Part shown: positions 1-32,195 of the stretch, piece after piece
Position numbering within the stretch: position 1 is the first letter of the stretch
Layout: the number at the start of each line of letters is the position of its first letter
Source of the DNA: a virus
IMG/VR virus record: IMGVR_UViG_3300020160_003218
Location: 1-32,195 of that record
Reading direction: 5' to 3' (one strand)
Length of the DNA: 32,195 nucleotides
Translations under genes and position numbers: made by a program
The notes under the pieces: generated by a model
What the model saw: only the letters and a program-made list of their open reading frames with translations
Told to the model about the DNA's origin: nothing
Database searches by the model: none

Positions 1-1
1 A

Positions 2-1162
2 TCTGAAAGTTTTGATAATGAAGATGAATTTGATGAAGATTTGATACTTTCATTAATGAAAGATAAAGGTTGGGGAGATTTAAGTTATGATAGAATTGAG
101 GATTTTAAGGATTCTAATTACTATAAAAATCCATTTGATGAAAATGAGTTTGCTGAACAATTTGATGATTACTTATCATTTGATGATGCTATGGATGATG
201 AATACCTAAACAATAAATCAGGGGAGGGAAGAGATATATATGATGATGATTTTGAAGAAGAATCAAATATTGATTTATCTATTGAATTGGAAAATAAATT
301 AAGAAGTCTTAATGATGATTCAGAATTAACAATAGATGACTTTTTAGAAGAATTTGGAGTTAATCTAAATAATATGACTGGTTTTGCCTGGGCATCAATA
401 TTAAAAAATGCCAAAAAGTATAAAGATATGTCAGATGAAGAGTTTAAAAGAGAGTATGACCAATATAAAAACTCTATAACTGAGAATAATAGTATGAGAT
501 ATTTGAAGAATTTCAAAGAATCTTATCAAGGTAGATGGTCTGAATCTTTAAAGTCAGAAGATGTTAAACAAATATATCCAATGGTTAAAAGAATCTTAGA
601 AATATATCCTGGTGAGTCTGGTGACTCAGAAGGAATTGTTGAAGAATTAGAAAGAAAGTTAAGAAACTATGATGACATAGTTAGAGAATATATCATTGAT
701 ACTTTAATGTTTGGTGATCCAGATATTTCATTTGATGAATTAGAAAGAAAAGTAATTGACTTAGGTGATAGAATCTATGATATGGGTACTGAGAGAAGAA
801 TGGTTATAGATGCCTTTGAAGATGCCTTTGAAGTTATTGGTAAACACTTTTATCTAACAGAAAGTAAGTATGAAGAAAATATATCAGTTATAATAGAAGC
901 AGGTGAAGGTAATGCATTTATAAAAAATAGATATGTTAATTTAGAAATTAATAGAAAATTAATGAAGATATTAAATAATCAATTTAATCTAAACTTCAAT
1001 GAACTTTCAGAAAAAAATAAAATTGAAAACTCAAAGGTTTCAGAAATATCTGATTTCTTATGTAAAATTGGTTTACATAAAAATGAAAGTAAATTAGATG
1101 ACAGAGTTAGATTAGTATTTAGTGGTAAATTAACATTAAAAGATATAAAAAAATTAAAATAA
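2..1162 (+). CDS. Acidic hypothetical protein, 5' end cut by window edge
   Basis: The frame is open from base 2, so the gene begins before the window; a TTG at 41 could be read as a start but nothing marks it as one. The product is very acidic in its first third (many Asp/Glu) and predominantly helical-looking and charged after that. At the ATG at 494 the frame reads MRYLKNFKES, which matches the recurring N-terminal motif of neighbouring proteins, so this may be a fusion or contain an internal start; no promoter-like sequence precedes that ATG. The stop TAA shares its last A with the ATG of the next gene, so the two are probably translationally coupled. I do not recognise a family and assign no function. 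Confidence 0.75.
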   Translation, partial: SESFDNEDEFDEDLILSLMKDKGWGDLSYDRIEDFKDSNYYKNPFDENEFAEQFDDYLSFDDAMDDEYLNNKSGEGRDIYDDDFEEESNIDLSIELENKLRSLNDDSELTIDDFLEEFGVNLNNMTGFAWASILKNAKKYKDMSDEEFKREYDQYKNSITENNSMRYLKNFKESYQGRWSESLKSEDVKQIYPMVKRILEIYPGESGDSEGIVEELERKLRNYDDIVREYIIDTLMFGDPDISFDELERKVIDLGDRIYDMGTERRMVIDAFEDAFEVIGKHFYLTESKYEENISVIIEAGEGNAFIKNRYVNLEINRKLMKILNNQFNLNFNELSEKNKIENSKVSEISDFLCKIGLHKNESKLDDRVRLVFSGKLTLKDIKKLK

Positions 1163-1524
1163 TGAAATACTTAAAATTATATGAAAACTTTACTAACCAA
1201 ACTCCTTTAGAAAGACAATTTTCAGAAGTTGTAGTTTCAGGACTTAATAATAATGATAGAGAGATAACAACATTCTGGGCAACATTTAATGCACTTAAAA
1301 TTGAAATAAAAGATTTTATTGATACAGAAGATAGTCTATATAAGGAGATGATGTATAGAATTGTTGATGACCAAGATCCTGTTGATGTGATGGAAAATAT
1401 TGTTAGTAGAATTGGTGAAAAAAGTACTGAAATGGAAAGATTATTAACAAAAATATCAGAAATTAATCCTTATAAATATAAGGAGCAAACATATTCCGAT
1501 GATGATGAACAAATGGAAATGTAA
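1162..1524 (+). CDS. Small protein with capsid-targeting-like N-terminus (MKYLKLYENF)
   Basis: A 120-residue acidic protein of unknown function. Its first ten residues match the MKxLKxFxE motif found on about a dozen unrelated proteins in this window; by analogy with the T4 internal proteins (MKTYQEFIAE) this could be a capsid-targeting peptide, which is inference. The rest is charged and probably helical, with an acidic tail (SDDDEQMEM). The start codon overlaps the preceding stop by one base (TAATG), and the next gene follows 25 bases later, so it sits in the middle of a four-gene operon running to 2472. Confidence 0.75.
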   Translation: MKYLKLYENFTNQTPLERQFSEVVVSGLNNNDREITTFWATFNALKIEIKDFIDTEDSLYKEMMYRIVDDQDPVDVMENIVSRIGEKSTEMERLLTKISEINPYKYKEQTYSDDDEQMEM

Positions 1525-1549
1525 TTTCTTAAAATAAAAATAAATAAAA

Positions 1550-1888
1550 ATGAAACACTTAAAAAAGTTTAATGAGAATACATTACCTAGAGAGTTCCAA
1601 ATAAAATCTATTGCAGGTGCTTTAAATAGCTATCAACATATTAGTATGACTGATGATAGAATGACCTTTGACTTCCATGTGAAAGAACAAGATAATATAG
1701 AAAAAAAATTGAAAGGTATTACTTGTAAAGAATTATATGAATTATATTTTATGTTAAATGAAAATGGTATAAAAAATTTAACTAGACTATTTTCATTTGT
1801 TTTTAATGATTTAGAAAAAGAACATAATAGTAATCCTGTATTAAACATTTGGGATTTAAGACAAATTAAAAAATTATATTTTAAATAA
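1550..1888 (+). CDS. Small protein with capsid-targeting-like N-terminus (MKHLKKFNEN)
   Basis: A 112-residue protein of unknown function starting MKHLKKFNENTLPREF. The FNE tripeptide resembles the (L/I)NE sites in the prohead protease and capsid protein, so the leader may be cut after E8 during head maturation (inference). No catalytic motif is visible. It lies in the same operon as its neighbours: its TAA stop shares an A with the ATG of the HExxH protein at 1888. Confidence 0.75.
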   Translation: MKHLKKFNENTLPREFQIKSIAGALNSYQHISMTDDRMTFDFHVKEQDNIEKKLKGITCKELYELYFMLNENGIKNLTRLFSFVFNDLEKEHNSNPVLNIWDLRQIKKLYFK

Positions 1889-2472
1889 TGAGACACTTAA
1901 AAAGATTTAATGAATCACTTGAAAAAAACTTCCCAGGTGAAATATCTATATCAGACTTTATAGATAAACTTAATGAAGGTAGAACACCACCACTTGGAGC
2001 AAGTAAAGAAACCATTATTTCTTGGTGGAGTCAAAATAGAAGTAATTTCAAAATACATTACTTTCCATTCAATACACAAAAACCTATTATGGGTTGTTTT
2101 GTTGGTACAGATAGAGTTTTAATTAACTCAACACCACCAGTTCCTGGAGATATTAAGTTTTTCATAGCTCTTCATGAATCAAGACATGCATTTCAAGAAG
2201 AAAATGGTGAGTTTACACCTAAATACTTTCAAACTGTTGTAGATGGTAATAAAGAAGAATTCTTACAGAACTATAAAGAACTTGAAGATGATGCTAATAC
2301 TTATGCAATTGATTCTTGTAGAACAATGGGATTTACACAAATAGTTAATATGGAGCGTATGTTAAGAAGTAATGAAAATATGGGAGAAGAAATCTATAGA
2401 ATGATGACTGATGATTTAGCTAAAACTAATGCTAGCACATTCTTTGAATTATTAGAAGGACAAATCCTATAA
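1888..2472 (+). CDS. HExxH putative zinc metalloprotease with capsid-targeting-like leader
   Basis: A 194-residue protein with a short leader MRHLKRFNES followed by a compact domain. Residues 96-100 read HESRH, an HExxH zinc site preceded by a hydrophobic stretch (FFIAL), and E133 in EDDANTYA, about 33 residues later, fits the third ligand of gluzincin-like proteases (ExxAxxxA). This supports a zinc-dependent peptidase, though the substrate is unknown. The leader matches the motif shared by other putative virion-internal proteins, so the enzyme may be packaged and injected (inference). It is the last gene of the operon; its stop lies just inside the reading frame of a damaged convergent gene. 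Family placement is uncertain but the motif is clear. Confidence 0.75.
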   Translation: MRHLKRFNESLEKNFPGEISISDFIDKLNEGRTPPLGASKETIISWWSQNRSNFKIHYFPFNTQKPIMGCFVGTDRVLINSTPPVPGDIKFFIALHESRHAFQEENGEFTPKYFQTVVDGNKEEFLQNYKELEDDANTYAIDSCRTMGFTQIVNMERMLRSNENMGEEIYRMMTDDLAKTNASTFFELLEGQIL

Positions 2473-2540
2473 CATTTCATTTACATTCTCTTTTAAGAAC
2501 TTTTCAATTTCTTTTAATTTTCTAAATGATGTTTTTATAT

Positions 2541-2801
2541 CTAATTGGATTCTATAGTTTTAACTATATCATCTTCTTCAATTTCTAACTCTTTAACTTT
2601 TAATTCAATCTCAGGAAGATACTCAAATAAATTATTTTTATCAAGTAAGTCTTCTTTTGATTGAATTTTTATTTTACCATCAGGTGAGGTAAACTCATAA
2701 TTACCCTCATCATTAGGAGTAAATATAGTTCCTTTATCATATAGTTTTATTTCTTCAAACCCTGTATTTGTTATTAAGTCTTTTATTAATCTAAATTTCA
2801 T
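2541..2801 (-). CDS. Small hypothetical protein, probably frameshifted near its 3' end
   Basis: The ATG at 2801 (MKFRLIKDLI) is preferred over upstream in-frame codons because a promoter-like TTTAATATAATATTT abuts it and the upstream frame overlaps the nuclease gene. The product is 86 residues, with a section describing itself as EGNYEFTSPDGKIKIQSKED and an acidic tail. The frame stops at 2541, but the next frame continues with a natural-looking helical tail (LKEIEKFLKENVNEML) ending at 2467. Adding one A to the run in GTTAAAACT near 2560 would join the two into about 111 residues. The function is unknown. Confidence 0.6.
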   Translation of the reverse strand: MKFRLIKDLITNTGFEEIKLYDKGTIFTPNDEGNYEFTSPDGKIKIQSKEDLLDKNNLFEYLPEIELKVKELEIEEDDIVKTIESN

Positions 2802-2817
2802 AAATATTATATTAAAC

Positions 2818-3498
2818 TTAATAACTTTGTTTAATGAAGTCATTTTCCCAAATAGAAATAACATTATATCCTTTTTTTATTAAATACTTTTCTCTATTTA
2901 TAGTATTTCTATATAATTCACCAAATGTTTTCTTTGAAACTGAGTTATAATCTTCTGGATTATATAAATTAGGATTACCATGCCAAAAATCACCATTAAA
3001 TTCATAAATAGTATTTGTAATTGAATCATAACCATCAACAATATACTTACCAATCCTAACCTGTCTTTCTACTACACCAAGAAAATCTAACCATTTATTC
3101 TCTTTTATACCACATCTATCACCACATTTAGGACAACCTCTACCACTCATATGTTTATTAGGAGTTTGTAGAAAATCATTATGTATTTTACAAGTTATAA
3201 TTACATATTTATGTATATCAGTATAAATAACTTTATTGTATAAATATCTATCTTTATGTTTTTCTATAAATCTTTTTATTACATCTTCAATTTTTAGTTT
3301 ACCCCTACCATTATTACATTTCTTACATCCACTTCCTCTAAGATGATGGATTGGTCTTTGATGAAACTCACCATGTTCATTGCATATAATTTTTACATCT
3401 ATAATATTATTTACATAATTTACTAAAGTATAATCATATTTATAATTATGAACTATATTAGACTCATCAATAAAATCCTTAGTGCTTTTTCTTGCCAT
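2818..3498 (-). CDS. Zinc-repeat, Vsr-like putative homing endonuclease
   Basis: A 226-residue protein. Residues 1-65 and 66-125 are two copies of a zinc-binding repeat with the pattern HNxKYDY, then C-x2-HG-x-F, then an HL(R/S)G-x-GC-x2-C pair. The C-terminal part (about 130-222) reads GKYIVDGYDS, then IYEFNGDFWHGNP, then fG-x-LY-x-T-x2-R, then GY-x-VISIWENDF, which is the layout of Vsr-like PD-(D/E)XK nucleases often found free-standing in phages. It probably makes site-specific cuts that drive its own spread. The start ATG directly abuts the stop of the RHH gene at 3499, so the two are one operon. It differs from the nucleases at 18939 and 31072 in its catalytic module. Confidence 0.8.
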   Translation of the reverse strand: MARKSTKDFIDESNIVHNYKYDYTLVNYVNNIIDVKIICNEHGEFHQRPIHHLRGSGCKKCNNGRGKLKIEDVIKRFIEKHKDRYLYNKVIYTDIHKYVIITCKIHNDFLQTPNKHMSGRGCPKCGDRCGIKENKWLDFLGVVERQVRIGKYIVDGYDSITNTIYEFNGDFWHGNPNLYNPEDYNSVSKKTFGELYRNTINREKYLIKKGYNVISIWENDFIKQSY

Positions 3499-3663
3499 TT
3501 ATATTAATAATTTTTTAATTTTCTCATTCTTACTATTCTTTAACATATCTTGGTATATTAACCATTCAATATATTTTGATTTATTATTAAACTCTTCATT
3601 TAATACATCATCTAATTGTTTGTCTATGGATATGGATATCCTATTTTTATTAATCTTTTTCAT
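3499..3663 (-). CDS. Ribbon-helix-helix (Arc/MetJ-type) small DNA-binding protein
   Basis: A 54-residue protein starting MKKINKNRISISIDKQLDD. RISISID is a typical RHH beta-strand, followed by two predicted helices (KQLDDVLNEEF and KSKYIEWLIYQDML) with a turn between. Such proteins dimerise and bind operators, so it likely represses its own operon, which continues without a gap into the Vsr-like nuclease. TTAATATATA lies exactly four bases before its ATG. It may be an autoregulator of the nuclease or part of a mobile unit; both are inference. Confidence 0.75.
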   Translation of the reverse strand: MKKINKNRISISIDKQLDDVLNEEFNNKSKYIEWLIYQDMLKNSKNEKIKKLLI

Positions 3664-3667
3664 ATAC

Positions 3668-3677
3668 TATATATTAA
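3668..3677 (-). promoter_or_regulatory. TTAATATATA element 4 bases before the ATG of the RHH gene
   Basis: On the minus strand the sequence reads TTAATATATA-GTAT-ATG. The same ten bases with the same four-base spacing precede the starts at 8295, 18254 and 23533. If it is a -10/late-type promoter box the transcript would be leaderless. Confidence 0.5.
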
Positions 3678-3748
3678 GTTAGTACTTCTTCCTTTGACAT
3701 TTTGGTGTAATTTTTGTAAACTTTTTTAATAATTTTTATATTAGATAT

Positions 3749-3937
3749 ATGGCAAGGAAAAAATTAGAAGATATTAATAAAAAGAAAAAAACTGGTATCA
3801 CGGTTAATATTGACTTGATAGATATTATGGATGAATATCTTGAAGAGATAGGCAATTCAAATAGATCTAGATATGTTGAAAAATTAATAGAAGATGATTT
3901 ACAAAAAAGAGGAATAACAATTAATAAAAAATTTTAA
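3749..3937 (+). CDS. Ribbon-helix-helix small DNA-binding protein upstream of M42 peptidase
   Basis: A 62-residue basic protein: MARKKLEDINKKKKTGITVNID, in which TGITVNID is the RHH strand, followed by helices around IDIMDEYLEEIG and SRYVEKLIEDDLQKRG with the usual S/N-R turn. It presumably binds DNA as a dimer. The gene is divergent from the RHH-nuclease operon at 3663, sharing an 85-base intergenic region that may hold both operators. One base separates its stop from the ATG of the M42 aminopeptidase, so the two are probably cotranscribed and the protein may control that peptidase. Confidence 0.75.
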   Translation: MARKKLEDINKKKKTGITVNIDLIDIMDEYLEEIGNSNRSRYVEKLIEDDLQKRGITINKKF

Positions 3938-3938
3938 T

Positions 3939-5009
3939 ATGAAATTAAACAAAAAGTTTTTAAAAGAATACTTAAATAGTACTTCTCCAACAGGATTTGA
4001 ATATGAGTTAGGAGGACAGCGTGTATGGATGGACTATATGTCTAAATATGCTGACCAAGTAGAACTTGATAACTATGGTACTGCTTATGGTGTTATGGGT
4101 AATTTAGAATCTGACTTTAAAGTTGTAATTGAAGCTCACTCAGATGAAATATCTTGGTTTGTTAATTACATTGATTCTAAAGGTTACATCAAAGTAATCA
4201 GAAATGGTGGCTCTGATGCAACAATTGCTCCTTCTATGAGAGTTAATCTATGGGGAGATAAAGGACCTGTTACAGGTGTTTTTGGACACCCTGCAATTCA
4301 CATTCATGACAGAAAGAAAGAAGCTGATTTAGATTCAATCTTTATTGATATTGGAGCTTCTTCTAAAGAAGATGTTGAGAAAATGGGTATAAATATTGGC
4401 ACTGTTGTTACCTTCAAAGATGAACTAATGGAATTAGGTAAAGATTACTACACAGGTAGAGCTTTAGATAATAGAATTGGTGGATTTATGATTGCAGAAG
4501 TTGCAAGGAAATTAAAAGAGAAAGATATTAAACTACCTTTCAAACTTTATGTTGTAAATTCTGTTCAAGAAGAAATTGGATTAAGAGGTGCTGAAATGAT
4601 TGCACAAACTATTAAACCAAATGTTGCCATTGTAACTGATGTTTGTCATGAAACATCCTCTCCTTGTTATACTCCAAGTAAACAAGGAGAGCATGTTGCT
4701 GGTAATGGTGGTGTTATCACTAGAGCTCCTGCAGTTCACAATAGATTGAGAAAATTAATCTTAGACACAGCAGATAGTAAAAAAATACCTCACCAATTAG
4801 CAGCAAGTTCTACTCATACTGGAACTGATACTGATTCATTTGCTTACTCAAATGGTGGAACTCCATCTGCACTTATTTCATTACCATTGAAGTATATGCA
4901 CACAACTTGTGAAACTGTTCATAAGAAAGATGTTAAAAATGTTATTGAGTTGATTTATGAAACTCTTCTTAACATTGAAGAAAATCACAACTTTAAGTAT
5001 AACTCTTAA
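3939..5009 (+). CDS. M42-family (glutamyl/FrvX-type) metallo-aminopeptidase
   Basis: A full-length 356-residue M42 peptidase, which removes N-terminal residues from peptides using two metal ions; cytoplasmic members form tetrahedral dodecamers. Expected ligands and catalytic residues are all present: H67 in EAHSDE, D177 in ALDNRIGG, E211/E212 in SVQEEIGLRG, D234 in VTDVC and H321 in KYMHTTCE, the last in the family context PL(K/R)YMH. There is no signal peptide and no shared packaging leader, so it probably acts in the infected cell. It follows an RHH gene by one base and ends at a bidirectional terminator. Such a peptidase is uncommon in a phage; it might recycle peptides or process a host target (inference). 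Confidence 0.9.
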   Translation: MKLNKKFLKEYLNSTSPTGFEYELGGQRVWMDYMSKYADQVELDNYGTAYGVMGNLESDFKVVIEAHSDEISWFVNYIDSKGYIKVIRNGGSDATIAPSMRVNLWGDKGPVTGVFGHPAIHIHDRKKEADLDSIFIDIGASSKEDVEKMGINIGTVVTFKDELMELGKDYYTGRALDNRIGGFMIAEVARKLKEKDIKLPFKLYVVNSVQEEIGLRGAEMIAQTIKPNVAIVTDVCHETSSPCYTPSKQGEHVAGNGGVITRAPAVHNRLRKLILDTADSKKIPHQLAASSTHTGTDTDSFAYSNGGTPSALISLPLKYMHTTCETVHKKDVKNVIELIYETLLNIEENHNFKYNS

Positions 5010-5013
5010 AAAC

Positions 5014-5042
5014 AAAAAACCCATCAAATGATGGGTTTTTTT
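5014..5042. terminator. Bidirectional Rho-independent terminator
   Basis: The stem ACCCATC / GATGGGT with a four-base loop is flanked by an A-tract and a T-tract, so it can stop transcription of the M42 gene on the plus strand and uvsY on the minus strand. Confidence 0.85.
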
Positions 5043-5535
5043 ATTTTCCTAAGTAGTTCATTAATTCAACCATATTCTTAATTGCAAATCCAAGTGATTC
5101 TAAGTTTTTAACAGTATCTCTCAAAAACTGAATATGACTTTCTATTATTTCCATTGCTCTTTCATTCTCTGCCAAATGACCATCAATTAAAATACCTTTC
5201 TCTCCCATATTGGTTTTAATACCAAATCCAGTTGCATAAAAAACAAACCTATCTTGTTTTAGTCTTTTAATTTTTGTGGATTCCTTACTTCTTTTATTAA
5301 GAAATAGATTTACTTCTTCATTCAATACTTGTCTGAATGAAAGCGCAAGTGCTTGTGTATTTAGAATTTCTTTATGACTTGCAGGTAAACTAAAATCCAA
5401 TGCCAATGATTTAAACAATGGATCAACATTTTTACTCCACTCTATTCTTTTATCATTAAAAAAGTCTTCCATTTTATCATTTACTTCTTTAACTTTGGCA
5501 ATTCTATCTACTTCTTCTTGATTATATAGATTCAT
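5041..5535 (-). CDS. uvsY: UvsY-like recombination mediator
   Basis: A 164-residue protein whose C-terminus, LGFAIKNMVELMNYLGK, closely follows the end of T4 UvsY (RGFAIKHIQDMRAFEAGK as I recall it), preceded by the same kind of helix. UvsY loads the UvsX recombinase onto single-stranded DNA coated with gp32 and is needed for recombination-dependent replication. T4 UvsY is 137 residues, so this one is slightly longer, with extra residues at the N-terminus. It lies one base downstream of a small unknown gene in a two-gene minus-strand operon that ends at the 5014..5042 terminator. The assignment rests on the C-terminal match and the size. Confidence 0.75.
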   Translation of the reverse strand: MNLYNQEEVDRIAKVKEVNDKMEDFFNDKRIEWSKNVDPLFKSLALDFSLPASHKEILNTQALALSFRQVLNEEVNLFLNKRSKESTKIKRLKQDRFVFYATGFGIKTNMGEKGILIDGHLAENERAMEIIESHIQFLRDTVKNLESLGFAIKNMVELMNYLGK

Positions 5536-5536
5536 C

Positions 5537-5947
5537 TTATTTGATTATTTTTTTAAGCTTATAGTCTCTCAATAAGTCTGTCTTTGATAAACCATTATTT
5601 ATCAAAGTACTTACTTTATTCTCTAATTTATTGTTTAGGTATTCTTCAAGCAGGTCTGCCCATTTTTGTGTTAAGTCAATGTCTTCAATTACAACATCAT
5701 CCATATTAACATTAAGTTCAATACAATTGTTTCTACAATCTATTAGAATTTGAATTGAGTTATAACTACTATTATCAGTTAGTATTTGACCTGTTGAACT
5801 ATTTATAATAGTATCTGATTCTTTATTCTCTAAATAAAGATTTATTCCAAAGTGTCTAAATCCATATTTCATCTTTTTTGATACTTCTATTCTTTCATCT
5901 TCTATATTTTCATATAGAAATGTTAAAAACTCATCAATTTCATTCAT
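5537..5947 (-). CDS. Hypothetical protein upstream of uvsY
   Basis: A 136-residue acidic protein of unknown function beginning MNEIDEFLTFLYENIEDERIE. It has predicted beta strands in the middle (SIQILIDCRNNCIELNVNMDD) and a helical, lysine-rich end. No motif is recognised. It lies directly upstream of uvsY, so a role in recombination or replication is possible but unsupported. Its own promoter region is 5948..6030, where a TATATATAAT run lies about 50 bases before the ATG and after the terminator of the preceding operon. Confidence 0.65.
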   Translation of the reverse strand: MNEIDEFLTFLYENIEDERIEVSKKMKYGFRHFGINLYLENKESDTIINSSTGQILTDNSSYNSIQILIDCRNNCIELNVNMDDVVIEDIDLTQKWADLLEEYLNNKLENKVSTLINNGLSKTDLLRDYKLKKIIK

Positions 5948-6030
5948 TCATAGGCCAATAATTTTTAATCTCTAATAAATTAAAGATTTATGATTATATA
6001 TATTTTATCATGTGTTGTTTAGTATAAAAG

Positions 6031-6060
6031 AAAAAACCTCACTTTTAAGTGAGGTTTTTT
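6031..6060. terminator. Bidirectional Rho-independent terminator
   Basis: The stem AAAACCTCACTT / AAGTGAGGTTTT forms a long perfect hairpin with flanking A and T tracts. It ends the minus-strand operon 7386..6062. Confidence 0.85.
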
Positions 6061-6061
6061 A

Positions 6062-6577
6062 TTAAAGTTCATGAGGATATAATTCTAAACTACCACCTTC
6101 TGGTCTATTAAGTTTATTATTAGTATTACCTGCTATAAAATCAAATACTTCTTCAATATCATCTTTAGAACTTGTAATGTGATCAGATGCCCAGTCATGT
6201 TCATTTAACATAGCATCAATTTCACCTCTATCCATTTGTAGTAATTCATCTACTAATCTTTTGATAGTTTCTAAATTAGAAAAGAACATATAATTACCTT
6301 CTTCTTGATGTTCTTTAAGACTTCTTAAAGTTTTAGCTAATTCCAATCTTCTTTTTTTTGTAGCATCTTTCTTGTCTAATTGAGTTCCAGGTTTTTTCTT
6401 ATCTTTATCTTTGGCTTTCAATTTAGATAATTCTTTTTCTATCTCAGTTTTAGTTATTTTCTCATCTTTACCTTTACCTAAAGACTTTTTTAAAGCACCT
6501 GGTTTCTTAATTGCATCTTGAATCCATTTATCTTTCTTTTCTTCATTAAATGATTCAAATGATTGTAACTTATCCAT
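6062..6577 (-). CDS. Basic virion-internal-type protein with leader MDKLQSFESFNEE
   Basis: A 171-residue protein. The leader MDKLQSFESFNEE matches the shared capsid-targeting-like motif, with a possible cut after FNE. Residues 15-75 are highly basic and read W-x2-AIKKPGALKKSLGKGK then a run of K/D, ending RRLELAKTLRSL; I recall this KPGALKKSLG segment as recurrent in large-phage proteins. The acidic C-terminal part (HDWASDHITSSKDDIEEVFDFI) is also a recurring phage module. A strongly basic middle fits DNA contact inside the head, which is inference. It is the last gene of a three-gene operon before the 6031 terminator. Confidence 0.75.
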   Translation of the reverse strand: MDKLQSFESFNEEKKDKWIQDAIKKPGALKKSLGKGKDEKITKTEIEKELSKLKAKDKDKKKPGTQLDKKDATKKRRLELAKTLRSLKEHQEEGNYMFFSNLETIKRLVDELLQMDRGEIDAMLNEHDWASDHITSSKDDIEEVFDFIAGNTNNKLNRPEGGSLELYPHEL

Positions 6578-6586
6578 TTTATTTGA

Positions 6587-6835
6587 TTATTTTTTGTTTA
6601 TTAATTCATACATACCATTAGATGATGGATATTGGTATTCACCTTTCTTTACTCCTTTAACAGAACCAACTTCTACTATCTGTGCTTCACTATCTCCAGT
6701 CTTTTTAAGTATCATTGGTTTATTTTCTTTATCATCTCCAAACATTTTATATTCATCACCAATTTCCATGTCTTTGAAAAGTGTTAAACTTTCATAAACT
6801 TTGTTAAATGATTCAAATGATTTTAACTTATTCAT
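6587..6835 (-). CDS. Small protein with capsid-targeting-like N-terminus (MNKLKSFESF)
   Basis: An 82-residue protein. The ATG at 6835 is chosen over an in-frame TTG 36 bases upstream because it gives the shared leader MNKLKSFESFNKVYES and because the upstream bases include the promoter-like TTAATATATA. The remainder, with EIGDEYKMFG and PMILKKTGDSEAQIVEVGSVKG, looks like a small beta-rich domain. The function is unknown. It lies between the GNAT-like gene and the basic protein, all with the same leader. Confidence 0.75.
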   Translation of the reverse strand: MNKLKSFESFNKVYESLTLFKDMEIGDEYKMFGDDKENKPMILKKTGDSEAQIVEVGSVKGVKKGEYQYPSSNGMYELINKK

Positions 6836-6873
6836 TTCTATTTTATTGTTTTTATATATATTAATATTCAAAA

Positions 6874-7386
6874 TTATCTTTTTACATAGAAAACATCAAC
6901 TCTATTATCATCTTCCATAAAGTAACCAATAAGTTTAGTTTTATTAAAATAGTTCATTGTTTCTTCCATACCATCATATTGTTGAATTGTTAGGAAATTC
7001 CAATCACTATTTTTAAGTTCATTTATCAGTTTATATGCTGCAAAACTTTTTCTATAATCAGGTAATATAACAAGTGCAACTCCTTCAATTCCTTTACCAC
7101 TTAAATCAACATCTTCTATTTGTTCCCAAGTATCATTAGATTTTAAATCATAAATTATAGAATCACCAATTAATAAAACACCAACTACATTACCATTTTC
7201 TTTAGCAATATATGAGTTATCAAAATCAACAACATCTTGCAAATACTCTAATGAGTCTTCATAAGGTAATTTGTCTTCAAATTGTTTAGCAACAATATCT
7301 TTAGCTATTTCAATATCATCACCTTGTATCTTAGATACAACAATATCTTCTCTATTTAACTCTTCAAATAATTTAATGTACTTCAT
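6874..7386 (-). CDS. GNAT-like acetyltransferase with capsid-targeting-like leader
   Basis: A 170-residue protein. After the leader MKYIKLFEELNRED, the order of elements resembles the GNAT fold: SYIAKENGNVVGVLLIGDS (strands 2-3), then GIEGVALVILPDYRKSFAAYKLINEL, where the V-x-L-x3-P-x-YR-x3 segment occupies the position of the acetyl-CoA binding loop and helix, then FLTIQQYDGMEETMNYFNKTKLIGY, resembling the C-terminal helix and strand. The Q/R-x2-G-x-G/A loop is imperfect (YRKSFAA), so activity is uncertain. With its leader it could be packaged and modify a host protein early, as T4 Alt does by ADP-ribosylation (inference). Confidence 0.6.
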   Translation of the reverse strand: MKYIKLFEELNREDIVVSKIQGDDIEIAKDIVAKQFEDKLPYEDSLEYLQDVVDFDNSYIAKENGNVVGVLLIGDSIIYDLKSNDTWEQIEDVDLSGKGIEGVALVILPDYRKSFAAYKLINELKNSDWNFLTIQQYDGMEETMNYFNKTKLIGYFMEDDNRVDVFYVKR

Positions 7387-7392
7387 TATCTT

Positions 7393-8295
7393 TTATAATT
7401 TTTTATCAAATAAATACAAATCATAAACTGCATTTCCTTTGATATTTTTAATACTTTTCAATACTTCACCAGTAATAGAATCCATAACTTTAAATATACC
7501 AAGATTTTTCTGTTTATCTGTTAATACTCTTACTGTGTTTCCTGGTTGACCTAATGCACCCAAAACAGCTATATAAGTATTACCATAAATACTTTTTAAG
7601 AATGATATTCTTAATCCTGCCATATCCTTATTGTTATTCAAATATGAGTTTTCAAATGGTTTCATTAAATCTACTTGAGTTTCAGTTTCTTTAACTTGAA
7701 TACTAGCAAATGTTTTATCTGGTTGACCAATTGTAACTTCTTCTCTATTTTGTATTTTGTTTTGGTTAATAAGTGCTTGCTGATTTCTTCTAATTTCATT
7801 GAAATCTGCTCTTACTATAATACCACCTCTCATACCTTTATCATTCATATTATAACCTGCTGGAGGTAATCTATAGAATGAACCAGTAAAAGTCATAGAA
7901 AGTATTCTATCTGCTCTAAAAAGTCTCCAAATCTTGTTTATATGTCTTCTTTGAGATACTGACCAACCATTTAAGTGCCAACCACGAAGTAAAATCTTAC
8001 CTTGTGATGAACGACCTAAAACCATTGGATATAGTGTTCTCTCATGACCAGCAAAGTGTTTATCTTTATCTCCTTTGTAGTTAATTAACATAACCATACC
8101 ATATCTTATACACTTTGACATTACTTGTTCAGAGTATTTAATAGGTTCATTAATTGGAATATTTGCAATATCCTTAACATTCTTTAATGAGAACCTTGGA
8201 ATATATTCATGGTCTTCTATTAAGTTATAGTGTTCTTTGACAACAAACTCAACAGGTTTTTTATTATAAAAGTCTCTTGTTTGTGATAAATTCAT
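7393..8295 (-). CDS. WYL-like domain protein of unknown role
   Basis: A 300-residue protein with no signal peptide. Residues 60-150 contain MVMLINYKGDKDKHFAGHERTLYP, then LLRGWHL, then WRLFRADRI and FTGSFY, an order that resembles WYL domains (a ligand or nucleic-acid sensing beta-barrel), although the W-Y-L signature itself is degenerate. The C-terminal third (about 195-300) has beta-strand character and ends in VYDLYLFDKKL. The gene has TTAATATATA exactly four bases before its ATG and is followed by the GNAT-like operon. It might instead be a structural protein; confidence in the domain call is low, but the gene is solid. Confidence 0.6.
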   Translation of the reverse strand: MNLSQTRDFYNKKPVEFVVKEHYNLIEDHEYIPRFSLKNVKDIANIPINEPIKYSEQVMSKCIRYGMVMLINYKGDKDKHFAGHERTLYPMVLGRSSQGKILLRGWHLNGWSVSQRRHINKIWRLFRADRILSMTFTGSFYRLPPAGYNMNDKGMRGGIIVRADFNEIRRNQQALINQNKIQNREEVTIGQPDKTFASIQVKETETQVDLMKPFENSYLNNNKDMAGLRISFLKSIYGNTYIAVLGALGQPGNTVRVLTDKQKNLGIFKVMDSITGEVLKSIKNIKGNAVYDLYLFDKKL

Positions 8296-8299
8296 AAAC

Positions 8300-8309
8300 T
8301 ATATATTAA
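8300..8309 (-). promoter_or_regulatory. TTAATATATA element 4 bases before the ATG at 8295
   Basis: The minus strand reads TTAATATATA-GTTT-ATG, with the same spacing as at 3663, 18254 and 23533. Confidence 0.5.
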
Positions 8310-8328
8310 ATACATAATTCCTAAAAAT

Positions 8329-8360
8329 AAAAAAGAGAAACATTTCTGTTTCTCTTTTTT
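8329..8360 (-). terminator. Rho-independent terminator after the lipoprotein gene
   Basis: The stem AAAAGAGAAAC / GTTTCTCTTTT has a six-base loop and a T-tract on both strands. It separates the lipoprotein gene from the 8295 gene on the minus strand. Confidence 0.8.
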
Positions 8361-8380
8361 AAGACCAAGTAATTCTAATA

Positions 8381-8563
8381 TTACTTAACAGCTTCTACTT
8401 TAGTAGTGTCTGTAGCAACAGTGTCAACAGCAGTTGTATCAACTTTAGTAGTATCAACAGCAGTTGAATCAACAGTTGTTGTAGCTTCTACAGTTTCAGT
8501 TTTTTTACAAGATGTTACAGTGATTGCAACAATAGCCATTAAAGCAAATAATAATTTTTTCAT
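8381..8563 (-). CDS. Small phage-encoded lipoprotein with Thr/Val/Asp repeat tail
   Basis: A 60-residue protein. The ATG at 8563 is chosen because it gives a clean type II signal peptide: MKKLLFALMAIVAITVTSC, with the lipobox cysteine at 19 followed by KK. The mature part is a low-complexity tail alternating TTVDSTAVDTTKVDTTAVDT. It should be lipidated and anchored in the envelope. Small phage lipoproteins can block the receptor and prevent superinfection (T5 Llp is the known example); that role here is inference. The gene is divergent from 8683 and has its own terminator. In-frame codons upstream of 8563 overlap the divergent promoter and are unlikely to be used. Confidence 0.8.
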   Translation of the reverse strand: MKKLLFALMAIVAITVTSCKKTETVEATTTVDSTAVDTTKVDTTAVDTVATDTTKVEAVK

Positions 8564-8646
8564 AGTTTCTGTTTTTTTAATTTTTTTTACATGATTATAT
8601 ATCACAAAACTTATCTTTTGTTTAGAAAAAAAGTGAAAATATTTTT

Positions 8647-8656
8647 TTAATATATA
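8647..8656 (+). promoter_or_regulatory. TTAATATATA promoter-like element upstream of 8683
   Basis: TTAATATATA is followed by 26 bases of A-rich leader before the ATG. The same ten bases occur in the same orientation before many genes in the window. Confidence 0.45.
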
Positions 8657-8682
8657 GATGTAATAAAAAACATAAGTTAACA

Positions 8683-9402
8683 ATGTCAATAAGTAGTAGA
8701 GAAGATGCAAATAAATATTATCAAGTAGTTAATAAACTTGTTGATGACTATATGGACAAGTGGAAGATTAAACCTACTAATTTAAAAAGATACTTAAAAA
8801 CAGGTTCTGATAAATTTGAAAAGTTTATTGAGAGAAATGGATTAAAAGATATTAATGGAATCAAACAAGTTATAAATGATGTAATTGATGATAGAGTTCA
8901 TATGGAATCTGATGGTGTTTTAACATTTGAAAGTTTCAAAGTATTTGAATCAGATGAATTCAAAATTACTTCACTTTTACAATGTCTTTATAAAGGAATT
9001 GGTAAAACTGATATTAAAGCTGAGAAATTCTTAGCTGACCACTTTGATGCCAATTTAAGTCAAATTGATATAGTTGATTCTGATAAACATTTATTCAAAG
9101 TAACAAATTGGGAAAATGATGATTTATTAGCAATTGTTTACAATAAAGATGAAATGGATATTATAAAAGGCAATATAAAAGAATACTTAACTAATCAGTT
9201 GTTAAAAGAAAAAGTTGATTTAATAGGTATTACTATTCCATTAGAAGATATAATAGATGATTCTAAAGCTGAAAGTTATATAGAGTCTTTTTTAACCCCA
9301 CAAAAAATTTCAGATTTGATAAACAACTCTCTTGAAAATAACTTAACTAAGTTTGATTTTGAAAAAACAGATGATTTTTATCTTTGGTTTAAAAAAGAGT
9401 AA
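8683..9402 (+). CDS. Hypothetical protein with internal FESFKVFES motif
   Basis: A 239-residue protein. Residues 1-75 (MSISSREDANKYYQVVNKLV onward) form a charged helical module containing LKRYLKTGSDKFEKFIERNGL. Next comes DGVLTFESFKVFESDEF at about 79-95, which resembles the leader motif FESFNE found at the N-termini of other proteins, here placed inside. The rest is an acidic mixed domain of unknown function. The arrangement suggests a spacer domain ahead of a targeting or cleavage site. It is a single-gene unit with its own promoter element and terminator. Confidence 0.75.
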   Translation: MSISSREDANKYYQVVNKLVDDYMDKWKIKPTNLKRYLKTGSDKFEKFIERNGLKDINGIKQVINDVIDDRVHMESDGVLTFESFKVFESDEFKITSLLQCLYKGIGKTDIKAEKFLADHFDANLSQIDIVDSDKHLFKVTNWENDDLLAIVYNKDEMDIIKGNIKEYLTNQLLKEKVDLIGITIPLEDIIDDSKAESYIESFLTPQKISDLINNSLENNLTKFDFEKTDDFYLWFKKE

Positions 9403-9403
9403 T

Positions 9404-9430
9404 AAAAAGGGAGTTTAACTCTCTTTTTTA
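9404..9430 (+). terminator. Rho-independent terminator
   Basis: The stem GGGAGT / ACTCTC (one G-T pair) is followed by a T-tract immediately after the stop at 9402. Confidence 0.75.
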
Positions 9431-9449
9431 TTTTTATGAAAATAATATT

Positions 9450-9459
9450 TTAATATATA
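9450..9459 (+). promoter_or_regulatory. TTAATATATA promoter-like element before the structural genes
   Basis: TTAATATATA followed by C lies 21 bases before the ATG at 9481 and after the preceding terminator, so it is the likely promoter for the 9481..14824 operon. Confidence 0.5.
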
Positions 9460-9480
9460 CATAAAAACATTAATTAATTT

Positions 9481-10521
9481 ATGGCTCTTTTATATGGATA
9501 TGGAACTGGAAGTATTGTTGAATCGTTTCGTTATGATGAGGTTGTTGATTTATTAAATCAGATTCCTAATAATACTTTAAACTTAGTTAAAGCATCAGAT
9601 GTTAGAGATTCTGTATTTAGTCTTTGGGAAAGAATAAATGATTTAAGTGTTATAGTTGCATCAGCATCAGCAACACCTACAACATTTATGAATCCAGATC
9701 CAACTACTATTACTGTTGGTGGGGTTGCTACAGGAACAACATTTCCTACACCTCAAACAGTTCAACAAATGTTCAATGCTATTTTATATCCTTATACAAC
9801 ACCAACAATATCACTTAGTGTAGTTAGTTTTTCAGGTAGTACAACACCAATAACTACACAAAAAGAATATGGACAATCATTAAATAGTTGGCTTTATTGG
9901 TCTGTAACTAAAAAGTCAAATCCTATTGTAAGTGTTGTTGTTGATGGTGTAACAATTTCACCAATTACAGGAAACTCACAAACTGGTTGGAGGAATGTGT
10001 CAGGTACTTATAGTAGTATATCAGGATCTTTTCCAGTAAGTACAGCAAATACTTTTTTAATGACAGTAAATGATGGTAGTACAAGTATATTTACAGGTGC
10101 AACAGTAACTTGGATGAATAAAATATATTGGGGTAGTATTGATTTGAGTGGACTTCTGTTTCCTAATCCAAATTTAACACTAAATCCATCATATACAACT
10201 TATGTTACTAGTGCAATAACTAGTAATTTAATAAAGGCATTAAATGGTGCAGGTGTAGGAACTGGAAGTGAATTATCAATAACTAAAAATAAGACATATA
10301 ATCAAATTAATGCAAATGGTAAATATTTAATATTTGCTTGGCCAAGTTCAGTCAGTGGTGCCACTACTCCAACATTTATAGTAAATGGTCTACCAAATAC
10401 TGCATTTACTAGAGTCAATACAGCTTGGGCATTCACAAATCAATTTAATGCCACAACAAACTATGAGGTTTGGGTAAGTAATACTGCATATAACTCTGCA
10501 GCAAATATAATAGTAAGTTAA
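9481..10521 (+). CDS. Putative virion structural protein (tail/collar or fibre type)
   Basis: A 346-residue protein rich in Thr, Ser, Asn and Val with repeated short beta strands and no charged clusters, typical of phage appendage proteins. The N-terminal segment contains LVKASDVRDSVFSLWERIND (about residues 36-55), a helical segment that could attach to the particle. A central region (about 105-200) has Ig-like strand spacing, and the C-terminal part ends NYEVWVSNTAYNSAANIIVS. No lysin or enzymatic motif is seen. It is followed by a second structural gene 17 bases later. The exact location in the virion cannot be told from sequence. Confidence 0.65.
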   Translation: MALLYGYGTGSIVESFRYDEVVDLLNQIPNNTLNLVKASDVRDSVFSLWERINDLSVIVASASATPTTFMNPDPTTITVGGVATGTTFPTPQTVQQMFNAILYPYTTPTISLSVVSFSGSTTPITTQKEYGQSLNSWLYWSVTKKSNPIVSVVVDGVTISPITGNSQTGWRNVSGTYSSISGSFPVSTANTFLMTVNDGSTSIFTGATVTWMNKIYWGSIDLSGLLFPNPNLTLNPSYTTYVTSAITSNLIKALNGAGVGTGSELSITKNKTYNQINANGKYLIFAWPSSVSGATTPTFIVNGLPNTAFTRVNTAWAFTNQFNATTNYEVWVSNTAYNSAANIIVS

Positions 10522-10538
10522 AAAATATAAAATAAGAA

Positions 10539-12047
10539 ATGGCAGGAACACCAAATGTAGGAACATTAGTAGGAGCAGCAATTAGACCAATTAACACTGC
10601 AGATTTAATCTCAACCGCATATGCAAATGAGATTAAAGGTGGTATTCATGGATATGCAACTCTATCAGAAAGAGATAATATAATTATTGAAAGAAGACAA
10701 TGGGGTATGTTGGTTGTAGTTTATGATGACCCAACTCCATCAAATAATAAAACTTATCAATTAAAATATAATAATTTTGATACTGATTTAATGAATTTAC
10801 TTAACTGGGTTGAATATACTGGTTCAAGTTCCACTAATATTAGTGAATGGCAAAATTCAGTAAAGTCAATATCATCCACTATTCCAACATTACCAAGTGA
10901 TGGTGATAGATATTTAGTAGGGATTAATCAATTTTCATCTGTGATTGGTTCTCCTTGGGCAGGTAATCCAGGTGGTTTTATATCAGAATATAATGCAGCA
11001 ACTACAAACTGGACAAATACTTATCCAATAAATGGAATGACTGTTAGAGTTGACGACCAAGACAATTCACTTTATAAATATGAAGGAGATTATTCAACTG
11101 GGCAATGGGTAAAAGAAAAACTAACACAAGTTTACTCAGTTGATTTTACAGGAAATGGACTTACTTATTCAACAACTACATCACCTACATTTAGTCAATA
11201 TGAAAATGATGTAATATTCTTATCTAAATTTGATGTATCAAATACAGATAATGTTTCAGTAAATATAAATGGTATTGGTGTAAAAACAATTAAAAAACCA
11301 TCAATAAATGGTTTAATAGATTTATTACCAAATGATATATTACCTGAAAATACTTATACTTTATCATATGATCAAGTAAATGATTGTTTTCAGTTTTATA
11401 AAAATTACTCAAATGATGCATTTAATATAAAGTATTATATAGAGTCAACTGATTACATAATTGTACCACCTTATTGTCAATATTGGGTATATGGTGATTT
11501 AACAGTAGATGGAACTATAGTTAATTATGGACAAGTAATTATTGCAAATGGTCAATTAATAATTGGTAGTGCTGGTGTAGTTCAGAACAATGGAGATATT
11601 GAACTAATAAGTATTGCCACTGAAAATCAACCTGTTTTTAATTCAATTATAGTAGGTGGTCCTACTTCAAGTGGTGGTGTAGTAATATCAGCAACTGGTG
11701 GTAATCTTACTATTAATGATATTAATATAAAACCCTATAAAGTATATACTGCTTTATTAACACAATCAGGAACGGCTAGTCCAGTTGCAAATATATTAGA
11801 AAATACTTTAGGAGAGGATCCTATTTGGACTAGGGATTCAGTAGGTAATTTCTATGTAGATTCTATTTCTAATTTATTTACAACAAGTAAAACATTTACA
11901 ATAGTAACTAATAGAGAACTTACAACATTACAATTTATCTCTGTTCAAAGTGAAACTCAAATTTACTTAGAGCAAATAGATAGAGTAACTGGTACTTATA
12001 GTGATAATATGGCAGAAATACCAATAGAAATAAGAGTTTATAACTAA
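10539..12047 (+). CDS. Putative virion structural protein, fibre-like
   Basis: A 502-residue protein. After a short N-terminus (MAGTPNVGTLVGAAIRPIN) comes a segment with PSDGDRYLVG, then EYNAATTNWTNTYP, then GMTVRVDDQDNSLYKYEG, which resembles the repeats seen in phage tail proteins of the DUF2793 type. Residues 300-400 have a left-handed beta-helix look, with short hydrophobic repeats such as GDLTVDGTIVNYGQVIIANG. This fits an elongated receptor-binding or collar fibre. Its TAA stop shares an A with the ATG of the nucleotidyltransferase, so expression is coupled. Confidence 0.65.
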   Translation: MAGTPNVGTLVGAAIRPINTADLISTAYANEIKGGIHGYATLSERDNIIIERRQWGMLVVVYDDPTPSNNKTYQLKYNNFDTDLMNLLNWVEYTGSSSTNISEWQNSVKSISSTIPTLPSDGDRYLVGINQFSSVIGSPWAGNPGGFISEYNAATTNWTNTYPINGMTVRVDDQDNSLYKYEGDYSTGQWVKEKLTQVYSVDFTGNGLTYSTTTSPTFSQYENDVIFLSKFDVSNTDNVSVNINGIGVKTIKKPSINGLIDLLPNDILPENTYTLSYDQVNDCFQFYKNYSNDAFNIKYYIESTDYIIVPPYCQYWVYGDLTVDGTIVNYGQVIIANGQLIIGSAGVVQNNGDIELISIATENQPVFNSIIVGGPTSSGGVVISATGGNLTINDINIKPYKVYTALLTQSGTASPVANILENTLGEDPIWTRDSVGNFYVDSISNLFTTSKTFTIVTNRELTTLQFISVQSETQIYLEQIDRVTGTYSDNMAEIPIEIRVYN

Positions 12048-12811
12048 TGAAAGTAAATAGATATTTTGAATTTGTACAAGCAGACTTAGAGCCTGTAAAA
12101 TCATTTAGATTAAAAGATGAATTAAATCCTAAAGTATGGGATGGTTTTGAACTTGATGATGAAATAAGAAGAGATTTATTACAAATAGGTGAAGACTTTT
12201 ATAGTGACTTAGAATTAAAAGCAGATGTGCTTGATATTATATTCTGTGGCTCTTTATGTAACTATAACTGGTCTGAAAAATATTCTGACTTTGATTTACA
12301 TGTTATTATAAGACATTCAGATATTGATGAAAATGTTGAATTAGTAGAGAAGTATTGTGATTATGCCAAAAAAATGTGGAATGGTGAACATGAAATTCAA
12401 ATAAAAGGATATGATGTTGAAATAATGTTACAAGATGTTAACTCATTAAATGATGCAATTGAAACAGGTAAAATGGGTGGTGCTTATTCTATCTTAAAAG
12501 ATAAATGGGTTAAGAAACCTCAAAAGATTGACTTTGTTCCTGATGAAGAAGATATTAAAGAGAAAGCTAAAACTATAATGTCTAAAATAGATGATTTAGA
12601 AGAAGCTGCAAAAGAAGATACTTATGAAACACTTAAAGATAAAATTAAGAAAGTGTGGACTAAGATTAAAGATAGTAGAAAAAGTGGTCTTGATAGTGAA
12701 GGTGGTGAATTCTCAACTGGTAATTTAGTATTCAAATTATTAAGACGTAACAACTATATAGGAAAAATAATGAAGCTTAAAAGACAAGCTTATGATAAAC
12801 AATTTAATTAA
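12047..12811 (+). CDS. Pol-beta-type nucleotidyltransferase with capsid-targeting-like leader
   Basis: A 254-residue protein. Residues 68-86 read GS-x10-SDFDLHV, the nucleotidyltransferase signature with G68-S69 and metal-binding D81 and D83, and E125 in GYDVEIML fits the third acidic ligand. The enzyme could transfer a nucleotide to RNA, a small molecule or a protein; the acceptor is not evident. The N-terminus MKVNRYFEFVQAD is a variant of the shared leader. The C-terminal 100 residues are helical and basic. Transcription is coupled to the structural gene upstream. Packaging and injection are plausible but inferred. Confidence 0.75.
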   Translation: MKVNRYFEFVQADLEPVKSFRLKDELNPKVWDGFELDDEIRRDLLQIGEDFYSDLELKADVLDIIFCGSLCNYNWSEKYSDFDLHVIIRHSDIDENVELVEKYCDYAKKMWNGEHEIQIKGYDVEIMLQDVNSLNDAIETGKMGGAYSILKDKWVKKPQKIDFVPDEEDIKEKAKTIMSKIDDLEEAAKEDTYETLKDKIKKVWTKIKDSRKSGLDSEGGEFSTGNLVFKLLRRNNYIGKIMKLKRQAYDKQFN

Positions 12812-12813
12812 TT

Positions 12814-13518
12814 ATGAACATTAGAATAGCTGAGGTAGAAGAAGCCTTTAAGGAAATATTTAAGGAAGAAGATGGTGTAGTAACTGCTATAGAAACAGTA
12901 TATGAAAAGTCATCAGATGGTGATTATCTTAAACTTGTTATTTGTTTACAGGGATTATCAACAGAAGATATTTCTATTATACACACTAAGTTTATATTCA
13001 AAACAGACTTAGAAAAGAGAAATCTTATTGAAAACTCATTCATATATCTTTATGATATAAATTGTGTTTATCACAAAATAGAATTTGATAGTATTATTGA
13101 TATGAAGAAAAGTATAGATGATATTATTGAATCAAATAACTTTGGTGAAGATATACAGATTTTATCTGACTTTATTGAAGCACCTGCAATGTTCTTGAAC
13201 TATTATATGAAAAGAGCTAAGATTACTGAGTATTCGGTTTTTGATGTGGAATATGAACCAAAGTTTAAAATAGTTTCTTGTGAAAAAACCACATTTGACT
13301 TTAAGATAAATATTAATAATAGTTATGATATTGAATTTTCAATTCATAAAATGGATAAAGATTTAACAGAAGATCCAGAAGATATTGATACATATAAACT
13401 ACAATTTAGATTTATGGATGAAATAGAATCTGTAGAAAGTGATACAATCAAAAATATTCACTTCTTAATTGGATCAAATATGTCTAAGTTATTAGATAGA
13501 AAATTAAAAAATCAATAA
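12814..13518 (+). CDS. Hypothetical protein in the structural operon
   Basis: A 234-residue acidic protein beginning MNIRIAEVEEAFKEIFKEED. It lacks signal peptide, membrane segments and recognisable catalytic motifs. Alternating strands and helices (YLKLVICLQGLSTED, YLYDINCVYHKIEF) suggest a mixed alpha/beta fold. It starts two bases after the nucleotidyltransferase stop and may work with it, but no function can be assigned. Confidence 0.65.
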   Translation: MNIRIAEVEEAFKEIFKEEDGVVTAIETVYEKSSDGDYLKLVICLQGLSTEDISIIHTKFIFKTDLEKRNLIENSFIYLYDINCVYHKIEFDSIIDMKKSIDDIIESNNFGEDIQILSDFIEAPAMFLNYYMKRAKITEYSVFDVEYEPKFKIVSCEKTTFDFKININNSYDIEFSIHKMDKDLTEDPEDIDTYKLQFRFMDEIESVESDTIKNIHFLIGSNMSKLLDRKLKNQ

Positions 13519-13533
13519 AAAATAAACAATATC

Positions 13534-13887
13534 ATGGCCAAACTAATAAAATTTGAAGACTTCAAAAAAGAAGAAGAACAAAAAGATTTAAAAGACTTAA
13601 AAAGAGACTTCACTAAAAATAGTGATGATTCACAACAATTTCCAAGAAATACAAAGTTTCATTATAATGATGTAACTAAAAAAATGGATGACTTATCAGT
13701 TGATGAAGTTGATGATTCTATTGAAAGTTTAGAAGAATCAAATGGAAGTGACTTAACAGCACACCAGATAGTTCTTAACAACCTTAAAATGTATGATTTA
13801 GAAAATGTTTCTACTGATGATAATCTAAAAACTGAATTAGCTAGAGAGATAGTAAATGATTTGGTAAATGCAGGATTAATGAAATAA
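13534..13887 (+). CDS. Small charged protein with capsid-targeting-like N-terminus (MAKLIKFEDF)
   Basis: A 117-residue, highly charged protein: MAKLIKFEDFKKEEE fits the shared leader pattern, followed by a Lys/Asp/Glu-rich section and a helical C-terminus (TELAREIVNDLVNAGLMK). Nothing enzymatic is visible. It is 15 bases downstream of the previous gene and 10 bases upstream of the next, inside one operon. Confidence 0.7.
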   Translation: MAKLIKFEDFKKEEEQKDLKDLKRDFTKNSDDSQQFPRNTKFHYNDVTKKMDDLSVDEVDDSIESLEESNGSDLTAHQIVLNNLKMYDLENVSTDDNLKTELAREIVNDLVNAGLMK

Positions 13888-13897
13888 TGATAAAACT

Positions 13898-14824
13898 ATG
13901 ATATACATTTTAGAATTTTTTGATTTTTTAAAAAAGAACAAACCTAAAAAGGATTGGAGAAGTGAATTTGATGAAGTTTACAAATATTATAATAGTATTA
14001 AAGTAAAGCCTTCAAAAGATTATCATTTTTTCAATGTAGGTATTAAATCTAAAGATAGTTTTGATGTAGCTTTAGACCAAATACATATAGGTTTTAGTAA
14101 TAGAAATGGTGAACTTGAAGTAACTAACTATAAAGAAATAGATTTTGATAATTTTAGAGGTAGAACTGGTGAAGAAAGTGAACCAGGACACTACAAAGAT
14201 ATTACTCAAAATGAGTTTAATGAATATTTGAAGAAAACTCAAGAAATGTCAGACTTTTTGGATGAAAAAAGTGAAGAAAAATTTAACAAATCAGGAACTA
14301 CAATATCTGATGATGGTATTGAACTTGGATTTGATGAGTCAGATACTGCAATTGATGAAATGAACTTTCACTTAGAAAAAGAATTTGATAAATATATTGA
14401 TAAAGAATATGAATTTGAAATACAATATCATTTATGGAGTGAAGAAAGTAAAAATGAAAAAATTACAGAAAGAGTAAAATTACCAATACTTGATATTAGA
14501 ATTGAATTTGCAGGTGGTAGATTTTATTCAGAAATTGAAACAGAAGGAGTTCAAGGTGAGAAATGTAAATTATGGTTAGAAGGTAGAAAATATCAGTATG
14601 TTGACTTAGAAGATAAGAGACCTGATTATGAAGAAATAATAACAATGGATAAAGTAAAAGAAGAACTTACAAGAAAACAAGAGAGAGAAAATGTAACAAA
14701 ATATCCATATATTATTTCATATGATGTAACACCAAGTAAATATGATTCAATTGAATTTATTAATACAATTACAGAATTATTAGAACATCTAAATGATGAA
14801 ATAAAAAAAAGAAGAGAAGCATAA
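13898..14824 (+). CDS. Hypothetical protein with capsid-targeting-like N-terminus (MIYILEFFDF)
   Basis: A 308-residue acidic protein. The start MIYILEFFDFLKKNK is a looser match to the shared leader, and an FNE occurs further in (QNEFNEYLKK). The middle contains predicted beta structure (EFEIQYHLWSEE, LPILDIRIEFAGG). The C-terminus is helical with many charged residues. No family is recognised. It is the last gene of the plus-strand operon begun at 9481 and is followed directly by a terminator. Confidence 0.65.
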   Translation: MIYILEFFDFLKKNKPKKDWRSEFDEVYKYYNSIKVKPSKDYHFFNVGIKSKDSFDVALDQIHIGFSNRNGELEVTNYKEIDFDNFRGRTGEESEPGHYKDITQNEFNEYLKKTQEMSDFLDEKSEEKFNKSGTTISDDGIELGFDESDTAIDEMNFHLEKEFDKYIDKEYEFEIQYHLWSEESKNEKITERVKLPILDIRIEFAGGRFYSEIETEGVQGEKCKLWLEGRKYQYVDLEDKRPDYEEIITMDKVKEELTRKQERENVTKYPYIISYDVTPSKYDSIEFINTITELLEHLNDEIKKRREA

Positions 14825-14839
14825 AACTTCTCTTTTTTA
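14813..14839 (+). terminator. Rho-independent terminator between convergent genes
   Basis: The stem AGAGAAG / CTTCTCT is followed by TTTTTT. It overlaps the end of the 13898 gene and ends the plus-strand operon. Confidence 0.75.
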
Positions 14840-15163
14840 TATTAACTTATTAAGTAATAATTCTCTATTAACACTTTTTGTTATATGACCCAATACACCT
14901 TTTTCCAACTTATCTTGTATTTCATTCTTTTCATCATCTTGACAATGTTCATATCTATCTATAAGTTTATAATTTTCATTATACCAAGTATAAAACATAT
15001 CAATACAAATCTCCATAAAGTCTTCAAAATCATCATGTGATTCATATATAGCTCTTAATACAAGTATATCCATATCATAGAACTCTATAGCAAAATCACT
15101 ATTCCAACTTATATCAACAACAAAACCTAAATCAACTATCTTATCAAGATGTGTTTTAATCAT
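14837..15163 (-). CDS. Hypothetical acidic protein downstream of the capsid paralogue
   Basis: A 108-residue acidic protein with many aromatic residues (MFYTWYNENYKLIDRYEHC). No motif is recognised. Its start overlaps the end of the capsid paralogue by eight bases, so it is translationally coupled to it and probably made in the same amounts. Confidence 0.65.
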   Translation of the reverse strand: MIKTHLDKIVDLGFVVDISWNSDFAIEFYDMDILVLRAIYESHDDFEDFMEICIDMFYTWYNENYKLIDRYEHCQDDEKNEIQDKLEKGVLGHITKSVNRELLLNKLI

Positions 15164-15836
15164 TTAGTATATCATCTATTTTTTGATTCCTTAAATCTGA
15201 AATATATTTTAAGTAATTCTCAGTTCCCTTCTTATCAAGAACTCTACAAACTAAAGCACTATATTCTGAATACATATTAAAATCTATAAGAATCCTTGGA
15301 TGAAAAGTAGCCTCACTTACAATTTTATTTTCAATTATTTCAAGGTTTAACTTTAAATCATTTAATAATATCATTGTAGTATCATTATATCTCATATATG
15401 GATCTACATATAACTCAATATCTGATAAAAATCCTATATTATAAATATCAGCACCATTAATAATACTAGTATTCCAATTCATTGCTTTAAAATAAAATCT
15501 AGCATCATCTTGAATACAAGCAGCCAACATTCCATTTAATATACATTTACTATATCCTGAATCCATAATATAATCTATTAGTTCATTAGTTGCCAATCTA
15601 TCAAGTTCAATATCATTTACATACTTAGTTAAATCTAAATACTCATTTTTTGAATTATCAAGTATCTCACTAATACATTTTCTACTAATTGTTGAAGCAA
15701 TATCTTTTTCAATATGTTCTCTAATAAGTGAAAAATCATCAGAACTCATTTGAACAGATGTAGAGTATTTAGCAAAGTTTGTATTAACACTTTTATCCAA
15801 TGTTATAACATCACTCAACTTAATATCATTGAACAT
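15156..15836 (-). CDS. Half-length paralogue of the major capsid protein
   Basis: A 226-residue protein. The ATG at 15836 is chosen because it lies four bases after the Dam stop; codons further upstream overlap Dam. It matches the C-terminal part of the capsid protein encoded at 24367..26055: IEKDIASTISRKCISEI against LVNELSQTISKQIVAKI, then YVDPYMRYND, which is identical in both, then SEATFHPRILI against SEATFAPRMLL. The N-terminal half of the capsid protein, including the propeptide, is absent. It could be a minor capsid component (T4 gp24 is a known gp23 paralogue), a regulator of assembly or a decaying duplicate. The shared features are seen directly; the role is inference. Confidence 0.75.
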   Translation of the reverse strand: MFNDIKLSDVITLDKSVNTNFAKYSTSVQMSSDDFSLIREHIEKDIASTISRKCISEILDNSKNEYLDLTKYVNDIELDRLATNELIDYIMDSGYSKCILNGMLAACIQDDARFYFKAMNWNTSIINGADIYNIGFLSDIELYVDPYMRYNDTTMILLNDLKLNLEIIENKIVSEATFHPRILIDFNMYSEYSALVCRVLDKKGTENYLKYISDLRNQKIDDILND

Positions 15837-15840
15837 TTGA

Positions 15841-16830
15841 TTAATCTCTAAATGGATCCCATTCTGGTTCTGATTGCTGAACATCTGAATTAACATTTAT
15901 TTTTTCCCCAGTCTCAGGGTTGTAATTCATAATCAATAACTCAATACCTTTCTCTTTATCAACACCCTCTACTTTATTTTTAATTACTGCAGATGGTCTA
16001 TGAAACTCTTTTGAAGTCCAAAAGTATTCATCTTTAGGTAACAATTCTTCTAATAAAGGAAAGTAGTAATATGATAATGACCATCTACATTTAGATTTCT
16101 TTAATAACTCTAATAAACGTCTGTGTGAGGAAACTCCAAAGGTGTTCTCTGTGTCACATCCATACCAAAATAGTCTTCTACCATCATCATCATTTTTAAT
16201 GTCATTAAAACGAGCATAAGGTGGGTCTAAATACATATAAGTATCTTCTGCATCATGCATTGTAATAACTTCTTCAAAGTCTAAGTTATTAAACTCATTA
16301 ATATTCTGTAATCTTTCAGTATATTTATTTTTCTCTAATTTATTAATTAAAATCTGTAGATTTAATTTATTAGTTTTTTTCTTAAATCCAGTGAAACCTC
16401 CACCTCTTGGATAAACAGAACTAAAACTTGATGTAATTAAAAAGGCATAAATTGCACCTACTTTTAAGTCACCAATTTCAAAGTCCATATTATCTAAGAA
16501 ATCATTAGTAATGTAAGTTCTATAAATGGCTTTATAGAAATCCCATTTTTTATCTAATTCAGTTTCTGTGGTATATAGAAGTCCACCAAAATCCATTAGT
16601 TTTTTAAGCTCTACCAAAAACTCTTCTGGTCTTGAACAACATTGCATCAAATTAGCCTGATGTCTATTTCTATCATTAAAGATAACATTTTCAAATTCTA
16701 ATTTAGAATCTAAGTAAATTGCAAATGAACCAGAAAATGGTTCTACATAAGTTTTACAATCTTTTGGAATTATAGGTGTGATAAAGGATTGAAAGTTTGC
16801 CTTGCCCCCGAAATATGAAATTACTGACAT
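15841..16830 (-). CDS. dam: N6-adenine DNA methyltransferase, D12 class (Dam-like)
   Basis: A 329-residue methylase. Motifs are in the alpha order: YFGGK at 6-10, YVEPFSGSFAIYL at 28-40 (AdoMet-binding) and LDPPYARF with catalytic DPPY at 202-205. It methylates adenine, probably in a short palindrome such as GATC, which cannot be confirmed from sequence. In phages such enzymes protect the DNA from host restriction. It sits between a LAGLIDADG endonuclease gene four bases upstream and the capsid paralogue four bases downstream, all read from the minus strand. The C-terminal 30 residues are an extra polar tail. Confidence 0.9.
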   Translation of the reverse strand: MSVISYFGGKANFQSFITPIIPKDCKTYVEPFSGSFAIYLDSKLEFENVIFNDRNRHQANLMQCCSRPEEFLVELKKLMDFGGLLYTTETELDKKWDFYKAIYRTYITNDFLDNMDFEIGDLKVGAIYAFLITSSFSSVYPRGGGFTGFKKKTNKLNLQILINKLEKNKYTERLQNINEFNNLDFEEVITMHDAEDTYMYLDPPYARFNDIKNDDDGRRLFWYGCDTENTFGVSSHRRLLELLKKSKCRWSLSYYYFPLLEELLPKDEYFWTSKEFHRPSAVIKNKVEGVDKEKGIELLIMNYNPETGEKINVNSDVQQSEPEWDPFRD

Positions 16831-16834
16831 TTTA

Positions 16835-17662
16835 TTAATTTTTTTTTCTGTATTTTGTTTTACTTTTACTTATAGATATTGCTATATCAAAAGTTTCTTT
16901 TTTCCTCTTTAAATAAACACTTGCATCTTTATAAAAAAAGTCATAGAACCTTTCTATATCATTAAATGAAGCCCAATCTATTACATTATATGTTCCTTTT
17001 GGACATCTTATTTTATTTTTTGTTATACCACAATATTTATTTAGTCTTTCAACATATTCTTCAATAAAATCTCTACTACCTGAGCATATATTTACTTGAC
17101 CTCTATCACTTGTATCTCTAGAACCTTCTTTCTTTTTATGAATTGATATACACCCATCACCGTCAAATAATCCTCTCATAAAATGATGTTCTAAATATCT
17201 AGGTATTTCAGGATATTTTACTATCATAGTTTTATTTGAGTAGATACCTAATCTATATAAATCATTTATAGTTTTTTCCGAATATAAATTTATTGTATGT
17301 ATGTTTCTTCCTTTACTTTTCAAAACTTTGCCCTCAAAATTTATATATTTTTTAAAGTCATATAAAATATCAGGTTCTTTTTGTGATATATTCAATGTTT
17401 TATTGTTAACACTACCATCTGCAACTATGAAACCTAAAAAATATGCCTTATCCTCTGTGTCTATATTTTCAAAGTAATTTTCATCAAAGTTAAACTTTCT
17501 AGTTCTTTCATTTAATTCACCACCATTTTCAATAATTACTTTTTGGTAATGTCTATCTGAAATACCATATTCTTTTATTATGTCTTTTCTTTTTAATCCA
17601 TTTTGTCTTTTAAGACAAATTTCTTGTTCTTCTTCCTTTGTAAGTTCTTTTAATTTTCTCAT
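16835..17662 (-). CDS. Free-standing LAGLIDADG homing endonuclease with N-terminal HTH
   Basis: A 275-residue protein. Residues 8-45 look like a helix-turn-helix (RKDIIKEYGISDRHYQKVI). Two LAGLIDADG helices follow: YFLGFIVADG at 74-83 and FMRGLFDGDG at 161-170, each ending in the catalytic Asp-Gly, so it is a single-chain two-motif enzyme. It likely cuts an allele lacking it and spreads by recombination. It is inserted just upstream of the Dam gene and has its own TTTATATATA box four bases before the ATG. No intron or intein boundary is visible. Confidence 0.85.
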   Translation of the reverse strand: MRKLKELTKEEEQEICLKRQNGLKRKDIIKEYGISDRHYQKVIIENGGELNERTRKFNFDENYFENIDTEDKAYFLGFIVADGSVNNKTLNISQKEPDILYDFKKYINFEGKVLKSKGRNIHTINLYSEKTINDLYRLGIYSNKTMIVKYPEIPRYLEHHFMRGLFDGDGCISIHKKKEGSRDTSDRGQVNICSGSRDFIEEYVERLNKYCGITKNKIRCPKGTYNVIDWASFNDIERFYDFFYKDASVYLKRKKETFDIAISISKSKTKYRKKN

Positions 17663-17666
17663 ATAC

Positions 17667-17676
17667 TATATATAAA
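17667..17676 (-). promoter_or_regulatory. TTTATATATA element 4 bases before the ATG at 17662
   Basis: The minus strand reads TTTATATATA-GTAT-ATG, one base different from the TTAATATATA form and with the same spacing. Confidence 0.45.
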
Positions 17677-17715
17677 AATAATATAGTTCCCTCCAAAGTA
17701 ATTAATATATTTTCA

Positions 17716-18222
17716 TTATTTCTTTGGAAATAGTACATCATAAAGATTAGGTTTCTTTGTACCATTTAATTCACTTCTAATTTCCATTAAAAGTTTACCT
17801 AATTTATTCTTACCTTTACCAGCACATTTTTCACAAGAACATTGACCCCAGTAAATATCATGCCAATAGTTACCTTCAATAATTGGAACATCACCAGTCA
17901 TTAGTAACATTTCTTTTAATTGAGTATCCTTGAACTTCTCATTAACTGCCCAAGTCATAAACTCTAATTTCTTAGAATCCCAGTCAGTTCTTATTTTAAT
18001 TTTTTGACCTATTTTCTTTACATGACCTGGACTTTTAATAGTTGCAATCATTTCTCTAAAATCTACAGGTGTATAATATACTCCATCAAATGTTTGATTA
18101 CTATTACATTTCATTGCAACATAGTAATGTTCTACTGATGGGTAAGTTATACCTTGGTGTTCTATTTTACAGGGGTAGAAGTTTGAAAGAAAACTATATC
18201 TACCATCAAATCTATTTATCAT
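17716..18222 (-). CDS. NADAR-family protein (YbiA/DUF1768-like)
   Basis: A 168-residue protein with the hallmarks of the NADAR family: FDGRYSFLSNFYPC at the N-terminus, then YPSVEHYYVAMK with conserved Glu31, and at the C-terminus EGNYWHDIYWGQC then GKNKLGKLLMEIR. Known members hydrolyse N-glycosidic bonds, and some remove ADP-ribose from guanosine in DNA. A phage copy could reverse DNA ADP-ribosylation by host DarT-type defence or act in NAD metabolism; this is inference. A CSCEKC cluster near residue 130 could bind metal. It is divergent from the 18254 gene. Confidence 0.85.
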   Translation of the reverse strand: MINRFDGRYSFLSNFYPCKIEHQGITYPSVEHYYVAMKCNSNQTFDGVYYTPVDFREMIATIKSPGHVKKIGQKIKIRTDWDSKKLEFMTWAVNEKFKDTQLKEMLLMTGDVPIIEGNYWHDIYWGQCSCEKCAGKGKNKLGKLLMEIRSELNGTKKPNLYDVLFPKK

Positions 18223-18239
18223 AATTACAAAATTAACAT

Positions 18240-18249
18240 TTAATATATA
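18240..18249 (+). promoter_or_regulatory. TTAATATATA element 4 bases before the ATG at 18254
   Basis: The sequence reads TTAATATATA-ATAT-ATG, as at 3663, 8295 and 23533. Confidence 0.5.
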
Positions 18250-18253
18250 ATAT

Positions 18254-18727
18254 ATGAAATATTTAATAAAGTTTTTTGAATCATTTGGAAATCCAGATAT
18301 TAAAGAAGAGTTACAGAATTTTTGTAATGAAAATTTAGCATACTTAATAGATGAAGGATATGAAGTTAGAATAATATGGACACCAAATTGTTATGCCTGG
18401 AGAATAAAGTTTATTAAAACTGGACAAAAATATCCAGATTTAAAAAAAGTTGAGAGGTCCAAATCATTTTATTGGAGAGATATTAAAGATGATTTTATAC
18501 CATTCTTTGAAATGTTAGATACCAAATATGAAATATGTGGAACTTTTAATAAAGTATGGGTACCATCTTATCAAAAAGATGAAATAGATGAATTAGTTGT
18601 CGATTTTGAAACACCTAGATTTATTACTGAACATGCACACTTTTTTTATAAAAAAGAACAATTATTATCAGGTAAAACTACAAATAAAAAAATAAGTACT
18701 ATTACAATATATGTTAAATTAAAATAA
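18254..18727 (+). CDS. Hypothetical protein with capsid-targeting-like N-terminus (MKYLIKFFESF)
   Basis: A 157-residue protein. The leader MKYLIKFFESFGNPD matches the shared motif. The rest is aromatic-rich (FYWRDIKDDFIPFFEML, HAHFFYKKEQ) with alternating strands. No function is assigned. Its last nine bases overlap the end of the convergent RHH gene. A TTAATATATA box lies four bases before the ATG, predicting a leaderless transcript. Confidence 0.7.
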   Translation: MKYLIKFFESFGNPDIKEELQNFCNENLAYLIDEGYEVRIIWTPNCYAWRIKFIKTGQKYPDLKKVERSKSFYWRDIKDDFIPFFEMLDTKYEICGTFNKVWVPSYQKDEIDELVVDFETPRFITEHAHFFYKKEQLLSGKTTNKKISTITIYVKLK

Positions 18728-18886
18728 TTTTTCAGTTATTGTTTTTTCTAAAAAATCTTTAACTTTAAGATTATTATTTTTACAATGTTCTTTTATTTTT
18801 TTATGAAGATCTTTGGAAATCTGAACAAATGTTTTATCTGCATTATATTCCTTTCTTTTTATTGCATATTTTTCACTATTTACCAT
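18719..18886 (-). CDS. Ribbon-helix-helix-like small protein next to a nuclease gene
   Basis: A 55-residue basic protein: MVNSEKYAIKRKEYNADKTF, then VQISKDLHKKIKEHCKNNN and KVKDFLEKTITEKLF. The strand KTFVQIS followed by two helices fits the RHH fold. It is divergent from the zinc-repeat nuclease at 18939, with both starts within 52 bases, so it could repress the nuclease. It is shorter than most genes here, but its spacing, codon pattern and fold are consistent with a real gene. Confidence 0.65.
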   Translation of the reverse strand: MVNSEKYAIKRKEYNADKTFVQISKDLHKKIKEHCKNNNLKVKDFLEKTITEKLF

Positions 18887-18938
18887 AAGGGAAAGTTATT
18901 ATTTTTATATATATTATATAAAAAACAATTATAAAGTT

Positions 18939-19637
18939 ATGTCTTTAGATAGAAGAAAAACCACAGAACAATTTATAAAAGAAGCCAAAAATAAATGGGG
19001 TGATAAATATGATTATAGTATAACAATTTATACAACTAGAAAAAACAAAATAAAAGTAATATATGATGGTATAGTATATGAACAATTACCAAGTAATCAT
19101 ATGATATATGCACCAGAAAAATTATCTATACCTATGACTACAGATTATTTTATAAAAAAGTCATTAGAATTAAATGGTAGTAGATATGATTACAATAAAG
19201 TTAATATTATATCAAGTGGTAAAAAAGTTTTAATTACTTGTAATAAACATGGTGATTTTTTACAAACACCACATAGTCATATTAATGGTAAAGGTTGTCC
19301 AAAATGTAGAGAATCAAAAGGTAATAAAATAATAAGAAGTATTTTAGATAAAAATAATATAAAATACATACAAGAGTATAAATTCAGTGATTGTAAAAAT
19401 AAACAGGAACTACCATTTGATTTCTATATTGAGTCTATAAATACTTGTATTGAATTTGATGGTGTACAACACTATAAACCAGTTTCTATATTTGGAGGTA
19501 ATGAAAAGTATGAGATAACTAAATTTAATGATAATATTAAAAATTTATATTGTAATAGGAATAATATAAATTTAATAAGAATAAGTTATAAGGAAATAAA
19601 TAAAATAAAGAATATTATAGAAACTCTGATAAAATAA
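18939..19637 (+). CDS. Zinc-repeat PD-(D/E)XK putative homing endonuclease
   Basis: A 232-residue protein. The first zinc repeat (about 1-65) keeps the KYDYS core but has lost its Cys-x2-His-Gly and GC-x2-C ligands; the second (about 66-125) is intact (ITCNKHGDF, GKGCPKC). The C-terminal nuclease module runs ESKGNKIIRSIL, then LPFDFYIESINTCIEFDGVQHY, then FNDNIKNLYC, the same module as the nuclease at 31072. The E-x-D/N-G-x-QHY segment is the putative catalytic core. It ends at a bidirectional terminator shared with the tmRNA. Confidence 0.8.
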   Translation: MSLDRRKTTEQFIKEAKNKWGDKYDYSITIYTTRKNKIKVIYDGIVYEQLPSNHMIYAPEKLSIPMTTDYFIKKSLELNGSRYDYNKVNIISSGKKVLITCNKHGDFLQTPHSHINGKGCPKCRESKGNKIIRSILDKNNIKYIQEYKFSDCKNKQELPFDFYIESINTCIEFDGVQHYKPVSIFGGNEKYEITKFNDNIKNLYCNRNNINLIRISYKEINKIKNIIETLIK

Positions 19638-19666
19638 AAAAGTCCATCAAATTGATGGACTTTTTT
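19636..19666. terminator. Bidirectional terminator shared by nuclease gene and tmRNA
   Basis: The stem AGTCCATCAA / TTGATGGACT is flanked by A and T tracts. It starts right at the nuclease stop on the plus strand and immediately after the tmRNA 3' end on the minus strand. Confidence 0.85.
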
Positions 19667-19670
19667 GTTG

Positions 19671-20033
19671 TGGAGCTGACGTTCACTGCCAAACGTGTCT
19701 TTCTTGGTTAACAACAACTATTCATTTACAGGTTTAGTAAGTTTTTCTTAACTTACAAAATATTTAGTTTTTGAATCTCAAAACTCTAATAAAAAGGTTT
19801 CACTTTTCAACTGGTGACACAGCTTTTTTGTGCATAATAGTTAAACTTAATTAAGCTACTACTAGATCAGAGATCATGTTGTTTTGTAAGCAAGCTACTA
19901 TATCTTCACTTGTTCCTACTTGGTTTACGTTTCCGTTTAAAATTGTATCAACTAATTTATTAATCGGTCATTGTAGACCACCCGATACCTGCATAATCAC
20001 TATTAGACCACAAATCAATTCTGTAACAGCCCC
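19671..20033 (-). ncRNA. ssrA: Phage-encoded tmRNA
   Basis: A one-piece tmRNA of about 363 bases. The 5' end GGGGCTGTTACAGAATTGAT matches the standard tmRNA start, and GGGGCTG pairs with CAGCTCC at the 3' end (19672..19678) as the acceptor stem. The T-stem is ACGTT/AACGT, though its loop TGGCAGTG departs from TTCRANY. Helix P2 is supported by TGCAGGT pairing with ACCTGTA inside ACTAAACCTGTA, the counterpart of ACTAAGCATGTA in E. coli. A tag frame ends in a stop at 19851; the motif ATAGTA-GCT places the resume codon at 19895 and gives ACLQNNMISDLVVA (14 residues). A longer tag starting at GGA 19934 is possible. The encoded 3' end is ACAACA instead of ACCA, so CCA must be added. SmpB is not seen in this window. 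Confidence 0.9.
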
Positions 20034-20044
20034 TTGTTATTATT

Positions 20045-20060
20045 GTATATATATTATAAT
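20045..20060 (-). promoter_or_regulatory. Promoter-like element of the tmRNA
   Basis: The minus strand reads TTATAATATATATAC ending 11 bases before the tmRNA 5' G. It belongs to the same AT box family as the other phage promoters here. Confidence 0.5.
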
Positions 20061-20084
20061 TAAAAAGCCTAAAAAGTTTACTTT

Positions 20085-20738
20085 TTATTCAACATTTTCT
20101 TCAAACCACTTAAATACTAATTCTTTTGGGATAATATCACCATAGTATTCTTTATACTGAGCACCACCTTTTTTAATAACATAAGATGTATCATCACTAT
20201 TGATACTATCAAACATTTCTAAATAATCTTGTACACTTGCAAATTGTTGTCCTAATATACTAATTGAACCATCTTGATAGGCAATCATTTTATAGTCATT
20301 TGGATCAATTTCAACACCAAATAAATTACCAAAGTAAAGGTCTAATTTTTTCAATTCATTAAATTCAAATCTAATTGGTTCTTCACCTTCAATTTGAAGC
20401 AAAATATCATCAACTATAGTTACTTTTATATCAACTTCTTCAAACCAAGTATTAAATACCAATGTATCAGTATTATAAGTATTGAACTCTAATTCATTAG
20501 TATGAAGTAAATCATACTTATTCAATATTTTTTTAACTGCTAAAATAGTTTTTTTACCAGCATATCTATGTCTTGGTATAATATTTGTTTTTTGTTGATA
20601 ATAAGTTACTTTTCTTTCAGTTGGTAGTTTTTCCCAATCAACTTTACAAGCAGCGTCCAATACTCTCTTAGTATATCCTAAATCAACCCATTCTTCTTTA
20701 AAGTGTTCTTTCCAACCACCTGCACTAATATAGTACAT
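20085..20738 (-). CDS. C-terminal part of a frameshifted M20/M28-like peptidase
   Basis: This frame continues the peptidase begun at 21385 after a one-base loss. Aligned to the intact paralogue at 21785..23131, its start reads ISAGGWKEHFKEEWVD against ISVGYDHEHTFTEIQN, and VDWEKLPTERKV against VEWSKLPTIRKV. It therefore contributes the last metal-binding region plus a C-terminal domain of about 150 residues not well matched in the paralogue. The ATG at 20738 is unlikely to be a natural start. It ends at a weak hairpin just upstream of the tmRNA promoter. Confidence 0.6.
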   Translation of the reverse strand: MYYISAGGWKEHFKEEWVDLGYTKRVLDAACKVDWEKLPTERKVTYYQQKTNIIPRHRYAGKKTILAVKKILNKYDLLHTNELEFNTYNTDTLVFNTWFEEVDIKVTIVDDILLQIEGEEPIRFEFNELKKLDLYFGNLFGVEIDPNDYKMIAYQDGSISILGQQFASVQDYLEMFDSINSDDTSYVIKKGGAQYKEYYGDIIPKELVFKWFEENVE

Positions 20739-21385
20739 TCTGGTATAATATCTAAGAAAGTTGCAGTATCAGTATAATAAGCATTTGGATCTGGTTTTGA
20801 TTCAACTCCTAATTCTGTTAATTCATCAGAAAGTGCTTCTGCAAATTCTTGAGAACAACAATATCTTGCTTTTTGTCTTCTTACAACAGAACCTGTTTGT
20901 TTTCTATCAAATGCAACTGCTCTCTTAAATTGTTTAAAGAATTCTGGATTAGCTTCTAATGCATTTTGTGAACCCCATAAACCACCACTTAAAATTGGCT
21001 CTTCACCTAAGAAGAAGTAATAAGTACCTGGAATACCTCTTTCTATCATATTTAATAGAATAGTCATTCCTAATTTATTATCACCACCTAATATAGTAGT
21101 ACCATCAGTTTTAATAATATCTCCTTCAATAACATGGTTTACTTTTTCATATTTTTCACAATATGTATCTAAGTGTGTTGTAAATAAAGTTTCTGATTTA
21201 CCAACTTGAATATAGTAATTACCAATTGAATCTTTTTTATATCCAGTAGGTAAATATTTTTCTAATTTAGTTTCATGACCATATGGAATGGTATATTCTG
21301 TTAATTTTAAGAATAAATCTTTAAACTTATCTCCTGTTTCTTTTCTTTTGAATCTATTAAATAGACCTTCATTATTTTTATTCAT
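20678..21385 (-). CDS. N-terminal part of a frameshifted M20/M28-like metallopeptidase
   Basis: The 235-residue product carries most of the metal site: H71 and D73 in FTTHLDT, D102 in GGDNKLG, E128/E129 in FFLGEEP and YTDTATFLDIIPECT. These match the paralogue at 21785..23131 (SHLDT, GADDKAG, GEERGG, FTDSASFIDNIPECT). After ECT the frame departs into ILVQVVGKNTLKKNGLI and stops, while the expected TNIS sequence continues in the other frame. Inserting one A in ACTATATTAGT near 20732 would restore a single protein of about 430 residues. A true mutation or a sequencing error are both possible. TTAATATATT lies six bases before the ATG. Confidence 0.75.
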   Translation of the reverse strand: MNKNNEGLFNRFKRKETGDKFKDLFLKLTEYTIPYGHETKLEKYLPTGYKKDSIGNYYIQVGKSETLFTTHLDTYCEKYEKVNHVIEGDIIKTDGTTILGGDNKLGMTILLNMIERGIPGTYYFFLGEEPILSGGLWGSQNALEANPEFFKQFKRAVAFDRKQTGSVVRRQKARYCCSQEFAEALSDELTELGVESKPDPNAYYTDTATFLDIIPECTILVQVVGKNTLKKNGLI

Positions 21386-21405
21386 AGTACAAATATATTA
21401 ATTAT

Positions 21406-21783
21406 TTATTCATTATCAAAATCATCACCATTTCCTTCATTATAATAGAAGTTAAACTCTAATACAGTACCACCTGTTCTTTTAGTTTGATACATATCAA
21501 ATTCAGAATCGTATTGTGGTATAATATCAGTTTTTAGATGTTGTAGTATATCAAAGATATTAATCATATCTTTTAATCTCTCTAATTCATAGCAAAATAC
21601 TGATACACATATATCATAACCAGAATAATCAACAGTAAAATCATCAATACCTTTATTTCTTAAAGTTGTTCTTAATAGGTAAGTTATATGTTCCATACCA
21701 TCATTATTATGACCATAGTATTCATCATCATAATGGTCTCTATCATCAACACTCTCTGTAAACTTTTTATAATTATCTATCAT
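21406..21783 (-). CDS. Small acidic protein with capsid-targeting-like N-terminus (MIDNYKKFTES)
   Basis: A 125-residue protein starting MIDNYKKFTESVDDRDHYDD, a looser match to the shared leader. The remainder is acidic with a predicted alpha/beta arrangement (DDFTVDYSGYDICVSVFCYELERL). Unknown function. It starts one base after the stop of the upstream peptidase and is followed by its frameshifted paralogue, so it sits between two related peptidases in one operon. Confidence 0.65.
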   Translation of the reverse strand: MIDNYKKFTESVDDRDHYDDEYYGHNNDGMEHITYLLRTTLRNKGIDDFTVDYSGYDICVSVFCYELERLKDMINIFDILQHLKTDIIPQYDSEFDMYQTKRTGGTVLEFNFYYNEGNGDDFDNE

Positions 21784-21784
21784 A

Positions 21785-23131
21785 TTATCTTATTTCAATT
21801 TTAATATATGTATCTTCAAATTCTACATAAGGATTATCAATATTATATCTTGATAAGATATTATTAATATATTTTAATGTGTTCCCTATTGTTTTTATAT
21901 CAGAACCTAATGTATCAAACTGAATAAATACTTTACCATCATAACCAATAACTTTTACATCAAGGTCAAATGCATATTTTTTAATTTGATGTATTAGATT
22001 TTTATATTTTCTAATAACTTCACTATTTATTCCTACTTTTCTAATAGTAGGTAATTTACTCCATTCAACATTTACAGATGCCTTAGCAATCTTATCTAAA
22101 AATGTAATATTTTGTATTTCAGTAAATGTGTGTTCATGATCATATCCAACAGATATATTAGTACATTCTGGTATATTATCAATAAAAGATGCAGAATCTG
22201 TAAATATTCCTGTATTATCTAATGATAGTTTCATTCCATTACTATTATATTCCCTACATAAAGCAGAACCAAATTCATCAGAACAACAAACTCTACCATA
22301 TTGAGAAGTAATAACAGAACCTGTTTTTCTTCTATCAAATGATATACATCTTTGTATATTTTTAAGATGTTCTATTTCATCAAAATCTCCTGCAACTAAT
22401 CTTGAACCAACACCACCTCTTTCTTCACCTAGGAAGAAATAATATAATCCAGGAACATTATGTGACATCATATAAAGCATTATAGTAACTCCTGCTTTAT
22501 CATCTGCACCAAGAATACTTGTACCATCAGTAGTAATAAATTCTTCATTATTAACTACATTAGACATTAATTTAGTAGGTAGTTGTTTCCAGTCTGCAGT
22601 ATCTAAGTGAGAAGTAAACATAGTTTTTGTATCACCTGGAATTATCTTATAATAATTACCATGTATATCAATATCAAGTTTAGGTAAAAATTGTAATACT
22701 TCTTTCTCATGACCCATTGGATAAGTCTTTGTAACCAATGATAAGAAAGTAGAACGAACATCTTTTGGATTAAAAACAAATGGTTTATGTTCTATTGGTG
22801 TACCAACTACAATACCAAATGATTCTCCTTTAAATGAATTGTATGCAGTATGAAACTCAATAAGTGCATGGTCTGAAATTTTTAAATCTGGGAAATATGT
22901 ATTTGCAAATTTTGCAATACTTATAGTTGTTTTTTTACCCTTTATTACTATATCAAAACAATTATTAACCTTAGATAAATCCATATAATAGATATTACTC
23001 ACATTATTATAATGAGTATAACCATCAATAAGACCCAATATCTTATAAGATAAATTATTCTCAAATTCATCATCAATTCTTTTGATAACTTTTATAAATC
23101 TTGGTGAAAACTTTATTTTTATATCTGCCAT
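21785..23131 (-). CDS. M20/M28-like metallopeptidase with extra N-terminal domain
   Basis: A 448-residue protein. Residues 1-120 are an unrecognised N-terminal domain. The peptidase begins near 125 and has the di-metal pattern: H175/D177 in TSHLDT, D210/D211 in LGADDKAG, E236/E237 in FLGEERGG, D312 in FTDSASF and H332/H334 in GYDHEHT, with DRRKTGS between. The GADDKAG and HLDT contexts recall tripeptidase PepT. It should cleave short peptides in the cytoplasm; it lacks a signal peptide. It lies between the NFACT-R gene and a small gene, in the operon leading towards the tmRNA. Confidence 0.8.
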   Translation of the reverse strand: MADIKIKFSPRFIKVIKRIDDEFENNLSYKILGLIDGYTHYNNVSNIYYMDLSKVNNCFDIVIKGKKTTISIAKFANTYFPDLKISDHALIEFHTAYNSFKGESFGIVVGTPIEHKPFVFNPKDVRSTFLSLVTKTYPMGHEKEVLQFLPKLDIDIHGNYYKIIPGDTKTMFTSHLDTADWKQLPTKLMSNVVNNEEFITTDGTSILGADDKAGVTIMLYMMSHNVPGLYYFFLGEERGGVGSRLVAGDFDEIEHLKNIQRCISFDRRKTGSVITSQYGRVCCSDEFGSALCREYNSNGMKLSLDNTGIFTDSASFIDNIPECTNISVGYDHEHTFTEIQNITFLDKIAKASVNVEWSKLPTIRKVGINSEVIRKYKNLIHQIKKYAFDLDVKVIGYDGKVFIQFDTLGSDIKTIGNTLKYINNILSRYNIDNPYVEFEDTYIKIEIR

Positions 23132-23140
23132 TATTTTTAT

Positions 23141-23533
23141 TTAATTTACTATTACTTCATGTGAGTTACCATAATCAACTCTTACCTGACCATCATTCAT
23201 ACCAGGTTGTTTTTTAACAAATTTTGCCTTACAATAGACTACTGTTGCTTTATCATCATCCTTTGCCTTACTATTAGCTTTAGCAATCTCAGCAACTCTT
23301 TTAATTACTTCTGGTGTAGGTAATTTTTCTCTAACTACAATTAACATATGACTACCTGGAACACCCTTTGTGTGCATCCAAATATCTGATTCTTTTGACA
23401 TATTAAATGTTAAATGATCATTAGATTTTGCATCACGACCCAAATATACAATAAATCCATCAATATCCAAAGTTTTTATGTTAGGAAATTTGTTTTTACT
23501 CTCATTAAATGATTTATATTTCTTAATTTTCAT
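23141..23533 (-). CDS. Stand-alone NFACT-R (DUF814) domain protein with leader
   Basis: A 130-residue protein. The ATG at 23533 is chosen because TTAATATATA-CATT precedes it and because it yields the leader MKIKKYKSFNES. Then follows a nearly complete NFACT-R domain: DGFIVYLGRDAKSNDHLTFN, DIWMHTKGVPGSHMLIV and ATVVYCKAKFVKKQPG, the most conserved blocks of the family. In RqcH and NEMF this domain contacts tRNA and RNA on rescued large ribosomal subunits. The FbpA, helical arm and zinc parts of those proteins are absent. A phage version may bind tRNA or stalled ribosomes. The leader suggests packaging. It heads the operon with the peptidases and precedes the tmRNA. Confidence 0.85.
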   Translation of the reverse strand: MKIKKYKSFNESKNKFPNIKTLDIDGFIVYLGRDAKSNDHLTFNMSKESDIWMHTKGVPGSHMLIVVREKLPTPEVIKRVAEIAKANSKAKDDDKATVVYCKAKFVKKQPGMNDGQVRVDYGNSHEVIVN

Positions 23534-23537
23534 AATG

Positions 23538-23547
23538 TATATATTAA
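23538..23547 (-). promoter_or_regulatory. TTAATATATA element 4 bases before the NFACT-R ATG
   Basis: The minus strand reads TTAATATATA-CATT-ATG, which also decides this start over an in-frame upstream codon at 23560. Confidence 0.5.
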
Positions 23548-23555
23548 TTGTATAA

Positions 23556-23580
23556 AACAAAAAAGAGTGTTAAACACTCT
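23556..23580 (-). terminator. Rho-independent terminator of the GIY-YIG gene
   Basis: The stem AGAGTGT / ACACTCT with a three-base loop overlaps the stop codon and is followed on the minus strand by a T-tract. Confidence 0.75.
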
Positions 23581-24298
23581 TATAATCTTCCTCATAAATC
23601 CACTTATATCCTCCAGCACTTTTTCTAGTTCCATTACAAACTCTATATATCATTTTAATACCTGTTTCTCTCTCGGCTTCCATTGAAGACCTAAATTTAG
23701 AAATTACTTCATTTGTTTTTATATCAATTTGTAATGTAGTCTTACAAGTCTTAAAGGAATCTAGGTTATGCTTCTTACCATAAAATGCATTACCATCTCC
23801 AGTTTTTGAAATTGATATTTTCTTCTTTGTTATATCTGAAAGTATTTTACCTTTATGTTTATAACTCATTTTTAATTTAGATTCCTCAGTGTGTAGTAAT
23901 CCTTTATGTGAAAAAGACATTTTTTCCTTTGTCTCTTTTGATAATATTTTATTTTTAGTACCTTGACCACCATCAGTATGGTTTGTTAATATACCAGTAC
24001 CTTTATCAATTCTCCCAAGAAGACTAATATATTTTATTTCTAAGTTATTTGCTTGTTCAAATGATAAATTTTCTTCTATTTTAATTATAATTGGCATATT
24101 ACCAGTTTCAATTATTGATTTCATTTTACAAGACTTATGACACTTTCTATTCAATTCTCTTTTATGAAAATGTTCATTAATTCTATTATTTTTACCATAA
24201 CCAATATAAAAAGGTTTATTATTAAACTTAAAGTTACCAATTAAAAATTCATAATTTTCTAATGGATTTAATATAACGTAAACATAATAGTCATTCAT
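23570..24298 (-). CDS. GIY-YIG homing endonuclease with NUMOD repeats
   Basis: A 242-residue protein. Residues 4-45 hold the nuclease core: YYVYVIL in the GIY position, FYIGYGK as YIG and R39 in NRINEH. Next are three NUMOD3-like repeats (SKETKEKMSFSHKG, TEESKLKMSYKHKG, SDITKKKISISKTG) and then a C-terminal NUMOD1-like segment ending YRVCNGTRKSAGGYKWIY, both DNA-binding modules of homing endonucleases. It lies just downstream of the major capsid gene with its own promoter box and terminator, a common site for such insertions. Confidence 0.9.
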   Translation of the reverse strand: MNDYYVYVILNPLENYEFLIGNFKFNNKPFYIGYGKNNRINEHFHKRELNRKCHKSCKMKSIIETGNMPIIIKIEENLSFEQANNLEIKYISLLGRIDKGTGILTNHTDGGQGTKNKILSKETKEKMSFSHKGLLHTEESKLKMSYKHKGKILSDITKKKISISKTGDGNAFYGKKHNLDSFKTCKTTLQIDIKTNEVISKFRSSMEAERETGIKMIYRVCNGTRKSAGGYKWIYEEDYKSV

Positions 24299-24302
24299 AG
24301 TA

Positions 24303-24312
24303 ATATATATAA
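24303..24312 (-). promoter_or_regulatory. TTATATATAT element before the GIY-YIG ATG
   Basis: The minus strand reads TTATATATAT-TACT-ATG, a variant of the phage box. Confidence 0.4.
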
Positions 24313-24341
24313 AAAAAAGACTCCTTAAAAGGAGTCTTTTT
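24313..24341 (-). terminator. Strong terminator of the capsid gene
   Basis: The stem AAAAGACTCCTT / AAGGAGTCTTTT is followed on both strands by T-rich sequence. It ends the capsid transcript and overlaps the promoter region of the GIY-YIG gene. Confidence 0.85.
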
Positions 24342-24344
24342 ATA

Positions 24345-24367
24345 TAATTAATTAATTAATTAATTAT
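24345..24367. repeat. TTAA/ATTA tandem tetranucleotide run
   Basis: Five to six consecutive copies of AATT lie between the terminator and the capsid stop codon. It is probably a slippage-prone spacer with no evident function. Confidence 0.6.
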
Positions 24368-26055
24368 TAGTTAAGTAATTGTGCAGCATCTGTAACAGTA
24401 ATTGTCATAAACTGTTTTTGCGGATACCACCCCACTTCTGCAACAGCATATCTTGATCTTAGTAACATTCTTGGAGCAAATGTAGCCTCAGAGATAACTG
24501 AGATAGATTGAGCCATAAGATAAGGCACAAAAATAATTCCAGGTTGGTCAGGGTTATTTTTTCTACCTAATACAATTCTGTTATCGTTATATCTCATGTA
24601 TGGATCAACATAGATAGAGATGTCTCCGATAGAACCAACTGGGTAAAGTTGACCTTGAGAGTTCATTTTAGATTTAACTGGGTTAATTGTGTAACCAGCA
24701 ATATCTTGTAATGCTGCAGCTAAACCTCCATTTGTGATTAAGTATTGAGCTGGTCCAACACGTCCTTCAGTTGCAATATAGTTAGAAGCGTGAGCAATTC
24801 TAGTTATAAGCTTTCTTTGAACAGCGTGAGTAGTCTCTCCACCTGGAGCACCATTACCTGTTGCATATGTAGTATCTAAATCAAAAATAGATGTAGAAGT
24901 TCCTGCTTTTGTAGGAGCAGATGTAGCATTTAAAGATCCCATTTCAAAGATTTTAGCAACAATTTGTTTAGAGATTGTTTGAGACAATTCATTAACAAGG
25001 ATTGATTCCATTTTTTGAACAATATCCATACCTGTGTTAGCTTTGATGTCTTCAATTTCAGTTCTTCTTAAAGCTGAAGATATTTCAATAGTACCAACTG
25101 CAATAGTTTTAGAAGAAATTTTTGGTCCAATAACACCTGAGTAAGATTGGTCATCTGCTAATCTATCCATTGGATAAGCACCTGCAGCAGAACCTGCTGG
25201 AGTTGTAGCCCAGTTTGCAGAGAAACCTGGAATATGATCTTCTAATGCAGAAATTAATTCAATTTTCTTATTTGCATTAGCTGTAGGTGTTACACCATTA
25301 AAACTTAGTATATAGTCTATAATTGCACCTGTTTGACCAAATGTATTTTTTGTAGCATCCCAAAAATTAGGAGTTGCAAAACTACCAGAAGTGTTTGCTT
25401 GTCTATATGCTTTAAACATTGGTAATCCATCAATTCTTGAAAATCCTAAAAATTCAACAATGTTTGTTTTAGTACCTGGTTCAGAAGTTAATTTAACTGT
25501 AGAAGATGCTGTAATTCCAAAGAAAAGTCTTCCACCAACTAATCCACCTTGTGTTTCAGTTATTGATGATGAAGTCATTGCCAATATAATTGCAGTTTTA
25601 ATTGCATCATTATTATCTGCAGTAAATTTAAAAACTTGTGGTCTTTCATTTGAATCTAAATCAATATCATCATATTGAAAATCAATATAAAGTAAGTCTA
25701 ATTTTGGACCTGGAGTTGGTTTTACAGCAACTAAGTCTAAACCAATTGTTTGAGCAGCAATTTTCATTGCAACTGGTAATAAGTTTTGACCAACATCACC
25801 TGAACCTGGAGTTCCTGTGTAAGCACCACCTAAGTTTGACCCTAAAGTTGTTCCTGCAGGACCACCCAATATTGGATTAACTACAGCTCCCATACCTGCT
25901 ACATTTGTAGCATTAACGTATGCATTTTCATTGATAGAGTGGAACTCAGCATATTCTGACATCCATTCAAGTCTATCACCTGAAACTCCCATGTTTTCCA
26001 ACACTGGAGACCATTTTTTCATGGCTTTTTGATTATCTATTCTAATTTGTGACAT
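24367..26055 (-). CDS. Major capsid protein (T4 gp23-like)
   Basis: A 562-residue precursor. The N-terminus (MSQIRIDNQKAMKKWSPVLE) corresponds to the gp23 start, and SINENAYVNATNVAGMG corresponds to the gp23 processing region (LTE followed by YNATNIA). Cleavage is predicted after E43. Downstream landmarks include MESILVNELSQTISKQIVAKI, YVDPYMRYND near 481 and SEATFAPRMLL near 525. It forms the hexameric shell of the head. The gene has its own promoter region and a strong terminator, and is read just after the protease-scaffold gene. A half-length paralogue lies at 15156..15836. Confidence 0.9.
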   Translation of the reverse strand: MSQIRIDNQKAMKKWSPVLENMGVSGDRLEWMSEYAEFHSINENAYVNATNVAGMGAVVNPILGGPAGTTLGSNLGGAYTGTPGSGDVGQNLLPVAMKIAAQTIGLDLVAVKPTPGPKLDLLYIDFQYDDIDLDSNERPQVFKFTADNNDAIKTAIILAMTSSSITETQGGLVGGRLFFGITASSTVKLTSEPGTKTNIVEFLGFSRIDGLPMFKAYRQANTSGSFATPNFWDATKNTFGQTGAIIDYILSFNGVTPTANANKKIELISALEDHIPGFSANWATTPAGSAAGAYPMDRLADDQSYSGVIGPKISSKTIAVGTIEISSALRRTEIEDIKANTGMDIVQKMESILVNELSQTISKQIVAKIFEMGSLNATSAPTKAGTSTSIFDLDTTYATGNGAPGGETTHAVQRKLITRIAHASNYIATEGRVGPAQYLITNGGLAAALQDIAGYTINPVKSKMNSQGQLYPVGSIGDISIYVDPYMRYNDNRIVLGRKNNPDQPGIIFVPYLMAQSISVISEATFAPRMLLRSRYAVAEVGWYPQKQFMTITVTDAAQLLN

Positions 26056-26134
26056 AATAATTTTATTTTTTTTTTATTTTTTTATGTAATCTATAAATGT
26101 ATATATATCCTTGTTTTTTCACTTTTTTTCAAGT

Positions 26135-26149
26135 GTGGATTTTTTATAG
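26135..26149 (-). promoter_or_regulatory. 15-base element upstream of the capsid gene, repeated at 28413
   Basis: The minus strand reads CTATAAAAAATCCAC, identical to 28413..28427. In both places an ACTT/AAGT inverted repeat and an ATATATAC box follow, the latter ending 36-37 bases later. It lies 79 bases before the capsid ATG. It may be a late-gene control element (inference). Confidence 0.5.
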
Positions 26150-26150
26150 A

Positions 26151-28346
26151 TTATACTCTTCTAAATCTTTCCATAATCATAGAAACTTCATTATCAGATA
26201 GTTTATCCTCTTGGATTAAACCTTCATGAGCTACAAGTTTTTTAGTTACAGTTTCATTAGTTTTGATATTTCTAGTTCCCCAGAAATGCTCAATTTGATT
26301 TTCAGTTCTTAAAACTTCTTCTGGATATAATCTAGCTTGTGATAAGACAGATTTTTTAGCAGATTCATTTAAAGTACCCCAGATTGGCTTAATGTTATCA
26401 GGCATCAATCTGATTACTCTTTCTTCAAGAGTTTCGTTTTTAGTTGCTAATGACTCTGAAATCAAAGTAAGAACTTCTTTCTGTGTAAAATAACTACTCT
26501 CGTTTATGTGTAGTTTAACAGTATCTTGTTCTTCATCTGATAGAGCATAAAAACTATCAACTTGTGATTTGTTTAAGAACTTTAAAAAGTTCAAATCACT
26601 GCTTTCAGAAACTTTACGTTTTTTAGCTTCTTCAATTAATTTATTAATAGATTCAGAAAGTTCAGAGTCATCTTGTCCTCCAAATTCTTCTTCATGTGTA
26701 AATTCTTCACCTTCGTGTCCTTCACCTTCGTGTCCTTCACCTTCGTGTCCTTCACCTTCGTGTCCTTCACCTTCGTGTCCTTCAGCAAATTCTGCAGCAT
26801 CTTGTGCAAACTCTTCGGCTTCTTCTGCAAACTCTTTAGCTTCTTCAGCAAAGTCACTATGTCCTTCTTCTCCAGTAAATTCTTCACCTTCTTCTTCCTC
26901 TTGTGATTCAAATCCAGCATCTTCAATAGATGGGAATTGACCTTCTTCTTCACCAAATCCTTCATTTAATTTACCAAATGAGTTTAGTTTCTCAACTATC
27001 ATTCCTTGGTAAGAAATAGATTTGTCTAAGTTTTCAGCAACATATTCAGAGTAAGCAATATTATCATCTAAATGTTCAGCAATGTATTCAGAGTAAGCAA
27101 TGTTACCTTCAACATGTTCTGCTAAGTATTCAGAGTAAGCAATAGAGTTATCAACTGACTCAGCAATGTATTCAGAGTAAGCAATGTTTTTGTCTAAGTT
27201 TTCAGCAATGTATTCAGAGTAAGCAATATTTTTGTCTAAGTTTTCAGCTAAATATTCTGAATACTCAATATTTTTGTCTAAGTTTTCAGCTAAATATTCT
27301 GAGTAAGAAATGTTTTTATCTAAGTTTTCAGCAATATATTCTGAGTAGTTGATATTTTTGTCTAAGTTTTCAGCTAAATATTCTGAATACTCAATATTTT
27401 TATCTAAATTCTCAGCTAAATATTCTGAATAGTTGATAGCCTTTTCTAAGTTCTCAGCTAAATAGTCATTGTGTTTAGCCAATTTTGTAGTAGTTTCTTT
27501 TAATGATTTGTTTTCATTAACTACTACTTGAATTTTGTCTGCTAAATAATCTAAATATTTAGCAACTTGTGAGTTAGTTCCATTTAACTCTTCATAATAC
27601 TCAAGTAATTGCTCTAATTTCTTAGCAGGCATATTACCTTTTGTAATTGCACTATTTACTACTTTCTTAGTAGATGCAATCTCATTAACTAAATAGTTTG
27701 AATAATCAGTTAACTGTTGTTTTGTTACAAAGTCATTGTTGTTCATTTTGAATAATTCGTTCATTTTGGACTCGTCAGACATCTCATATATCCTAAAGTT
27801 ATTTTTTTCAATTTGTCCATCAGTACAATAACCTAAAGATTCATTCAATACTTTTACACTCATTTTTGCAGATGCAAATCCTGGATCAGCAACAATGTCA
27901 TATGTAAAAAGTTTTTTTAATGATACTGAACCATCAGATTCAGTAATACCTGCAGCTCTTGAAGATACAAAAACAGGACATCCATCATTAACTAATGCCT
28001 TTGCTTCTTTTCCCCAATATGTACTTAACAATTTGATTTCTCCTTCAACTGTGTTCTTTTCAGAAACATATTCAGCTTTGGTGATGATGTGAGATGCTCT
28101 TGACAATGAGGTATCAAAAACATCTGGGTGATCAAACTCACCAAAAACAGCACCTAAGCTGCTCATTCTTTCATTCAATTCTGCTAATGCGGGCAAAAAC
28201 TTTTCAGCAGTGTATATTCTCTCATTACGATTTTTAACACCAAACTCTGTAAAAGTACCATTAAGGATAAAATCCTGGTTACCTGTAGAAGCACTCTCTC
28301 TTACAAGAGAATTAGTTGAATTTTCTACTATTAAAACTGGTTTCAT
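26151..28346 (-). CDS. Prohead protease fused to head scaffold (gp21-gp22-like)
   Basis: A 731-residue protein. Residues 1-165 are a gp21-type serine protease: KNRNERIY, catalytic H73 in GEFDHPD and S128/S129 in PVFVSSRAAG, with GFASAKM at the end. Residues 166-170 (VLNE-S) are a likely self-cleavage point. Residues 292-447 are eleven tandem 14-residue repeats of the type YSEYLAENLDKNIx, a coiled-coil rod. Residues 463-560 are very acidic with five GHEGE repeats, and 560-731 form a C-terminal domain. In T4 protease (gp21) and scaffold (gp22) are separate genes, so this is a fusion. Further (L/I)NE sites at 460-462, 614-616 and 659-661 could let the core be degraded after assembly. Confidence 0.85.
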   Translation of the reverse strand: MKPVLIVENSTNSLVRESASTGNQDFILNGTFTEFGVKNRNERIYTAEKFLPALAELNERMSSLGAVFGEFDHPDVFDTSLSRASHIITKAEYVSEKNTVEGEIKLLSTYWGKEAKALVNDGCPVFVSSRAAGITESDGSVSLKKLFTYDIVADPGFASAKMSVKVLNESLGYCTDGQIEKNNFRIYEMSDESKMNELFKMNNNDFVTKQQLTDYSNYLVNEIASTKKVVNSAITKGNMPAKKLEQLLEYYEELNGTNSQVAKYLDYLADKIQVVVNENKSLKETTTKLAKHNDYLAENLEKAINYSEYLAENLDKNIEYSEYLAENLDKNINYSEYIAENLDKNISYSEYLAENLDKNIEYSEYLAENLDKNIAYSEYIAENLDKNIAYSEYIAESVDNSIAYSEYLAEHVEGNIAYSEYIAEHLDDNIAYSEYVAENLDKSISYQGMIVEKLNSFGKLNEGFGEEEGQFPSIEDAGFESQEEEEGEEFTGEEGHSDFAEEAKEFAEEAEEFAQDAAEFAEGHEGEGHEGEGHEGEGHEGEGHEGEEFTHEEEFGGQDDSELSESINKLIEEAKKRKVSESSDLNFLKFLNKSQVDSFYALSDEEQDTVKLHINESSYFTQKEVLTLISESLATKNETLEERVIRLMPDNIKPIWGTLNESAKKSVLSQARLYPEEVLRTENQIEHFWGTRNIKTNETVTKKLVAHEGLIQEDKLSDNEVSMIMERFRRV
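26706..26783 (-). repeat. 15-base tandem repeats encoding GHEGE
   Basis: About five copies of CTTCGTGTCCTTCAC (plus strand) encode GHEGE units within the scaffold. Identity between copies is nearly perfect, pointing to recent expansion or slippage. Confidence 0.85.
27006..27473 (-). repeat. 42-base tandem repeats encoding a 14-residue coiled-coil unit
   Basis: About eleven copies encode YSEY(L/I)AENLDKNIx. The DNA copies differ at synonymous sites more than the protein does, so the peptide pattern is under selection. The unit equals two heptads, consistent with a rod of fixed length. Confidence 0.85.
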
Positions 28347-28404
28347 TTAAAATAATTATTTTTTGTAGTTCTGTGGTATATATTCATATTCCTATCTACT
28401 TATT

Positions 28405-28435
28405 TTTGAGAAGTGGATTTTTTATAGTATCTTTG
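28405..28435 (+). promoter_or_regulatory. Bacteroidota-type promoter for the RNase R operon
   Basis: TTTG (28405..28408), a 19-base spacer and TATCTTTG (28428..28435) match the Bacteroidota housekeeping consensus TTTG-N19-21-TAnnTTTG. It would drive the 28522 gene and RNase R through host polymerase, probably early in infection. Confidence 0.7.
28413..28427 (-). promoter_or_regulatory. 15-base element upstream of the protease-scaffold gene
   Basis: This is identical to 26135..26149 and lies 66 bases before the protease-scaffold ATG on the minus strand. It also forms the spacer of the plus-strand host-type promoter. Confidence 0.5.
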
Positions 28436-28521
28436 TAAAGTCTTATGAAATAAGGTAGTTTTAATTTTGATAAAAAGGGGGATTGATATTTTAATAAATA
28501 CTTAAAAATAAGTGGTTTTTT

Positions 28522-28911
28522 ATGATCCTTTCAAGAGAGATAAATATTAAAATAATTGAGTCAAATTACAACTATTATGATTATTTAGGATATGATGTAT
28601 ATATAGGAGAAGAAATAGTTATTCCAGTTGAACTATTACCAAAAGGTTCTCATTATAAAATTAAATGTAAATGTGATGTTTGTGGGGTTGAGAAAGATGT
28701 AATCTATAAAAATTACCTTAAATATGATAATATTTGGGGAGAATATTTTTGTAGAAAGTGTTCAGAGAGTAAGAGGAAGGAAACACTTAGAAAAAACTTT
28801 GGAGTAGATTATCCTATTCAGAATAAAGGAGTTTTAGATAAGATGAAAAAAACATTAATTAAAAAATATGGAGTGGATAATATCTCCAAAAAAATAAAAA
28901 AGAATGAATAA
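28522..28911 (+). CDS. Truncated homing-endonuclease-like protein (zinc and KYGV repeats only)
   Basis: A 129-residue protein. Residues 50-95 carry a four-cysteine zinc site (CDVCG and CRKC), and the C-terminal part has the repeated unit LRKNFGVDYPIQNK and LIKKYGVDNISKK, typical of the DNA-binding part of phage homing endonucleases. The protein ends before any nuclease domain, so it is a truncated or reduced copy. The RNase R start codon lies within its last codons (eight-base overlap), and both share the promoter at 28405. It might act as a DNA-binding regulator, or simply be a remnant. Confidence 0.65.
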   Translation: MILSREINIKIIESNYNYYDYLGYDVYIGEEIVIPVELLPKGSHYKIKCKCDVCGVEKDVIYKNYLKYDNIWGEYFCRKCSESKRKETLRKNFGVDYPIQNKGVLDKMKKTLIKKYGVDNISKKIKKNE

Positions 28912-30412
28912 ATTAAAAGAAGATAGTATCTATGATGGTACTATAGAATTCTCAAATAGTGGTAATGCATCCATTACAATAGAGAATAAAAGTATTTTTA
29001 TCTATAAAAAAAATACTTTAAATGCACTTAACTCAGATAAAGTAAAAGTTAAGATTATTATTAAAAATAATAAAGTAGAAGCGGAAGTAATAGAAGTATT
29101 AGAAAGATTCCGTACCCAATTTGTTGGTAAAGTTCACTTAAACAAAGACCTAACCTTTGTAATACCAGACAGTCAAAAAATTCCAGTAGATTTTTATATT
29201 AAAGGTAACCATGATGCTAAGAATGACCAAAAAGTTTTGGTTGAATTCTCAAGCTGGGAACCTGGTTCTAAATCTCCTAAAGGTAAGATTATTGAGATAT
29301 TAGGAGACTCTGGAGATAACAACACAGAAATGAACTCAATTATGTATGAATATGGATTACCTAACAGTTTCCCTCTAATGGTTGAAGCCGATGCAGAATT
29401 AATTCCTTTTGAAATATCACAAGAGGAAATAGAAAAGAGAAGAGATATGAGAAGTATTACAACCTTTACCATTGACCCTGTTGATGCTAAAGATTTTGAT
29501 GATGCACTTTCAGTAAACATTTTAGATAATGATACTGTTGAAGTTGGTATTCATATTGCGGATGTATCTCACTATGTTAAAGAAGGAACTGATTTAGATG
29601 ATGAAGCCATTAACAGAGCAACATCTGTTTATTTAGTTGATAGATGTGTACCAATGTTACCTGAGAGATTGAGTAATGGGGTATGTTCTTTGAGACCTAA
29701 TGAAGATAAACTTTGTTTCTCAGTTGTAGTTACTTTAGATAAAGAAGGAAAAGTATTGAATAAGTGGTTTGGAAAAACTATTATACATTCAGATAGAAGA
29801 TACTCTTATGAAGAAGCACAAGAAATAATTGAAGGTAAAGATGGTGATTTCAAAACTGAAATACTTTTATTAGATACAACTGCTAAGAAAATGAGAAAAC
29901 AAAGAATAGAAGATGGTTCTATTGAAATGGGTGGAATTGAAGTAAGATTTCAATTGGATCCAATTACAAAGAAACCAACTGGTGTTTACTTCAAAACTCA
30001 GAAAGATGCAAATAAACTTATTGAGGAATATATGTTACTTGCCAATAAATTAGTTGCTAAAGAATTAAAGACTAAAATTAAGTTTTGTGTAAATAGAGCA
30101 CATGGTTTACCTAGTATTGAAAAGATAACAGAAATAAAAAATCTATGTGATAAATTAGGATATAACTTTGATATAAATGAAGTAAATATTAAACCAAGTA
30201 TTAATAATCTATTAAAAGAAGTAAAAGGTAATCCTGAGGAAAATCTTATTAATACTTTAATAGTTAGAAGTCAACAAAAAGCATATTATACAACAGATAG
30301 TGTTGGACATTATGGACTGGGGTTTGAAGACTACTGTCACTTTACATCACCTATCAGAAGATATGCTGATATAATAGTTCATAGAATGTTAGAAAAATTA
30401 GAAAATAATTAG
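28904..30412 (+). CDS. RNase R/RNase II-family exoribonuclease without S1 domain
   Basis: A 502-residue 3'-5' exoribonuclease. Two cold-shock-like domains (about 5-65 and 72-135) precede the RNB catalytic domain. The latter has DPVDAKDFDDAL with D191, D197, D199 and D200 for metal binding, GIHIADVSHYV and, at the end, HYGLGFEDYCHFTSPIRRYAD. Bacterial RNase R is usually 700-800 residues; the N-terminal helix-turn-helix, the last part of RNB and the S1 and Lys-rich tail are missing here. In bacteria RNase R degrades structured RNA and, with tmRNA-SmpB, non-stop mRNA. Translation is coupled to the upstream gene, and expression is probably early. Confidence 0.9.
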   Translation: MNKLKEDSIYDGTIEFSNSGNASITIENKSIFIYKKNTLNALNSDKVKVKIIIKNNKVEAEVIEVLERFRTQFVGKVHLNKDLTFVIPDSQKIPVDFYIKGNHDAKNDQKVLVEFSSWEPGSKSPKGKIIEILGDSGDNNTEMNSIMYEYGLPNSFPLMVEADAELIPFEISQEEIEKRRDMRSITTFTIDPVDAKDFDDALSVNILDNDTVEVGIHIADVSHYVKEGTDLDDEAINRATSVYLVDRCVPMLPERLSNGVCSLRPNEDKLCFSVVVTLDKEGKVLNKWFGKTIIHSDRRYSYEEAQEIIEGKDGDFKTEILLLDTTAKKMRKQRIEDGSIEMGGIEVRFQLDPITKKPTGVYFKTQKDANKLIEEYMLLANKLVAKELKTKIKFCVNRAHGLPSIEKITEIKNLCDKLGYNFDINEVNIKPSINNLLKEVKGNPEENLINTLIVRSQQKAYYTTDSVGHYGLGFEDYCHFTSPIRRYADIIVHRMLEKLENN

Positions 30413-30440
30413 GTAGTAATAATTATTTATATTATCTTTG
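30409..30440 (+). promoter_or_regulatory. Bacteroidota-type promoter for the outer-membrane protein
   Basis: TATCTTTG (30433..30440) matches the -7 element exactly. A TTAG, one base off TTTG, lies 20 bases upstream. The ATG is 41 bases downstream. Confidence 0.6.
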
Positions 30441-30481
30441 TCAAACAAAATTAAAAACTTTAATAAATTAAATAATATCTT

Positions 30482-31039
30482 ATGAGAAAATTATTATTAG
30501 GAGCTCTACTACTATTGAGTACATTAACATTTGGTCAATTTTATAAATACCAAAACTATCAAAACTATTCTGATTTTTCAGAAAAAAGTGATGTCTTCAT
30601 GTCAATGAATTATGGAACAAAGACAAACTCTGTTGGTATTGATGTGGCATATAGCAAAGATAAAACAATTGGATTTGGCGCAGGTGTAAGTCTTTCATTT
30701 AATTCACCAAGTCACAATGGTACTGAATTTACTGATAATGCTTTCAGTTGGTGGCAAATTACCAAAACAGAAACAGGACCTACATTTTCTTTATATGGAT
30801 TATGTGGTTATGAATATAAAAAAATTAAGGTTTTTGGTAAATTAGGAATAGGTTGTTATGAAACCGTTAAATCATATACAAGTACTGCTTCAAATACACA
30901 ATGGTATAAAGTAGTTGATAGAAGTAATGAAACTTTATTAGGTCTAAATGTCAGCTATAAGGTTGATAAGTCTTGGTATTTAGATACTGGATTTGATAAT
31001 TTTAATGGTACAACATTTGGACTATCATACATTTTCTAA
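30482..31039 (+). CDS. Phage-encoded outer-membrane beta-barrel protein
   Basis: A 185-residue protein with a signal peptide, MRKLLLGALLLLSTLTFGQ, cut after Q19 or nearby. The mature part has alternating strands (VFMSMNYGTK, VGIDVAYSKD, FGAGVSLSF, KVFGKLGIGCYE, LLGLNVSYKVD, FGLSYIF) and ends in Phe, the C-terminal signal for outer-membrane insertion. With about eight strands it resembles small OmpA/OmpX-like barrels. The host-type promoter suggests early expression. It may alter the surface to stop further phage adsorption (inference). It ends at a terminator shared with the convergent nuclease. Confidence 0.8.
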   Translation: MRKLLLGALLLLSTLTFGQFYKYQNYQNYSDFSEKSDVFMSMNYGTKTNSVGIDVAYSKDKTIGFGAGVSLSFNSPSHNGTEFTDNAFSWWQITKTETGPTFSLYGLCGYEYKKIKVFGKLGIGCYETVKSYTSTASNTQWYKVVDRSNETLLGLNVSYKVDKSWYLDTGFDNFNGTTFGLSYIF

Positions 31040-31060
31040 CTTTTTGATATTTTTACTATA

Positions 31061-31087
31061 AAAGAGACTTTTTAAGTCTCTTTTTTT
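31061..31087. terminator. Bidirectional terminator
   Basis: The stem AAAGAGACTT / AAGTCTCTTT is flanked by T and A tracts and serves the outer-membrane protein gene and the convergent nuclease. Confidence 0.85.
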
Positions 31088-31959
31088 ATTTTATCTAATA
31101 TATCCATATCATATTTAATTGATAATAATTTAATATTGTTATTCTTACAATAATCTTTTTTTATTTTATCCTTTACTATCTGTTTATCCAATTCATCAAC
31201 ACCACCAAATACACTAACTTCTTCATAGTGTTGTCTACCATTATATTCAATACACATATCATAATCAGGTAAATAAAAGTCAAATGGTAACTTTCTTTTA
31301 TACTTGCAATCATCAAATGTTTTTTGTCCAATATATTCTATATTATTAGATATAAGATAGTTTCTTATTATTTTCTCTCCTTTACTTTCTCTACATACAG
31401 GACAACCCTGTCCAAATAAATGCAAATCTATCTTTTGTGTAAATACACCATGATATTTACAAATAATATCCACTTTTTGTTTATTATTCTTATATTCTTT
31501 TACTAGTTTATAATCATATTTATTATTATGAATAACATTTGACTTTTCAATGAAGTTATCCAAACCCAACTTTCTACAATCATTACATCCTCTTTTTTGA
31601 TATAAATGATTTTTAATACTGGTTGTAAATGTTCCATGTTCTTTACAAATAATATCTATTTTATCCTTTACACTTTTATAATCAGAAGAAACCAATGAAT
31701 ACTCATATTTATTGTTATGTAATAGAGAACATCTTTGTAATAGAACATCAATACCAATTTTTTTATTATCAATTCTACATTTATCACAACCTTGACCATT
31801 CAAATGATTGTTTGGGTTTATAGAATATTTTCCGTGTTTTTGACAAATTATATCTACATTGGTTCTCATATTCTCATAAATTGTTATTGAATAATTATAT
31901 CTATCCTTATGTTTAAGTAAACATTTATCAATAAATATCTCTGTTGTTAATTTTTTCAT
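31072..31959 (-). CDS. Zinc-repeat PD-(D/E)XK putative homing endonuclease
   Basis: A 295-residue protein with three zinc repeats (about 1-65, 66-130, 131-190), each with (H/K)-x2-(R/K)Y-x-Y(S/K), a C-x2-HG-x-(F/Y) pair and GC-x2-C. The nuclease module follows: ESKGEKIIRNYL, then LPFDFYLPDYDMCIEYNGRQHY, then KIKKDYCKNNNIKLLSIKYD. It is closely related to the nuclease at 18939 in that module, and in the repeats to 2818 as well. It starts one base after the stop of the RHH gene at 31961. A homing function is inferred from architecture. Confidence 0.8.
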   Translation of the reverse strand: MKKLTTEIFIDKCLLKHKDRYNYSITIYENMRTNVDIICQKHGKYSINPNNHLNGQGCDKCRIDNKKIGIDVLLQRCSLLHNNKYEYSLVSSDYKSVKDKIDIICKEHGTFTTSIKNHLYQKRGCNDCRKLGLDNFIEKSNVIHNNKYDYKLVKEYKNNKQKVDIICKYHGVFTQKIDLHLFGQGCPVCRESKGEKIIRNYLISNNIEYIGQKTFDDCKYKRKLPFDFYLPDYDMCIEYNGRQHYEEVSVFGGVDELDKQIVKDKIKKDYCKNNNIKLLSIKYDMDILDKIKKET

Positions 31960-31960
31960 A

Positions 31961-32104
31961 TTATTTTACTAATTTTTCTCTTATTATATCTGATACTTTA
32001 ACTATTTTATTTTCGATAACTGACTTATCAATTGCTTCTTTAACTATTTTATCATAAACTTCTTGTTCTATTCTTATTGTAATAGATCTACCTTTTTTAA
32101 TCAT
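31961..32104 (-). CDS. Ribbon-helix-helix small protein upstream of the nuclease
   Basis: A 47-residue protein: MIKKGRSITIRIEQEVYDKI, then VKEAIDKSVIENKIVKVSDI and IREKLVK. RSITIRI is the RHH strand, followed by two helices. One base separates its stop from the nuclease ATG. TTAATATATA lies at 32133..32142. It is the third such gene next to a zinc-repeat nuclease in this window and probably represses the pair. Confidence 0.75.
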   Translation of the reverse strand: MIKKGRSITIRIEQEVYDKIVKEAIDKSVIENKIVKVSDIIREKLVK

Positions 32105-32132
32105 TTTTGGATTTATTATTTTTGTCTTACAT

Positions 32133-32142
32133 TATATATTAA
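32133..32142 (-). promoter_or_regulatory. TTAATATATA element upstream of the last RHH gene
   Basis: The minus strand carries TTAATATATA 28 bases before the ATG at 32104. Confidence 0.45.
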
Positions 32143-32172
32143 AACTTTATCTCTCCCTTTCATATAATTACT

Positions 32173-32195
32173 ATGAAAATTGATAGAAATAAAAT
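32173..32195 (+). CDS. Possible start of a gene that runs off the window
   Basis: An ATG at 32173 opens MKIDRNK to the window end, and a TATAAT run lies just before it (CATATAATTACT-ATG), divergent from the RHH gene. Too little is visible to say more. Confidence 0.35.

Follow-up and report, generated by a model that had tools for sequence, protein, structure and literature searches.

A half-length, C-terminally tagged paralogue of the gp23-type capsid protein, possibly a non-lattice capsid mimic, in a relative of huge phages

We analyzed a 32-kb virus record (32,195 nucleotides; the window), in which a half-length relative of the major capsid protein is encoded just behind a Dam-type methyltransferase gene. 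The genes that frame this locus are as follows.

14837-15163, minus strand: coupled 108-aa gene, ending in the same type of tag (VNRELLLNKLI), with an 8-nt overlap with the half paralogue
15156-15836, minus strand: half-length capsid paralogue, coding sequence of 226 aa (ORF call, BLASTP, fold)
15841-16830, minus strand: D12-class (Dam-type) adenine methyltransferase, immediately upstream, a syntenic anchor (PF02086, E 1.4e-21)
17716-18222, minus strand: NADAR-domain gene, a syntenic neighbor (PF08719, E 7.9e-25)
24367-26055, minus strand: major capsid protein of gp23 type, the parent fold, homologous part at about residues 316-545 (PF07068, E 8e-30)
26151-28346, minus strand: head maturation protease with coiled, scaffold-like repeats (phrog_207, E 1.4e-29)

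The half paralogue starts 4 nt past the Dam stop codon and runs 8 nt into the next small gene, an arrangement that the sequence-only reading of this DNA had described correctly, together with a separation from the capsid gene that it put at 9 kb and that we find to be about 8.5 kb. An alternative in-frame ATG at 15896 would lengthen the product to 246 aa and overlap Dam. Elsewhere in the window, the head protease carries, in one chain, EGHEGE repeats and long coiled repeats of the SEYLAENLDKNI type, as if protease and scaffold had been fused into one protein. Where the close relative L001 has a single intact peptidase-like ORF of 432 aa, the window has two overlapping ORFs that match it (20085-21385; 235 and 217 aa); the peptidase-like gene thus looks split here.

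BLASTP aligns the half paralogue with the 562-aa capsid protein of the window at 35% identity over 95 aa (E 5e-14). Both motifs that had first suggested the relationship, YVDPYMRYND and SEATFxPR, lie inside this alignment. A profile-profile comparison of eight half-paralogue homologues with six capsid proteins extends the match to 156 aligned columns (E 1.5e-18), stretching upstream through the spine helix, with the TISxxxxxxI block that had also been claimed as common to the two proteins, as far as the last P-domain strand. The half paralogue is truly paralogous to the gp23-type capsid protein, the match being far beyond chance. All alignments begin at the strand preceding the spine helix, and what is absent is the N-terminal half of the capsid protein, that is, the propeptide (its loss, too, had been noticed at the outset), the N-arm, and the E-loop. 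The half paralogue matches neither PF07068, the Gp23 model, at E up to 1 nor any other Pfam family above threshold; PADLOC gives no hit, and a search of PDB sequences returned nothing useful.

AlphaFold (AF2), supplied with an alignment of seven half-paralogue homologues, yields a model with a mean pLDDT of 80.7 and a pTM of 0.78. A strand at residues 22-29 comes first in it. The long helix at 35-61 then leads to the A-domain elements, which span 64-144, and a long beta hairpin at 154-200 precedes the C-terminal helix (206-225). The parts correspond to the window as listed here.

15654-15734, minus strand: P-domain spine helix, residues 35-61, containing TISRKCISEI (AF2; aligned to the capsid helix)
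15381-15599, minus strand: A-domain core, residues 80-152, containing YVDPYMRYND (BLASTP and profile alignment, AF2)
15237-15377, minus strand: P-domain long beta hairpin, residues 154-200, containing SEATFHPR (BLASTP, AF2)
15159-15191, minus strand: C-terminal tag RNQKIDDILND, the end of the new C-terminal helix (tag also on homologues)

The PDB matches listed by Foldseek for this model are HK97-fold shells, T4 gp23 (5vf3) and gp24 (1yue) ranking second and third (E 1.4e-5, TM-score of about 0.5 over the query), and a viral structure library concurs on an HK97-type fold. A predicted fold unrelated to HK97-type capsids, which would have spoken against the sequence-only reading, was thus not obtained. 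The model confidently predicts an HK97-type core in which the spine helix, the A-domain, and the P-sheet are kept. Relative to T4 gp23 and gp24 (PF07068), which have the same HK97-type core, the half paralogue, homologous to the gp23-type capsid protein of the window, retains only the part behind the E-loop, adds a C-terminal tag helix, and escapes the Pfam Gp23 model. The viral library also returned a few small uncharacterized proteins, among them one of 164 aa from Pseudomonas phage Noxifer, which we record as leads only.

The C-terminal helix (residues 206-225) has no counterpart in the capsid protein. Its end, LRNQKIDDILND, fits a lineage-specific tag, R[DNE]xK[IL][DN]x[IL]L, which also closes the coupled 108-aa gene and one further gene of the window.

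5537-5947, minus strand: 136-aa unrelated protein with the same tag (LLRDYKLKKIIK), the third tagged gene of the window (tag pattern)

Three tagged genes compare with 0.004 expected. The tag ends 65 of 923 gene-like ORFs in the huge phage LR745206 (0.3 in shuffled proteins) and, in the portions covered, 39 of 581 ORFs in LR756502 and 9 of 269 in a 476-kb IMG/VR relative. The same motif emerges when residue triplets at the C-termini are searched without bias: R..KI, for example, occurs in 71 proteins, compared with 6 for mid-protein controls. Most tags finish 0-2 residues before the stop codon, and every complete post-Dam half paralogue inspected carries one, in a single case in variant form. 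A slightly wider pattern finds 84 tagged proteins in LR745206; since the 81 that are long enough to compare after trimming of the tag form 80 similarity clusters, their bodies are unrelated, and in LR756502 the 45 trimmed proteins form 45 clusters. Paralogy is thereby ruled out as the explanation of the tag in these two genomes. It does contribute to the count in LR756504, where there are repeated families among the tagged genes.

Other lineages carry other motifs. The window-type tag was not found in LR756501 (735 kb; loci L087-L123), which has DPYGEE[NDE]W/DPYGEExW instead, with 109 occurrences in ORFs; in 41 cases the C-terminus is no more than 10 residues away, and the other copies are internal or closely follow an N-terminal targeting-like start. 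This motif shows synonymous codon variation. Because third codon positions vary and DPYGEE also stands N-terminally and internally, a DNA-level signal is ruled out. In the first 400 kb of LR756504 (loci L156-L175) a C-terminal RKxxIxxL closes about 61 small proteins, many of them in tandem arrays of related genes. No tag appeared in the sampled parts of T4, Lak-B1, PTm1, isolate MA9V-1, and LR756500, and a literature search for DPYGEE gave a single match, an unrelated yeast paper.

Two known kinds of terminal signal invite comparison. T4-type capsid-targeting sequences are short N-terminal signals on many unrelated small phage proteins; the present tag is C-terminal instead and is under-represented on proteins with an N-terminal targeting-like start, such starts being rarer among tagged proteins in two relatives (p 0.015 and 0.005). 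Encapsulin cargo-loading peptides, by which proteins are directed to an HK97-fold shell, are likewise short and C-terminal; the likeness is one of size and position, no sequence match being shown. The tag could also mark something unrelated, such as proteins destined for turnover. Many small proteins of the window (1162-2472, 6062-7386, 18254-18727, and 23141-23533) have an MKxLKxFExF start that resembles the T4-type targeting sequences.

Among annotated phages, the closest to the window are LR745206 (635 kb) and LR756502 (642 kb), and LR756501 and LR756503 (735 kb) and LR756504 (636 kb) are more distant relatives. The five genomes above 634 kb in a survey of huge phages form the Mahaphage clade, with predicted Bacteroidetes hosts (PMC7162821), and we infer that the LR relatives of the window belong to it. 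Half-paralogue homologues are present both in IMG/VR and in huge-phage records. About nine phages share an order on one strand that runs from the protease through the capsid gene, an NFACT-R-like gene, a peptidase-like gene, another gene, NADAR, and Dam to the half paralogue and the small gene, some of these loci being interrupted by an extra small gene or a homing endonuclease. The half paralogue is present in 16 of the 48 capsid-bearing loci that have at least 8 kb of downstream sequence, a count in which some contigs are near-duplicates. Where it is missing, the Dam-neighbor genes and their tags remain, and small tagged genes usually follow Dam directly, so that the half paralogue is an optional insert in a variable stretch.

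The gene is intact and under purifying selection, yet its divergence far outpaces that of the capsid protein. Identity between the window and LR745206 is 27% for the half paralogue, 74% for the capsid protein, 67% for Dam, and 79% for the protease; in the comparison with the nearest relative, the half paralogue reaches 61%, the capsid protein 85%, and the small gene 87%. The frame is open and its length conserved in many phages, with a dN/dS of 0.20-0.24 among close relatives, so that the clear decay in relatives that would have counted against the sequence-only reading is not seen. The combination of fast change and intactness is therefore unlike that of a part obliged to fit a conserved shell. 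In LR756500, capsid-like proteins of 313 and 209 aa, both untagged, are encoded at 246965-248533 among replication genes, between those for DNA polymerase and a UvsX-type recombinase; since the 313-aa relative of the half paralogue stands among replication genes and lacks the tag, its role there may differ.

The half paralogue is one of many capsid-derived pieces. A capsid profile search detects partial capsid proteins scattered through the genomes of the relatives, covering N-terminal, E-loop-region, spine-helix, A-domain, and C-terminal segments. By a test that used lenient tag patterns and in which several fragments are weak matches, the local tag is over-represented on these pieces in LR745206 (p 0.002), LR756502 (p 0.013), the 476-kb relative (p 0.001), and LR756501 (p 0.003); the fragments of LR756504 show no such enrichment. 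The tagged proteins of LR756501 also include pieces resembling the head protease and the product, perhaps the portal, of a gene immediately upstream of the protease gene.

We propose, at a probability of roughly 45%, that the half paralogue is an accessory capsid mimic that stays out of the lattice and bears a docking tag, most likely a decoy or antagonist and not a shell subunit. A gp23-type capsid gene would have been duplicated, and the copy would have shed propeptide, N-arm, and E-loop and acquired a C-terminal helix. The product, adopting the P- and A-domain core of HK97, would still display capsid-type surfaces, and it should not tile into a lattice without the N-arm and E-loop that link HK97 subunits. 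The tag should dock it to a partner or place common to dozens of small proteins. Brought to that shared site, the decoy might occupy whatever recognizes or assembles the capsid protein, be it a sensor of capsids in the host or the heads of a rival phage. The loss of the lattice-forming parts with retention of the surfaces, the optional presence and rapid evolution of the gene, and the shared tag all favor an accessory mimic over a shell subunit. Capsid proteins are known triggers of bacterial immunity: newly made capsid protein activates CapRel bacterial immunity (PMC9712102), and the Gol region of gp23 promotes cleavage of EF-Tu by Lit (PMC3014915). The Dam and NADAR neighbors would suit a counter-defense stretch.

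The sequence-only reading, to which neither the tag nor the wider set of capsid-derived pieces was visible, had offered three roles, a minor shell component, an assembly modulator, and an interference decoy, and in our best reading the last is more likely than modulation of the phage's own head, with a minor shell subunit the least likely of the three. A vertex or minor shell protein like T4 gp24 would agree with the HK97-type fold, with best PDB matches that include gp24 and gp23, and with a place in the head-gene region; it is very unlikely in view of the missing propeptide, N-arm, and E-loop, of a tag common to dozens of small unrelated proteins, of the optional presence of the gene within the clade, and of a divergence much faster than that of the capsid protein that would have to accommodate it. 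An essential shell role, in particular, is argued against by this optional presence and fast evolution. Modulation of head assembly has more in its favor, although we consider it unlikely. The protein would transiently engage capsomers, scaffold, or portal and so control head size, nucleation, or fidelity, in the manner of satellite-encoded capsid homologues. In its favor, the syntenic relatives have the gene on the strand of the capsid gene and about 5-9 kb downstream of it, and there is a precedent in Ccm of SaPIbov5, a capsid homologue of 24% identity that redirects capsid assembly and makes no capsids alone (PMC8569155). Like the half paralogue, the Ccm of PICIs is a diverged capsid homologue distinct from the major capsid protein, and by analogy a similar redirection can be envisaged for the phage's own heads or for those of a rival. 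Ccm, however, is a complete HK97 protein that has its N-arm and E-loop, sits in pentamers, and is encoded by a satellite (PMC8569155), whereas the half paralogue is phage-encoded, truncated, and tagged and has neither arm nor loop. The gene is also absent from many relatives with similar capsid proteins, and its divergence far exceeds that of the capsid protein.

The HK97 core might instead have been co-opted for work that has nothing to do with capsids, with its location set solely by the tag, as in the other tagged small proteins. The unrelated bodies of most tagged proteins, the relative between DNA polymerase and UvsX in LR756500, and a drift to about 27% identity within the half-paralogue family would all fit, and we judge this slightly less probable again than modulation of the phage's own head. 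The DPYM motif is retained, however, and since several different capsid segments (and, in LR756501, protease-like ones) occur as small, often tagged proteins, a capsid-related purpose is indicated. Functionless decay of a capsid duplicate, or a chimera, would account for a truncated, divergent gene that is one among many partial capsid copies; the dN/dS, the open frame of conserved length in many phages, and the conserved position and C-terminal tag lead us to reject it as having almost no chance of being right. T4 Inh, a minor head protein annotated as an inhibitor of the prohead protease, is likewise encoded in the head region and also has 226 aa. Inh resembles neither T4 gp23 nor gp24, whereas the half paralogue is clearly paralogous to gp23; Inh is thus probably not an analogue, and the equal length is probably a coincidence.

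Truncated, tagged HK97 cores of this kind make testable the idea that phage capsid look-alikes blind capsid-sensing immunity or poison rivals. More broadly, we give about even odds to the view that terminal tags serve Mahaphage-type phages as a lineage-specific address system spanning the proteome (RDxKIDxIL in the clade of the window, RKxxIxxL in LR756504, and DPYGEExW in LR756501) into which capsid mimics derived from head genes are wired, the half paralogue being a well-conserved member of that set. In the literature searched, which took in few subscription journals and preprints, we came across neither a report of truncated HK97 cores that persist as distinct genes, tagged and under selection, nor one of such a terminal tag system. 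The tag system may prove a larger discovery than the half paralogue itself, as tags that differ by lineage offer a simple sequence handle on how phages of 600-700 kb may sort or recruit many small proteins.

Three further groups of proteins with capsid-like segments were observed. One, a family of about 145-180 aa, combines the capsid propeptide with a Gol-like region and an internal NRDxKIDxI tag, and some members have a basic tail.

LR745206:291407-291877, LR756502:315773-316267, L081:4736-5212, and L065:10626-11159: members of the propeptide/Gol-like family

Another conserved family, with members of about 250 aa, has weak homology to the capsid A-domain and a tag-like stretch near the N-terminus; its AF2 model is poor (pLDDT 42) and was set aside.

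L003:18542-19291, L014:15639-16412, L015:19999-20724, L017:15475-16248, and L018:15102-15872, minus strand: members of the A-domain-like family of about 250 aa

The third group shares a glycine-rich GMGxV...GSGD segment with the capsid N-terminus and possibly belongs to a protease or packaging module.

LR745206:554787-555284, L072:3906-4421, L082:4100-4627, and L080:3556-4203: proteins with the GMGxV...GSGD segment
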